Positions 1 to 54,273 of a stretch of DNA of 54,273 bases are shown piece by piece; within the stretch, counting starts at the first letter, position 1; every line of letters starts with the position of its first letter. Location of the stretch: NCBI GenBank assembly GCA_004195025.1, contig SGBB01000016.1, positions 1-54,273 on the forward strand, read 5' to 3'. The notes beneath the pieces are model-generated. The model worked only from the letters and a program-made list of their open reading frames with translations. It did not search any database and had not been told where the DNA came from. This DNA comes from Candidatus Acidulidesulfobacter diazotrophicus. Its GTDB lineage: Bacteria; SZUA-79; Acidulodesulfobacterales; Acidulodesulfobacteraceae. The position numbers and the translations under genes are program-made.

Positions 1-44
1 TTATATAAATACGAAAAACTTTTAAAGTTTGGTCAAATTTTATA

Positions 45-193
45 TTGACAAAACATTAAAACTATGTTCTAATATAACAAAATATTATTTTAACACATCA
101 GGTTGACACAAAATATTGAACACTCCCCCTTTATATCTAAAAAGCGGATTTAAATAGCTTTTGGCCTTTGAAAACAGGGGCTATTTTTTATTC
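45..193 (+). ncRNA. Candidate small RNA (promoter to terminator)
   Basis: A near-consensus sigma70 promoter is visible: TTGACA at 45-50, a 17-base spacer and TCTAAT at 68-73. It points away from any gene. Downstream, an inverted repeat of AAATAGC and GCTATTT (about 152-186) is followed by a T-run and looks like a rho-independent terminator. Together they would produce an RNA of roughly 110 nt from about position 80, with no convincing ORF. It overlaps the 3' end of the convergent integrase gene by a few bases. Promoter and terminator are seen in the sequence; the existence of the RNA is inferred. The terminator could instead serve only to insulate the integrase. Confidence 0.3.
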
Positions 194-1212
194 CACACAT
201 CGTCAACCGCTTTCTTCAACGTCTCAGGCACTAAATGGCTATACCGTTTCGTCATCTGCGTGGTCCTGTGTCCTAATAACTCCCCTGTAATATACAAGCT
301 TGTTCCGTCCTTAACCATCTTGCTCGCAAACACGTGCCGTAAATCGTGGATATGCATATCTTTAAATCCGGCATTGCGGCAAGCGGTCATAAATGATTTT
401 CTGAAATTGCCGATTTTTTTGCCGTTGATATTAAATACGTAATCGCAACCGTCTTTTTTTTCAATACCGATTAAAAGGTCCTTTAGCTGCGAATGAATAG
501 GGGAATACCTGTCATATTTAGTTTTAGTTCCTTTAATTCCTATCACGTTATTTTGCAGATCCACGTCGTCCCATTTTAAATTAAGGGCCTCGCTTTTTCT
601 ACAACCGGTGTAAATTAAAAAAGTAATTAAGTCCATAGTAAGCTTATTAGTAGCTCCTGCGATTAGCTTATCTATATCTTCATCAGATAAAGTTTTTAAT
701 CTTGATAATTCATTCAATTTTTTAACGCCGGCGGCAGGGTTTTTTTCTATTAAGCCCTTTTCAATACAAAAGCTAAAGAAGTTATATAATGTGTTTGTTC
801 CTATATTCGCAGTTCTAAATGATATTTCAGATTCCCTTTTGCCGATATTTTTCGGCATTGATAATATTTCTAATTTCCTTTTTAATTGATAATCTTTAAT
901 ATCAGATTGGGTAATAGCTTGAATATTTTTAGTTTTAAAAATAGGCAAGAAATGTTTTGACGCATTAATTCTTACCTCTACCGTTCCTTTGCTGACGGTC
1001 TGAGATTTAATATATTGCTCCCATGCTGTCAAAAATGTATAATTAGATTTAACAGGTATACCGAATTTATTCCGGACCATATCTGTTTCAATGGTATTTG
1101 CGATTTGTTGGGCAAGCTTTTTGTTTCCGGTTTTTGTCGAACCTTGATATTGCTTACCTTCTAATCTCACTTGATACCAGTAAATATTGCCTCTTTTGTA
1201 AATAGTTGCCAT
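181..1212 (-). CDS. Tyrosine recombinase/integrase of an integrated element
   Basis: The 343-residue protein has an N-terminal arm-binding-type segment (about 1-60), a SAM-like core-binding domain (about 60-165) and a C-terminal catalytic domain. The catalytic set is visible: Arg in YTGCRKSEALNLKW (about residue 205), H289 and R292 in HDLRH, H315 in LLGHR and the nucleophile Tyr324 in TKRYSHL. Phage and island integrases of this family cut and rejoin DNA at attachment sites, often in tRNA genes. A tRNA-Gly 3' fragment lies 170 bp upstream of its start, which fits an attR site. The gene appears intact. Its element extends to the left beyond the window. Confidence 0.93.
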   Translation of the reverse strand: MATIYKRGNIYWYQVRLEGKQYQGSTKTGNKKLAQQIANTIETDMVRNKFGIPVKSNYTFLTAWEQYIKSQTVSKGTVEVRINASKHFLPIFKTKNIQAITQSDIKDYQLKRKLEILSMPKNIGKRESEISFRTANIGTNTLYNFFSFCIEKGLIEKNPAAGVKKLNELSRLKTLSDEDIDKLIAGATNKLTMDLITFLIYTGCRKSEALNLKWDDVDLQNNVIGIKGTKTKYDRYSPIHSQLKDLLIGIEKKDGCDYVFNINGKKIGNFRKSFMTACRNAGFKDMHIHDLRHVFASKMVKDGTSLYITGELLGHRTTQMTKRYSHLVPETLKKAVDDVWNKK

Positions 1213-1378
1213 ATTTTATAGTTTAAATAGTGTAGGCTAAATTGTAGTAAAATTAAAAATACTATATGGTAAAATATAGCATTAAGCGGAAAGAAAAGGC
1301 AAGAAAAACTTTTAAATTAAAGCCGTAATACTTTGAATATACTGATTTTAATGGATGTCAAACAATTGAAGGTAATTT

Positions 1379-1424
1379 GTTTCCCAAGCTTGGTGTCGCG
1401 AGTTCGAACCTCGTTGCCCGCTCC
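1379..1424 (+). other. Partial tRNA-Gly 3' half, att-like site 1
   Basis: The T-arm (GCGAG, TTCGAAC, CTCGT) and the acceptor end TGCCCGC-TCCA are intact and resemble bacterial tRNA-Gly. Homology begins at about the anticodon loop (TTCCCAA). The sequence further upstream cannot form the anticodon-stem partner, D-arm or 5' acceptor, so this is not a complete tRNA. Tyrosine integrases commonly cross over in the anticodon or T loop, leaving exactly such a 3' half at the distal end of an element. It most likely marks the right end of the element carrying the adjacent integrase. Confidence 0.7.
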
Positions 1425-1477
1425 ATTCAAAACCGCTGATAATTTAAACGGTAGCAAATAGGCAGCAAAAGAAATTA

Positions 1478-2062
1478 TTATCTTCTGAATTTTCTTTTTA
1501 TTGTTTCGGAATGTGCGATATCGGGTTTATTTTGCTCAAGTTGAGATTCTAAATTACTCTTTTCTATTATTTCCTCTATCCCAAATTTTACCTTTGGTAA
1601 AATTAAATTATCTGGATAAAATTTAGAAACAAGATTTATGACCTCTTTAGAATTTGTAAATTTAAGATCACTAATTAAATTATTAATATCATTAATATCC
1701 TCACTATCCTTTAAATCTCTCATCGCAAGGCATTTCATCGCAAGAAGATATTCTTTAGAAGGAACGAATACCCTTAAAACTGAATTGTCTTCAGAAGGAT
1801 AAGATCTAAAAAGCGTTATAGCCCCTGGTTCATTTTGTTTTGCGCTTATATATCCCTTTACACCGTCATTTATCCAGTTTTCAGGTAAATCTAATTCCGT
1901 CGTTACTTTCTTCGCTGCCTCTTTTACAAATACTTGGTCAGACATGATAACATCAACATCTTTGGTTGATGTTCTGTAATCAAAAGCAAGAACTATGGCA
2001 GATCCACCATATACGGCTATATCTATTTTTTTACTCTTAACAATATTTTTTTTAGATTTCTT
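1478..2062 (-). pseudogene. Nucleotidyltransferase-like protein, 5'-truncated
   Basis: The open frame runs from 2062 down to 1478. The first in-frame ATG is at 1945, but the 39 codons before it encode YGGSAIVLAFDYR followed by TSTKDVDV, the GGSA...DVD core of AbiEii/DUF6036-type nucleotidyltransferases. Starting at 1945 would discard this catalytic core. A TAG stop lies at 2063-2065 and no ATG, GTG or TTG start exists between it and the motif, so the original N-terminus has been lost. The remainder (FVPSKEYLLAMKCLAMR..KDSEDINDI) is typical of the family C-terminal half. The gene sits between the two tRNA-Gly fragments and is probably decaying cargo. Family members are often antitoxin or abortive-infection components. 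Confidence 0.6.
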
Positions 2063-2265
2063 CTACGCTAAATCTATTATTTAATTAATCTGGAAGGAAC
2101 AATATAACGGGACATAAATGGCTTATGCTAATATTGATAAAAAAATCGCCGACGCTGAATAAAAATACCCTAGCATCTTTTGAATTATAATCTAAAAAGG
2201 TTAACTTCCGAGGAAGCCGGAAAATTAATAAAACAGTTATGTTATAAGTTTTAATTAAGATTCTA

Positions 2266-2306
2266 AAGCTTGGTGTCGCGAGTTCGAACCTCGTTGCTTG
2301 CTTCAT
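2266..2306 (+). other. Partial tRNA-Gly 3' end, att-like site 2
   Basis: Thirty-two bases at 2266-2297 repeat 1386-1417 exactly (T-arm with TTCGAAC and flanks). The acceptor end is decayed here (TTGCTTGCTTCA against TTGCCCGCTCCA). The two copies lie 880 bp apart in the same orientation and bracket the truncated nucleotidyltransferase. This is most simply a second, older attachment-site scar from sequential integrations at one tRNA-Gly gene. No complete tRNA gene is present in the window. Confidence 0.6.
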
Positions 2307-2575
2307 TAAAAACTGTGGTAAATAAACCTTTCTAAAATTAATTTTTAAAAATTATTTGTAATAACTTAAAAAAAAATATACAATTTAAACAATATCAGTA
2401 AATTAAATTTAAATGAATTATAAATATATTAATATAATTATAATTATCATTTTGATTAATATTAATAAAACAATAAAACGCAATCAACGCGTAATTAACG
2501 TAGTTAAGATATATTATAAATACGCTGATTATTTAATTTTTTGCTCGTAATTTTATTATTTTCATTGCTATTATT

Positions 2576-3385
2576 ATGGATAAAGAAAAAAAATATTTTT
2601 ATATATTAACTTTATCAGTTATAATAGAGCTTTTTTTAGTATTAGTTATATTATTTATCAGTTCAAATTTTTTGATTTACAGTGATTTTAGTTTATTAAA
2701 AAATATTAATGAATCTGTTTTTATTAATGCTAAACATTTTATTTATATTAGTTTTATTTTAGAATTTATTTTGTTTATATCAGCAATAACGGTTATTTGG
2801 ATTATTACTCGGTATAAAAATATATTTTTTGGGAAAAATTTTGAAGATATAGCTATGACCGACAGTTTGACTGGTTTATATAATCGGCGTTATTTTGACA
2901 GTTTTTATGAAAATATATTTGATCAAGCTTCAAGATACGGCACGATATTTTCTTTGATTATGTGCGATATTGATCATTTTAAAAAAATAAACGATACTTA
3001 CGGTCATGATAAGGGCGACTTGGTATTAAAAGAAGTGGCGAAAATTTTAAAAAATAATATGCGCAAATCCGATATAGCTTCAAGATATGGCGGTGAAGAG
3101 TTTATCGTCGTATTGCCGCAGACAGGATTGTCAAAATCTTTAGATGTTGCCAGAAAGATAAAAACATTAATTTCTAAAATTAGCATAAAAGATACTGGAA
3201 AAATTACTATAAGCATTGGGGTAATATCATATTCAAAAGAATTTGAAGATAAATCTAAAGATTTTTTAAAAAAAGTGGACGAACTTTTATATGAGGCTAA
3301 AAATAGAGGCAGAAACAGAATAATGTCCGTTGATACCAATAATGAAAATATAGAAGTATCTGAAAATCCATGGGTTGACGATTAA
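2576..3385 (+). CDS. Membrane-bound diguanylate cyclase (GGDEF)
   Basis: A 269-residue protein with two hydrophobic helices (about 7-31 and 55-80) and a C-terminal GGDEF domain (from about residue 92, TDSLTGLYNRRYF). GGDEF domains make c-di-GMP from two GTP. The active site is intact (GGEEF at 172-176), as is the RxxD inhibitory site five residues before it (RKSD 163-166), so an active, product-inhibited enzyme is expected. The short loop between the helices is too small to be a known sensor domain. No Shine-Dalgarno sequence precedes the ATG. It lies upstream of a cheV-like gene on the same strand, 125 bp apart. Confidence 0.9.
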   Translation: MDKEKKYFYILTLSVIIELFLVLVILFISSNFLIYSDFSLLKNINESVFINAKHFIYISFILEFILFISAITVIWIITRYKNIFFGKNFEDIAMTDSLTGLYNRRYFDSFYENIFDQASRYGTIFSLIMCDIDHFKKINDTYGHDKGDLVLKEVAKILKNNMRKSDIASRYGGEEFIVVLPQTGLSKSLDVARKIKTLISKISIKDTGKITISIGVISYSKEFEDKSKDFLKKVDELLYEAKNRGRNRIMSVDTNNENIEVSENPWVDD

Positions 3386-3510
3386 TCCGGATATTACGTC
3401 TTGAAAATTAATAATTAATATTTTAATTATTAATAATTAAAATAGAACAATATGTAATATTATATTGATTATAGCAATATAATTATAAAAAATAAAAAGA
3501 GGATAAAAAT

Positions 3511-4632
3511 ATGGACGTCAATATCTCCCAAGAAGGTCAGGTTAATGCCGGACAAAATATATTAGAAGTTGGACAAAATAAAATGGAGCTTGTTGATTTT
3601 AGACTGTTTAGCATTAATGAGCAGCCCAATGCCGTGTTTGACGGCATTGCCGGCAATAAGTCGAACTCAGGTCTATCGAGATCAAGCGAGCCTTCCTCTG
3701 ATAATAAATCCTTAGATCGGCACAGCTCAATATTAGATAAAAGCGGCTATTCTAGAGAAAGCAGTTTAAAACTTTCGTTAGAGGAATACGGAGACGATAT
3801 AAATGAAGGTATATACGGTATAAATGTAGCTAAAGTCATTGAAATAATTAAAATGCCCGAAGATATTTCCGAGGTCCCCAATAGCAATGAATTTATTGAA
3901 GGAATGTTTAACTTAAGAGGTTTTGTAGTCCCTTTGGTCAATTTACCAAAATGGATGGGATTGGTAGAACCTGAAAATTTAAAAAAGAAAAATTTTAAGG
4001 TTATTATTACAGAGTTTAATAAAGTCAAAGTCGGTTTTATTGTCCATGAGACAACCAGAATAAGACGCGTGTCATGGCAAGATATTAATAAAACCGAATT
4101 ATCTTCCGTTTCTCAAGAAGATTCAAAGGTAACAGGCATAATAAAAATAGAGAATGATGATTTGCTTCTTTTATTAGATTTTGAATCTATTGTTGACGAG
4201 CTTGGTTTTTATAAAAAAGAAATCGGAGAAATTAATGCGGAAAAGAAAGAAATTATTACCAATATAAATGTTCTTATAATAGATGATTCTTCAACTGCCA
4301 GAAAAATGATAAACAATGCCCTTGTCAAGGAAGGATTTAAAACAATTATGGCTGAAAACGGAAAAGAAGCGCTTGATATTATCTATTCCGAAAGCTATAA
4401 AATTAATGTGATAATCTGCGATGTTGAAATGCCTGTTATGGATGGCTATACTTTTACTAAAACTTTGAAAGCCGATGATAAATATAAAGAAATACCGATA
4501 ATAATGCACACGTCTCTTAGCGGCACGCAGAATGAATTAAAAGGTAAAATTTCCGGGGCGGATTTATATATTGTTAAATTTGATCCTATTGAATTCAACA
4601 GGGCAATTAAAACCGTATTAAAATTAGATTAA
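3511..4632 (+). CDS. cheV: CheV-type chemotaxis coupling protein (CheW + receiver)
   Basis: A CheW-like domain covers about residues 25-235 and a response-regulator receiver about 253-373. CheV couples receptors to the CheA kinase, and its receiver is thought to tune adaptation. The receiver has the acidic pair in LIIDDSSTAR and the phospho-acceptor Asp304 in CDVEMPVMDGY. The CheW part starts normally (MELVDFRLFSINEQ) and resumes at about residue 100 (IYGINVAKVIEII). A Ser/Asp-rich insertion of about 60 residues separates two strands that are normally adjacent. An AGAGG ribosome-binding site precedes the ATG. Two chemoreceptors are also encoded in the window, but no cheA, cheR or cheB. Confidence 0.88.
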   Translation: MDVNISQEGQVNAGQNILEVGQNKMELVDFRLFSINEQPNAVFDGIAGNKSNSGLSRSSEPSSDNKSLDRHSSILDKSGYSRESSLKLSLEEYGDDINEGIYGINVAKVIEIIKMPEDISEVPNSNEFIEGMFNLRGFVVPLVNLPKWMGLVEPENLKKKNFKVIITEFNKVKVGFIVHETTRIRRVSWQDINKTELSSVSQEDSKVTGIIKIENDDLLLLLDFESIVDELGFYKKEIGEINAEKKEIITNINVLIIDDSSTARKMINNALVKEGFKTIMAENGKEALDIIYSESYKINVIICDVEMPVMDGYTFTKTLKADDKYKEIPIIMHTSLSGTQNELKGKISGADLYIVKFDPIEFNRAIKTVLKLD

Positions 4633-4678
4633 TTAATAATAATTAAAATAATTGATAATTATAATATTTATTTTAACA

Positions 4679-4905
4679 AAAAATTGCCGTTGAAAATTTT
4701 ATTCCGAATGACCGCTTTGCTCTCGGCTTATAGACTTGTGAACAGAAACTGCGTGCGTTTCTATCTTCGGAGCTTTTCCGCAGAAGCGGGTTGGGACGTT
4801 GAGGGACTTTAAAAGTTCACCCGTATGATGTCATTCATGCGAAAGCAGGAATCATGTATCCATAATGCATTGCGGTATATTTAACAATTTCTATCGGCAA
4901 TTTTG
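4679..4905. mobile_element. MITE-like element, family A, copy 1
   Basis: The left end begins AAAATTGCCGTTGAAAATTTT and the right end finishes AATTTCTATCGGCAATTTT, an imperfect terminal inverted repeat. Inside are a hairpin-forming block at 4706-4770 (AGAAAC-TGCGTGC-GTTTCT) that recurs near 53871-53935, and a degenerate ATTCC...GGAAT palindrome. No protein is encoded. The same ends occur at 14623-14790 and 50032-50316, so this is a dispersed non-autonomous element. It fills the gap between cheV and bioD. Confidence 0.6.
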
Positions 4906-5003
4906 AGTTTAATCAGCTGATGTTTGTTCGGCTGCTTATTTACTTATTTATTTGATAATTTTGATTTTCATTTAATAATTATATATAAAATTTTGCCTTG
5001 AAA

Positions 5004-5705
5004 ATGCGCGTCTTTTTTATAACCGGAACCGATACCGACGTAGGAAAAACATTTGTCAGTTCTTTAATAATTAATGGCTTAAAATATTACGGGAAAAAGA
5101 CGGGATATTTAAAGCCGATAGAAACAGGGGTTAAATTAAATCACGACGGCACAAAGAAGTATATTGACAGTTTTTTTGTTAAAAAACAATCAGATATAAA
5201 TGAAAGTTTAGAAGAAATTTGCCCTTTTACTTTTGAACATCCTTTGTCTCCCTATGCTGCTTCCAAGTTTGAAAACAAATCAATATGCATCAAAGAAATT
5301 TTATATAGTTTTTATGAATTAAAAAATAATTATGATATTTTGATTGTTGAGGGTGCAGGGGGAATGCTCGTGCCCCTTAAAAAAGGTCACTATATGATAG
5401 ATCTTGCCAAATATATGGATGCAGAAGTTATAATAGTCGGCAGGGCAGGATTAGGAATGCTGAATCATACATTGCTTAGTATTAATTATGCAAAAAATAA
5501 CGACATTAAACTTGCGGGAATTATTATAAATAATGCAAAAAATGAAAAAGATGAAAGTGTTTTGTCAAATAAAGAAATATTAAGAGAATTTACCGAAGTT
5601 CCAATAATAGGTGATATTCCATATTTTTCATTTAATGAACGAGAAAATTTCAGGTATTTTAAGGCATTGTCTTTAAACTATATAGACTTCAGCAGTATTT
5701 TATGA
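5004..5705 (+). CDS. bioD: Dethiobiotin synthetase
   Basis: BioD closes the ureido ring of dethiobiotin from 7,8-diaminopelargonate, CO2 and ATP in biotin synthesis. The P-loop GTDTDVGKT is at residues 8-16, and EGAGGMLVPL is the second conserved family motif. K-P-I-E-T-G (substrate side) follows at about residue 38. The ATG at 5004 gives MRVFFITGTDTDVGKT, the usual start for the family. An in-frame TTG two codons earlier is possible but unnecessary. Length (233 aa) is normal. No other bio gene is in the window. It is flanked by a MITE upstream and an AT-rich repeat region downstream. Confidence 0.93.
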   Translation: MRVFFITGTDTDVGKTFVSSLIINGLKYYGKKTGYLKPIETGVKLNHDGTKKYIDSFFVKKQSDINESLEEICPFTFEHPLSPYAASKFENKSICIKEILYSFYELKNNYDILIVEGAGGMLVPLKKGHYMIDLAKYMDAEVIIVGRAGLGMLNHTLLSINYAKNNDIKLAGIIINNAKNEKDESVLSNKEILREFTEVPIIGDIPYFSFNERENFRYFKALSLNYIDFSSIL

Positions 5706-5756
5706 TAAAATAATTAATAGAAAAACTAATATTTTAGTTAGTTTAGTTTAAAAATT

Positions 5757-6025
5757 TTATTTAATTATATATATATATTTATTTTTATATTTTAATTAAT
5801 ATATTTTTTTAATTTATAAATAAATAAATATTTACATCTGATTTTTTTATTATATTATATATATAGATTTATTTTAAATTTTTTTATATTTTAATTAACA
5901 TATTTTTTTTAATTTCAAAATAAATAAATAAATATTTACATCTGATATTCCTACGAATAATTATATTATATTATATTATATTATATTATATTATATTATA
6001 TTATATTATATTATATTATATTATA
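5757..6025. repeat. AT-rich region with 100-bp duplication and (TTATA)13
   Basis: The gap between bioD and the hydrolase gene holds two direct copies of about 63 bp (about 5779-5842 and 5879-5945, ending ATTTACATCTGAT). They are followed by thirteen tandem TTATA units at 5961-6025. The pentanucleotide array ends 43 bp before the next start codon, so it lies in or next to that gene's promoter. No ORF is present. Such arrays are prone to slippage, and a copy change would move any promoter element by 5 bp steps. Confidence 0.85.
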
Positions 6026-6068
6026 TAGATTTATTTTAAATTTTTTTAATATTATTTAAGGATTTTTT

Positions 6069-6839
6069 ATGAAATTAGGAAGATTTAAACATAAAACGGG
6101 AGAAATGAAAACATATTACGGAACTTTATCTCCTGACGGAACATTTATTAATGTTATAGAAGATTTTGATTTTAGCAATATTGATTATACAGGCAGGCAG
6201 TATGAATTAACAGAACTTGAATATTTGTCCCCCGTTGAACCGACTAAAATTGTTGCAGTAGGATTAAATTATAAAGATCATGTGCAAGAAATGCAAAAAA
6301 AATTGCCTGACGAACCTCTTCTTTTTATTAAACCTTCGTCAAGTATTATATCGCATCTATGCAATATTGTAATACCAGCTGTTTCTAAAAGGGTGGATTA
6401 TGAATCCGAATTGGCAATAGTTATCGGAAAAACCGCGAAAAATGTTAAAAAATCTGAAGCGAAAGATTTTATATTCGGTTACACTTGCTGCAACGATGTA
6501 ACGGCAAGAGATTTACAAGCCAAAGATATTCAATATACAAGAGCGAAAGGATTTGATACTTTTGCTCCGATAGGTCCATATGTAGAAACCGAAATAGATA
6601 ACCCTTCAGATATTGAAATTAAAGGCTATTTAAACGGTGAATTAAGACAGTCTTCAAATACGTCAAATCTTATATTTAATCCTTTTGAATTAGTTGAATT
6701 TATCTCCGGGATTATGACACTTTACCCTGGAGATATTATTTCAACTGGAACTCCTTCAGGAATTGGAACTTTAAATCGTGGAGATATATTTGAAATTGAA
6801 ATTGAAAATATCGGTAAATTAAAAAACTTCGTAGAATAG
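6069..6839 (+). CDS. Fumarylacetoacetate hydrolase family protein
   Basis: A 256-residue protein with a short N-terminal domain and the FAH fold. Metal-binding motifs are visible: DYESELAIVIGK (about 107), GYTCCNDVTARDLQ (about 138), and the glycine-rich GDIISTGTPSGIG near the C-terminus. This family (YcgM, acylpyruvases, HpcE-like hydratase/decarboxylases) hydrolyses or decarboxylates 2,4-diketo acids with Mg2+, and the exact substrate cannot be read from sequence. AAGGA precedes the ATG by a suitable distance. The next gene, an aminotransferase, starts 8 bp after its stop, so the two are probably co-transcribed. Confidence 0.85.
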   Translation: MKLGRFKHKTGEMKTYYGTLSPDGTFINVIEDFDFSNIDYTGRQYELTELEYLSPVEPTKIVAVGLNYKDHVQEMQKKLPDEPLLFIKPSSSIISHLCNIVIPAVSKRVDYESELAIVIGKTAKNVKKSEAKDFIFGYTCCNDVTARDLQAKDIQYTRAKGFDTFAPIGPYVETEIDNPSDIEIKGYLNGELRQSSNTSNLIFNPFELVEFISGIMTLYPGDIISTGTPSGIGTLNRGDIFEIEIENIGKLKNFVE

Positions 6840-6847
6840 GAGAAGAA

Positions 6848-8047
6848 ATGTCAATGAAACAAACAGAAGCTATAAATCAAAATTCATTTAAATTTGCAGA
6901 AAGATTAAATAAATTGCCAGTTTATCTCTTTGCCGAGATTGATAGGCTAAAGCAGGAAGTCAAAGCTAAAGGAGTCAATGTTATCAGCTTTGGTATAGGC
7001 GATCCTGATTTGTCTGCGCCTAAATCTATTGTCAATGTATTGAAAGAAGAAAGCGAGATAGATATAAATCAAAAGTATCCTTCCTATGAAGGTCTTCTTA
7101 AATTTAGAGAATCCGCTGCTAACTGGTATGAAAAAAGATTTGGTGTTTTATTAGACCCTCAAACGGAAGTTCTTTCCTTAATAGGCTCAAAAGAAGGAAT
7201 AGGGCATCTTCCGCTTGCTTTTGTAAATCCGGGCGATATTGTTCTTGTTCCTGACCCTGGTTATCCCGTTTATAATGCAGGAACTATTTTTGCTGGCGGA
7301 ACTCCATATATTATGCCTCTTAAACAAGAAAATGATTTTTTGCCTGATTTTTCTATAATTCCTAAAAGCGTGTTTGAAAAAACCAGAATTATGTTTTTAA
7401 ATTACCCTAATAATCCTACATCTGCTAAAGCCGACAAATTTTTCTTTAGTGAAGTTGTTAAACTTGCAAAAAAACATAATTTTATAGTAGCCCATGATTT
7501 TGCATATTCCGAAGTATTTACCGGAGACGGAGATGCTGAACCGGAGTCGTTTTTATCTGTTAAAGGAGCAAAAGACATAGGAGTGGAGTTTCATTCTCTT
7601 TCTAAAACATTTAATATGACAGGATTTAGAATCGGTTTTGTTTGCGGAAATAAACAAATTTTAAGCGGATTAGGAGCAGTGAAGACAAATCTTGATTCCG
7701 GTATTTTTCAGCCTATCCAGATTGCAGGGGCATACGGTTTAAATAATGAACTTCAAGTTATTAAAGAAAACAATAAAATATATAGAAAAAGAAAAGATCT
7801 TCTCGTCGAAGGACTTGAACGTCTCGGTTATAATGTATATAAATCCGACGTTACTTTCTATGTGTGGGCAAAAGTTCCCGTAGAAGGAACATCATCTAAA
7901 GATTTTGCATTATCTTTACTTAATGATAAAGGAATTGTGGTGACTCCAGGTTCAGGCTTCGGAGAATACGGCGAAGGGTATATCAGATTTTCATTAACTA
8001 TAAGCGAAGATCTTATAAAAGAAGCTCTGGAGAGAATGGCGCAATAA
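6848..8047 (+). CDS. dapL: LL-diaminopimelate aminotransferase-like (DapL family)
   Basis: A class I PLP-dependent aminotransferase of 399 residues. It has the GIGDPDLSAP motif, the cofactor-contact NYPNNPTSA, and the Schiff-base lysine K253 in SLSKTFNMTGFRIGF. Arg in the C-terminal YIRFSLT would bind the substrate carboxylate. DapL converts tetrahydrodipicolinate directly to LL-diaminopimelate for lysine and peptidoglycan; the pattern matches that subfamily best. Related alanine or aspartate transaminases share these motifs, so substrate is less sure than fold. AGGAG lies 5 bp upstream of the ATG. It follows the FAH-family gene closely. Confidence 0.78.
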   Translation: MSMKQTEAINQNSFKFAERLNKLPVYLFAEIDRLKQEVKAKGVNVISFGIGDPDLSAPKSIVNVLKEESEIDINQKYPSYEGLLKFRESAANWYEKRFGVLLDPQTEVLSLIGSKEGIGHLPLAFVNPGDIVLVPDPGYPVYNAGTIFAGGTPYIMPLKQENDFLPDFSIIPKSVFEKTRIMFLNYPNNPTSAKADKFFFSEVVKLAKKHNFIVAHDFAYSEVFTGDGDAEPESFLSVKGAKDIGVEFHSLSKTFNMTGFRIGFVCGNKQILSGLGAVKTNLDSGIFQPIQIAGAYGLNNELQVIKENNKIYRKRKDLLVEGLERLGYNVYKSDVTFYVWAKVPVEGTSSKDFALSLLNDKGIVVTPGSGFGEYGEGYIRFSLTISEDLIKEALERMAQ

Positions 8048-8199
8048 TAATAAAAAAAATAAGCAAGTAAATAAATAAGCTAATAAATTAAATCAAATTA
8101 ATAAATATATAACTAAAATTTTCTATAGGTAAATTTGGGTAATAAATTAATAATTTAATAAATAAATCATCAAATAAATAATATAATAAATATTAATTA

Positions 8200-8844
8200 A
8201 TGGATATTTATTTTGGTTTAGGAAGTAATTTAGGAAATAAAGAAGTTAATTTAATAAATGCAATTTCGTTAATAAATTTAATAAAATTAGATTGCGGAGG
8301 AGTTTTAAAATTAGTCGGAGCTTCAAAAATATATCAAACTTCTCCCGTCGGTTTCAGCGAAGAAGAATGTAAAAGCGGTAATATACCGGTTTTTTTAAAT
8401 TGCGCAGTTCTTTATAGATTTTATAAATATAGACACGAAAATAATAATACCGATAGTATAGCTGATTATGAAAATATAGGTAAGGATTTATTATTCAAAA
8501 TTAAAAACATAGAAAAATTAATAGGCAGAAAATTTAACTTTAAAAATAACGGCGAAGTCTTATTTGTTAGGCACATTTCCAGAGAAATAGATATTGATAT
8601 ACTTTTGCTTGATAAAATTATTATATCTCTTCCAAAATTAAATATACCGCATAAAGAACTTAAAAACCGCAAATTTGCATTAATACCGTTATTAGATATA
8701 AATGAAAATCTTATTGACCCTATAACCAAAAATTTATATAAAAATATACTTTCCGATTTTTCCGCAACCGAAGAAGGAATAACCCAATCATTTAAACCTT
8801 ACGGTGTTTTTAGCGATAATTATTTAAATATTAATAAAATATAA
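8200..8844 (+). CDS. folK: HPPK, folate pyrophosphokinase
   Basis: FolK transfers pyrophosphate from ATP to 6-hydroxymethyl-dihydropterin in folate synthesis. The N-terminal signature IYFGLGSNLGNK and the C-terminal SREIDIDILLL followed by LNIPHKELKNRKFALIPLLDI are clear. The protein is 214 residues, longer than the usual 150-170. The extra length is a loop of about 25 residues (FYKYRHENNNTDSIADYENI) between family strands and a C-terminal tail. No Shine-Dalgarno sequence is visible. pabB and pabC, which also serve folate synthesis, are in the window but 43 kb away. Confidence 0.9.
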   Translation: MDIYFGLGSNLGNKEVNLINAISLINLIKLDCGGVLKLVGASKIYQTSPVGFSEEECKSGNIPVFLNCAVLYRFYKYRHENNNTDSIADYENIGKDLLFKIKNIEKLIGRKFNFKNNGEVLFVRHISREIDIDILLLDKIIISLPKLNIPHKELKNRKFALIPLLDINENLIDPITKNLYKNILSDFSATEEGITQSFKPYGVFSDNYLNINKI

Positions 8845-9228
8845 TAAATAAATTTACGATATAATTGTCAAAAAGTTCTTAATCTTAATCTTAATCTTAA
8901 TCTTAATCTTAATCTTAATCTTAATCTAGAAATATATTAAATATAATAATGTTCTATTAAAACAATAATGCTAAAAACTTTTTACAATAATTATAATTGG
9001 GTTATTACATAAATAATCGGCAAATATATTTTTTTAATTTAAATCCCGATAATATACTACCTTTATTATATTAATAGAAAATTGTATAAAATCTGGAAAA
9101 CAATATATAAAATATAAACTTATTAAATTCAATCAACAACAACAAACAAATACCCGATATAAACGGAATAACCCAATAAATTAAAATAATTGTTATAATT
9201 AATAAAAAAAATAAAAGATTTTGGAACG
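8845..9228. repeat. Intergenic region with (CTTAAT)8
   Basis: Eight perfect copies of the hexamer CTTAAT occupy 8878-8925, immediately after a TCAAAAAGTT segment. A related AACTTTTTACA lies about 100 bp further on, giving a weak inverted repeat around the array. The rest of the 384 bp between folK and the convergent speD is AT-rich sequence with no ORF, tRNA or clear terminator. Confidence 0.8.
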
Positions 9229-9636
9229 CTAACGGGCGACAAGCTTCTCTTCACAAACTACTTTATGAGGAAGTTTTTGGTCATACATTGAAATAAGACC
9301 TCTTTTTATTTCCATCATTTGAGGTTCTAAAGAACCAAATCTTTCAATTAAAAATTGAGCCGCTATTTGCGGTTTTATTATATCTCCGCATGTAAAAATA
9401 TCAACCGCAGCATAATCATATTCTGGCCATGTATGAATAGACAGATGTGATTCTGCAATTATAACCATTCCGCTAATTCCAAACGGATTGAATTCATGAA
9501 ATTTATGCTCCACTATTGTGGCTTTTGCATTTGAAGCGGCATCAAGCATAGCTGTTTCTACAAATTCTAAATCCGCCAGAATACCTGACTTGCATTTTTT
9601 TAGTTCTAAAAGCAGATGTACTCCAAGAGAATTCAT
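9229..9636 (-). CDS. speD: S-adenosylmethionine decarboxylase proenzyme
   Basis: SpeD makes the aminopropyl donor for spermidine. It is a pyruvoyl enzyme that cleaves itself at a Glu-Ser bond. The cleavage site is visible as ESHLSIHTWPEYDYAAVDIF, with Ser63 becoming the pyruvoyl group, and FTCG carries the conserved catalytic Cys. The length of 135 aa matches the short bacterial/archaeal class. A strong GGAGG ribosome-binding site precedes the ATG. No spermidine synthase is seen nearby. The gene runs against folK. Confidence 0.95.
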   Translation of the reverse strand: MNSLGVHLLLELKKCKSGILADLEFVETAMLDAASNAKATIVEHKFHEFNPFGISGMVIIAESHLSIHTWPEYDYAAVDIFTCGDIIKPQIAAQFLIERFGSLEPQMMEIKRGLISMYDQKLPHKVVCEEKLVAR

Positions 9637-9756
9637 AATTCTTAACCTCCATATACGTAATATATTATAAAAAAAATAAATTAAAGCACAATTTTTTATT
9701 ATATTGTATATAGATAAAAATGCAAGAAAAATCTTTAATCAATCTATAGAAATTTA

Positions 9757-9776
9757 TTTTCTATCGGCAATTTTGG
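9757..9776. repeat. Solitary family A MITE end
   Basis: Twenty bases (TTTCTATCGGCAATTTTGG and one more) match the right terminal repeat of the family A elements elsewhere in the window. No left end is found within a few hundred bases. This is probably the remnant of an old element in the short gap between speD and the transpeptidase gene. Confidence 0.5.
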
Positions 9777-9823
9777 TATAATTAAATTATTGCGATTTGA
9801 TTGTTGTTTTTTTAATATGTAGT

Positions 9824-12130
9824 TTAATTTAAGAAAACAAGGCTGCTTGCCACGCCGTTGAGTTTTCCGTTAAATTTTAAGAGTTTAACAGGTTTGTATG
9901 AATTAGAATAAGGATCGATTTCATATAACGTTTTATAAAAAATTCCGCGCTTTAAAATATTATCAATAAAAAATAAATCTCCTTGGCTATTTTCAGACAA
10001 ATTTCCAACGTAGCCTTTAATACTAGCGATATTTTTTATAGATGTATTGACATATTTATGTTTTAGATAGTTTTGTTTAATTTTAATTATATCGTTATAT
10101 ACGTTTCCGTTACGATAAGAATGTTTAAGTATTAATAAATTATTTTTATTTTCAGGTATTATAGGCATTGTTGAAGAAAATTTACCGGGGATAGTATATA
10201 ATTGTTTAATATCATGATTAATGAAATTTTTATTTAAATATTTTCCTTTAATTTTTTCTATATAATTTATAACTTTACCATTTTTAAATTTTAATCCGCT
10301 TAGCCACAAATTCCCATTTTTATCAAAAGTTAAATAAGAAACGTAATTTTTGAGCAATATTTTTCTTTGTATTGTAAATGGCATTGACGATGGCGGGTTC
10401 ATTGCAATTTTGCATAAGTAATTGTTAAATCTGTTTTTAGAATATGAATATAAATATAAAATTACCCACAGCGTATCATTTTTTTTATCAATTGCAATAT
10501 TGCTTAATATTCCGCTATTTCTCTGTTTAACTGTAAAGCGTCTTTTAATATTTATTTTGCTGAAATTTACGGATAATTTTGATAACGAATAAATACTTCT
10601 TATATATGTTCCTTTTAAATTTCGAACGTCGGTAAAAAATAAATTATTTTTATCAGATGTTTTAGAAATTAATCCTATTTTCCCGCCATAATTAATGCCG
10701 CTTGTTAATAGAATTTTTTTATGAAATTTATAACCGTCATTATCTTTGCTTGCTATAAACTTAAAGTAAACTAAAGATGTAACAGGGATGCCTTTAAATG
10801 ACATACCATAGTCAACATATATAAATTTTAATTTTAATGGCACATTTAAATTATTGCTAATTACTTTATCGCTAATCACTTTATTAGTATTATAGCTAAT
10901 TACTTTATTGCTAATTACTTTATTGCTAATTACTTTTAAAGCAAATATTTTCTTTTTAGTTTTCTTTTTCTTGGCTTTATTAATTAAATAATATTTTAAA
11001 AAATTTGCATTTGGTATAAAATTTTTGATTTTAGGATGTAAATAGTTTTTTTGTTTAAAAGCAGGTTCTCTATCTGCATCTTTAATCACATCGACCATTG
11101 TTCCAAAATTTATTTTTTTCCAAACAATCCATGCATTTCTTAATGGAAGTTCTAAACAGCCTAAACTTCTATTAATGCCGTACATTCCTCGAGGAAACCC
11201 ATGTATTGCTTCTCCGTAATAGTTAAAATAATTTATAAAAGGAATATGTTTGTCGTCATATGATTTGTTCCATGGTGTTTTGCCTGACATTGTCGCTTCA
11301 AAATAACGTTGATAAACAGGAAATATTCCGTTATTTGTACTAGCATTAAAAACTCCCGTATTAACAAATGAAACTAATATATTTTTTCCGTTTTTCCATA
11401 AGTGCAATGTTTTTGGAAAATTTTTGTTAGCCCAGACATAAGTTATACCGTATTTATTTTTTTTATTAATTTTTAAGTCTTTAAAAGCTGTTTTCCAAAC
11501 ATTTTCGTTGATTCTCCCCGTGATTTTAAGCCCGTTTTGGTACTGAAAATTCATAGCCGCGCCTTCTAACATAGACGAAAAATAATCAGGCTTCCAATCT
11601 TTTATAAAATTTTCCGGTAAATTTTTCCATTTCCATCTCCATCTGCAATATTTATTATGCTCATATTTAATGTAAATGTAATTTTTATTGTAGGCGGCAA
11701 CGTTAAAAGGAACGCATTCTATTGGCAGATAGCCTAATTTTGACATTATTACGCTGAATAAGTTATTCCCTGTTCTATATATGCCGTGATAAAGATAAGG
11801 ATATGTAAAATTAGACGGTATTATAATTTTTAATTTTCTTTTATTTTTTTTTACAGATTGTATATGATTAATTGATAGTTTAATTTTTTTTATATTGGCG
11901 GATTTATATTTAACATTATTATTGCTTACGTTTACCAATAGGGAATTCGCAGATTTTATGTTAAATATTGAAAGAGTAAAATTTTTTAAAGGAACGAATA
12001 CAGTATTCTTAAAGGTATATCTAAGCGGTTTATTTACCATAAACGCAATAGAAGAACCTGTTAAGAAGAATATTATAAGAATGAAGATAATTAAAGATAA
12101 TTTTTTTTTAATATTTTTTTGCTTGTTCAT
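9824..12130 (-). CDS. Large L,D-transpeptidase with C-terminal propeller-like region
   Basis: A 768-residue protein, much longer than typical YkuD proteins. A single membrane anchor or uncleaved signal (about 12-31) is followed by a peptidoglycan-binding-like segment (about 190-222) and a YkuD catalytic domain with HGFPRGMYGINRSLGCLEL (about 313-329, catalytic Cys about 326). The domain would cross-link peptidoglycan or attach proteins to it in the periplasm. After a Lys-rich stretch and tandem NKVIS repeats (encoded at about 10855-10940) comes a C-terminal region of about 350 residues. Its recurring strands (LWVILYLYS, LTFDKNGNLWLSGL) suggest a beta-propeller. No Shine-Dalgarno sequence is visible. 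Confidence 0.75.
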   Translation of the reverse strand: MNKQKNIKKKLSLIIFILIIFFLTGSSIAFMVNKPLRYTFKNTVFVPLKNFTLSIFNIKSANSLLVNVSNNNVKYKSANIKKIKLSINHIQSVKKNKRKLKIIIPSNFTYPYLYHGIYRTGNNLFSVIMSKLGYLPIECVPFNVAAYNKNYIYIKYEHNKYCRWRWKWKNLPENFIKDWKPDYFSSMLEGAAMNFQYQNGLKITGRINENVWKTAFKDLKINKKNKYGITYVWANKNFPKTLHLWKNGKNILVSFVNTGVFNASTNNGIFPVYQRYFEATMSGKTPWNKSYDDKHIPFINYFNYYGEAIHGFPRGMYGINRSLGCLELPLRNAWIVWKKINFGTMVDVIKDADREPAFKQKNYLHPKIKNFIPNANFLKYYLINKAKKKKTKKKIFALKVISNKVISNKVISYNTNKVISDKVISNNLNVPLKLKFIYVDYGMSFKGIPVTSLVYFKFIASKDNDGYKFHKKILLTSGINYGGKIGLISKTSDKNNLFFTDVRNLKGTYIRSIYSLSKLSVNFSKINIKRRFTVKQRNSGILSNIAIDKKNDTLWVILYLYSYSKNRFNNYLCKIAMNPPSSMPFTIQRKILLKNYVSYLTFDKNGNLWLSGLKFKNGKVINYIEKIKGKYLNKNFINHDIKQLYTIPGKFSSTMPIIPENKNNLLILKHSYRNGNVYNDIIKIKQNYLKHKYVNTSIKNIASIKGYVGNLSENSQGDLFFIDNILKRGIFYKTLYEIDPYSNSYKPVKLLKFNGKLNGVASSLVFLN

Positions 12131-12163
12131 TAAAAAAATAAAATAAGCGGCTTTTTAATTTTA

Positions 12164-12240
12164 TTAATTTTATTAAATTTATATTATTTATATTATTTAT
12201 ATTATTTATATTATTTATATTATTTATATTATTTATATTA
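12164..12240. repeat. 9-bp tandem array (ATTATTTAT)n
   Basis: About seven copies of a 9-bp unit lie at 12178-12240, just upstream of the transpeptidase start on the minus strand, in the 207-bp gap behind the chemoreceptor gene. No ORF is present. The array would fall in the leader or promoter of the transpeptidase gene. Confidence 0.85.
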
Positions 12241-12337
12241 GAGCTTATAATTTATATTTTATCAAAGATGTAATTATTTTTTTATATAATTTATTTTTAT
12301 ATAAGTTTTATATAAGTTATATAAGCAAATTATATTA

Positions 12338-14026
12338 TTATTTTATTTTAAATATCCTTATTGTTTTAGACAATTCAGATGCTAATTTTGAAAGCTCGTT
12401 TGCTCCTATTTTGACCTGCTTTGCGCTTGATGTCGCAGATTCTTGGGATTGCAGAATACTTTCTGATGATGCCGATATCTCTTCAGTTGCGGTAGATTGT
12501 TCTTCGGCAGCAGTTGCAATTAAAATTATCATATCTTTTAGCTTAATGGAAAGATCCTTAATTTTATTAATTTGAAACCCTGCGTTTTTAGCGACGCTTA
12601 CGCCGTTTTTTACTTCCTCTTTTCCATAGTTCATTGATTCAACAGCTTTTAAAGTGTCTTCCTGAATAGAAGAAATCATATCTGTTATTTCTTTTGTAGC
12701 TTTTGTTGTTCTTTCGGCAAGTTTTCGCACTTCATCGGCAACAACCGCAAACCCTCTGCCTTGTTCTCCTGCGCGGGCAGCTTCTATAGCGGCGTTTAAA
12801 GCTAACAGATTAGTCTGGTCTGCAATTTCATCAATAACTGCAATAATTTCCCCTATTTTTTGTGAAGATTCTCCCAGTTCGTTTATAACATCTGCGGCTT
12901 TATCTACGGATTTTTCAATTAATGTTATTTCTTTAATAACATTTTGGACGGCAGTATAACCTTCTTCGGTAGCTTTTTGCGTATAATCTGCCTCTTGCGC
13001 TCCATTGCTTGAATTTTTTGCAATTTCAATTATTGCAAGAGTTAATTGTTTTATTGATTCAACTATTGACGAACTGCTTTGTTTCATATTATTTATTGAA
13101 TTTTCAAGTTCTAAAGAAGAGGCATCTAATTCAGTGCTGGAGCTTGAAACTGATTCTACTGCCTGAGAAATAGAACTTACATTTTTGGTTAGCGAATTTA
13201 TGAGTGTATTAACGTGATTTACGAGCAAACCTATTTCATTTTTAGGATTTACGCTGATTTTTATTTTAGCTCTTAAATCGCCTTTTGCAACTTCGCCTAT
13301 TTTATTGATCGTAAGTTTAAGTTTATCTAATAATGTTTTTTTGAAATAATAGCTTATGAGAAGAAGCGCTAACAGAAAGAAAAATGGCAGCGCCATAAAA
13401 AAATATAAAAGCATGTGAATTCTCTTAGCGGAAGATGAAACGATATATGAGTGAACATAATTTAGATTTTTAAGCAATTTAGGCAGATATTTTTTAAAAT
13501 GATTAACGCTGATAGTAGGGCCTACTTTAATAGGGTTTTTTAAAATTTTTATTAAATGCGGTCTATAGAAAGCCATGAATTTTTTAAATTTAAGCATTTT
13601 AATATTTAATTCTTTATTTACGGGTTTATGTAAATATTTTTTTTTTACGCCAAACACGGTAGAAAATTTTTCACGGCTAAATCCGCTCATAAACCCATTT
13701 GCAACTATAATATTATCAACTCTTGCCATTTTAATTTTTTTTACTAATTGCGCTATGTTTTTATCTATAGACGATGTATTAAAAGTTTTTTTTTCTAATT
13801 TTGCTATTTTAATGTCGGTCTGTCTAAGTTTAGAAAGATAAATTATACTTATTACATCTTTCTGCACATTGGTAAAAGAGGTAATTGAAGAATTAATCGC
13901 GGACTCTAAATATGAAGAGTTTTTAAATGTATTGATATAGTTGATTACCATAAAGCTCCCTATTGAAATAACGATAAACATCAATACGGCAGCAAAATAT
14001 AATCTGGATTTAAATGTAATAAGCAT
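12338..14026 (-). CDS. Methyl-accepting chemotaxis protein 1
   Basis: A 562-residue chemoreceptor. TM1 is at about 11-30, a periplasmic helical sensor at about 31-204, TM2 at about 206-228, HAMP at about 228-282, and the cytoplasmic signalling coiled coil follows. The highly conserved hairpin tip is present ([20 protein letters not shown] followed by [18 protein letters not shown]). No C-terminal CheR-docking pentapeptide is seen. GAGAGG precedes the start. The receptor at 38737-40425 has the same length and a related sensor region, so the two are paralogues. The ligand cannot be inferred. Confidence 0.93.
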
Positions 14027-14072
14027 GATAAATACCTCTCTTTAGTTTTATGATTTTAACTAAACTTAGCTT

Positions 14073-14100
14073 AACTAAACTAAACTAAACTAAACTAAAT
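14073..14100. repeat. (ACTAA)n pentanucleotide array
   Basis: Five tandem copies of a 5-bp unit (AACTA/ACTAA) lie between the chemoreceptor start and the small membrane ORF upstream of it. They would fall in the receptor leader if the two genes are co-transcribed. Confidence 0.75.
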
Positions 14101-14292
14101 TTAAATTAAAACGTCGGATACAATTATTATTATAATAAGAATTATAAAAATTACCAGATATGTAAAATAAACTTGTTTTTTAACTTTTATCTTTTTTATT
14201 TTTAAAAAAATCAATGAACCTATAAATGTAATTAAAATACTTAAAAAACACACTATGCCAAATATATATAAAAAAAAGAATATTTTATGCAT
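14101..14292 (-). CDS. Small two-helix membrane protein, unknown
   Basis: A 63-residue ORF encoding two strongly hydrophobic helices (about 5-30 and 42-60) separated by a Lys-rich loop (LKIKKIKVKKQ). I do not recognise a family. It lies 74 bp upstream of the chemoreceptor gene on the same strand, and its start codon abuts a 16-bp tandem array. AT-rich DNA can encode such hydrophobic ORFs by chance, so expression is uncertain. Confidence 0.35.
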   Translation of the reverse strand: MHKIFFFLYIFGIVCFLSILITFIGSLIFLKIKKIKVKKQVYFTYLVIFIILIIIIIVSDVLI

Positions 14293-14357
14293 TATTAAAT
14301 TATTAAGTTATTAAATTATTAAGTTATTAAATTATTAAGTTATTAAATTATTAAGTT
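14293..14357. repeat. 16-bp tandem array, four copies
   Basis: Four copies of ATTAAATTATTAAGTT occupy 14294-14357 directly upstream of the small membrane ORF. The next 265 bp to the MITE at 14623 is AT-rich and holds no recognisable gene. A TATATCACCCATAGAAATTTCT segment at 14589 resembles the left end of the family C element at 41768. Confidence 0.8.
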
Positions 14358-14622
14358 ATTATTAGACTTTTTTAGTAATATGATAATATATAAGCTGAAT
14401 CGATATAAATAATAATAAATAATATATTGTTATAAGTATAATTACTTTAATAATTAAGATTAATTAAAGTAATAACGGAAATATAAATATTTATATTCAA
14501 GAAATATTTATATTTTATATTTATTTATTATGTTAATATTAACATAATAAAACAAAAAGTAAATAATTTTATATTATTTCTATTTCTTATATCACCCATA
14601 GAAATTTCTTTTTCAGAAAATA

Positions 14623-14790
14623 CCCAAAAATGCCGATAGAGATTATTGAATATACCTCAATGCATTAAAGACACGGGATTTCTGTTTTAGCAGGAATGAC
14701 ATCTTGCGGTTATGGGTGAACTTTTAAAATCAATCAAAGTTATTCCTGCGTAAGTAGGAAACTAGAATAAAATTTTATATCGGCAATTTA
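14623..14790. mobile_element. MITE-like element, family A, copy 2
   Basis: The left end CCCAAAAATGCCGATAGA and the right end TATATCGGCAATTTAG form the family A inverted repeat. The 168-bp interior carries degraded ATTCCTGC...GCAGGAAT-type palindrome halves and no ORF. The right end lies 17 bp before the -35 box of the cytochrome promoter, so the insertion has reset the sequence upstream of that promoter. Confidence 0.55.
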
Positions 14791-14806
14791 GAAAAATAAA
14801 AAAGTA

Positions 14807-14835
14807 TTGACTTTAATTGGATAGTTTAATACAAT
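14807..14835 (+). promoter_or_regulatory. Promoter of the first cytochrome c gene
   Basis: TTGACT at 14807-14812, a 17-base spacer and TACAAT at 14830-14835 form a near-consensus sigma70 promoter, 48 bp upstream of the cytochrome ATG. Confidence 0.65.
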
Positions 14836-14882
14836 TAGAGTGTTTATGATGATAAATAGCATAAAAAGGAGGTGAATAATTC

Positions 14883-15230
14883 ATGAAAAAAATTACAGGT
14901 ATTTTTATTATTATTTTAGGATTAATTATGATTAATGCTTCAATGGCTTTTGCCGCATCAGGAGCTTCAATTTTTAACTCCGATGGCTGCATCGCCTGTC
15001 ATACTATTGACGGAAACGGCGGTTCCGTCGGACCAAATCTTTCCCATGTAGGAAGCAAAAGAAGCCTTTCTTGGATAAAAACTCAGATTACAGACCCTTC
15101 GGCACATTTTGCGTCAGGAAGTTCAGTAACGATTAACGGCAAATCTTATATGGCGATTATGCCAGGTCATAAAAATATGCAGGCTTCAGAACTTACTGTA
15201 TTAGCAAGTTATTTAGAATCTTTGAAATAA
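14883..15230 (+). CDS. Periplasmic monohaem cytochrome c (class I), copy 1
   Basis: A 115-residue secreted protein. The signal peptide (about 1-24, ending AFA) is followed by the haem-binding C36-I-A-C39-H40 and a C-terminal Met ligand, probably M93 in IMPGH. It would shuttle electrons in the periplasm, but its partners are unknown. A strong AAAAGGAGGTG ribosome-binding site suggests high expression. The gene at 15676 encodes a close paralogue, nearly identical through GGSVGPNLSHVGS. No oxidase or reductase gene adjoins it. Confidence 0.9.
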   Translation: MKKITGIFIIILGLIMINASMAFAASGASIFNSDGCIACHTIDGNGGSVGPNLSHVGSKRSLSWIKTQITDPSAHFASGSSVTINGKSYMAIMPGHKNMQASELTVLASYLESLK

Positions 15231-15675
15231 TCATTTGATTTTGTTACTCTTAATCCTGTGTTAGAACTTGTAAAATATTATTAAAACTATTATAATTCAT
15301 GCTGATAATAGATTATTAGACAATATAGTTAAAAATTATTTTATTATTACATATATATTGGCGAAGCACTTGTATATTATTGAATATAATAATTTAGAGT
15401 TTTTGTCGGCTTATTGATGTCTTGTAATATTTTTATTGAAACAAAAGTTGATTCTGAATTCGGCAGAATTTTTTTGATGTGACTAAAAAAATTATTATAA
15501 TTATATATATGTATGCAATAATTTCTAATGCAGGATTACGGGTTATCAGATTAAGGATTATTAATTAAAGTTGTTTTTTGCATATTTTTATTTATATCTT
15601 TATATATGATATATGTTTTTTATCGGATTAAAAAAATTTTATTATTAAATTAAAAAAAAATGTGAGGAGAAATGT
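15231..15675. other. Intergenic region, no gene seen
   Basis: The 445 bp between the two cytochrome genes hold no ORF of note, no RNA gene and no clear terminator. The sequence is slightly less AT-rich than other spacers. The long gap suggests that the second gene has its own promoter. Confidence 0.5.
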
Positions 15676-16050
15676 ATGAACAATTTAGTTTCAAAATTAA
15701 TCAAATCAAAAATTTTAACCACTGCTGTTTTAGGACTTGGAATTTTAGCCTTAACTTCGTCAATAGCTTTTGCCGCATCAGGACCTTCGCTGTTTAACTC
15801 CGACGGCTGCATTGCCTGTCATACTATTAACGGAAAAGGAGGTTCTGTCGGGCCAAATCTTTCCCATGTGGGAAGCCAGAGAAGTCTTGCCTGGATCAAA
15901 ACACAAATTGTGACTCCTTCGGCTCATTTTGCTCCTGGAAGTATGGCTACAATTAACGGAAAATCTTTTATGGCAATTATGCCCAGCCATAAAAATATGC
16001 CTAAATCTCAGGTAAATATTTTAGCTAAATACTTAGAATCTCTGAAATAA
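15676..16050 (+). CDS. Periplasmic monohaem cytochrome c (class I), copy 2
   Basis: A paralogue of the preceding cytochrome, 124 residues. It has a longer signal region (about 1-34), the haem site C45-I-A-C48-H49 and a Met ligand in IMPSH. GAGGAG precedes the ATG. The mature parts are highly similar while the signal peptides differ, as expected for an old tandem duplication under selection. A perfect 44-bp palindrome with a T-run follows about 220 bp downstream. Confidence 0.9.
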   Translation: MNNLVSKLIKSKILTTAVLGLGILALTSSIAFAASGPSLFNSDGCIACHTINGKGGSVGPNLSHVGSQRSLAWIKTQIVTPSAHFAPGSMATINGKSFMAIMPSHKNMPKSQVNILAKYLESLK

Positions 16051-16272
16051 TTATATATCTTTAAAGAGATAATCGGAGTTAAACTATAATGCCTCATATA
16101 TATTGTTAACATAGACTATTTGTATTTATAGAAGATTTACCCGATAATCTTCTGCTTTCATTATGGCGAATACGCCAAAGAGAGCAGTATAATAGTATAA
16201 TATTAGTTATAGAGCAATATAACTTATAATATAAATTTAATTAAAAGTTTTATTGTTTAAAAGCTTATTTTG

Positions 16273-16325
16273 AATGCTTAGAAGATTAATTAAATTTAAT
16301 TAATCTTCTAAGCATTTTTTTATTT
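16273..16325 (+). terminator. Rho-independent terminator, perfect palindrome
   Basis: Left arm 16273-16294 (starting AATGCTTAGAAG) pairs perfectly with right arm 16295-16316, 22 bp with no spacer, and is followed by a long T-run. It most likely ends the cytochrome transcript. The remainder of the 399-bp spacer shows nothing else apart from a small GGCGAATACGCC palindrome near 16165. Confidence 0.8.
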
Positions 16326-16449
16326 ATAAATTTTTTTATTGATTAGATTGATTCTATAATCTATAATGATACTAAATAAGAACTTATAACAATAAAAAAA
16401 TATTTACCTTAATTATTTTTATATTTTAACGGGTGATTATAAAAAAATT

Positions 16450-17496
16450 ATGGAATTAGATTTATTTGATAAAAAGATTTTAAATATTTTACAAACAGAT
16501 TTTCCTATTTCAGCAAGACCGTTTCAAGAAATAGGTATGCGATTAGGTATTAGTGAAGAAGAAGTGTTAAATAGAATTTTAAATTTAAAACAAGAAAAGA
16601 TAATTAGACAAATAAGCGCAATATTTGATTCGCATAATATCGGATATAAAGGTACTCTTGCTGCTTTTAAAGTTCCTGAATGTGAGATAGATAATGCAGC
16701 ATCCATCATTAATTCATATAAAGGAGTCAGCCATAATTATCTTAGAAACAATCCCTATAATATCTGGTTTACTATTACTTTACCTCCAGATAAAGATTTT
16801 GAAGAAGAAATAAGCACTATATCAAAAAACTCCAAAGCCGAAGATTACCTGATTCTTCCTACATTAAAATTATTTAAAATAGGCGTTAATTTTGATATGA
16901 CGGAAGAAATAGAAACTGCAAATAATAAAAATAAAATAGATACTAAATCTTATGCTAATGTAAATAATAATAATAGTAATTTTAGATATTTTTCGCAAGA
17001 TGATGCTATTGACGATTCTAAAATTAATATCAGCGAATTTGAAAAAGATTGTATAAGAGAATTGCAAAAAGATTTAGAAATTACAGGTGAACCTTTTAAA
17101 AACGCCGCATCAAATTTAAATATTTCTCAAGAAGAGCTGCTTTACCAAATTTCTAAATTTATAGAAGAAAAAAAAATGCGCAGATTTGCTTGTGTTCTGT
17201 ATCATCAAAAAGCCGGATTTAGTTATAATATAATGGGTATATGGAAATCAAAAGAAGATGAAATTGATAAAAACGGAAAAATTATGGCTTCAATAAATGA
17301 AGTCTCTCATTGTTATCAAAGATATACATACCCGAATAAATGGGAATATAATATTTTTACTATGATTCATACAAAAAATGAAGAAGAAGCATTGAAGACT
17401 ATGGATAAAATAGCAGAGCTGACGGGTATAAAAGATTTCAGTAGTCTAAAAAGCATAAAAGAATTTAAAAAAGTAAGGGTAAAATATTATTTATAA
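16450..17496 (+). CDS. ahbAB: Siroheme decarboxylase, AhbA-AhbB fusion
   Basis: Two AsnC/Lrp-like modules lie in one 348-residue chain: residues 1-155 (FDKKILNILQTDFPISARPF) and 196-348 (FEKDCIRELQKDLEITGEPF). An Asn-rich linker of about 40 residues joins them. Both carry the decarboxylase-type substrate motifs VSHNYLRNNPYNIWFT and VSHCYQRYTYPNKWEYNIFT. AhbA and AhbB normally form a heterodimer that converts sirohaem to didecarboxysirohaem in the alternative haem pathway of sulfate reducers and archaea; the related NirDL serves haem d1 synthesis. The YNIWFT/YTYPNKWEYN pattern fits AhbAB or NirDL; the pathway choice is inference. No ahbC or ahbD is in the window. Confidence 0.82.
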   Translation: MELDLFDKKILNILQTDFPISARPFQEIGMRLGISEEEVLNRILNLKQEKIIRQISAIFDSHNIGYKGTLAAFKVPECEIDNAASIINSYKGVSHNYLRNNPYNIWFTITLPPDKDFEEEISTISKNSKAEDYLILPTLKLFKIGVNFDMTEEIETANNKNKIDTKSYANVNNNNSNFRYFSQDDAIDDSKINISEFEKDCIRELQKDLEITGEPFKNAASNLNISQEELLYQISKFIEEKKMRRFACVLYHQKAGFSYNIMGIWKSKEDEIDKNGKIMASINEVSHCYQRYTYPNKWEYNIFTMIHTKNEEEALKTMDKIAELTGIKDFSSLKSIKEFKKVRVKYYL

Positions 17497-17625
17497 TCAA
17501 ATTTTAAATCTAATCAAAAACTATGTGACATCTTACTTCAAGTTGTGTTTGTAAAATATTATCTATAATCAAATTAAATAATTTAAATAATTAAATTAAA
17601 TTTAATCAGGTGAAAAATTAAATAA

Positions 17626-18234
17626 ATGTTTAATTCTACTATTTTAATATCGGAATATTTTTTATACCCTCTTCTTTTGTGTTCTATTATCAGTCTTGCA
17701 ATAATAATTGAAAGATTTTATAATCTCAGAAAATCTAAAATATTTCCTCAAGATTTAATAGTTAATATTGAAGATGCTTTAAAAAAGGGTGAAATTGAAA
17801 AAGCAAAAGGTATATGCTCCAGTTTTACAACGCCTTTAACAAGGGTCTACCTTTCTATAATCGAAAATTATAGAAATTCAATGGATACTGTTAAATTAGA
17901 AGTGGAAGAAGCAGGAAAAAGAGCTTATTCGGAGCTTGGAAAAAATCTTGAAGGTCTAAGCGCAATTACAACAATAGCGCCGCTTCTCGGTCTGCTTGGA
18001 ACTGTAGTTGGAATGATTAAAGCTTTAAGTGCCGTTTCTTATAATAAAGGAATTGCAAATCCGCATTTGCTGGCGATAGGTATTTCCGAAGCGTTATATT
18101 CAACCGCGATGGGTTTAATAATTGCTATAGTAAGTTTTTTATTTTATAAATATTTTGTTTCAAAATCTTTTAATTATGCGGTAATTATGGAAGATATGGC
18201 TTCTTCTTTAATATCTAAAATAAATAGAGACTAA
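17626..18234 (+). CDS. exbB: ExbB/TolQ/MotA-family proton channel protein
   Basis: A 202-residue membrane protein with three hydrophobic segments (about 12-28, 108-135 and 150-178). It has the family motif LSAITTIAPLLGLLGTVVGMIKAL. With ExbD it forms the proton-driven motor that energises TonB-dependent uptake or the Tol system. The exbD-like gene follows 9 bp downstream. No tonB or tolA is adjacent, so the driven partner is unknown. The ribosome-binding site is weak (CAGGTG). Confidence 0.87.
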   Translation: MFNSTILISEYFLYPLLLCSIISLAIIIERFYNLRKSKIFPQDLIVNIEDALKKGEIEKAKGICSSFTTPLTRVYLSIIENYRNSMDTVKLEVEEAGKRAYSELGKNLEGLSAITTIAPLLGLLGTVVGMIKALSAVSYNKGIANPHLLAIGISEALYSTAMGLIIAIVSFLFYKYFVSKSFNYAVIMEDMASSLISKINRD

Positions 18235-18243
18235 TTATTTTAT

Positions 18244-18645
18244 ATGAAATTTGCGGAAAGAAAAAAACCTGATCCTATTATTAATGTTATTAATATGGTT
18301 GATGTATTTTTAACTTTATTAATATTTTTTATGATGACTACTACTTTTGCAAGTAATAATTCAGGTATTAAAATACATCTTCCTAAATCAGGGCTTAGAT
18401 CTTCGGCTGCTTCAAAAAAACCTATTACTATATATATTACAAAAGCAGGCAGTGTCTATTATAAAAAAAAAGAAATAACATTGAAAAAACTTTCAAAAAT
18501 TTTATCTTTTTTAAAAAAAACAGGCGCTAATCCTACAATTGTGATAAAAGCGGATAAGGCGTCAAAAATTAACAGCGTTGTTGCCGTTATGAGTTCTGCT
18601 ATTAAAAATGGACTTTATAAGATTGCAATAGCTACTAAAAAATAA
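18244..18645 (+). CDS. exbD: ExbD/TolR-family protein
   Basis: A 133-residue protein with a short cytoplasmic N-terminus, one membrane helix (about 20-38) carrying the essential proton-path Asp in NMVDVFLTLLIFFMMTT, and a periplasmic domain. It pairs with the preceding ExbB-like protein. No Shine-Dalgarno sequence is seen, and translation may be coupled to exbB. A perfect 24-bp palindrome (18683-18706, CCTATC...GATAGG) follows the stop but lacks a T-run. Confidence 0.87.
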   Translation: MKFAERKKPDPIINVINMVDVFLTLLIFFMMTTTFASNNSGIKIHLPKSGLRSSAASKKPITIYITKAGSVYYKKKEITLKKLSKILSFLKKTGANPTIVIKADKASKINSVVAVMSSAIKNGLYKIAIATKK

Positions 18646-18682
18646 TCTAAGGCGGCGTAGATTTAGAGTATAAATCAGGAAA

Positions 18683-18744
18683 CCTATCAATTAATTAATT
18701 GATAGGCAGTTCATATAGTCATTCCCGCGAAAGCAGGAATCCAG
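18683..18744. repeat. Palindrome plus dRS3-like hairpin
   Basis: A perfect 24-bp palindrome at 18683-18706 may terminate exbBD. At 18718-18744 lies GTCATTCCCGCGAAAGCAGG and its flank, one of about ten copies in the window of a hairpin with the form ATTCC(C/T)-8 nt-(A/G)GGAAT. The same pattern is known as dRS3 in Neisseria. No family A terminal repeats are seen around this copy. Confidence 0.6.
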
Positions 18745-18845
18745 CTTTAAGGAATGATATATTAATTTATTATTCCGCACGACATTGTTAAGCATTTGTA
18801 ATTTTTAATATAAATTTTAATAAAAATAAATAAGGGGATAATAAA

Positions 18846-20603
18846 TTGATAGAAAGATATTCCTTGCCGGAAATTTCCGATATTTGGTCTTTAAAAAATA
18901 AATATAACACATGGCTTAAAGTTGAACTTGCAGTATGCTCCGCCTATAATAAAATCGGCAAAATTCCTGATAAATCAACGGAAAATATTTTAAAAAACGC
19001 CAGATTTGATGTTGCGGAAATAGAAGAAACAGAAAAAATCACAAAACATGATGTTATTGCTTTTTTAACAAATGTTGCAAAATATGTCGGCGAAGATTCA
19101 CGATATATTCATCTTGGACTTACTTCCTCCGATGTCGGCGATACTTCGTTTTCTTTACTGTTCAGGCAAGCGCTTAATTTAATTTTGTCAAAAGCCGAAA
19201 GTCTTGCTGAAAGTTTGGCGCAAAAAGCTCTTAAATATAAGCACACTCCTATGATGGGCAGAACCCACGGAATACATGCGGAACCGATAACATTCGGTTT
19301 TAAACTTCTTATATTTTATGAAGAAATTAATAGGGGAATATATAGATTAAAGCAAGCCGTTGAAACTGTTTCATGCGGAAAACTTTCCGGCGCCGTCGGA
19401 ACTTTTGCGAATGTGCCCCCCGAAGTTGAAAAAATAGCCCTTGAAATTTTAGACTTAAAACCTTTATTGTCAAATCAGATAATTCAAAGGGATATTTATG
19501 CCGAATGTTTTTATGCATTGGCTTCATTGGGGGCTTCATGCGAAAAAATAGCTCTTGAAATGAGGCATTTAATGAGAACCGAAGTTTCCGAAGCCGAAGA
19601 ATCTTTTTCTGCTGGTCAAAAAGGTTCTTCGGCAATGCCGCATAAAAAAAATCCAATTGTTTCCGAAAATATTTGCGGACTTTCCAGAGTTTTAAGGTCT
19701 AATTTAATGTCGGCTCTCGAAGATATTGCGTTATGGCATGAAAGAGATATTTCACATTCTTCCGTTGAAAGAATTATAACTCCAGATTCAACTATTTTAG
19801 CATATTATATCTTACATCAGCTTATTAATTTAGTTGACAATATGGTAGTTCATGAAGATAAAATGCTTAAAAATATGCAATTAACCAAAGGAGTAATTTT
19901 TTCGCAAAAAGTTCTTCTTGCTTTGATAGATAAAGGAATGCTTAGGGAAGATGCGTATGCAATTGTTCAAAAACTTGCGCATCAGGCTATTCAAACTGAA
20001 ACAGAATTTGTTATTTTGTTAAAAAATAATGCCGATGTTTTAAAATATTTAAAAGAAGATGAAATAAAAAATTTATTTGATATTAATTATTATTATAAAA
20101 ATATAGATTGTATTTTTGAAAGGTCTTTATCGTTATTTCCTATTCCCGATTCTTATAAAGCAGTAGTTAAAGTAACATTGAAAGACGAGGTTTTAGATCC
20201 TCAAGGAAAAGCGGTTTTATCTGTTTTAAAATCATCGGGTTTTAATAATATTGAAGATGTTAGGGTAGGGAAACATATTGAATTAACTATTCATAAAGAA
20301 AAACAATGTAAAAGAAAAGAAGAAGAAAATAATGCTGCAGACAATAATGCGGCAGACAATAATGCAGCAGACAATAATGCGGCAGGCAATAATGCGGCAG
20401 GCAATAATGCAGTAGATAAGATTGAAAAGAATAATAAATATAATAGCGATAACAGAGGCAATAAGAAACATCATGGTAAAAATAGCAATAATCAAAATAT
20501 AGGCAAATTAGATAAAGAACTATTAGGCAAAGAGTTAAAAGATATTTCGGAAAAGATATTGTCTAACCCTTTAATCGAAAATTTTGAAATTGAGATTAAA
20601 TAA
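18846..20603 (+). CDS. purB: PurB-PurS fusion: adenylosuccinate lyase + FGAR amidotransferase PurS
   Basis: Residues 1-432 form a complete adenylosuccinate lyase. Visible are the GRTHGIHAEPITFG motif and the flexible signature loop SSAMPHKKNPIVSEN. PurB acts twice in purine synthesis. From about residue 436 the chain continues into PurS, the small structural subunit of FGAM synthetase: YKAVVKVTLKDEVLDPQGKA, then VRVGKHIELTI, and finally KDISEKILSNPLIENFEIEI at the end. The two PurS halves are separated by about 65 residues of low complexity, including six 15-bp repeats (20328-20417) coding NNAAD or NNAAG. The TTG start is set by AAGGGG 8 bp upstream. purQ and purL, the PurS partners, follow directly. 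No stop or frameshift separates the domains. Confidence 0.88.
   Translation: MIERYSLPEISDIWSLKNKYNTWLKVELAVCSAYNKIGKIPDKSTENILKNARFDVAEIEETEKITKHDVIAFLTNVAKYVGEDSRYIHLGLTSSDVGDTSFSLLFRQALNLILSKAESLAESLAQKALKYKHTPMMGRTHGIHAEPITFGFKLLIFYEEINRGIYRLKQAVETVSCGKLSGAVGTFANVPPEVEKIALEILDLKPLLSNQIIQRDIYAECFYALASLGASCEKIALEMRHLMRTEVSEAEESFSAGQKGSSAMPHKKNPIVSENICGLSRVLRSNLMSALEDIALWHERDISHSSVERIITPDSTILAYYILHQLINLVDNMVVHEDKMLKNMQLTKGVIFSQKVLLALIDKGMLREDAYAIVQKLAHQAIQTETEFVILLKNNADVLKYLKEDEIKNLFDINYYYKNIDCIFERSLSLFPIPDSYKAVVKVTLKDEVLDPQGKAVLSVLKSSGFNNIEDVRVGKHIELTIHKEKQCKRKEEENNAADNNAADNNAADNNAAGNNAAGNNAVDKIEKNNKYNSDNRGNKKHHGKNSNNQNIGKLDKELLGKELKDISEKILSNPLIENFEIEIK
20328..20417 (+). repeat. 15-bp minisatellite inside purS domain
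   Basis: Six tandem 15-bp units, AATAATGC(A/G/T)GCAGAC and close variants, encode residues 495-524 of the PurB-PurS protein (NNAAD x3, NNAAG x2, NNAVD). The unit length keeps frame. Copies differ by silent changes and a D-to-G change. Confidence 0.95.
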
Positions 20604-20618
20604 TAATATTAATGTAAA

Positions 20619-20728
20619 GAGTGAGGTTGTATCGTTTCACCCGTTGGGTGTCATTCCTGCGAAAGCAGGAATCCAGAAGCCCTAAAGCACCGCGGTATTT
20701 TTAGCAATTTCTGTCGGCAATTTTGGGT
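20619..20728. mobile_element. MITE-like element, family A, truncated copy
   Basis: A dRS3-like hairpin (TCATTCCTGCGAAAGCAGGA at about 20650-20669) is followed by AATTTCTGTCGGCAATTTTGG, the family A right end. No left terminal repeat is evident. It lies between purBS and purQ and could interfere with or terminate read-through within the purine cluster. Confidence 0.55.
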
Positions 20729-20798
20729 TAAAGCAATGGTATATTCAAAAAATCATACAATAATATAAACATAATAATTTACAATAAATAAAATTTTA

Positions 20799-21524
20799 AT
20801 GGAAAATAAAAAAATCAACGCAGGTGTTACTGTTTTCCCGGGTTCTAATTGTGATATTGACGTTTATTATGCGCTAAAAGATGTTTTTAATCTTAATGTG
20901 ACTTTTTTATGGCATAAAGATGAATTCCATAATTTTAAAAAGTATGATTTCATTGTTATACCTGGAGGTTTTTCGTACGGAGATTATTTAAGGGCGGGAG
21001 CTTTGGCGGCAAGAAGCAGAGTAATGGAGTCAATAAAAGACTATGCAGCCGACGGAGGTATTATTATTGGTATTTGCAACGGCTTTCAGATACTTTTAGA
21101 ATCAGGGTTACTTAAAGGAGCAATGCTAACTAATAAATCATTAAAATTTGAATGCAAAGATGTATATATAAAGAATACAGGCAATAATAATCAAAATAAT
21201 CCTTTTACGTGCCTTATAAATAAAGATGCGATATTAAAGCTTCCTATCGCTCATCACGACGGAAATTATTTTGCCGAAAAAAAAGAAGTAGATTATTTAT
21301 TTTCGGCAAATCAAATTGCTTTTCAATATTGCGATGCGGCAGGCATTATATCGGATGAATCCAATCCTAACGGTTCTATTAAAAATATCGGAGGATTATT
21401 TGGAGAAAAATTCAATATATTAGGTCTTATGCCTCATCCTGAAAGAGCTTCCGAAAAAATATTGGGAAGCGATGACGGGGCAAAAATATTTAATTCTATT
21501 ATTTATTACGTAAAAAACAAATAA
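20799..21524 (+). CDS. purQ: FGAM synthetase glutaminase subunit PurQ
   Basis: A class I glutamine amidotransferase of 241 residues that feeds ammonia to PurL. The catalytic triad is visible: the Cys in GICNGFQILLE, and His and Glu in LMPHPERASE. FPGSNCDID at the N-terminus and IPGGFSYGDYLRAGA are family motifs. A short Asn-rich loop (NTGNNNQNN) is present. No Shine-Dalgarno sequence is seen. It belongs to the small-PurL, PurQ, PurS three-subunit enzyme type, consistent with the PurS domain upstream and purL downstream. Confidence 0.95.
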   Translation: MENKKINAGVTVFPGSNCDIDVYYALKDVFNLNVTFLWHKDEFHNFKKYDFIVIPGGFSYGDYLRAGALAARSRVMESIKDYAADGGIIIGICNGFQILLESGLLKGAMLTNKSLKFECKDVYIKNTGNNNQNNPFTCLINKDAILKLPIAHHDGNYFAEKKEVDYLFSANQIAFQYCDAAGIISDESNPNGSIKNIGGLFGEKFNILGLMPHPERASEKILGSDDGAKIFNSIIYYVKNK

Positions 21525-21525
21525 A

Positions 21526-21590
21526 AATAACTATAGTAAATAATAAAAATAACTATAGTAAATAATAAAAATAACTATGGCAAATAATAA
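21526..21590 (+). repeat. 22-bp tandem repeat overlapping the purL start
   Basis: Three direct copies of a 22-bp unit (AAAAATAACTATAGTAAATA and the next bases) run from the end of purQ into purL. In the third copy ATAGTAAAT has become ATGGCAAAT, which is the purL start codon and next codons. There is no separate ribosome-binding site. Confidence 0.8.
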
Positions 21591-23997
21591 ATATGACAGC
21601 GGCAATATCAATATTAGCGGCGATGATAATATTATAGACGAAAATTATGCTCAATTCGGTTTATCTTTGGAAGAATATAAAAAAATAGCGGATATTTTAC
21701 AAAGAAAGCCCGATGATTTTGAGATAGGTATATTTTCGGCTATGTGGTCAGAACATTGCAGTTATAAAAGTTCAAAAGTACATTTAAAAAAATTGCCTTC
21801 AACAGGCGATAATGTAATTATAGGTCCGGGAGAAAATGCCGGAGTCATAAAATTTGACGATGATTATGTTCTTGTGTTTAAAATGGAAAGCCATAATCAC
21901 CCGTCTTTCATAGAACCTTTTGAAGGGGCTGCTACAGGAGTCGGCGGTATTATGCGCGATATTTTTACAATGGGAGCAAGACCTATCGCAAATCTTAATT
22001 CGCTAAGATTTGGAAATTTTAATCATCCTAAAACACCTTACTATTTGGCTGAAGTCGTAAAAGGTATAGGTTTTTACGGAAATTGTATGGGGGTTCCTAC
22101 CGTAGGCGGCGAAGTTGTTTTTGATTCCTGTTATGACGATAATATACTTGTCAATGCTTTTACAATAGGAATAGCCAGAAAAGACGGCATATTTCTTTCG
22201 TCCGCATGCGAAGAAGGTAATCTTGTCGTATATGTAGGTTCGGCCACTGGAATGGATGGAATTAACGGAGCTACTATGGCTTCAGGCGAATTTGACGCAA
22301 AAAAAGACAAAAAAAGAAGCACCGTTCAGGTTGGCGACCCTTTTACGGAAAAATTACTTCTTGAAGCATGTCTTGAAGCAATGGATAAAAAGCTTATTGT
22401 TTCAATTCAAGATATGGGAGCGGCAGGATTAACCAGTTCTTCCTTTGAAATGTCCGAAAATAGCGGCAAAGGTATGATTTTTGATTTGGATAAAATTCCT
22501 TTAAGAGCTTCAGAAATGACGCCTATTGATATTATGCTTTCAGAATCTCAGGAAAGAATGCTTCTGGCATGCAAAAAAGAAAATTATAAAGAACTTGAAG
22601 AAATATTTGCAAAATGGGATTTAAACTGCGTTGTCATAGGCGAGGTCATCAAAGAAAAAGTAATAAAATTCAATTATAAATCTAAACCGTATCATACTTT
22701 ATCTGTTGAAGCCGTTGTAAACGGTCCTTCTTACGATAGACCTTCAGCGATCCCGTCTTATATAAAAAATATAAAACAATTTTCTCCCGATGACTACAGA
22801 ATGCCGAAAAATTTTAATTCTATCGCTGAAAGAATAATATCGCATCCTAATATTGCTTCTAAGCATTTTATTTATCGCCAATATGATTATCAGATAGGAA
22901 CTAATACAATAACTGGACCGGGTTCATCATGCGCCGTATTAAGATATAAACAGTTTGCCGATTTAACCGGTAATGAAAAAAAAGATGATGCATCAGGCAG
23001 TATTAAAAATACCAATAACAGTATAAATAATAATAGCAATACCAATAATAATATTAATATTAGCAATAATAATAACAATAGCATTGCCAATAATTGCAAT
23101 AGTATTAGCTATAGCAATAAAGGAATACTGCTAAATTCTAGCTGCAATTCAAAATATTGCTATCTAAATCCTTATAAAGGCGCGATGCTTGCAGTCATAG
23201 AATGTGCCCGCAATATTTCGGCAAGCGGAGGAACGCCGGCTGCTATAACAGACTGCCTTAATTTTGCCAGCCCGGAAGACCCGGAAATTATGTGGCAATT
23301 TCAAGAATCTATAAGAGGTATTACCGATGCCGCAATAAAATTCAATACGCCTGCAGTCAGCGGTAATGTGAGTTTATATAATGAAACGGCGGGAGCCGGA
23401 AAAATTTATCCTACCCCTGTAATAGCTATGGTAGGCTATATAGACGATGTCAATAAAGCAATTACTTCGTATTTTAAAGACATAGGAGACGATATTTATT
23501 TGCTTGGGCGACTTTCAGGCAATTTAGGCGGAAGTTTATTTATGGAGCTCGTCCATAATGATTTTATCCAGGAACCGTTGGCTATTGATATTGATTATGA
23601 ATTAAAGCTTCAGAGTTGTTTAAGGGGTTTAATCAGCGAAAGATTAATAAAAAGCGCGTCGGATATTAGCGAAGGCGGTCTTTTTACAGCTTTGGCGGAA
23701 TCGGCAATTTCATCAAAATCAAATAAAAATTTAGGAGTAATTGCAGAAATTCATAAAACTTCATTAAGAAACGATATGCTTTTGTTTTCGGAATTTGAAC
23801 AGGCTTTTGTTATAAGCGCAGACCCTTCTGATAAAAACAAAATTTACGAATTGGCAAAAAATGCGGATATTGAAATTGAAAAAATAGGCAAAACCGCAAT
23901 AGATATTATAAAATTTAATAATACAATAGAGCTAAAAAGTGATATAATAAAAGATAAATATTATGGCTCTATAGAAAAATTATTTACATGCAATTAA
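21577..23997 (+). CDS. purL: FGAM synthetase PurL, with Asn-rich insertion
   Basis: PurL converts FGAR, ATP and ammonia to FGAM in purine synthesis. The 806-residue protein has FSAMWSEHCSYKSSK, the MESHNHPSFIEPFEGAATG motif, GAAGLTSSSFEMS and the second half beginning KGAMLAVIECARNISASGG. The usual short PurL is about 730-750 residues. The excess is mostly an Asn/Ser-rich insertion at about 468-514 just before the conserved KGILLNSSCNSKYCYLNP. An Asn/Asp-rich extension also precedes the first domain (about 1-22). The insertion is in frame and the catalytic motifs are intact. Confidence 0.95.
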   Translation: MANNKYDSGNINISGDDNIIDENYAQFGLSLEEYKKIADILQRKPDDFEIGIFSAMWSEHCSYKSSKVHLKKLPSTGDNVIIGPGENAGVIKFDDDYVLVFKMESHNHPSFIEPFEGAATGVGGIMRDIFTMGARPIANLNSLRFGNFNHPKTPYYLAEVVKGIGFYGNCMGVPTVGGEVVFDSCYDDNILVNAFTIGIARKDGIFLSSACEEGNLVVYVGSATGMDGINGATMASGEFDAKKDKKRSTVQVGDPFTEKLLLEACLEAMDKKLIVSIQDMGAAGLTSSSFEMSENSGKGMIFDLDKIPLRASEMTPIDIMLSESQERMLLACKKENYKELEEIFAKWDLNCVVIGEVIKEKVIKFNYKSKPYHTLSVEAVVNGPSYDRPSAIPSYIKNIKQFSPDDYRMPKNFNSIAERIISHPNIASKHFIYRQYDYQIGTNTITGPGSSCAVLRYKQFADLTGNEKKDDASGSIKNTNNSINNNSNTNNNINISNNNNNSIANNCNSISYSNKGILLNSSCNSKYCYLNPYKGAMLAVIECARNISASGGTPAAITDCLNFASPEDPEIMWQFQESIRGITDAAIKFNTPAVSGNVSLYNETAGAGKIYPTPVIAMVGYIDDVNKAITSYFKDIGDDIYLLGRLSGNLGGSLFMELVHNDFIQEPLAIDIDYELKLQSCLRGLISERLIKSASDISEGGLFTALAESAISSKSNKNLGVIAEIHKTSLRNDMLLFSEFEQAFVISADPSDKNKIYELAKNADIEIEKIGKTAIDIIKFNNTIELKSDIIKDKYYGSIEKLFTCN

Positions 23998-24135
23998 AAA
24001 GTAAAAATATTTTTTAATTTACTCAGGGGCAGTTTACTATTTATATTACTATTTATATAATTTATTATATAATTTAATTTATAATAATAAAATTTATTAT
24101 AGCATTCTAACTTAAATATTAATAAAATTAAAAAA

Positions 24136-25542
24136 ATGGAAGAAATTAGCGAAGAGTGTGGAGTATTTGGTATTTATAACCATGAAGAATCCACAAATAT
24201 AACATATTTAGGTTTATATGCGTTGCAGCATAGAGGACAGGAATCATGCGGAATTACATCATCGGATAACCGCAATATATATTTCCATAAAAATTTGGGT
24301 TTAGTTAACGATGTATTTAACGAAACCACTCTTGGCAGAATAAAAGGCAAACATGCCATAGGACACGTCAGATATTCTACTTCAGGAGAAACCTTAATTA
24401 AAAATGCACAGCCGCTTATCGCAGATTATTATTACGGTTCTATTTCCGTTGCACATAACGGAAATTTAACCAATGCAAATATTCTTAAGAAAGAATTGGA
24501 AGAGAGAGGTTCTATATTTTCTTCAAGTTCCGATACGGAAGTCATTATTCATTTAATCGCTTCATCAAAAGAAAGATTTTTAGTTGACAGAGTTATTAGC
24601 TCATTAGAAAAAATTAAAGGCGCTTATTCATTTTTATTTTTATCGGAAAATGAAATGATAGCCGCAAGAGATCCTTTTGGTTTTCGTCCTTTAGTTATAG
24701 GAGAACTTGAAGGTTCCGTTGTTTTTGCTTCCGAAACATGCAGTTTAGATTTAATAAACGCAAAATATATACGAGACGTCAAGCCCGGCGAAATTATTCT
24801 TGTAAATAGCGAAGGAATGAAAAGCTTTTTCCCGTTTGAAAGAAAAAAAAATTCATATTGTGTTTTTGAATTAATTTATTTTTCAAGACCGGATAGCATA
24901 TATAACGGTCAATCAATTTATAAAATACGCAGCGCGATGGGAAGGCAACTGGCAAAAGAAGCGTTTATCGATGCCGATATTGTTATAGCCGTTCCTGATT
25001 CAGGAGTTCCCGCCGCATTGGGCTATTCAAAAGAATCAGGGATTCCGTTTGAAATGGGTTTTACGAGAAACCATTATGTCGGCAGAACTTTCATAGAACC
25101 TAAAAGAGCGATAAGAAATTTTGGAGTAAAAATTAAACTTAACCCCGTTTTAGATGTGATAGAAGGGAAAAAAGTCGTAGTGGTTGACGATTCCGTGGTG
25201 AGAGGAACAACTTCCAAAAAAATAGTAGATATGCTGAAAGCCGCCGGAGCTAAAGAAATACATCTCCGTTTAAGTTCTCCTATGGTTTCTTCCCCGTGCT
25301 ATTATGGTATAGATACACCTGTAAAAGAAGAACTTATGGCGTCAAAATATTCCGAAGAAGAAATAAATGAAAAATTAGGAGCTACAACTACAAAATTTTT
25401 GACTTTAGAAGGCTTAAGAAAAGTTGTCGGGAATGAAGTTAATTTTTGCGAAGCATGTTTTTCAGGAGCTTACCCTGAAGAGATTGAAAATGAAAATGAT
25501 TATTACGGTCAATTAAAATTATTCAGCAAGGAAATTATTTAA
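24136..25542 (+). CDS. purF: Amidophosphoribosyltransferase
   Basis: PurF makes phosphoribosylamine from PRPP and glutamine, the first committed purine step. A short propeptide (MEEISEE) precedes the catalytic Cys8 of CGVFGIYN. The phosphoribosyltransferase signature VVVVDDSVVRGTTSKKIV is present. Cysteines of the B. subtilis-type 4Fe-4S cluster are seen: C242 (SYCVFE), SSPCYYG, and CEAC near the C-terminus. An oxygen-sensitive, self-processed enzyme is expected. It is the last purine gene of the cluster; no Shine-Dalgarno sequence is visible. Confidence 0.95.
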   Translation: MEEISEECGVFGIYNHEESTNITYLGLYALQHRGQESCGITSSDNRNIYFHKNLGLVNDVFNETTLGRIKGKHAIGHVRYSTSGETLIKNAQPLIADYYYGSISVAHNGNLTNANILKKELEERGSIFSSSSDTEVIIHLIASSKERFLVDRVISSLEKIKGAYSFLFLSENEMIAARDPFGFRPLVIGELEGSVVFASETCSLDLINAKYIRDVKPGEIILVNSEGMKSFFPFERKKNSYCVFELIYFSRPDSIYNGQSIYKIRSAMGRQLAKEAFIDADIVIAVPDSGVPAALGYSKESGIPFEMGFTRNHYVGRTFIEPKRAIRNFGVKIKLNPVLDVIEGKKVVVVDDSVVRGTTSKKIVDMLKAAGAKEIHLRLSSPMVSSPCYYGIDTPVKEELMASKYSEEEINEKLGATTTKFLTLEGLRKVVGNEVNFCEACFSGAYPEEIENENDYYGQLKLFSKEII

Positions 25543-25606
25543 ATTTAACTTCTTTTTAAAAAGGATATATTATTCATATATTATGACCTCCATTATATCT
25601 ATACAT

Positions 25607-25660
25607 GACATGATTAAAACTCTATACATGATTAAAACTGTACATGATTAAAACTATCTA
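25607..25660. repeat. Three imperfect ACATGATTAAAACT repeats
   Basis: Three copies of ACATGATTAAAACT, spaced by 1-4 bases, lie in the 213-bp gap upstream of pyrE. They sit where a promoter or leader for pyrE would be. No ORF is present. Confidence 0.7.
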
Positions 25661-25755
25661 TTCAGGATAAATAATTATAATATATTTAAGGTGTTTTTTT
25701 TGTTTTTAACACAAGCTTAACGTAAATATAACTAATAAATATTTAAATAAATATA

Positions 25756-26373
25756 ATGAACAACAATAATTTAAGTAATTTAAGTAATTTAAGTAATTTA
25801 TTGAATGCAAGAATTTACGAAATAAGATTGACGGTTTTAAACGCAATAAAAACATTATGCTATGAAAAAAAAGAATTTACTTTAGTATCCGGACGAAAGA
25901 GCGATTTTTATATTGATTTGAGAAGAATTTCTTTTGACGGAGATTATCTTTATTATATCGGCAGAATGCTTTACGAAGAGCTTATGGTTTTTAAAAGAAA
26001 ATCGGCGTTTGATGTAATCGCAGGCGTACCTGTAGGAGGAATGCCTTTAATCTCTTCTATTCTGATAAACAGCTTTTTGGACGGAAATACTTTAAAATCG
26101 GTTGTTATAAGAAAAGAAAAGAAAGGCTACGGAAAAGGTAATATGATTGAGCCCGTGCAATTTTTACATAAAGGTGCTAAAATAATGATAGTAGAAGATG
26201 TAGTTACAACGGGCGGTTCTATTTTAAAAGCCGTTGAAAGTGCAAGAAATGAAGGTTATATTGTAAAAAACACCATTTGTATTGTAGATAGAGAAGAAGG
26301 CGGAAAAGAAAATTTAAAAGAAAATGGCATTGATTTAATTTCATTATTTACAAAGGCGGATGTATTAGCTTAA
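25756..26373 (+). CDS. pyrE: Orotate phosphoribosyltransferase
   Basis: PyrE attaches orotate to PRPP to form OMP in pyrimidine synthesis. The PRPP-binding motif IMIVEDVVTTGGSILKAVE and the catalytic loop RKEKKGYGKG are visible. Length is 205 residues. The N-terminus carries (NLS)n, encoded by a 9-bp array AATTTAAGT at 25768-25800; the family core begins about residue 18, so this is an added tail. No Shine-Dalgarno sequence is seen, and the ATG at 25756 is followed directly by the repeat. Confidence 0.93.
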   Translation: MNNNNLSNLSNLSNLLNARIYEIRLTVLNAIKTLCYEKKEFTLVSGRKSDFYIDLRRISFDGDYLYYIGRMLYEELMVFKRKSAFDVIAGVPVGGMPLISSILINSFLDGNTLKSVVIRKEKKGYGKGNMIEPVQFLHKGAKIMIVEDVVTTGGSILKAVESARNEGYIVKNTICIVDREEGGKENLKENGIDLISLFTKADVLA

Positions 26374-26530
26374 AATAATTTATATTTATTTATGAGTTTT
26401 TCTATTTTATTTATTATTTTTATATATTAACAATATAAGTAATATATTGTACAAATTAATAAAGTAAAAATATACAATTTAAATATATTTAATTAATAAT
26501 AAATCACTAAAATAGCAGGCAATAAATAAT

Positions 26531-26556
26531 GAGCAAAAATATCTGCTCTCTTTTTT
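26531..26556 (+). terminator. Rho-independent terminator downstream of pyrE
   Basis: GAGCA and TGCTC form a short stem around AAAATATC at 26531-26548, followed by TCTTTTTT. It lies 158 bp after pyrE, in an otherwise empty AT-rich spacer. Confidence 0.6.
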
Positions 26557-26633
26557 AGATTGTTAATTAACTTTAACGACAAGACATCAGCTAATTAATT
26601 TAATGATAAATATTAAAATAAATATTAAATAAA

Positions 26634-27338
26634 ATGATGAAAAAAAGATTTTATATAACGCTGCTATTTTTGTTTATTGTTTCTTTTGTAAGTTTTAGCT
26701 TATCCGGCTGTTCTCTTCTTTTAAAAAAAAATAGAAAACCTGTTGTTTATAAAAATAATGTCTTATCTAAGAATAATATTTATAAACCGGTTTTAAACTA
26801 TAAATCAGCCCTAAATTATGTCACTAAAAAAATAAATGTATATAATTACAATAAACTCAGTACGGTTATGTTTTTAAGAGCTACTTATTTTAACAACGCC
26901 TTTATTTATGCTTATACAAAAAAATATTCTAAATATTATTTGCTTAATAATAAGACATTTAAGATAAAACTTAATAAATTATATAGAACATCTAATAAAT
27001 ATGTTAAATTTTTTATCTCTGTTTATACTCCAAACATAAAATATAATAATTTTGATTCAAACCGTTCTATATGGATGATATATTTATCTAATAATAAAAA
27101 GGAAAATGTTTTACCGTTAAAAATAAAGCCTGCAGAACAGAAAAGGGCATTTTTAAAAGCTTTTTTCCCTTATATTACAAAATGGTCAAAACAATATATT
27201 ATAGAATTTCCGAGATATTACGACAAAAAGAAAAAAGAATTGATGATTACAAGAAAAACCAAATGGTTAAAGTTGACTATCACCGGAGTAAAAGGACGAG
27301 CTATTTTAAAATGGAATTTGACCCCGATTAAAAATTAA
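26634..27338 (+). CDS. Predicted lipoprotein, unknown function
   Basis: A 234-residue protein with a lipoprotein signal: MMKKRFYITLLFLFIVSF..., then the lipobox LSGC at about residue 26. The mature part is very rich in Lys, Asn and Tyr (pI high) and has no motif I recognise. Its stop is 12 bp before nadB, so it may be co-transcribed with it, though the functions are not obviously related. No Shine-Dalgarno sequence is visible. Confidence 0.65.
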   Translation: MMKKRFYITLLFLFIVSFVSFSLSGCSLLLKKNRKPVVYKNNVLSKNNIYKPVLNYKSALNYVTKKINVYNYNKLSTVMFLRATYFNNAFIYAYTKKYSKYYLLNNKTFKIKLNKLYRTSNKYVKFFISVYTPNIKYNNFDSNRSIWMIYLSNNKKENVLPLKIKPAEQKRAFLKAFFPYITKWSKQYIIEFPRYYDKKKKELMITRKTKWLKLTITGVKGRAILKWNLTPIKN

Positions 27339-27350
27339 GGCAGCAGCAGA

Positions 27351-29225
27351 ATGCATTTCAATATATTAATTATAGGTTCGGGAATAGCGGGATTAAGTCT
27401 TGCAAATAGATATCCTAAAAATATATCCGTAGGTATTTTTACCAAAAAAGAAGAAGCTGAATCTAACACAAATTATGCTCAGGGTGGATTAGCGGCCGTT
27501 ACTAATTTTAAAGATTCGGTAGATCTTCACGTAAAAGATACTTTAATTGCCGGAGACGGTATTTGCAATGAAGAAGTTGTAAGAATGGTTGTTGAAGAAG
27601 GTCCTGCCGTTGTTGAAGATCTTTTAAACTGGGGAGTTAATTTTGCCAGATATAAAGAAAATGAAGAAACTTTTGATTTAGGCAGAGAAGGCGGACATTC
27701 TCAAAGAAGGGTATTACACGCAGGGGATATAACGGGAAGAGAAATAGAAAGAGCTTTAGTTGAAAATTCAAGACAAAAAAACAATATTTCAATTTTTGAA
27801 AATCATATTGCTATTGATTTAATTACGTCTAATAAATTAAAAAAATTAAACAATAAAGATAAAGATAAAGATAAAGATAAAGATAAAGATAAAGATAAAG
27901 CCGATAGAGTTCTCGGAGCTTATTTTTTAGATAAAACAACAAATGAGGTGAGAACAGTCAGCGCTGATTTTGTTGTACTTGCCACGGGAGGAGCAGGAAA
28001 GGTTTTTCTTTATACTTCTAACCCCGATATTTCAACAGGCGACGGCATTGCAATGGCTCATAGAACAGGGGCAAAAATAGCAAATATGGAATTTTATCAG
28101 TTTCATCCGACAATTCTTTATCATCCGGAAGCAAAATCGTTTTTAATATCGGAAGCTTTAAGGGGCGAAGGGGGAGTTTTAAGACTTAAAGACGGAACTC
28201 CGTTTATGGACAATGTTCATCCTCTGAAAAGCCTTGCTCCAAGAGATATTGTGGCAAGAACGATTGATTTTGAAATGAAAAGAACTGGAGACGAATGTGT
28301 TTATCTTGATATGACTCATAAATCAAGAGAATTTTTAGAAAAAAGATTCCCTGATATTTTTAAAACTACGCTTAGTTTTGGAATTGATATGTCAAAACAA
28401 TGGATTCCTGTTGTTCCTGCGGCTCATTATCTTTGCGGAGGAGTCTTAACCGATAAAAACGGTTTAACTTCCGTTGAAAATTTATATGCTATCGGAGAAG
28501 CTGCATATACAGGACTTCATGGAGCCAATAGGCTTGCAAGCAATTCGCTTCTTGAGGGTTGTGTTTTTGCTAAAAAAGCATATGAATCTACGATAGAAAA
28601 ATTAAAGATTTTACAATCAGGAAATGCCGGAAATAGCCCAAATAATTATTATAATGATAAAGATAAAACAAATATAAACAAAGAAAATAAATATAACGGT
28701 AATGATAGCATAAATAATATTAATAATAAAAATAAAACAGAAATAAACAATAAAGAAAACATCAAATATAATTCTCTTAATAATTATAGCGATAGCGATA
28801 ATAGCAATACAAATAATAAACAGGAATACAATTTAAAAAATAATATTGCTGCAAACAGCAAGACTAATTTGCCTGAAATTCCTGAATGGAAAGATTTTGG
28901 ACTTGAAGGCGGAGACGAGATTATCGTTATTACTCATAACTGGGACGAATTAAGAAGGGCGATGTGGAATTATGTGGGTATTGTAAGATCAGATAAAAGG
29001 CTTGAAAGAGCAAAAAGAAGAATAGATAATCTTTTGGCTGAAATTAAAGAATATTACTGGAACTTTAAAATATCATCAGATTTGATAGAATTAAGAAATA
29101 TTGCCGAAGTTGCTAATTTAATCATCACATCGGCTATGTTAAGAAAAGAATCAAGAGGAACTCATTATACGATTGATTACCCCAATAAAGACGATATTAA
29201 CTTTAAACACCCTACCGTTTTATAA
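27351..29225 (+). CDS. nadB: L-aspartate oxidase with two low-complexity insertions
   Basis: NadB oxidises L-aspartate to iminoaspartate for NAD synthesis, using FAD. The N-terminal dinucleotide motif ILIIGSGIAGLSLA, NYAQGGLAAVT, HSQRRVLHAGDITGREIE, and FHPTILYHPEAKSFLISEALR followed by GEGG are intact. The 624-residue length exceeds the usual 530. A (KD)n run at about 169-183 is encoded by seven AAAGAT units (27855-27896). An Asn/Lys-rich block at about 424-505 lies between the FAD domain and the C-terminal helical domain. Both keep frame. No nadA or nadC is in the window. Confidence 0.93.
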   Translation: MHFNILIIGSGIAGLSLANRYPKNISVGIFTKKEEAESNTNYAQGGLAAVTNFKDSVDLHVKDTLIAGDGICNEEVVRMVVEEGPAVVEDLLNWGVNFARYKENEETFDLGREGGHSQRRVLHAGDITGREIERALVENSRQKNNISIFENHIAIDLITSNKLKKLNNKDKDKDKDKDKDKDKADRVLGAYFLDKTTNEVRTVSADFVVLATGGAGKVFLYTSNPDISTGDGIAMAHRTGAKIANMEFYQFHPTILYHPEAKSFLISEALRGEGGVLRLKDGTPFMDNVHPLKSLAPRDIVARTIDFEMKRTGDECVYLDMTHKSREFLEKRFPDIFKTTLSFGIDMSKQWIPVVPAAHYLCGGVLTDKNGLTSVENLYAIGEAAYTGLHGANRLASNSLLEGCVFAKKAYESTIEKLKILQSGNAGNSPNNYYNDKDKTNINKENKYNGNDSINNINNKNKTEINNKENIKYNSLNNYSDSDNSNTNNKQEYNLKNNIAANSKTNLPEIPEWKDFGLEGGDEIIVITHNWDELRRAMWNYVGIVRSDKRLERAKRRIDNLLAEIKEYYWNFKISSDLIELRNIAEVANLIITSAMLRKESRGTHYTIDYPNKDDINFKHPTVL

Positions 29226-29320
29226 TTAATTTTTATTTTATTTTTTGTCAAATGCAGTTGTAAGTTATGGAATAAATAAATCAAACTCCCTGTGTATATA
29301 CCCTCTGCGTCATTTTATAG

Positions 29321-29379
29321 TGGACATTTTATTTTTAGTATGATATAAAAATAAGTAATACTTAAATTTATAAGTATTA
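29321..29379 (+). promoter_or_regulatory. vapBC promoter and probable operator
   Basis: TGGACA at 29321-29326, a 17-base spacer and TATAAA at 29344-29349 form a sigma70-like promoter. A perfect inverted repeat, TAATACTTA and TAAGTATTA with a 6-base centre, at 29356-29379 lies just downstream. Antitoxins of this type usually bind such repeats to repress their own operon. Confidence 0.55.
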
Positions 29380-29411
29380 TAAAATTATATTAAAAGGAGC
29401 TGAAAAGGCAT

Positions 29412-29669
29412 ATGCCAAAAATAATAGAAAAAACAACTGTTACCAGTAAAGGTCAGATAACTATTCCAAAAAAATATAGAGATATGTTAAAATTAAAATC
29501 TAAAGATACTGTTACTTTTAGAATAAAACAAGACTCAATAGAGGTCATACCGTTTACTTCAAATATAGCCAAGTATTTCGGAAAGGTAAAGCCAAAAGAA
29601 AAACCTGAGGAATTTAAAAAAATAAGGAATGAGTTTGAAGAAACTGTCGCAGGAGGAATAAAAAAATAA
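29412..29669 (+). CDS. vapB: AbrB/SpoVT-type antitoxin (VapB-like)
   Basis: An 85-residue protein with an N-terminal swapped-hairpin DNA-binding domain (TVTSKGQITIPKKYRDML) and a C-terminal tail expected to wrap the toxin. AAAGGAG precedes the ATG. The PIN-domain gene starts 4 bp after its stop. Such antitoxins neutralise the RNase and repress the operon. Confidence 0.85.
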   Translation: MPKIIEKTTVTSKGQITIPKKYRDMLKLKSKDTVTFRIKQDSIEVIPFTSNIAKYFGKVKPKEKPEEFKKIRNEFEETVAGGIKK

Positions 29670-29673
29670 GATT

Positions 29674-30075
29674 ATGCGTTTTATAGACACGAATATTTTT
29701 CTTCGTTATCTCACTAATGACGACGCCGAAAAAGCTAAAAAGGTTTTTTTGCTTTTAAAAAAAGTAGAAGATGGCAAAGAAAGAGTAGCGACAAGCCCTT
29801 TAGTTATTTTTGAATTAATTTTTACGCTTGATAAGTTTTATAAAGTTTCAAGAAAAAATATCGGAGAAATGACGGCAGCCATTATCAATCTTGAAGGATT
29901 GGTTGTTGAATTTAAAGATACTTTTATTTTTGCTCTTAAATTATTTGCAGAAAAAAATATATCTTTTGCCGATGCTTTTAATGTTTCAATTATGAAATCA
30001 AAAGGCATAACTAAAATTTATAGTTATGATACTGATTTTGACAAAATAGACAAAATAGAAAGAATAGAACCGTAA
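29674..30075 (+). CDS. vapC: PIN-domain toxin (VapC-like)
   Basis: A 133-residue PIN-domain RNase. The acidic site is visible: D5 in RFIDTNIFLRYL, the Glu in VIFELIFTLDKFY, the Asp in SFADAFN and the Asp in YSYDTDFDKI. VapC toxins usually cleave tRNA or rRNA. It follows the AbrB-type antitoxin closely and has no ribosome-binding site of its own, which indicates translational coupling. Confidence 0.88.
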   Translation: MRFIDTNIFLRYLTNDDAEKAKKVFLLLKKVEDGKERVATSPLVIFELIFTLDKFYKVSRKNIGEMTAAIINLEGLVVEFKDTFIFALKLFAEKNISFADAFNVSIMKSKGITKIYSYDTDFDKIDKIERIEP

Positions 30076-30227
30076 AAAGATATAGTTAAAACGTTATGAG
30101 ATTATTATAAAACCACGACGGCATTATAATAAGCCATATCTATCTAATTCTAATTTATTTTATCCTAAATTAATGCCTAAATGCAGTCAGGAGTAAGAGA
30201 ATAAATAAATAGAGAATAAATAAATCG

Positions 30228-30276
30228 GATACCTTTTAAAATCGGATACCTTTTAAAATCGGATACCTTTTAAATA
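30228..30276. repeat. 17-bp tandem repeat, three copies
   Basis: Three copies of TCGGATACCTTTTAAAA lie at the end of the VapC spacer and overlap the last codons of the convergent gene at 30270. An AATAAATAAAT segment before it resembles the units at 31486-31682. Confidence 0.75.
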
Positions 30277-31151
30277 TTTTTTGTTTTTGCTATACGTTCT
30301 ATCTGATATGTTTTAAAAAAATCAATGTTGGGATATTCAGTTTTAGCATATTTTTCTACCTCGGGGGAGAATTGATATCCTATAACAAATGCCTTTAAGT
30401 CGGTATTAAAGTTATTTTTAAATCTCTTAAGCATTGTATCAAATCTATCAAAATCTTTTTTGCCGGGTTGAGCTTTTGATTCTCCGATAATATATATCTT
30501 TTTGCCATCTGCTTCAGCTTCTATGTAAAGGTTTATTTCATCATATGTGCCGTCTTTGTATTCTATAAATTTTCTTTCCACTGTTTTAGCTACAACCCCA
30601 TATTGTTTTAAAACAAAATCATCCATTATCGGAATATATTTATCCTCTATACCATAGCCTACAGCCATAGATAAACCGCCTACTTGTTTTGCAAGACCCC
30701 TTATCTCTTTTTCCGTTCTCGTCTGCGCTTCGGCAAGTTCTCCAACCTTTATTGTCAGGCTGTCTAATCTTTGTTCAGTGCGTTTCTGCGCTTCGGCAAG
30801 TTCTCCAAGTCTAACTTCCGTTCTCGTCTGCGCTTCGGCAAGTTCTCCAACCTTTATTGTCAGGCTGTCTAATCTTTGTTCAGTGCGTTTCTGCGCTTCG
30901 GCAAGTTCTCCAACCTTTATTGTCAGGCTGTCTAATCTTTGTTCAGTGCGTTTCTGCGCTTCGGCAAGTTCGGCGACGATATCTCTTAACTCTTTAAACT
31001 CCACCTTTGTGACAGTATTGGCGACGTCTTCGTAAATTTGAGATAGAATACTCGTAAGATTTTTAGCGGAATCATCGTCAAAAGTCTTTTTTAAATTTTC
31101 GTAAATTTTAAAAGTATTAGTCATAATCATATTATAATATATTTTTTCCAT
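30270..31151 (-). CDS. Coiled-coil repeat protein with nuclease-like C-terminal domain
   Basis: The 293-residue protein has three parts. Residues 1-55 are helical. About 60-165 is a coiled coil made of near-identical 21-residue repeats (ELAEAQKRTEQRLDSLTIKV and variants). The C-terminal domain has a pattern like PD-(D/E)XK nucleases: YDEINLYIEAEADGKKIYII followed by GESKA. Proteins of this build are often labelled DUF3782-like; their function is unproved. The repeats are nearly identical in DNA (63-bp units), so copy number is likely to vary. The ATG at 31151 has no ribosome-binding site; an internal ATG at MTNTF is an alternative start. Confidence 0.6.
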   Translation of the reverse strand: MEKIYYNMIMTNTFKIYENLKKTFDDDSAKNLTSILSQIYEDVANTVTKVEFKELRDIVAELAEAQKRTEQRLDSLTIKVGELAEAQKRTEQRLDSLTIKVGELAEAQTRTEVRLGELAEAQKRTEQRLDSLTIKVGELAEAQTRTEKEIRGLAKQVGGLSMAVGYGIEDKYIPIMDDFVLKQYGVVAKTVERKFIEYKDGTYDEINLYIEAEADGKKIYIIGESKAQPGKKDFDRFDTMLKRFKNNFNTDLKAFVIGYQFSPEVEKYAKTEYPNIDFFKTYQIERIAKTKNI

Positions 31152-31426
31152 TAAAGAAATTATTTTTTTAATTTATAATATTATTGCTATTTTTATAATA
31201 TAACATTTTATTATTACAGGATTATTAAAAAAATATTAAGAATAATTTAAGATTTTATTTCAATTTAATTACGCAACTATAGCAAGTTATTAATATTAAT
31301 AATTAAAGGATTATAAAAAATAAATAAAATAATATAATCGGAAATATGATATATAAATATAAATAAATTTTAATATAATTATTCGTAGGATAAATTTAAT
31401 ACCTCCTACTTTGAACATAGGGGACG
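31152..31426. other. Intergenic region, no gene seen
   Basis: AT-rich spacer without an ORF. GTAGGA and TCCTAC form a short hairpin near 31387-31411. At 31427-31446 a GTGGTGAAGTTGGGTTAA segment matches one end of the family B elements. Confidence 0.4.
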
Positions 31427-31450
31427 AGTGGTGAAGTTGGGTTAATAAAT

Positions 31451-31700
31451 CAGATATGGTTTATCTAAAAATCCCTTACCACCCAGCAGATACAGTCGGG
31501 AGTAAGGGAATAAATAAATCAGATATGGTTTAATTGAGCAGATACAGTCGGGAGTAAGGGAATAAATAAATCAGATATGGTTTATCCATATAAATAAGAA
31601 TAGGGGAGTATATATAAAAATTCCCTTACCACCCAGCAGATACAGTCGGGAGTAAGGGAATAAATAAATCAGATATGGTTTATCAGATATGGTTTATCAG
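31451..31700. repeat. 47-bp hairpin-containing repeats beside the pilin gene
   Basis: Three copies of a 47-bp unit (GCAGATACAGTCGGGAGTAA, then GGGAATAAATAAATCAGATA, then TGGTTTA) start at 31486, 31538 and 31636. Copies 1 and 3 are preceded by CCCTTACCACCCA, which pairs with GGGAGTAAGGG to make a hairpin. The last unit runs to the 3' end of the pilin-like gene at 31708. A degraded unit is at about 30183-30220. No ORF is present. Confidence 0.8.
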
Positions 31701-31707
31701 TTGTTTA

Positions 31708-32445
31708 TTATGATTGGCAAGGGGTCATATAAAATCCTTCAATATTGTCGTTTGCAGATATAACCATATAATAAGCATAACTATCTTCTACCGAACCATT
31801 TGTATAAACATAATCTATATTGCCTATTTGCTCGGTAAATTCATTAATAGGCACTGTTGTAGTCGGCGCAACAAAGTTTGGATTAGTCGTCGCCGTATTG
31901 TTGCAAGTTAAACCGGCGGAAAGACCCGCACCCGCAGCCGTGCCCGGTCCTGTAACCGTGCCATTGTTATAAACTAACCACCATGAATTTCCCGGAGTTG
32001 ATGATGAAGGAACCGTCGGGGCGGTTGTTACTATATTATACGATGTGCCGGAGCCTGTTCCTGTTGCAGGCGTAGTGTAATTAGGCAGCAATAAGAACGG
32101 ATTGGCGTAAGGATTAGTGCCTGCCGCGTTAGCGCCCGGCAGTGTTGGTTCAAATGTTATTGTTCCTGTCGTTGTTTTATTAAATCCAGTAATAGTCAGA
32201 TAAGTAGTTAAATCATTATTGACTAAGTTTTTTGACATCTGGGTCGTCACACCTTCGCCCAGCGACCCTATGACTCCCTGTGAAGCCGCCTTGTTAGCCG
32301 CACCTGTTAAATTAACAAACTTTGGAAGCACAACAGCCGCCAGAATACCGATTAGCAAAATAACCATAACAAGTTCAATGAGCGTAAACGCTTCATTGTT
32401 CTTAAGTCTTTTAAAGTCTTTTAAGATAAAATTAAAATTTTTCAT
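31708..32445 (-). CDS. Type IV pilin-like / pseudopilin protein
   Basis: A 245-residue protein with a prepilin leader of about 18 residues ending before the conserved FTLIELVMVILLIGILAAVVLP, where prepilin peptidase would cut (A|F) and methylate Phe. Glu5 of the mature helix is present. The globular part is Thr/Gly/Pro-rich with two late cysteines (LTCNN and TPCQS) that may form a D-region disulfide. It is longer than a typical pilin (150-170). GC content and codon use are visibly higher than in neighbours, which suggests transfer or recombination. A strong AAAGGAG site precedes the ATG. No pilus assembly genes are nearby. Confidence 0.85.
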   Translation of the reverse strand: MKNFNFILKDFKRLKNNEAFTLIELVMVILLIGILAAVVLPKFVNLTGAANKAASQGVIGSLGEGVTTQMSKNLVNNDLTTYLTITGFNKTTTGTITFEPTLPGANAAGTNPYANPFLLLPNYTTPATGTGSGTSYNIVTTAPTVPSSSTPGNSWWLVYNNGTVTGPGTAAGAGLSAGLTCNNTATTNPNFVAPTTTVPINEFTEQIGNIDYVYTNGSVEDSYAYYMVISANDNIEGFYMTPCQS

Positions 32446-32574
32446 ACATATTCTCCTTTTTCTCCTTTTAAAAATTTTTTAATAAGTTATAAAAATAAAT
32501 TATAATATTAATATTGCGCATATGCAAATAATAATATTTTTTATCTATTTATGTATAGATTAATTATTTATCCG

Positions 32575-32840
32575 ATTAATTTAATAATCAATAAAATATT
32601 TTTATTTTTAACAATTTTATTATTTATCCTTATCATATAAATTATATCATTAATTTAATAATCAATAAAATATTTTTATTTTTAACAATTTTATTATTTA
32701 TCCTTATCATATAAATTATATCATTAATTTAATAATCAATAAAATATTTTTATTTTTAATAATTTTATTATTTATCCTATTAATATGAATTTAATATTAA
32801 TGAACATTATATCATTAATTTAATAATCTATAAAATATTT
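32575..32840. repeat. 74-bp tandem repeats
   Basis: A 74-bp unit beginning TTAATAATCAATAAAATATT occurs at 32581, 32655 and 32729, with a degenerate fourth start at 32819. The array fills the spacer between the divergent-facing pilin gene and the end of the PAS-GGDEF gene. No ORF or terminator is evident. Confidence 0.85.
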
Positions 32841-32871
32841 TTTTATTAATGTATTGTTTTATTAAAATTGT

Positions 32872-35265
32872 TTATTTTATATATGCGACTTTATTTCCGC
32901 CTGCGTTTTTGGCGTCATACATTGCATTATCCGCCCTATATGCTATGCTCTGGTTTGTATCGCCTTTTTTTGCTTCTGTAATACCGAAGCTGCAGGTTAC
33001 TACGGTTTCTATATTAAAATTATTTGATTCTATTTTTAATCTTAATCTTTCCGCAAGATCTATTGCGGTTCCCATTGCAGTTTCGGGATATAATATCATA
33101 AATTCGTCGCCTCCGTATCTTGCGAAAAAGTCTGTGTTTCTTAAATTTTGTTTAATAATTCCGGTTATTTCTTTTAAAATATAATCGCCTATTTCATGAC
33201 CGAATGTGTCGTTTATTTCTTTAAATTTATCTATGTCAAACATTGTCAGCGATAGCGGTCTGTTATATCTGACTGTGATATTAAGCAGTTCCGTAAGTTT
33301 ATTGTCAAACGAACGTCTGTTGCTAATTCTCGTAAGTTCATCTATTTCAGATAATTCTTTATATGTTTCTTTTTCTATTAGAATATGCTCTTCTTTAAGA
33401 ACCCGGTCCGTAACATCTAAAAATATGGCAAGACCTGTTTGTTCGTTGTTGTATATTACAGCTGTTCTAAATAAGTCTATATATCTGATTTTATTATTAT
33501 CTATTATTTTGCCGATAGTTTCTTTATTTTTATTGTCATTTTTATTATCATTATATTTATAGATAAATCTGGAAGACAGTTCGTTGTTAAAATATGTTTT
33601 AAAAATAGGTGATTTTGGGTTATATATCATAGATTCATCAATTGAAAAGAAATCAATTACATTTAAACTTAAGAATTCTTCTTTAGTATAATTAAACATA
33701 TCAAGTAAAGCTGAATTGACATAAATAAACTTATCTTCCGTATATAAGGCTATACCTGAGTTTATATTTTCAACTAATACTTTTAAAAGTTCTCTATCTT
33801 TTTCAAGCTGATTCCTCAGATTTATCATTTCTGTTATATCAAAAAATGTCGCAAGCATTGTATTTTTATATTTTATTGCTGCCGTTTGCCATAAAAGCCA
33901 TATCTGACTTCCGTCATTTTTTATACCTTTTACAACATATTTGTTTGATGTGTTTGATTGATATATTTGCTTATAAAATATTTTATGCATTTCATTTCGT
34001 TTTATTTCATCATCATAAATAAGCGAAAAAGGATTTAGCCCGATTAATTCATTAACTTTATATCCAAATATTTCGGAGGCTATTTGATTTGCGTAGATTA
34101 TTTTTTCTTTATCGTATAATATTAATCCGGAGGTAAGATGAGTTGATAGCGATTTAAACAATTCTTCCGATTCTTTTAACTTATTTTCTGCGAGTTTTCT
34201 TTCCGTTATATCCTGTATTATAGAAATAACATAATTTTTATTATTTACATAGATAGGAGATATATGAACTTCTACATTTTTTAATTCGTCTTTTGCAGTT
34301 TTATGCGTGAATGTAAAATAATTTTTTTCTTTATTAAAAGCTTGTTTTGTGTATTTCAGGAGTTCGCTTTTAGGCGTGGCGTTAAATTCATAATTATACA
34401 TTGTTTTAAACTTTTCCTTGCCGTATCCGTAAAAATCAACCGCCGCATCATTCGCATCAATGATTTTCCCATTTTCGTCAACTAATATCATTATTGCCGA
34501 ATTATCTTTGAAAATTGATTGAAAAATATTATTGGTGTTTTTAAGATTTTCAAAATATTTTATTACATAATTAATAAATATCATACCCGTAATAATTGCA
34601 AAAACGGTCATAAATATAAATATAGAAATATAAATATAAAAAATATATTTAAACCGTTTGAGGGCATATTTTATTAATGGAATAGAAGGCAATATTAAAG
34701 AAGACAATCCTGACGATGATTTAGAAAAAAAACCGTATGATAATTTATGTGAAATAATTTTATTATATTTCAATAACCTTAAAACTAAAGGCGCATCAAT
34801 ATTTTTCCAGTCAAAATAAGATTTATTGAAAGATGAAATGATTTTGGGATCATAATCGGCATTATGATGCCTTGTTTTAGAAATAAATAGGGCAAAATTT
34901 TTATAATCTGTATTTATTTTTTTAAAACTTACTTTTATTTTATCTATGTAAAAATTTAATTTATTTTTATTGTAAGCTTTGCCGTTTTTACCGCTATTTA
35001 ACTTAATAAAACTGTGATTATAGTCAATTTTATTAAGTTTATTTATATTATAAACGAGACTTAAGTCTTCTATCCCTTCAACATTCTTTTTAAGCGCTCT
35101 TATATTTTTATTTAGCTTTATTGATTTCAAATGAAATTCAACATTATATATCACATAATTTTTAACGGGGATTATGCCGAAAATATAAATCAATATAGCC
35201 ACAGCTATCGCCGCTATTAAATAAAATATTTCAAAATAAATTAAACATTTTCTTTTTCTTTTCAT
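32872..35265 (-). CDS. Membrane PAS-PAS-PAS-GGDEF diguanylate cyclase
   Basis: A 797-residue protein. Two membrane helices (about 9-31 and 210-235) flank a periplasmic domain. Three PAS-like domains follow (motifs such as ILVDENGKIIDANDAAVDFY, IIYANQIASEIFGY and FIYVNSALLDMFNYT), then a GGDEF domain with ARYGGDEF at about 718-722 and an intact RNTD inhibitory site five residues earlier. It should make c-di-GMP in response to unknown signals. The ATG at 35265 has no ribosome-binding site. A better start with GGAG lies upstream at 35306, separated by an 11-base C tract that puts it out of frame (see the separate entry). Confidence 0.9.
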   Translation of the reverse strand: MKRKRKCLIYFEIFYLIAAIAVAILIYIFGIIPVKNYVIYNVEFHLKSIKLNKNIRALKKNVEGIEDLSLVYNINKLNKIDYNHSFIKLNSGKNGKAYNKNKLNFYIDKIKVSFKKINTDYKNFALFISKTRHHNADYDPKIISSFNKSYFDWKNIDAPLVLRLLKYNKIISHKLSYGFFSKSSSGLSSLILPSIPLIKYALKRFKYIFYIYISIFIFMTVFAIITGMIFINYVIKYFENLKNTNNIFQSIFKDNSAIMILVDENGKIIDANDAAVDFYGYGKEKFKTMYNYEFNATPKSELLKYTKQAFNKEKNYFTFTHKTAKDELKNVEVHISPIYVNNKNYVISIIQDITERKLAENKLKESEELFKSLSTHLTSGLILYDKEKIIYANQIASEIFGYKVNELIGLNPFSLIYDDEIKRNEMHKIFYKQIYQSNTSNKYVVKGIKNDGSQIWLLWQTAAIKYKNTMLATFFDITEMINLRNQLEKDRELLKVLVENINSGIALYTEDKFIYVNSALLDMFNYTKEEFLSLNVIDFFSIDESMIYNPKSPIFKTYFNNELSSRFIYKYNDNKNDNKNKETIGKIIDNNKIRYIDLFRTAVIYNNEQTGLAIFLDVTDRVLKEEHILIEKETYKELSEIDELTRISNRRSFDNKLTELLNITVRYNRPLSLTMFDIDKFKEINDTFGHEIGDYILKEITGIIKQNLRNTDFFARYGGDEFMILYPETAMGTAIDLAERLRLKIESNNFNIETVVTCSFGITEAKKGDTNQSIAYRADNAMYDAKNAGGNKVAYIK

Positions 35266-35316
35266 AAAAAGCGGCCGGGGGGGGGGGTATTTATTTTCTC
35301 ATCCATATTTCTCCAA
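35262..35316 (-). promoter_or_regulatory. Upstream ORF with poly-C tract before PAS-GGDEF
   Basis: On the minus strand, GGAG (35314-35311) precedes an ATG at 35306-35304. The frame reads ATG GAT GAG AAA ATA AAT A, then eleven C (35287-35277), then GGCCGCTTTTTATGA. With 11 C the small frame ends at TGA overlapping the annotated ATG of the cyclase (ATGA). With 12 or 9 C the upstream ATG would be in frame with the cyclase. This is the layout of a slipped-strand contingency locus. Tract and frames are read directly; the switching role is inferred. Homopolymer length can also be an assembly error. Confidence 0.6.
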
Positions 35317-35478
35317 TTAACAATAAGCTAAAATATTATTGTTAATATTTATATTGCCAAGATTCAAAAAGAAAAAATAATGTTTATAAAATAAAATTAA
35401 TTAATAATTATAAAAATAAAAAATTAATGTTTATAAAAGGGCTGTATTAGTGATATGATTTTTATTGCCAAAAATTTT

Positions 35479-35589
35479 AATAAATTAAATAAATTAAATA
35501 AATTAAATAAATTAAATAAATTAAATAAATTAAATAAATTAAATAAATTAAATAAATTAAATAAATTAAATAAATTAAATAAATTAAAC
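35479..35589. repeat. 9-bp tandem array (AAATTAAAT)12
   Basis: About twelve near-perfect copies of a 9-bp unit lie in the 490-bp region between the two divergently transcribed GGDEF genes. They could influence spacing or DNA shape for either promoter. The remainder of the region is AT-rich with no ORF. Confidence 0.9.
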
Positions 35590-35636
35590 GCATAAAAATT
35601 CTATATTATTTTTCTAAAAAATACAACTATTTTTAA

Positions 35637-35665
35637 TTGACATATCAAATTTAATTATATAAAAT
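35637..35665 (+). promoter_or_regulatory. Promoter of the second PAS-GGDEF gene
   Basis: TTGACA at 35637-35642, a 17-base spacer and TAAAAT at 35660-35665 match a sigma70 promoter about 90 bp upstream of the ATG. The 9-bp array ends 48 bp before the -35 box. Confidence 0.55.
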
Positions 35666-35755
35666 TGAAAAAGTTAAACATAACTTAAATATAAATATAA
35701 ATTAAATATAAAATGTGTTTTTATTTTAATTTTGTATTATTAAGGAGAATAAATT

Positions 35756-36955
35756 ATGCCGGCAGCCGATGATGCAGAACATATAAATAATATAAATATA
35801 TTAGATAATAATCCAAATTTATATTTAAATAAAACATTAAATAAAACAGAAGATAAAGAAGATAATATGTTAAATTTAAAGTTAAATAATTATACTAATA
35901 GCAACAATAATAACTGCGGCAATGATAATACGATAAATCCGGCGTTTATTGAAGAAAATATCATCAATGGAGTTGACGATATAGCAATTTCCGATATATT
36001 AAATTCAATGGACGAAGCTGTTATAATTACCAATAATGAAAATAAAATATTATTTTGCAATAATTATTTTACAATTAATTTTAGTATTAGTTTGAATAAT
36101 TGTTTAAACAGAAATATTAAAGAAATTAGTTTTTTTAAATATTTATTTTCCGATGATTTAATAGTACCTTCAGAGATTAGAGACTTAGCCTCAGGGTATA
36201 AAGTGACCAATATACATGAAATTGACAATAAAAATCATTATTTTGAAAACGACAGAATACCTATTTACGACCATAGCGGCGAAACAAAAGGAATTATTTA
36301 TTTAATCAGAGATATTACAAAAGAAATAAAATTTGAACAAAAATTAAATATACTTGCAAAAACCGATAGTCTTTCGGGATTATATAATTCAAGATATTTT
36401 TACGAAGAATTAGAAAAAGAAATCGCAAGATGCGCAAGATATGATTGCGATCTTGTTTTAATGTTTATAGATATTGATAATTTTAAAATGTTTAACGACA
36501 CATTTAGCCATAAAGCAGGCGATGAAATAATTAAATTTACCGCTGCCTCATTAAATAATTCCGTAAGAAAAAAAATTGATGTTATCTGCAGATACGGCGG
36601 AGATGAATTTGTCGCTATACTTCCAAATACTGATGCAAATCGTTCTACTATTGTAGCTAACAGGATATTAAATTATTTTAATAACGGTTTCAATGATAAA
36701 TTAAAGAATATTATTGGAGAAATTAAAGAAAAAGAAAATGATTCAATAAATGTGGCAGAAAATAATAAAATCAATATTGACAGTCATTTAGAACGCAACA
36801 GCAATAACATTTTTGATAATAAAAAAATAAGTTTATCAATCGGAATAAGCGAATATAAAAACGGAAAAAAAGCCAAAGAACTGATAAACGAAGCAGACGG
36901 CGCAATGTATAAAGCTAAACAGCAAAACGGCGGGAGATTTTATATTTATAAATAA
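35756..36955 (+). CDS. Cytoplasmic PAS-GGDEF diguanylate cyclase
   Basis: A 399-residue protein without membrane helices. An Asn-rich tail (about 1-65) precedes a PAS-like domain (about 78-195, MDEAVIITNNENKILFCNNY) and a GGDEF domain (from about 202, TDSLSGLYNSRYF) with intact RYGGDEF near 281. The usual RxxD inhibitory site is altered: the residues at that place read KKID, so product inhibition may be weakened. A polar insertion of about 40 residues (about 320-357) interrupts the domain before the conserved ISLSIGISEY. AAGGAG lies upstream of the ATG. Confidence 0.88.
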   Translation: MPAADDAEHINNINILDNNPNLYLNKTLNKTEDKEDNMLNLKLNNYTNSNNNNCGNDNTINPAFIEENIINGVDDIAISDILNSMDEAVIITNNENKILFCNNYFTINFSISLNNCLNRNIKEISFFKYLFSDDLIVPSEIRDLASGYKVTNIHEIDNKNHYFENDRIPIYDHSGETKGIIYLIRDITKEIKFEQKLNILAKTDSLSGLYNSRYFYEELEKEIARCARYDCDLVLMFIDIDNFKMFNDTFSHKAGDEIIKFTAASLNNSVRKKIDVICRYGGDEFVAILPNTDANRSTIVANRILNYFNNGFNDKLKNIIGEIKEKENDSINVAENNKINIDSHLERNSNNIFDNKKISLSIGISEYKNGKKAKELINEADGAMYKAKQQNGGRFYIYK

Positions 36956-36986
36956 ATGATTAAATATCATTTGTATGTTTATTTTA

Positions 36987-37139
36987 TCCCAACTTCACCA
37001 TAATTACCGGAAACCTGTTGATATTGCTGTATTTATGGGGGCAACAAAAATGTCTATGGGGACTACAAAATAAAAAATAAAATGTATTAATATTAATGGG
37101 TTATAATTTTAGAATAATAAAAATGGTGAAGTTGGGTTA
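36987..37139. mobile_element. MITE-like element, family B, copy 1
   Basis: Terminal inverted repeats CCCAACTTCACCATAATTA and ATGGTGAAGTTGGGTTA enclose a 150-bp non-coding interior. The copy at 40751-40884 is homologous along its length in the opposite orientation. This copy has an internal duplication of about 20 bp (GGGGGCAACA / GGGGACTACA). Confidence 0.7.
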
Positions 37140-37159
37140 TGAATATATATAATATTTGA

Positions 37160-37269
37160 CACCCTGCTGGTTGAAACGATAAATCCTTACAAAGTCATTC
37201 CCGCGAAAGCGGGAATCCAGTTTTTTCAATGAATTACAATATTTTTAACAAATTATATCGGCAATTTTA
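37160..37269. mobile_element. MITE-like element, family A, copy fused to queC end
   Basis: A perfect dRS3-like hairpin (ATTCCCGCGAAAGCGGGAAT at 37198-37217) is followed by the right terminal repeat TATATCGGCAATTTTAG. The TTA at 37267-37269 inside that repeat is, on the minus strand, the TAA stop codon of queC. The left terminal repeat is not recognisable; the adjacent family B element may have truncated it. Confidence 0.6.
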
Positions 37270-38052
37270 GGCATATACCGTAGAGTCTTTAATGCCTGCT
37301 TCTATAAATCCATTTTTTCTTAATATACAAGAATCGCAAACTCCGCATGCAAGCCCGTTTATGGGGTCATAGCAGCTGTGCGTAAGCTCTAAAGGGACGC
37401 CTATTTCATAAGCTTTTTTTATAATATCTTTTTTACCCATGCTAATTAGCGGAGTATGTATTTTAAATTCCAACTCTCCCAGTACAGAGACTTTTGTTGC
37501 GATATTTGCCATTTGTTCAAAAGCGAGAATATATTCCGGTCTGCAATCAGGATACCCGCTGTAATCAATCCAGTTAACCCCTATAAAAATATCTCCTGCA
37601 TTATTAACTTCGCCGACTGCTATAGCGTACGAAAGAAAAATAGTATTTCTTGCAGGAACGTAAGTTATAGGTATTGAGTTATTTTTATTATCGTTAGCAT
37701 TATCATTAACATCGTTGTTATTATTACAGGAATTAATTAATTTAATTTGATTTTTTGGAACATCAATTTTTAAGTCAACTAAAGAAGAACCTTTAATCTG
37801 ACTAAAATCCAAATTAATTATTATATGATTTTTAATCTTAAAATATTCTATGATTTTTTTGGCATGGTCAATTTCGGTTTGATGTCTTTGATTATAAAAA
37901 AAACTTACGGGAATAACGTTATATCCTTCATCTAAAGCTATTTTTAAAACTGTGGAAGAATCTAAACCCCCGCTAAATAATACAATTGCATTTTTTGCAT
38001 TTGATTTTATTTCTAAACTTTCTAAATTATTTAAATTTTCTGAATTCATCAT
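37267..38052 (-). CDS. queC: 7-cyano-7-deazaguanine synthase
   Basis: QueC makes preQ0, precursor of queuosine. The ATP-pyrophosphatase loop FSGGLDSSTVL is near residue 26, and the C-terminal zinc cysteines are in THSCYDP and ACGVCDSCILR. YVPARNTIFLSYA is the third family motif. An Asn/Asp-rich insertion at about 107-126 (SCNNNNDVNDNANDNKNN) lies just before it. No Shine-Dalgarno sequence is visible. The last codons and stop run into a MITE end, so the protein's original C-terminus may have been slightly different. Confidence 0.94.
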   Translation of the reverse strand: MMNSENLNNLESLEIKSNAKNAIVLFSGGLDSSTVLKIALDEGYNVIPVSFFYNQRHQTEIDHAKKIIEYFKIKNHIIINLDFSQIKGSSLVDLKIDVPKNQIKLINSCNNNNDVNDNANDNKNNSIPITYVPARNTIFLSYAIAVGEVNNAGDIFIGVNWIDYSGYPDCRPEYILAFEQMANIATKVSVLGELEFKIHTPLISMGKKDIIKKAYEIGVPLELTHSCYDPINGLACGVCDSCILRKNGFIEAGIKDSTVYA

Positions 38053-38736
38053 ATTATTAGACGTGATAAGCAGATATTAGATAAATGGCTGTTAAATTTA
38101 TAGCTGTTTAATATATAGCTGTTAAATATAATATAGTTGTTTAATATAGAGCTTTTTAATATATAGCCGTTAAATATATAGTTATTAAATATAATTAACA
38201 TTTATTATATTATGATAGCATTTTTTTAATTTTTTTAAAATTAATATTGGTTGTTTCTAATTCACAAAAAAAATTCCACGTAAAATGTAAAAATAAAATA
38301 AGTATGATAAAAATTTAAAAATAAGAATGATCTAAAGATAAAAAAAGAAATAAATTTAAGATTTAATTTAAAAATAAATCATATATTTACTTTTTTTAAA
38401 AAAATTGTATTATATATTGTCATATTATATTTGATTATTTTTATTTATTATATTAAATAATATATATGTGTAATACGCTTAAATAAATAATGGTAAAATA
38501 ATATAGTAAAACAAAATAAATTATGATATTTTTCCGAAAAAATTATTGTGTTAAAATTTTTAATTTTTTTATTAAAATTAGTTAAATGTTATAATAATTA
38601 TTAAATATTTTAAAAATTATTATAACATTTAACTAATTATTAAATATTTTAAAAATTAAAAAAGATAAAAAATTAACTTTATATTTATTTCTCAGTCTGC
38701 ATAAAAAGCAGGAGGAGAAAAATTAGGAGAAAAAGT
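38053..38736. other. 684-bp intergenic region with a long inverted repeat
   Basis: No ORF is present. At 38082-38185 a loose unit of about 20 bp (ATATAGCTGTTAAATATA and variants) repeats about five times. At 38577-38599 and 38615-38637 a perfect 23-bp inverted repeat (ATTAGTTAAATGTTATAATA plus three bases) with a 15-base loop lies about 100 bp upstream of the chemoreceptor start. The loop sequence recurs at 38636-38657. Confidence 0.75.
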
Positions 38737-40425
38737 ATGTTCTCTACATTTAAATCAAAGCTTTATCTCGGGGCAGCATTAGTTGTAATTTTAGTGTTAA
38801 TTGGTAATTTAGGTTTAACATTTTATCTTAGCTCTATTTCAAAAACTTACGGGAATATGAGTCTAATTAATAAAACTTCTTCAAAAATCAAGACTTTGCG
38901 GGCAAATTTGCTGGAGATTCTTTATTTGTCAAGAATTAAAAATTTAAAAATAAATGCAGCAAAAAGCAAAAAACAAAAGTCGGCAATATTAAAAAAATAT
39001 AATGCAGAAATTTTAAATCTTGCAAATAGGTCTAAGCCGATTTTTGCCAAGATAGCCGATGTTTTAATAGGCTACACAGAAGGATTCGGTAAAGTTCCTT
39101 TAAAAACAATATTCGGTATAAATAAAAATAGTTTAACTAATTTTTCAAGTCTATCAACTCAAAAAACTATAAAAAGTCTTAAATCAAAATATTTTATTTT
39201 TAAACCTATAACCCAAAGAGTTTTAACTTATCCTCTTTTGCTCGGCGGCGTTATGAGTCCTAAATATTTTAATACTCAGCTTAAGCCGATTATTAAAAAT
39301 TTAAATACGTTAAATAATTCATTGACTAAATCAATAAATAAAAGAATAAAATTTTTAACCTATGTGTCATCTATAGCTCTAATTTTTATTATAATTGTAG
39401 TGATATTAATAGTTTTTTATATTAAAAAGTATTTTATAAGTTATTTAGATATTGTTTCAAAAAAAATAAAAATAATAGCTTCAGGTGATTTAACTTCTAA
39501 AATAAATTTAAAAATTTCGCCTAAATCTGAAATTGGTCAATTAATAGAATATGTAAATCATTTAGTAGATACTTTAATATCAAATATTAAATCAATCTTA
39601 GATGCAACTAATTCATTAAGCTCTCAATCCGAAGAATTATCATTTTCTTCTAAAGAATTTGAGCATACTATAGAAGAAATGCGCAGTAAAGCTAAAAGTA
39701 TTATTGAATCTATTAAACAAATGTCAATTGCTATTAATGATGTAGCCAAAAATTCCAGTTCTTCAAAAAAAGAAGCTGATGAAACCGAAAAGGTGGTTAA
39801 ATTAGGCACTGTCGCAGTTCAAGATGTAAATAATGAAATGAAAAATATCGTTGAAACAGTTGATGAGACTTCAAAAATAATTCAGGAATTAGGCTCGTCA
39901 TCTGAAAAAATAGGTGAGATTATTTCAGTCATTAATGATATTGCCGATCAAACTAATCTTTTGGCTTTAAACGCCGCTATTGAAGCGGCAAGGGCAGGCG
40001 AACAAGGAAGAGGCTTTGCTGTTGTTGCCGATGAAGTAAGAAAATTAGCCGAAAGAACAACAAAAGCTACAAAAGAAATAGAATCAATTGTGATGAATAT
40101 ACAAGGACAAACATATAAAGCCGTTAAATCAATGGAAAAAGGGAAAGTTGACGTCGGCAACGGAAGTATAAAAGTCGGTAAGGCTTCGGAATCTATTACA
40201 AGCATTAATGTTTTGACGAATAAGCTTAAAGAAATGATAACAGGTATTGCTACGGCGTCCGAAGAACAATCTATGGTTTCGGAAGAAATATCTAAATCAT
40301 CGGAAGCTATTCTTATTGCGCAGGATAATGCAAGGAGCGGTTCAAAGCAAGTTGCGGCGTCTAGTGAAGAACTTGCAAATCTTGCCGTTAATTTATCAAA
40401 GCTCATTGCTGTATTTAAGGTTTAA
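38737..40425 (+). CDS. Methyl-accepting chemotaxis protein 2
   Basis: A 562-residue paralogue of the receptor at 12338-14026. It has TM1 at about 11-31, a periplasmic helical sensor (about 32-205), TM2 at about 208-230, HAMP, and the signalling hairpin ([20 protein letters not shown]). Both sensors share landmarks such as the YLS(R/K)(I/L) segment and a late (A/T)xxxxPxxxGxxxSxxxF stretch, so they belong to one uncharacterised sensor type. Two overlapping GGAGAAAAA sites precede the ATG. No CheR docking pentapeptide is seen. Confidence 0.93.
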
Positions 40426-40572
40426 AAAATATAATACAATATAAAAATGACAATGTTGATATTTTAACAATTTTTAACATTCAATAAAAATACCTCTTTA
40501 TTAATTATTAATTTTTTAAATATGATATACTTATAAATAGTAGTATACAATAAAATATTTTTTGTTTTATTT

Positions 40573-40651
40573 AAAAGCGCTGCCTAAGCTGGATTTTTAC
40601 CATTATCCCCCTTTTGGTTTAATCAAAACCGCAGCGCTTTTTCTTTTCTAA
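40573..40651 (+). terminator. Structured terminator or small RNA element
   Basis: AAAAGCGCTGC (40573-40583) pairs perfectly with GCAGCGCTTTT (40631-40641), followed by TTCTTTTC. The 47-base interior contains its own hairpin, GGTTT-AATCA-AAACC (40616-40630), and a C-run. It lies 148 bp after the chemoreceptor. It may simply terminate transcription, but the long structured loop and G+C content unlike the surroundings leave room for a regulatory RNA. Confidence 0.5.
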
Positions 40652-40750
40652 TTTTTTATTTATTTTTTTTTGCTTCCTTGAATAGGTCTTTTTAAAATCG
40701 TTCTGTTGTTTTAAGCTTAATACCTTGCCTAAAAACCCATTATTGTTTAT

Positions 40751-40884
40751 TAACCCAACTTTACCGCTTTTATTATTCTAAAATTATAATTTATTAATAT
40801 TATTACATTGTATTTTTTATTTTGTAGTCCCCATAAATATAGCAATATCAATATACTGCTGGTAATTATGGTGAAGTTGGGTTA
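40751..40884. mobile_element. MITE-like element, family B, copy 2
   Basis: Ends TAACCCAACTTTACC and GGTGAAGTTGGGTTA form an inverted repeat. The 134-bp interior is homologous to 36987-37139 in reverse orientation, including a shared GTAGTCCCCATAAATATAGC segment. No ORF is present. Confidence 0.7.
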
Positions 40885-40902
40885 AGCAAATTGATCCTCT
40901 AA

Positions 40903-40972
40903 TTGCCGAAATTTTATAAAATATCAAGTATTAGAGATATATAGAGAAATGTTCGTCAAGGCAATTTTGGGA
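40903..40972. repeat. Short degenerate family A-like remnant
   Basis: TCTAATTGCCGAAATTTTAT at the left and TCAAGGCAATTTTGGGA at the right form a weak inverted repeat of family A type around only about 35 bp. It directly follows the family B element. Probably a decayed or internally deleted copy. Confidence 0.4.
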
Positions 40973-41032
40973 GGCAGGAAAGTTATTTACTTATAGATAT
41001 TATAATAGTTATTAACATAATAATTATTTTCC

Positions 41033-41094
41033 TTGACAAACTATTTTGAAATAATTTATTATATAATTAAATCAATAAAACGAGCGTTCGTTTT
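41033..41094 (+). promoter_or_regulatory. tetR promoter and palindromic operator
   Basis: TTGACA at 41033-41038, an 18-base spacer and TATTAT at 41057-41062 form a promoter. Just downstream, AAAACGAGCGTTCGTTTT (41077-41094) is a near-perfect palindrome of the AACGAnnnnTCGTT type bound by many TetR-family regulators. Autorepression of the following gene is likely. Confidence 0.6.
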
Positions 41095-41162
41095 AAAAAA
41101 AATAAATATTAAATTTTGCTCTTTCTTATTTATTATTACTTTCTTATTCATTAATATTAGTT

Positions 41163-41753
41163 ATGAAAAATTTAAAAGAAAATATAACTAAACAAAAGAT
41201 ATTTGATTTTTGCATAAGAGATTTTGTAAAAGGAGGTTATGCTAGATCTAGTATCCGAAATATAGCTAAGGGTACCGGCGTTAGTACGGGAGGCATATAT
41301 TACTATTTTTCTTCCAAGGATAAGATAGCGCAGTTTCTATATGATAACGCAACCGAGTTTGTTTTAAATAAAATTAAATCGGGTATTAAAAAAGCTCGAC
41401 ATAATGACAGAGAGGCTTTAAAATCTATTATTTACAACCTTTTTGATATGACGGAATCTGATCCTTATCTAATAGAATTTATTTTATATGTCAAACACAA
41501 GGATTTTTTGCCGAGTGCGCCTCCGATATGTTCGTCAAAACCTTTTGAGTATATTAAAAATTTTATAAAAGAAAGGATAAAAGCAGGAGTTTTTAGAGAC
41601 TTGGATATAGTGATAATATCGTCTTTAATAATGGGTCCTATTATCCGTATAATCCAGTTGAAAATGGATGGTCTTATAAGCGGAGACATAAGAATATATA
41701 CTGAACCGCTTCTTGATAGCATTATTATATCTATATTTAATAATCAGATTTAA
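41163..41753 (+). CDS. TetR-family transcriptional regulator
   Basis: A 196-residue protein. The N-terminal helix-turn-helix is clear (RSSIRNIAKGTGVSTGGIYY followed by YFSSKDKIAQFLYDNA). The C-terminal ligand domain is of the common TetR_C type and does not identify an effector. Its own promoter region carries a TetR-like palindrome. It is the first gene of the strand that continues into the sulfur-trafficking genes, but a 298-bp gap with a MITE follows, so control of those genes is only a possibility. No Shine-Dalgarno sequence is seen. Confidence 0.9.
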   Translation: MKNLKENITKQKIFDFCIRDFVKGGYARSSIRNIAKGTGVSTGGIYYYFSSKDKIAQFLYDNATEFVLNKIKSGIKKARHNDREALKSIIYNLFDMTESDPYLIEFILYVKHKDFLPSAPPICSSKPFEYIKNFIKERIKAGVFRDLDIVIISSLIMGPIIRIIQLKMDGLISGDIRIYTEPLLDSIIISIFNNQI

Positions 41754-41767
41754 GATTTTTTTACTAA

Positions 41768-41937
41768 TATCTTAAATCACCTATAGAAATTATTAGAACT
41801 GTTTCAATATATAATAAATAGTGGATTCCCGCTTTCGCGTGAATGACTTTAAGAAGATTCAAGTTTCAACCGATAGGGCGTCATTCCCGCGAAAGCGGGA
41901 ATCCAGAAAAAGAAACTTATAACGGTGATTTAAGATA
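41768..41937. mobile_element. MITE-like element, family C
   Basis: A perfect 14-bp terminal inverted repeat, TATCTTAAATCACC (41768-41781) and GGTGATTTAAGATA (41924-41937), encloses 170 bp with two dRS3-like hairpins in opposite orientation (about 41823-41842 and 41882-41901). No coding capacity. A related left end may be present near 14587. Confidence 0.65.
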
Positions 41938-42051
41938 ATATTAGATGATTATAAAATTTTTAGACTACTAATAATATAATTAACTAAATAATAAATAATT
42001 TATTATTATTAAATAAATATTAATAATTTAATTTTAATTTAATTTATAATT

Positions 42052-43017
42052 ATGAATAAATTAATATATTTTGCGTTTTTCCTTTTATTAATCTTTTTAA
42101 TTAATATTAGAAATATTACTAATGCAAATGCATCAAATTTTAAAGTCGGAAGGTCTCCTTATGGACTTGCGATAAGTAAAGAGGATAACATTTATGTTGC
42201 CGTAGGCGGGTTTTTAAATGTAATTGAACTTAATGGAAAAGGCAAAATAATTAAGAATATGAAAGCCGATTTTGCCCCATCAGGGGTTGTTATAAGTAAA
42301 GAAGGGTATATTTATGTTTCAACAGGCATCGGATATATAGTAAAGCTTGATAAAAACGGACAAATTATCAAAAAAGTCAAGGTAGGAATTATTCCTGTTG
42401 GAATTGCTATAGGACCAGACGGCGATATTTATGTTGTGTCTATTCATTCAAAGACAGTTACAAAATTAAATCCGTCGCTTAAGATTTTAAATGTCTTTTA
42501 TGCCGGTATTGCGCCTTACGGTATTGCAATAGGCAGTAATAAAGATATTTATGTTACTAATTTTTTAAATAAAGGCGCCGTTACCGTGTTGAATCCGGGC
42601 GGAAATATAATAAAAGTATTTAAAGCTCAAAGAAAACCGGAAGGAATTGCCATAGGTCCTGCCGGCAATATTTATGTTACAAACGGGTTAAGCGACAGCG
42701 TGTTAAAATTTGATAAGAATGGAAAAATATTAAAGAGATTTCATGTGAGCAGCGGACCGTACGGTATTGCATTAAGCACTACTGGAAGCATATTCGTTGC
42801 ATGCATATATTCTAATAAAGTAGTTAAGTTAAATCATTCGGGAAAGATTTTGAATACTTATAAAACTGGAATAGACCCTAACTTTATAGCGATAGATAAT
42901 AAAGGTAATGTCTGGACGGCAAACAGCGGGGACGGAACAGTGACTAAAATTTCGGACGCCACAAGAGGAAAAGAGTTTTTTCCATATAAAGGACCTATTT
43001 GGCAAGAGAGTTTTTGA
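42052..43017 (+). CDS. Secreted NHL/YVTN-type beta-propeller protein
   Basis: A 321-residue protein with a signal peptide (about 1-27, ending NANA) and six or seven repeats of about 41 residues with the pattern PxGIAIGxxGDIYVxxxxxxxVxKLxxxGKI. It should fold as a propeller outside the cytoplasm. Members of this group include Vgb-like lyases and scaffold proteins; no catalytic residues can be assigned. It lies 40 bp upstream of the first TusA-like gene and may be co-transcribed with it. Confidence 0.85.
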   Translation: MNKLIYFAFFLLLIFLINIRNITNANASNFKVGRSPYGLAISKEDNIYVAVGGFLNVIELNGKGKIIKNMKADFAPSGVVISKEGYIYVSTGIGYIVKLDKNGQIIKKVKVGIIPVGIAIGPDGDIYVVSIHSKTVTKLNPSLKILNVFYAGIAPYGIAIGSNKDIYVTNFLNKGAVTVLNPGGNIIKVFKAQRKPEGIAIGPAGNIYVTNGLSDSVLKFDKNGKILKRFHVSSGPYGIALSTTGSIFVACIYSNKVVKLNHSGKILNTYKTGIDPNFIAIDNKGNVWTANSGDGTVTKISDATRGKEFFPYKGPIWQESF

Positions 43018-43057
43018 TTTTTAAAATTTAATTTAAATTTAAAAAGGAGGTATTAAA

Positions 43058-43318
43058 ATGCCCGAAGAAAAAAATTTAGAAAATGTAAAACCGGATGAAA
43101 CATTAGACGTAATGGGTGAAACATGTCCTATCCCTGAAGCTATGGCTCATAAAAAGCTGAACAAAATGAAAGCGGGTCAGGTGTTAGAAGTTTATACCGA
43201 TCATGCGGCGGCAGTTGAAAATTCCTTTCCGTCTATGCTTAACAAATTAAATTATCCCTACTGCGTAACAAAAACAGGACCGGGAGAATTTACGATTAAA
43301 ATTAAAAAAACATCTTAA
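43058..43318 (+). CDS. tusA: TusA-family sulfur carrier, copy 1
   Basis: An 86-residue TusA/SirA-like protein. The sulfur-carrying Cys23 is in the canonical CPIP motif (GETCPIPEAM), followed by KKLNKMKAGQVLEVYTD. TusA proteins pass persulfide sulfur between rhodaneses, DsrE-type proteins and Dsr or sHdr complexes. An acidic N-terminal extension of about 14 residues is present. AAAAAGGAGG precedes the ATG. A close copy with an altered motif lies at 47913. Confidence 0.93.
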   Translation: MPEEKNLENVKPDETLDVMGETCPIPEAMAHKKLNKMKAGQVLEVYTDHAAAVENSFPSMLNKLNYPYCVTKTGPGEFTIKIKKTS

Positions 43319-43422
43319 TTGTAATTAATTATTAATTAATTAATGTTTAATGTGAAATATTAATTTAGTTCATTATTAATTTAATAATATGATTTATTTA
43401 ATCAAACGAAGGAGGCAGTATA

Positions 43423-44601
43423 ATGAATCCCTATTTTCTAGAATATGCTATAGTAGGTATTGCGGGGTTAATTTTTGGCGCCGCGCTTGAACGGGGAAGA
43501 ATGTGTTTTGTTCTTGCCACAAACAATATAATTATGGCAAAAGATACAAAAATATTAGAAGGTATTTTATGGGCTTTTGGAATTTCCGTTCTTGCTTTCG
43601 GTATTATTGAATCGCTTGGAATTGTTCCCATACAAGCAGCAGTTGCCGGAGTATTTCCTTCAGGCTGGTATGATTTGGTAGGAGCTCTTTTATTTGGATT
43701 TGGCATAGGGCTTTGCGGCGCTTGTATGAGCGGTCTAATATTCAGAGCAGGTTCAGGATTTACGCAAAACTGGATGCAGCTTTTCGGGATACTCGTGGGA
43801 ACAATATTTTTTGCATTCTTGATTTTTCCCTTAACTAATTTTCTATATTGGATTTTACATACCGTGCCGTGGCTCGCTTTAAAAGGCGGTCTTTACGATT
43901 ATATGCCTCATGAATGGTTCGGAAATGCAATATGGGGACCGTTTGTAGTAGCTTTAATTTTTGGCGGTTTTTTCTGGGCATTAGGACTATATCTTACGAA
44001 AAAAAGATTCGCAAAGATCAGTAAAGAACGCGGCGAACAATATAAAGAACCTATAATATCATGGAATATGCTAAAATTTAAAGATGCTTTTTCTCCAAGA
44101 TTGGGAGGATTATTATTCGCCGTTGTTGCGGTAATTGTTTTTTTAACCTCATATTTTACCGTACATAAAGCGGCTTATATGGGTGTTACTACTCCTTACG
44201 GTAGTTTTGACGCATACATTTTAGCCCCTTTCATAAATTTATTTACTACGGTCGGACACTATAAAGCGTCGTTTTTGCCAAAAATATCATCAAACTGGTT
44301 TCAAATCGTTCCAGTGGCAATTCCTATGACTTTACTTGTCATAGCGACATTTGCAGGGGCAACGACTACTGCTATCTTAGGCGGCGAGTTTAAATGGAGA
44401 GTTCCAAAAAGGAAAATAATGTTTCTTCAAAATTTCATTGGAGGTATTCTTACCGGCGTCGGCGCAAGAATAGCGTTAGGTTGTAATATCGGAACTTTAT
44501 GGAGCGGGTTTTTAATGTTTTCTTGGGCCGGACTTTTATTTTTACCGACGTTAGTACTCGGAATGTATCTTGCTCTTAAATTTCAACAGGCAATATGGTA
44601 A
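43423..44601 (+). CDS. YeeE/YedE-family thiosulfate/sulfur transporter
   Basis: A 392-residue membrane protein with about nine or ten hydrophobic helices. Characteristic motifs are GAALERGRMCFVLATNN with its Cys near residue 29, GFGIGLCGACMSGLIFRAGSG, and GARIALGCNIGTLWSG. Members such as TsuA move thiosulfate through a path of conserved cysteines; these cysteines are present. AAGGAGG precedes the start. It lies between a tusA-like gene and DsrE-like genes, which strongly links it to sulfur uptake feeding persulfide carriers. Confidence 0.92.
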   Translation: MNPYFLEYAIVGIAGLIFGAALERGRMCFVLATNNIIMAKDTKILEGILWAFGISVLAFGIIESLGIVPIQAAVAGVFPSGWYDLVGALLFGFGIGLCGACMSGLIFRAGSGFTQNWMQLFGILVGTIFFAFLIFPLTNFLYWILHTVPWLALKGGLYDYMPHEWFGNAIWGPFVVALIFGGFFWALGLYLTKKRFAKISKERGEQYKEPIISWNMLKFKDAFSPRLGGLLFAVVAVIVFLTSYFTVHKAAYMGVTTPYGSFDAYILAPFINLFTTVGHYKASFLPKISSNWFQIVPVAIPMTLLVIATFAGATTTAILGGEFKWRVPKRKIMFLQNFIGGILTGVGARIALGCNIGTLWSGFLMFSWAGLLFLPTLVLGMYLALKFQQAIW

Positions 44602-44632
44602 AAAATAAATATTAAATAAGGAGGAATTTGAA

Positions 44633-44917
44633 ATGGCTGCGCCCAAAAGAAAAAATCATAACTGGTGCGGAATAACGCTTGTGGCTTTATATGGATTATT
44701 TTCCATATATGCATCATTCTTTTTAGCTTATTTAAATAACGGAAAAATTATAGGAAAGTTGTCCAATGAAGCTATTGTCGGAATAAAGGAAGCCTTTATT
44801 ATGTGGGGCGTAATTTTTATTATAGGCGCAATTCTTCTTATGATAAGAGAATATGTTCTAAAAAGCGGGCGAAAAGAAGCTAAAGACACCGAAAGCGGTG
44901 TGTCGCCGCATTACTAA
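44633..44917 (+). CDS. Small two-helix membrane protein, unknown
   Basis: A 94-residue protein with helices at about 14-34 and 52-72 and a charged C-terminal tail. I do not recognise the family. Its start is 31 bp after the transporter and has a strong AAGGAGGAATT site, so it is probably co-translated and may assist the YeeE/YedE transporter. Confidence 0.7.
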   Translation: MAAPKRKNHNWCGITLVALYGLFSIYASFFLAYLNNGKIIGKLSNEAIVGIKEAFIMWGVIFIIGAILLMIREYVLKSGRKEAKDTESGVSPHY

Positions 44918-44931
44918 TATTAATTATAAGC

Positions 44932-45088
44932 TAACCCAAATTTACCATTAATATTAAGAAACTATTGATAAATTGATAAATCTTAGTTTTAATTTTATTT
45001 ATTATGAGGTCTGAAAAATAATTTAACGGAAACTTATATTAATTTATATTAATAGATTTTAAATAATAATAAATGTAAATTTGGGTTA
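44932..45088. mobile_element. MITE-like element, family B-related, copy 3
   Basis: Ends TAACCCAAATTTACCATTA and AATGTAAATTTGGGTTA form an inverted repeat with the family B pattern. The 157-bp interior is diverged. It separates the transporter genes from the DsrE-like trio and ends 21 bp before the next start codon. Confidence 0.6.
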
Positions 45089-45108
45089 ACTTTTTTGAGG
45101 AATCTAAA

Positions 45109-45414
45109 ATGAAGCTTGCAATCTTAATTACCACGGATAAATATAAATCTCATATTGATAATATTTTAGGTTCGGCTAAGCATTTAGACTATGAGATAAA
45201 ATGTTTTATAATGGATGATGGAGTAAATTTGTTAAACGATGAGAAATTCGTCGATAAATTAAAAGAAGTAAATTCACATGTTTCGCTTTGTGAATATTCA
45301 TGCAGCATCAGAAATATACATGAAAAAGTTGAGGGTTTTTTATATGCTTCTCAATACGAAAATGCAAGTATAATTAATGAACTTGAGGAAAAAGATAGAT
45401 TTTTAGTATTTTAA
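45109..45414 (+). CDS. DsrE/TusD-like small sulfurtransferase protein
   Basis: A 101-residue protein with the DsrE-fold pattern: MKLAILITTDKYKS at the start, IKCFIMDDGVNLL, CEYSCS (C61, C65) at the place of active cysteines in the family, and GFLYASQYENASII before DRFLVF. DsrE proteins bind and relay persulfide sulfur with TusA or DsrC. It is the first of three small genes resembling a compact DsrEFH (TusDCB) set. The assignment is by pattern; identity is weak. Confidence 0.65.
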   Translation: MKLAILITTDKYKSHIDNILGSAKHLDYEIKCFIMDDGVNLLNDEKFVDKLKEVNSHVSLCEYSCSIRNIHEKVEGFLYASQYENASIINELEEKDRFLVF

Positions 45415-45560
45415 ATTTAGGGTAATAATTGTCCCCTAATCATTTTTAATTTATTTTATTATAGAGATGCAGATACTTCTTGATTCTAAAGCTATTAAAT
45501 AAAAAATTTTAAATTTTAAATTAATAATTTTAAAATAATAATAATGAGGTATAATTTAAA

Positions 45561-45833
45561 ATGAGTAAAAGAATAGCCGTTCTTACACGCGACAGACAGG
45601 CTGAAGCTCTCAGAATGTCCGGAGGCTTAACGCTTCTTGATGATAGCGTTGAAGTGTATGTTCTTGATAGAAAGATTGAAGATAGTAAAGTTATAGCCAA
45701 ACATTTAGATATGGTTCAAAATATGCTTGAAATTCCTATGTTTACAAATTGCAAAGATAATTCTTATAATTATTTGACGAATGAAGAATTGGCAAATAAG
45801 CTGCTTGATTACGATGTAGTTATTCCTTATTGA
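45561..45833 (+). CDS. DsrF/TusC-like small protein
   Basis: A 90-residue protein (KRIAVLTRDRQAEALRMSGG, VEVYVLDRKIED, NCKDN with C64, LLDYDVVIPY). The alternation of strands and helices and the length fit a DsrE/F-fold subunit. It sits second in the trio, where TusC/DsrF usually lies. A TGAGGT site is upstream. The function as a sulfur-relay subunit is inferred from pattern and position. Confidence 0.55.
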   Translation: MSKRIAVLTRDRQAEALRMSGGLTLLDDSVEVYVLDRKIEDSKVIAKHLDMVQNMLEIPMFTNCKDNSYNYLTNEELANKLLDYDVVIPY

Positions 45834-45900
45834 TATTTAGATTAGTATTTAGTATTAATTCAATTTAAAATTTATATTCTATTTTAGGAGAAATTTAAGT

Positions 45901-46071
45901 ATGAAAATACTCCATATATTTAAAAGAGAGCCGTCTAAGACAGAATTAGAAATAGTTGATTTTCATTCTAAAGCAAATAAAGTTAATCTTATTAAACTTT
46001 ACGAAGATAGCGTAAATTACGATAATTTAGTAAAAGAAGTTTTTGAACATGATAAGGTATTTTGTTGGTAA
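45901..46071 (+). CDS. Minimal DsrH/TusB-like protein
   Basis: A 56-residue ORF, ATG at 45901 to TAA at 46069, with a good TTAGGAGAA site 10 bp upstream. It starts KILHIFKREPSK and ends NYDNLVKEVFEHDKVFCW. TusB/DsrH proteins begin with MLH-type strands and end in a DYxxFVxLxxxHxxxxxW segment; the ends match while the central part (about 40 residues with the usual cysteine) is missing. Its place as third gene of the trio supports the call. The only cysteine is the penultimate residue, C55. Confidence 0.55.
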   Translation: MKILHIFKREPSKTELEIVDFHSKANKVNLIKLYEDSVNYDNLVKEVFEHDKVFCW

Positions 46072-46115
46072 AAGGTTAATGACACACAAAAAGTGAAACG
46101 ATAAAGCTTCACAAA

Positions 46116-46140
46116 GTCATTCCCGCGAAAGCGGAAATCC
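46116..46140. repeat. dRS3-like hairpin
   Basis: GTCATTCCCGCGAAAGCGGA and flanking bases match the dispersed hairpin. The preceding GTGAAACGATAAAGCTTCAC is also shared with other copies. No family A ends are found here. Confidence 0.6.
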
Positions 46141-46252
46141 ATTATGTAAAGTTCTATTGCAGGATGATCAATATAATATATTATATGTTATATTGATTTA
46201 TTATGTATAGTTGTTAAATTTAATTAACAGTTTAAAAAAAGGAGAAAAGATT

Positions 46253-46771
46253 ATGAAAAGAATTATTCTATTAAGTTTAGTTTTCTTACTATCCTCCGTG
46301 GCTATCTCTTACGCAGGGAATTTTAACTCGCTGTTGGCACAAAAGGCTTATGAGTCGTTAAACCCCCATCATGTCGGTCCAAAACCAAACGCGGTAGCAA
46401 TTGTTGGGGTTCCTCAGATTATGGCGCCTGTACTCTATAAAGAATATGTCGTTAACCATAACTCAAAACATTATTATCTTTTAGATGTCAGAGAACATGC
46501 GGCATTTGAAAATATGGGTCATATAGCAGGCGCCCATAATATTCCATTACAGGTGCTTTTTACTCCAAAGTATTTAAAAATGCTTCCGAAAAATAGAACT
46601 ATTATTAGTATTTGCTATGTTGGGCAGTGGGAATCGATGGCTGCGGCGCTATTAAAGGTAATGGGTTATCATGTTATGATATTAAGATTCGGTATGTCTT
46701 CATGGAATCCAAAAATAGATTTGCTTCACAGCAATAAAGTAGTGTTCGGAAACTTTCCGCTTGTTCATTAA
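46253..46771 (+). CDS. Secreted rhodanese-like sulfurtransferase
   Basis: The ATG at 46253, 8 bases after AAAGGAGAAAA, starts a 172-residue protein with a clear signal peptide (about 1-22, ISYAG). A longer frame begins earlier at a TTG but has no site and would bury the signal. The rhodanese domain has LLDVREHAAFENMGHIAGAH and the active-site Cys121 in ICYVGQWESMAAALL. The loop lacks the usual Arg (Trp instead). It would move sulfane sulfur in the periplasm. A broken copy of its 3' end lies at 48222. Confidence 0.9.
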   Translation: MKRIILLSLVFLLSSVAISYAGNFNSLLAQKAYESLNPHHVGPKPNAVAIVGVPQIMAPVLYKEYVVNHNSKHYYLLDVREHAAFENMGHIAGAHNIPLQVLFTPKYLKMLPKNRTIISICYVGQWESMAAALLKVMGYHVMILRFGMSSWNPKIDLLHSNKVVFGNFPLVH

Positions 46772-46981
46772 TTATATTTTATAAAATAATATATACGGTA
46801 TAATATTTTTTATGTTATACTGTTAATAATAAGTAAAATAATAAGTAAATGGATAATAAGTAAAATTTATGGTTTTAGTATAAAGACAAAAGTGAAGTTA
46901 AAATTAAGAAGTTAATTTATAAGAAGTTAATTTAAAAGAAGTTAATTTAAAAGTTAAATTTAATTAAGGAGGTGATAGCTA

Positions 46982-47206
46982 GTGATAAAAATTAGAAATG
47001 TTATGTTTGCTGCAGTGATTGCTTTGGTATTTGCATTTGGTATTAGTGTTGTTTCAGGCTCTAACGCCTATGCTCTTCAAGGTAGCCATTTAATGGCTTC
47101 GCATATGAAATATACGACAATGGCGAAAAAAACGTCAAAGAATAAAAAAACCAGTAAAAGTAAGTCAAAAAAAGCTTTGAATAAAATGGGCGCAGGCTGC
47201 TTATAA
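46982..47206 (+). CDS. Small secreted Lys-rich protein ending GAGCL
   Basis: A 74-residue protein starting at GTG with AAGGAGGTGATAG upstream. The signal peptide (about 1-32, ending NAYA) is followed by a short basic mature part (KKTSKNKKTSKSKSKK) and a C-terminal MGAGCL. I do not recognise a family. The single Cys near the C-terminus recalls the next gene product, which ends NAGCLGK. This shared tail suggests a common partner or modification. Confidence 0.6.
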   Translation: MIKIRNVMFAAVIALVFAFGISVVSGSNAYALQGSHLMASHMKYTTMAKKTSKNKKTSKSKSKKALNKMGAGCL

Positions 47207-47220
47207 TATAACAAAAATAT

Positions 47221-47262
47221 ATTTATCTGTAGGGGCAGAAATTTATTCCCCTACAGATAAAT
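47221..47262 (+). promoter_or_regulatory. Strong intergenic hairpin
   Basis: A perfect 15-bp stem, ATTTATCTGTAGGGG (47221-47235) and CCCCTACAGATAAAT (47248-47262), with a 12-base loop lies between the two small secreted-protein genes. No T-run follows. It may stabilise the upstream message or attenuate read-through. Confidence 0.7.
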
Positions 47263-47291
47263 AATAAACAATAAATAATAAGGGGCATAAA

Positions 47292-47825
47292 ATGAAATTC
47301 CGATATTTTGTACAGGGGGTTTTTATACTTGTTTTAACGGTTTTTGTTAGCGCAGTTTACAGTGTTCCGTCTCATGCTTCATCTTTATCTGCTAAAAAAA
47401 GCGCAGCCAAAATTGCAATGATAAGAAAATATTTCTTATCCCATTCTTATAATTTTGGGCCAATCTTTTATAAATATCATCCTGGACCAAACTGGTATCT
47501 GCAGCATATTAAAAATTTAGAACTTACTCCAAGTCAATTAATAATCATAAAAAAATTAGATGCAGGAATGATTAAAGATACTATTATCGGAATGCGGAAT
47601 CTCAAGATGGCTTACGCAAAATATAAAGAAGATTCTATGAAAGCTGATCCAAATATCAAAACTATTATCAGCGATATAAAAAAAGTAGGAAAGGCTCAAA
47701 CTTATCTTGCTTATGAAATGGTACCTTATCATCTTAAAAGCTACAGTCTTTTAACGCCTTCCCAAAAAAAGATATTTCAAGAGTTAAGAATGACTAAATT
47801 AAATGCAGGCTGTTTAGGAAAGTGA
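47292..47825 (+). CDS. Spy/CpxP-like periplasmic protein
   Basis: A 177-residue protein with a signal peptide (about 1-30, PSHASS). The mature part is helical with two LTxxQ motifs, LTPSQLIIIKKL and LTPSQKKIFQEL, typical of the Spy/CpxP chaperone and metal-sensor group. It ends NAGCLGK. In this context it may bind metal, sulfur or a misfolded envelope protein; this is inference. AAGGGGC precedes the ATG. Confidence 0.7.
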   Translation: MKFRYFVQGVFILVLTVFVSAVYSVPSHASSLSAKKSAAKIAMIRKYFLSHSYNFGPIFYKYHPGPNWYLQHIKNLELTPSQLIIIKKLDAGMIKDTIIGMRNLKMAYAKYKEDSMKADPNIKTIISDIKKVGKAQTYLAYEMVPYHLKSYSLLTPSQKKIFQELRMTKLNAGCLGK

Positions 47826-47912
47826 GTAGAATAATAAATAAATAATATTACTATTTTGCTAAGTTAATGATGTTTTTAAAATTTAATTAAATTAAAAAAT
47901 GAGGCAATTAAA

Positions 47913-48173
47913 ATGGCTGAAGAAAAAGATTTAGAAAATGAAAAACCCGATGAAATATTAGATGTAGTAGGTGAGGTATGTCCTAATACAGAACTTATGG
48001 CCGAAAAAAAGCTGAGCAAAATGAAAGTAGGTCAGGTATTAGAAGTTTATACCGATCATGAAGCGGCGATTGAAAATTCCTTTCCGTCTATGCTTAACAA
48101 ATTAAAATATCCTTACTATGTAATAAAAACAGGACCTAGAAAATATACTCTTAAAATTAGAAAAACATCTTAA
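47913..48173 (+). CDS. TusA-family protein, copy 2 with altered motif
   Basis: An 86-residue paralogue of the protein at 43058, nearly identical at DNA level through the EVYTDH..ENSFPSMLNKL region. The active-site motif CPIP is changed to CPNT (Cys23 kept, GEVCPNTELM). Loss of the second Pro may alter partner choice. A GAGGC site precedes the ATG. The copy lies next to a broken rhodanese copy, which implies segmental duplication. Confidence 0.9.
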   Translation: MAEEKDLENEKPDEILDVVGEVCPNTELMAEKKLSKMKVGQVLEVYTDHEAAIENSFPSMLNKLKYPYYVIKTGPRKYTLKIRKTS

Positions 48174-48221
48174 ATTAATTTCATTTAAAGTTTATATTTT
48201 TAAAGTTTATATTTTATTTTA

Positions 48222-48367
48222 GGAGAAAAGATTATAAAAAAGTAATGGGCTACTGCGTTAAAATATTAAGATTCGGTATGTCTTCATGGAATCCAAAAAT
48301 AGATTTGCTTCACGGCAATAAAGTAGTGTTCGGAATCTTTCTGCTCGTTCATTAATTATATTTTATA
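48222..48367 (+). pseudogene. Rhodanese remnant with internal deletion
   Basis: GGAGAAAAGATTAT at 48222-48235 matches the leader of the rhodanese gene (46241-46254). It is joined directly to a copy of the last ~120 bp of that gene, beginning GTAATGGGCTACTGCG and including ATTAAGATTCGGTATGTCTT. About 400 bp, including the start, signal peptide and active site, are missing. The copy is non-functional. Confidence 0.85.
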
Positions 48368-48622
48368 ATATTTATAATAATAGCTGAAGCGATATGCTGG
48401 TTTCCTCCTTAATATCGTATAAGATAATTTTATCTGATGTATGAAGATATATAATATTAAGGATTTTAAATCTAAATAAACAAGCAATTTTTTTTTATAT
48501 ATTAAAATACAGACCAGTTGGTATCTTAGTTATTGTTTAATATAAATTTATACTGAAAATAATATATTAATATAAATAATAATAAGTATTTTACATAAAA
48601 TAATTACATAGGAGAATTTAAA
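48368..48622. promoter_or_regulatory. Spacer with inverted repeats upstream of a dsrE-like gene
   Basis: TCCTTAATAT (48406-48415) pairs with ATATTAAGGA (48454-48463) around a small inner palindrome AGATAATTTTATCT. Further on, ACCAGTTGGT (48513-48522) is a short palindrome. Either could be a regulatory site for the downstream gene. No ORF is present. Confidence 0.4.
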
Positions 48623-48976
48623 GTGTTAAAGTCAAAAGCATTGATTGTCATTTTATCAGGAGCAGAAAATCCAGTTAAAGTTTTACTTGGTCTTAATATG
48701 GCATGGAGAACAATGAACAGCGGAGCGTTTGAGGACGTTAAGTTGATTTTTGTCGGACAGGCAGAAGATTTTATTGCTAAAACTGATGATAAAGAGATTT
48801 TAGAAGCTTATAGACAAATTTTAAATAATAATATTATGTCTCATGCTTGTGTCGTTATTGCCGATGCCTACGGAGTCACCGATATTTTAATTGGAAAAAA
48901 GGTTATTATGGTTCCTTCAGCAGGAGGATGTATTGCTCAATTAATGTCGGAAGGTTATCAGCCCATGACTTTTTAA
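48623..48976 (+). CDS. DsrE-family protein (117 aa)
   Basis: GTG start with TAGGAGAATT upstream. Residues 5-50 (ALIVILSGAENPVKVLLGLN, then VKLIFVGQAEDF) and the later HACVVIADAYGV and VPSAGGCIAQLMSEGYQPMTF fit the DsrE/DsrF-like fold. C76 lies at the usual sulfur-binding position and C103 is an extra cysteine. The product may trade persulfide with the TusA proteins encoded nearby. Confidence 0.75.
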   Translation: MLKSKALIVILSGAENPVKVLLGLNMAWRTMNSGAFEDVKLIFVGQAEDFIAKTDDKEILEAYRQILNNNIMSHACVVIADAYGVTDILIGKKVIMVPSAGGCIAQLMSEGYQPMTF

Positions 48977-49068
48977 TAGTTTAATATTTATTTAGTTTAA
49001 GAGTTTAAAATAATATCAGACAATATAAAATAGATAATATATTGTAACTTAATAAAATTAAAATTTTT

Positions 49069-50025
49069 ATGAAAAAATTAAATAAATTAAATTATATATG
49101 GATTGCTTTCTTGACTTTTCTCACAATTTTTGGATTTGCGGTAAACAGTTTACTTGCAAGAGTTGCTCTGCATAATAGCGCAATAAGTCCTTTGTCGTAT
49201 AGTTTGCTGCGTCTTGGAAGCGGAGCATTAATGCTTTTTCTAATAATTTCTTATAAAAAAATTAAACTTCCAAAACCCAATTATTTATCTGCATTTGCAT
49301 TGTTTGTATATGCATTTTGTTTTTCGGTCGGCTATATTGAAGTAGGCGTTGCTGTCGGAGCGCTCTTGGTGTTTTCCGCCGTCCAATTCACGATAATAGG
49401 AGATGCGATATTAATTCACAAAGAAAAGCTTTTTTTGTTTCAGTGGTTAGGTGTGCTGCTTTCAATGGTAGGTTTTATTCTGCTTGTGTATAAAGGCTTA
49501 TCCGTTCCAAAAAATTTTATTGGGTATTTTGGCGCTATTATGATGATTATTTCAGGAATAGGCTGGGGAATTTATACATTAAAAGGTAAATTTGAAAAAC
49601 AATATTTATTAAGAACCGCGTCAAATTTTATCTATTCTTTAATCTATTTTATTCCTTTTATAATTATATTTTCATTTTTTAAAGATGGATTTATTAATGA
49701 GCAATACATTAAAACACCCCATGTTTATTTAAATCCTATAATGATGGCTGTTTTATCCGGAGCAATATTTTCAGCGCTTTTTTATATGCTATGGTATAAA
49801 GTAGTAACAAAATTATCCCGTGTTTTATCATCATCCGTTCAATTATTAACGCCTGCAATAGCGGCAGTTTTAGGCATAATATTTTTAAATGAAAAAATAT
49901 CGTTAAATTTTTTTATTTCGGCTGTTTTAATATTAGGAGGTATTATATTTGTGATACTTAAAGAAAAAACGGCTGAAATAAAGGAAGAAACTATTGAAAA
50001 ATCAGAAGAGACCTTTAAAAAATAA
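49069..50025 (+). CDS. EamA/DMT-family permease
   Basis: A 318-residue protein with ten predicted helices in two EamA repeats (first ends near residue 140, second near 290). The RxGSGALMLF-type motif and the late LTPAIAAVLGIIFLNEKIS are characteristic. Substrates of this family range from amino acids to metabolites and cannot be told from sequence. Its place among sulfur genes would allow export of a sulfur compound. A Glu/Lys-rich tail closes the protein. No Shine-Dalgarno sequence is visible. Confidence 0.85.
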   Translation: MKKLNKLNYIWIAFLTFLTIFGFAVNSLLARVALHNSAISPLSYSLLRLGSGALMLFLIISYKKIKLPKPNYLSAFALFVYAFCFSVGYIEVGVAVGALLVFSAVQFTIIGDAILIHKEKLFLFQWLGVLLSMVGFILLVYKGLSVPKNFIGYFGAIMMIISGIGWGIYTLKGKFEKQYLLRTASNFIYSLIYFIPFIIIFSFFKDGFINEQYIKTPHVYLNPIMMAVLSGAIFSALFYMLWYKVVTKLSRVLSSSVQLLTPAIAAVLGIIFLNEKISLNFFISAVLILGGIIFVILKEKTAEIKEETIEKSEETFKK

Positions 50026-50031
50026 TTCTAT

Positions 50032-50316
50032 CCCAAAATTGCCGATAGAAAATTTTATTATGGATTTCCGCTTACGCGGGAATGACTTTGAGAGGATTTA
50101 TTGTTTCGCCCGTCTGGTGTCATTCCTGCACAAGCAGGAATCCATTGGAATTGCAACATTTTTTTACACTCTAAGTTAAGGATACTTTATTTTATTTCTT
50201 TCTTTATTTTTTATTTTATAATACCCTTAACCGAGTGTCTATTAAATTATAGCAGGTCAACATAATTCTCTTAATGCATTACGGTATATTTAACATTCTC
50301 TATCGGCAATTTTGGG
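50032..50316. mobile_element. MITE-like element, family A, complete copy
   Basis: The left end CCCAAAATTGCCGATAGAAA and right end TCTATCGGCAATTTTGGG form a near-perfect inverted repeat around 285 bp. The interior holds two dRS3-like hairpins in opposite orientation (about 50070 and 50123-50142) and an ORF-less AT-rich half. This is the best-preserved copy of the family. Confidence 0.75.
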
Positions 50317-50410
50317 TCTATAATATAGCATAATTATATTGTAAATATACTATATAATTATCATTTATAATAAATATTTATTTGCAAAATAAATTATTCA
50401 TAATTATAAA

Positions 50411-50470
50411 TAATAAAAATAATAAAATTGGCATTTAAATTAAAATAATATTTATATAATTAATTCTTGT
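50411..50470. repeat. 58-bp direct repeat, copy 1 (upstream of DsrE2-like gene)
   Basis: The segment starting TAATAAAAATAATAAAATTG and ending AATTAATTCTT occurs here and again at 50916-50974 with essentially no change. Each copy is the leader region of the gene that follows it (50490 and 50984), so the promoter region appears duplicated. Confidence 0.85.
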
Positions 50471-50489
50471 CATTATTATAGGAGGAACA

Positions 50490-50906
50490 ATGCAAAGAAT
50501 GTCTGTTATTATATCTAATGATGCATTTGATGCGATATTAACGCCGTTTGATTTTATACATTTAGGAACCGCTATTTATGATGAGATAAATGTTTTATTT
50601 GTTGGGTTTGCCGCAAGACTTATGACAAAAGAAGGTATAAAAACTGCCGAAGATTATTTAATCCATAAAAATATGCTTGATGAATTAAAGGAAGGACTAA
50701 AAAGAATCGGTCTGCCGGATAATTTATATTCAATAATTAAAGAATTAAAGCGTACCGAAGGAATTCATTTTTATATCTGTTCTAATGCCGCCGCTAAATT
50801 TTCTATAACCGATGAAATGCTGCTGCCTGAAATTGACGGTATAGTCGGAGCAGCGTGGTTTTTAATTGAAAAAGCAAACAAATCTGAAATATTTATGCAA
50901 TTTTAA
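50490..50906 (+). CDS. DsrE2-like (DsrE/DsrF/DsrH-family) protein
   Basis: A 138-residue protein with GGAGG before the ATG. The pattern MSVIISNDAFDAILTPFDFI, INVLFVGFAARLM and IHFYICSNAAAKF...IDGIVGAAWFLIEKA resembles DsrE2-type proteins, which carry a Cys in the FYxC segment (C98 approx.) and often sit beside TusA and rhodanese. It is followed by a TauE-type exporter whose leader is a copy of its own. Confidence 0.65.
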   Translation: MQRMSVIISNDAFDAILTPFDFIHLGTAIYDEINVLFVGFAARLMTKEGIKTAEDYLIHKNMLDELKEGLKRIGLPDNLYSIIKELKRTEGIHFYICSNAAAKFSITDEMLLPEIDGIVGAAWFLIEKANKSEIFMQF

Positions 50907-50915
50907 TTTTTAATA

Positions 50916-50974
50916 TAATAAAAATAATAAAATTGGCATTTAAATTAAAATAATATTTATATAATTAATTCTTT
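50916..50974. repeat. 58-bp direct repeat, copy 2 (upstream of TauE-like gene)
   Basis: Copy of 50411-50470, lying between the DsrE2-like gene and the TauE/SafE-like gene. It ends 10 bp before the start codon of the latter. Confidence 0.85.
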
Positions 50975-50983
50975 TTATCTTAT

Positions 50984-51745
50984 ATGGATATTTTAAACAT
51001 AGTTATACTTTCTATAACGGGAATAATAGTCGGCGCAGCGACGGGTCTCATAGGTGCGTCAGGAGTTATAATAGTCGTTCCCGTGCTTGCTTTTATATTT
51101 AATGTGCCTATTTCAGTAGCAATAGGCACAAGTCTTTTGATTGACGTTATAGTCTCATTTTCGGTGACGGCAACGTACGCCTTTAAGAATAGAGTTAATT
51201 ATCGCATCGGCATACCTACAATGATAGGAGCGGTAGTAGGCGCTCAGCTCGGCGCATATATCTCGGTTGTTATGCCGCAGAGACTTTTAGAAATAATATT
51301 CGGTGTATTTATGTTGTTAATGGGTGCTTTTTTCTTAAAAACAAAAGGAAAATATCAAGAAAAAAGAGTTTTCAATTTTGAGAGTCCCCGTATAAATTTT
51401 ATAATTATACTTATTTTTGGTTTTATTATAGGAATTCTTGCAGGTCTTCTAGGCACAAGCGGCGGTGTATTATATATGCTTGTGTATATTATAGTATTTG
51501 GATTAGCAATAAAAGATTCCATTGGAACGTCAACGCTTGTTATGATTATAGCCGCATTAAGCGGCGCTATCGGTTATATTGGTTTAAAACATATAAATTT
51601 ATTTGACGCATTTTTTATAGGGATTATTGCAATTCCTTCGGGAATTTTGTTTGCAAGAATAGCAATTAAAAGTAAAAAAGAAACGCTTATTATTATTTTA
51701 GGTGTTACTTTGATTGTCGTGGGAGTTTCAATGCTGCTTCATTGA
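50984..51745 (+). CDS. TauE/SafE-family sulfite/sulfur-compound exporter
   Basis: A 253-residue membrane protein with seven or eight helices in two related halves. The family motifs GAATGLIGASGVIIVVPVLA and GILAGLLGTSGGVLYMLVYI are clear. TauE-type proteins export sulfite or organosulfonates. At the end of a run of sulfur-carrier genes it probably removes sulfite or thiosulfate formed by them. No Shine-Dalgarno sequence is seen. A 33-bp piece of its 3' end (TTGAAATTAAAATAAATTAC) is repeated at 51807-51839. Confidence 0.87.
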   Translation: MDILNIVILSITGIIVGAATGLIGASGVIIVVPVLAFIFNVPISVAIGTSLLIDVIVSFSVTATYAFKNRVNYRIGIPTMIGAVVGAQLGAYISVVMPQRLLEIIFGVFMLLMGAFFLKTKGKYQEKRVFNFESPRINFIIILIFGFIIGILAGLLGTSGGVLYMLVYIIVFGLAIKDSIGTSTLVMIIAALSGAIGYIGLKHINLFDAFFIGIIAIPSGILFARIAIKSKKETLIIILGVTLIVVGVSMLLH

Positions 51746-51865
51746 AATTAAAATAAATTACTTTTATTTAAATTAAACAATGTGCTTTTTGTTTTAGTAA
51801 TTTTTAAATGCTGTTTTATTGAAATTAAAATAAATTACAATATAATAAATCAAATTAAAAATCAT

Positions 51866-52555
51866 TTATTCAAATATATTTTCTATGTCAATTTCAATAT
51901 CGCGCGGTTCAAGCATAGCGTTTATCAAAGAAATTTTTTCAAAATTTTTTAAATCCTCCAAAGTAATTTTTATTTCTTTAATTTTACCAATATTTAAAAG
52001 AAATTGTCTTTTAACCCCGTTTAAAATAAAACTTTTGGGGGTGAACCATCCTTTCCCGTCATATAATATAATATTTGAATAAGATGTATCGGTGATTAAT
52101 CCGTTTTTTACTATTAAAATATCAATAGCTAACTCATTTTTATTAACGTCTTCTGAATTATTAACATTTTCAAGATTTGAACAATTTTTATTTTTAAAAC
52201 TTTTTTTTTCTAATAAGAATTTACTGATTGCATTATGAAGAATATCATCAATATTATTTCTGTTTTCATATTTAAAACTATAATCTATATCTGATTTTAC
52301 AATTTTTAATCTTTTAATATTTTTTTTTGCATAAGGCGTAATTTCAATATTTTCTATTTTATCGGAATATACAATTCTGCATTTAAACAATCCTTTTTTA
52401 AACTCGGCATCGGTAAGAGGGAGAAATTTTCCTATATCTATTGCAGGGTTTTTCTTAAAAAAATGAAGAATAGTTTTATTCAGCCTATTATTATGATAGT
52501 CTAATAATTTAAAATTTCCGTCTTCTAATTTGATTGTTTCAATAAATCGGTACAT
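51866..52555 (-). CDS. pabC: Aminodeoxychorismate lyase-like (class IV aminotransferase fold)
   Basis: A 229-residue PLP-fold protein. The probable Schiff-base Lys is in DIDYSFKYENRNNI. The downstream cofactor motif is LITDTSYSNIILYDG, followed by the product loop LNGVKRQFLL. PabC converts aminodeoxychorismate to p-aminobenzoate. It is shorter than usual and carries a polar insertion (about 120-140, KNKNCSNLENVNNSEDVNKN). Its start overlaps the end of pabB by 17 bp, which indicates translational coupling and supports the function. Confidence 0.82.
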   Translation of the reverse strand: MYRFIETIKLEDGNFKLLDYHNNRLNKTILHFFKKNPAIDIGKFLPLTDAEFKKGLFKCRIVYSDKIENIEITPYAKKNIKRLKIVKSDIDYSFKYENRNNIDDILHNAISKFLLEKKSFKNKNCSNLENVNNSEDVNKNELAIDILIVKNGLITDTSYSNIILYDGKGWFTPKSFILNGVKRQFLLNIGKIKEIKITLEDLKNFEKISLINAMLEPRDIEIDIENIFE

Positions 52556-53636
52556 ATATTTTTTCTATCATTTCATTATATTCTTTTAAGGCATCGCTAT
52601 AAATTGTTATTCCGCCGCCGCTTCTATAATATAATTTATCGTCTTTATTTTCAATAAATCTTATCATAACGGAACTTTTAAGGCAATTTCTTATTCCGTC
52701 GTAATAACCGAAAACACCTGTATAATAGCCTCTCGGTTCTAATTCAGCCTGTTTAATTATTTCTATCGTTTTGTTTTTAGGGGCACCTGAAATTGAACCT
52801 GCAGGTAATAATTTTAAAAAAATATCCCCTAATTTTTTGATATAATTGTTTTTTAATTTGCCTTCAATTTCTGAAACCATTTGCAATAATGAATCTGCGT
52901 TTGTTCTAATTTTTTCTATATAACGGAATTTGTTTAACTTTACCTCGGAACTTACTATATTTAAATCATTTCTCAATAAATCTACGACTGTTAAATGTTC
53001 GGCTAATTCTTTGCTATTATGCAATAAATTTTTTTTAGAGTTTCGCAATTTAGTGTCGGTTGTTCCTTTTATGGGATATGTAAAAATTCTATTTTTTTCG
53101 TCTATATTTATAAAAGTTTCAGGAGAAAAAACTACAAATTCATAACCGTCTTTGATAAAATAAAGCTTATATTTTGCATTACTTAAATAAAAAATATTTT
53201 CTAACGATAAATTATTAATTTCTATAGGCGTTTTAAATGTCAGATTTAAAAGAAAAGAATTACCTTTTTTTTGCTCATCGGTTACTAATTTGAATCTATT
53301 ATTGTATGTTTCAAAATTTATAGGAAATTTTTTTATGGATATATTTTTATAATTTTTAATATTTTTTTGTTTATTATTGTAATTATTTTGATTATAATTT
53401 TTAAATCCGTCTATGTTATATTTTATTTTTATTGTTTTATTATTAATAATATTACTTTTGCAATATTTATTAATATACAAGCCATTAGCTTCAGATAACT
53501 TAAATATTAAAGGCGATTTTAATTCATAATCAATAATAAAAACAAAACTTATATTGTTTTCAGCATAATAATTCATTAAATCAAAGAAATTTAATTTATT
53601 TGCGATATTATTACTAAAATTGTTATTACAATCCAT
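52539..53636 (-). CDS. pabB: Aminodeoxychorismate synthase component I
   Basis: A 365-residue chorismate-binding enzyme. Visible motifs are FTYPIKGTTD (the PIKGT Lys distinguishes PabB from TrpE), LLRNDLNIVS, LLPAGSISGAPKNKT and YRSGGGITIYSDALKEYNEM. It aminates chorismate with ammonia from a PabA partner not seen here. The N-terminal domain is reduced and contains an Asn/Lys-rich stretch (about 70-105). The ATG directly abuts an 11-bp tandem array, so there is no conventional ribosome-binding site. Confidence 0.92.
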   Translation of the reverse strand: MDCNNNFSNNIANKLNFFDLMNYYAENNISFVFIIDYELKSPLIFKLSEANGLYINKYCKSNIINNKTIKIKYNIDGFKNYNQNNYNNKQKNIKNYKNISIKKFPINFETYNNRFKLVTDEQKKGNSFLLNLTFKTPIEINNLSLENIFYLSNAKYKLYFIKDGYEFVVFSPETFINIDEKNRIFTYPIKGTTDTKLRNSKKNLLHNSKELAEHLTVVDLLRNDLNIVSSEVKLNKFRYIEKIRTNADSLLQMVSEIEGKLKNNYIKKLGDIFLKLLPAGSISGAPKNKTIEIIKQAELEPRGYYTGVFGYYDGIRNCLKSSVMIRFIENKDDKLYYRSGGGITIYSDALKEYNEMIEKIYVPIY

Positions 53637-53748
53637 TATTATTTAATTATTATTTAATTATTATTTAATTATTATTTAATTATTATTTAATTATTATTTA
53701 ATTATTATTTAATTATTATTTAATTATTATTTAATTATTATTTAATTA
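53637..53748. repeat. 11-bp tandem array abutting the pabB start
   Basis: About ten copies of an 11-bp unit (TTATTTAATTA) run without interruption up to the pabB start codon at 53636. The array therefore forms the whole proximal leader, and possibly the promoter, of the pabBC operon. Confidence 0.92.
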
Positions 53749-53777
53749 CATTATTATTATGTTTATTGCATAATAGT

Positions 53778-54113
53778 GTAAATCGTATAATAGAACCTTA
53801 ATTCTGCGTTAGAAACTATTTATAAGTTCTAATGCTAAATGTTCTAATGCTAAATCATTCTGGTGGCCGCTTCGCTCTCGGCTTATAGCCTCGTGAACAG
53901 AAACTGCATGTGTTTCTAACTTCGGAACATTCCTGCCTTCGCAGGAATGACACCCAGCAGGTGAAATAATAAAACTCCGCAAAGCCATTCTCGCGAAGGC
54001 GTGAATCTAGTATATAATAATTCTTCGTAGGAGGATTAAGGTAGAGTTACCCATTATTGAATTATTATATATTTTATATTATAATAAAACATATTGTAAA
54101 TCGTATAATAGAA
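53778..54113. repeat. 18-bp direct repeat pair and dispersed hairpins
   Basis: GTAAATCGTATAATAGAA occurs at 53778-53795 and 54096-54113. Between them (53861-54010) lies a block related to the interior of the family A element at 4706-4860, with GCTCTCGGCTTATAGCCTCG, AGAAAC...GTTTCT and two dRS3-like hairpins. The right copy runs into the IS21-like end. No gene is present in the 53749-54243 interval. Confidence 0.6.
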
Positions 54114-54273
54114 TTGACCCCCTATCGTCATTTAGAATTGACCCCCTATTTTAAAACAAATTAATTTATAATAGCCGCATAAAGGCGGCTAAAAAAGTCT
54201 GCCTTTTAGTTAACTTAATAAAAACTAAAAGGAGGGCAAAGGGGTGATAAGTATGTATAAATGGTATGAGGTG
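54109..54273 (+). mobile_element. Left end of an IS21-like element (cut by window edge)
   Basis: Two direct copies of TAGAATTGACCCCCTAT (54109-54125 and 54133-54149) resemble the multiple terminal repeats of IS21-family elements. They are followed by a short hairpin (AGCCGC...GCGGCT), AAAAGGAGG and a GTG start. The rest of the element lies beyond the window. Confidence 0.5.
54244..54273 (+). CDS. Start of a probable IS21-type transposase (IstA), partial
   Basis: GTG at 54244, 8 bp after AAAAGGAGG (54227-54235), opens a frame reading MISMYKWYEV to the window end. The beginning is compatible with IstA transposases, whose N-terminal helix-turn-helix starts in this way. Only ten codons are visible, so the call rests mainly on the upstream terminal repeats. 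Confidence 0.4.
   Translation, partial: MISMYKWYEV

Follow-up and report, generated by a model that had tools for sequence, protein, structure and literature searches.

A poly-C tract in the leader of a PAS-GGDEF diguanylate cyclase gene: a probable phase-variable locus in Candidatus Acidulidesulfobacter diazotrophicus

In Candidatus Acidulidesulfobacter diazotrophicus, an uncultivated acid-mine bacterium, a run of 11 C residues lies within a short leader open reading frame that precedes the gene for a membrane PAS-GGDEF diguanylate cyclase, and the length of this run sets, in silico, how the leader frame meets the cyclase start codon. The locus is probably a phase-variable simple-sequence contingency locus with three states: fused and ON, coupled and low, or overrun and OFF. 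It is located in the window, the whole stretch of 54,273 nucleotides analysed here, which is contig 16 of a genome of 2,459,539 bases in 47 contigs. The initial annotation of this DNA had proposed that a slippage-prone tract sets the frame into the cyclase; this proposal is supported by the anatomy of the locus and by comparisons covering the leaders of sister species, the geometry of sigma factor and paralogous genes, the enrichment of tracts at GGDEF genes, and the lack of MutS1 and MutL. On a somewhat less firm footing, it is suggested that poly-G/C contingency tracts are built into the c-di-GMP network of the whole class to which the organism belongs, a class without mismatch repair. Many sensor cyclases and an RpoS-like sigma factor would then be independently phase-variable, by reading frame or by promoter spacer, and each clone would be a combinatorial c-di-GMP mixture.

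No other C or G run in the window exceeds 6, and the shorter runs drop geometrically in number (62 runs of 4, 15 of 5 and one of 6). At 28.5% GC, a C/G run of 11 is expected by chance about 0.002 times per 2.46-Mb genome. A homopolymer much longer than chance is a mark of simple-sequence contingency loci, and the run is as striking as it had at first appeared. Seven C/G runs of at least 9 are present in the genome, four of them 11–13 long. A bimodality of C/G run lengths in the fetched loci was set aside, since these loci had been picked for having tracts and are therefore biased.

Reading along the minus strand, the order of elements is GGAG, ATG 35306, AATA, the 11 C and GGCCGCTTTTT-ATGA (Table 1); the GGAG and ATG that had been reported upstream of the tract on the coding strand are indeed present. 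A complication that the initial annotation missed is a competing minigene, the ATG of which (35302) is 8 nt from the GGAG. It is better spaced than ATG 35306 and could compete with it. The annotated cyclase start, ATG 35265, does lack a Shine–Dalgarno sequence, as had been claimed, but the weight of this as evidence is weak. Such a site is found at just 13 of the 34 window genes (start codons assumed), so its absence at ATG 35265 is not proof of leader dependence. The missing site was rejected as strong evidence that this start is weak, and ATG 35265 may serve as an independent start. Similarly, the leader stop does fall on an ATGA overlap at 11 C, but coupled re-initiation need not be the sole route to the cyclase, as had been argued, because ATG 35265 could act alone.

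Table 1. Features of the tract locus and its surroundings (window coordinates; G002, G004 and G005 are sister-species genomes)
Feature	Position	Strand	Basis
Poly-C tract of 11 C in coding orientation (11 G on +)	35277..35287	-	Sequence
Leader ORF, MDEKINTPPPGRFL-stop; encloses the tract; its stop TGA (35264-35262) overlaps the cyclase ATG 35265 as ATGA	35262..35306	-	Sequence; leader kept in four sister species
GGAG, Shine–Dalgarno-like site of the leader	35311..35314	-	Sequence; GGAG also in G004, G005 and G002 leaders
Competing 3-codon minigene ATG AGA AAA TAA (ATG 35302)	35291..35302	-	Sequence; stops before the tract; missing from sister-species leaders
Possible promoter of the leader transcript, TTGGCA-16-TAATAT, weak	35333..35360	-	Motif match, not above shuffled expectation
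Membrane PAS-PAS-PAS-GGDEF diguanylate cyclase, 797 aa, with predicted N-terminal TM / extracytoplasmic / TM region	32872..35265	-	Domain search; TM reading from sequence
GGDEF domain	32890..33348	-	Pfam PF00990, E 3.7e-42
Second GGDEF protein, 399 aa, divergently transcribed; marks the syntenic locus in sister species	35756..36955	+	ORF and GGDEF match
Perfect tandem array of a 9-bp unit (12.2 copies) in the intergenic region of the divergent GGDEF pair, upstream of the 399-aa gene	35479..35588		Repeat scan

The consequence of each tract length n was computed in silico, and it follows n modulo 3, a placement in which length would change expression. With 9, 12 or 15 C, the leader and the cyclase are fused in frame, which bears out the initial reading for 9 and 12 C. 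With 8, 11 or 14 C, the leader stop falls on the ATGA overlap with the cyclase start, within a few nucleotides of it as in a coupled gene pair. With 10 or 13 C, the leader overruns the cyclase ATG by 35 nt in the wrong frame. The assembled tract has 11 C. In the proposed mechanism, cyclase mRNA would be translated from the leader ATG 35306, and slippage of the tract would shift the locus reversibly among the three states, uncorrected because the lineage is without mismatch repair. Fusion at 9 or 12 C would be the ON state and overrun at 10 or 13 C the OFF state. At 8, 11 or 14 C the cyclase would be made at a low or intermediate level, via termination–reinitiation or from its own ATG, and the assembled tract would represent this low, coupled state. 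Toggling of a sensor cyclase would diversify the c-di-GMP level among sister cells, and this diversity would probably bear on attachment versus dispersal.

The cyclase has an intact GGDEF motif and an intact RxxD inhibitory-site motif (RNTD-5-GGDEF). The 9-bp array between the two divergent GGDEF genes is one unit shorter in the window (12 perfect units) than in G006 (SKS5.bin53), the nearest relative at 95% protein identity, which has 13. The second GGDEF gene has a good promoter, TTGACA-17-TAAAAT (35637–35665), and the array lies about 50 bp upstream of it. Other perfect tandem arrays in the window are a 5-mer ×13 (5960–6026), a 6-mer ×8.5 (8877–8927), a 6-mer ×8 (27853–27900) and an 11-mer ×10 (53635–53748). 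These four adjoin gene starts or sit within genes, and simple repeats are unusually abundant in the genome.

The leader, from its Shine–Dalgarno site and ATG through AATA to the C run, can be aligned across five species (the window and G001, G002, G004 and G005) with a mean column identity of 73%; the site of G001 reads GGGA rather than GGAG. The flank is thus conserved while the orthologous tracts differ in length, each species being represented by one genome: C11 in the window, C12 in G001, an interrupted C7-A-C8 in G002, C14 in G004 and C12 in G005. Counting tract lengths in related genomes was a check suggested at the outset, and it has revealed variation. The divergent pair of a 399-aa GGDEF gene and a PAS-GGDEF gene recurs in G001 and, judged from the positions of GGDEF matches, in G002. 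In G004 and G005 the orthologous cyclase and its leader are found on a short contig. The cyclases of four sister species are without the sensor region, their ORFs being 542–543 aa. A fusion of leader and cyclase was sought in four sister species (the fourth represented by locus L029) and none was found; stops between the leader and the cyclase close the frames, and the tract there cannot therefore set the cyclase frame. It may survive there as a relic, or act as a leader rheostat. Since these leaders no longer run into the cyclase, it is at the window gene that frame control has its strongest support. The tract length of G006 could not be read because an assembly gap spans the tract: one contig ends 49 bp before it, and the other starts 91 bp beyond.

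The same design is found at other genes. In G006 a paralogous cyclase (L240) has C15 in a leader with a putative TTG start; in silico, this leader would be fused at 14 or 17 C and would overlap as ATGA at 13 or 16 C. The orthologue of L240 in the window genome has no tract. Poly-C leaders also precede sigma factor genes (L211, L217, L234, L238 and L074), the products of which match Pfam sigma-70 r2/r4 and are nearest to NCBIfam rpoS_proteo, below its cut-off; a first assignment to FliA was dropped on these grounds. The leader of this RpoS-like sigma factor ends on ATGA in G001 (C11) and is fused in G003 and G005 (C12). In G006 (C9) and LSA5.bin80 (C12), ATA replaces the internal ATG, and the leader start, which has a good Shine–Dalgarno sequence and is in frame, is left as the only one able to make protein. 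These two sigma genes provide the best evidence that such leaders are real starts. TonB receptors have a poly-G tract near codon 17 (L239, L242, L243, L244 and L207); two of the G006 paralogues are in frame (n = 12 and 10) and two are out of frame (n = 10 plus an extra base, and n = 11).

Among GGDEF genes of other genera, the coding tract of L330 (n = 13) is in frame and that of L358 (n = 10) is out of frame. A further set of GGDEF tracts consists of poly-G runs between TTGAxx and TATAAT/TATTAT, i.e. within the spacer between the −35 and −10 elements. These spacers measure 18 (L307), 15 (L313), 16 (L232), 17 (L361), 18 (L342), 25 (L331) and 22 (L212). A scan for promoter-like matches around tracts, which counts orthologues separately, found 25 on the G strand and 3 on the C strand against a mean of 6.6 in shuffled flanks, although several of the 25 are spurious TonB coding tracts. 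The leader cassette ATGRTAAAATATAATATTAATATCA-Cn is also present upstream of a Protoglobin-GGDEF gene, with C15–C20 (L213:4253-4272, L368:3526-3540 and L074:4330-4344); in G001 (L213), a Protoglobin-HD-GYP gene is situated on the opposite side of the tract.

It is unlikely that the hypermutable tract acts not as a frame switch but as a rheostat in the 5′ leader, through ribosome-binding-site spacing or structure, premature termination or as the target of a G-rich small RNA. Such a role would fit the persistence of leader and tract in four sister species despite frames that close before the cyclase, and the position of other GGDEF tracts in promoter spacers. However, the leaders of the window gene, of the paralogue L240 and of the sigma genes all hold the tract inside an ORF whose frame meets the gene start, and two sigma genes require the fused frame.

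The class was surveyed as this family alone, in 30 genomes, and tracts of at least 10 are present in 28 of them. Nearly all tracts were taken for the linkage analysis (at least 9 long in the genus and at least 10 elsewhere; n = 151), and 25 of the 151 are GGDEF-linked, lying at most 450 bp upstream of a GGDEF ORF or within its 5′ end; the count would rise to 26 if L232, an orthologous tract lying where a contig ends, were included. Among tract-linked genes, 20/106 encode GGDEF proteins versus 5/353 control genes, which were drawn from the same loci but at a distance from any tract (odds ratio 16, p = 8e-10). Genome-wide, the GGDEF share is about 0.75% of genes (about 367 matches in about 54.5 Mb, at the gene density of the window genome). 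GGDEF is also the top Pfam family among tract-linked genes (20/102). A GGDEF target had at first been regarded as unusual. It does differ from the surface genes otherwise known, but it is not an isolated oddity, being the commonest tract-linked family in the class. The 25 GGDEF-linked tracts fall into nine protein groups, of which group 1 is broad; orthologues among them are not independent. In group 3 the tracts occupy two positions, a promoter spacer and the coding sequence. The recurrence in nine groups and at two positions in group 3 points to selection for tracts at GGDEF genes. A second recurrent target in the tract-linked set is a family of CobB/CobQ-like amidotransferases (CbiA + GATase_3), with six members.

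These figures also bear on the possibility that the cyclase is expressed constitutively from ATG 35265, as an SD-less or leaderless start, with the tract a neutral consequence of the loss of mismatch repair. In its favour, many window genes start without a Shine–Dalgarno sequence, the G002 and G004 paralogues do so at the equivalent MK... codon, and mismatch repair is absent. Neutral tracts should not, however, cluster about 16-fold (odds ratio) at GGDEF genes or recur at two positions in one protein group, and this explanation is considered very improbable.

Mismatch repair of the MutS/MutL type is lacking from the whole class, which has no MutS1 and no recognisable full MutL. MutS1 was absent from 30/30 class genomes and found in 11/14 controls, while MutL exceeded the cut-off in 0/30 class genomes and was positive in 11/14 controls. 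Campylobacter jejuni has no functional mismatch repair, and indels arise in its repeats at rates of 1e-4 to 1.6e-3 per division (PMC8355987). Of the class tracts of at least 10, 17/132 are no more than 100 bp from a contig end, where about 1.5 would be expected; either real length mixtures or sequencing trouble would account for this excess. That the 11-C call is an assembly or sequencing artefact, the true tract being invariably in frame at 9 or 12 C and the N-terminus of the cyclase just being longer, is the least probable explanation: the data are a SPAdes co-assembly of Illumina reads (PMC6776010) and the contig-end excess suggests that tracts are hard to assemble, but breaks at tracts are also expected from real length mixtures, and an artefact leaves the conservation of the tract in sister species and the GGDEF enrichment unexplained.

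The mechanism of the proposed frame switch is already known; what is not described in the searchable open-access papers is its target class, its class-wide recurrence and its free-living setting. As here, the poly-G/C contingency loci of Campylobacter, Helicobacter and Neisseria have long G/C homopolymers in the 5′ part of the coding sequence or in a promoter spacer, and promoter-spacer homopolymer switches exist among them. Length likewise sets the frame or the −35/−10 spacing, and Campylobacter is also without mismatch repair (PMC8355987). Unlike those organisms, which are host-associated, the bacterium here is a free-living acidophile, in which the tracts are linked most often to diguanylate cyclase genes, and also to a sigma factor gene, rather than chiefly to surface structures. 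Clostridioides difficile pdcB and pdcC similarly provide phase-variable c-di-GMP turnover, but there a phosphodiesterase is switched by DNA inversion (PMC9286219; reviewed in PMC10333796), in contrast to a cyclase and proposed slippage here. In the searchable literature, pdcB is the sole precedent found for a phase-variable c-di-GMP enzyme. The G-repeat in the Helicobacter pylori tlpB leader, the target of the small RNA RepG, is also a variable homopolymer in the mRNA leader of a sensory gene; it differs in being a small-RNA rheostat, without fusion of a leader ORF to the gene. Translational coupling through ATGA resembles the locus at n = 11, where the leader stop overlaps the next start, but in the locus described here the overlap is present at some tract lengths alone. 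No description of a homopolymer-switched diguanylate cyclase was found in the open-access literature, the scope of the search, and the terms 'c-di-GMP' and 'diguanylate' are absent from the main text of the paper describing the window genome.

Phase variation by slippage is mostly known from host-associated bacteria, where it acts on surface structures and modification enzymes. The preferred targets in these free-living acid-mine bacteria appear to be second-messenger enzymes that stand atop the decision between motile and sessile life. If this is true, a signalling network can itself incorporate bet-hedging.
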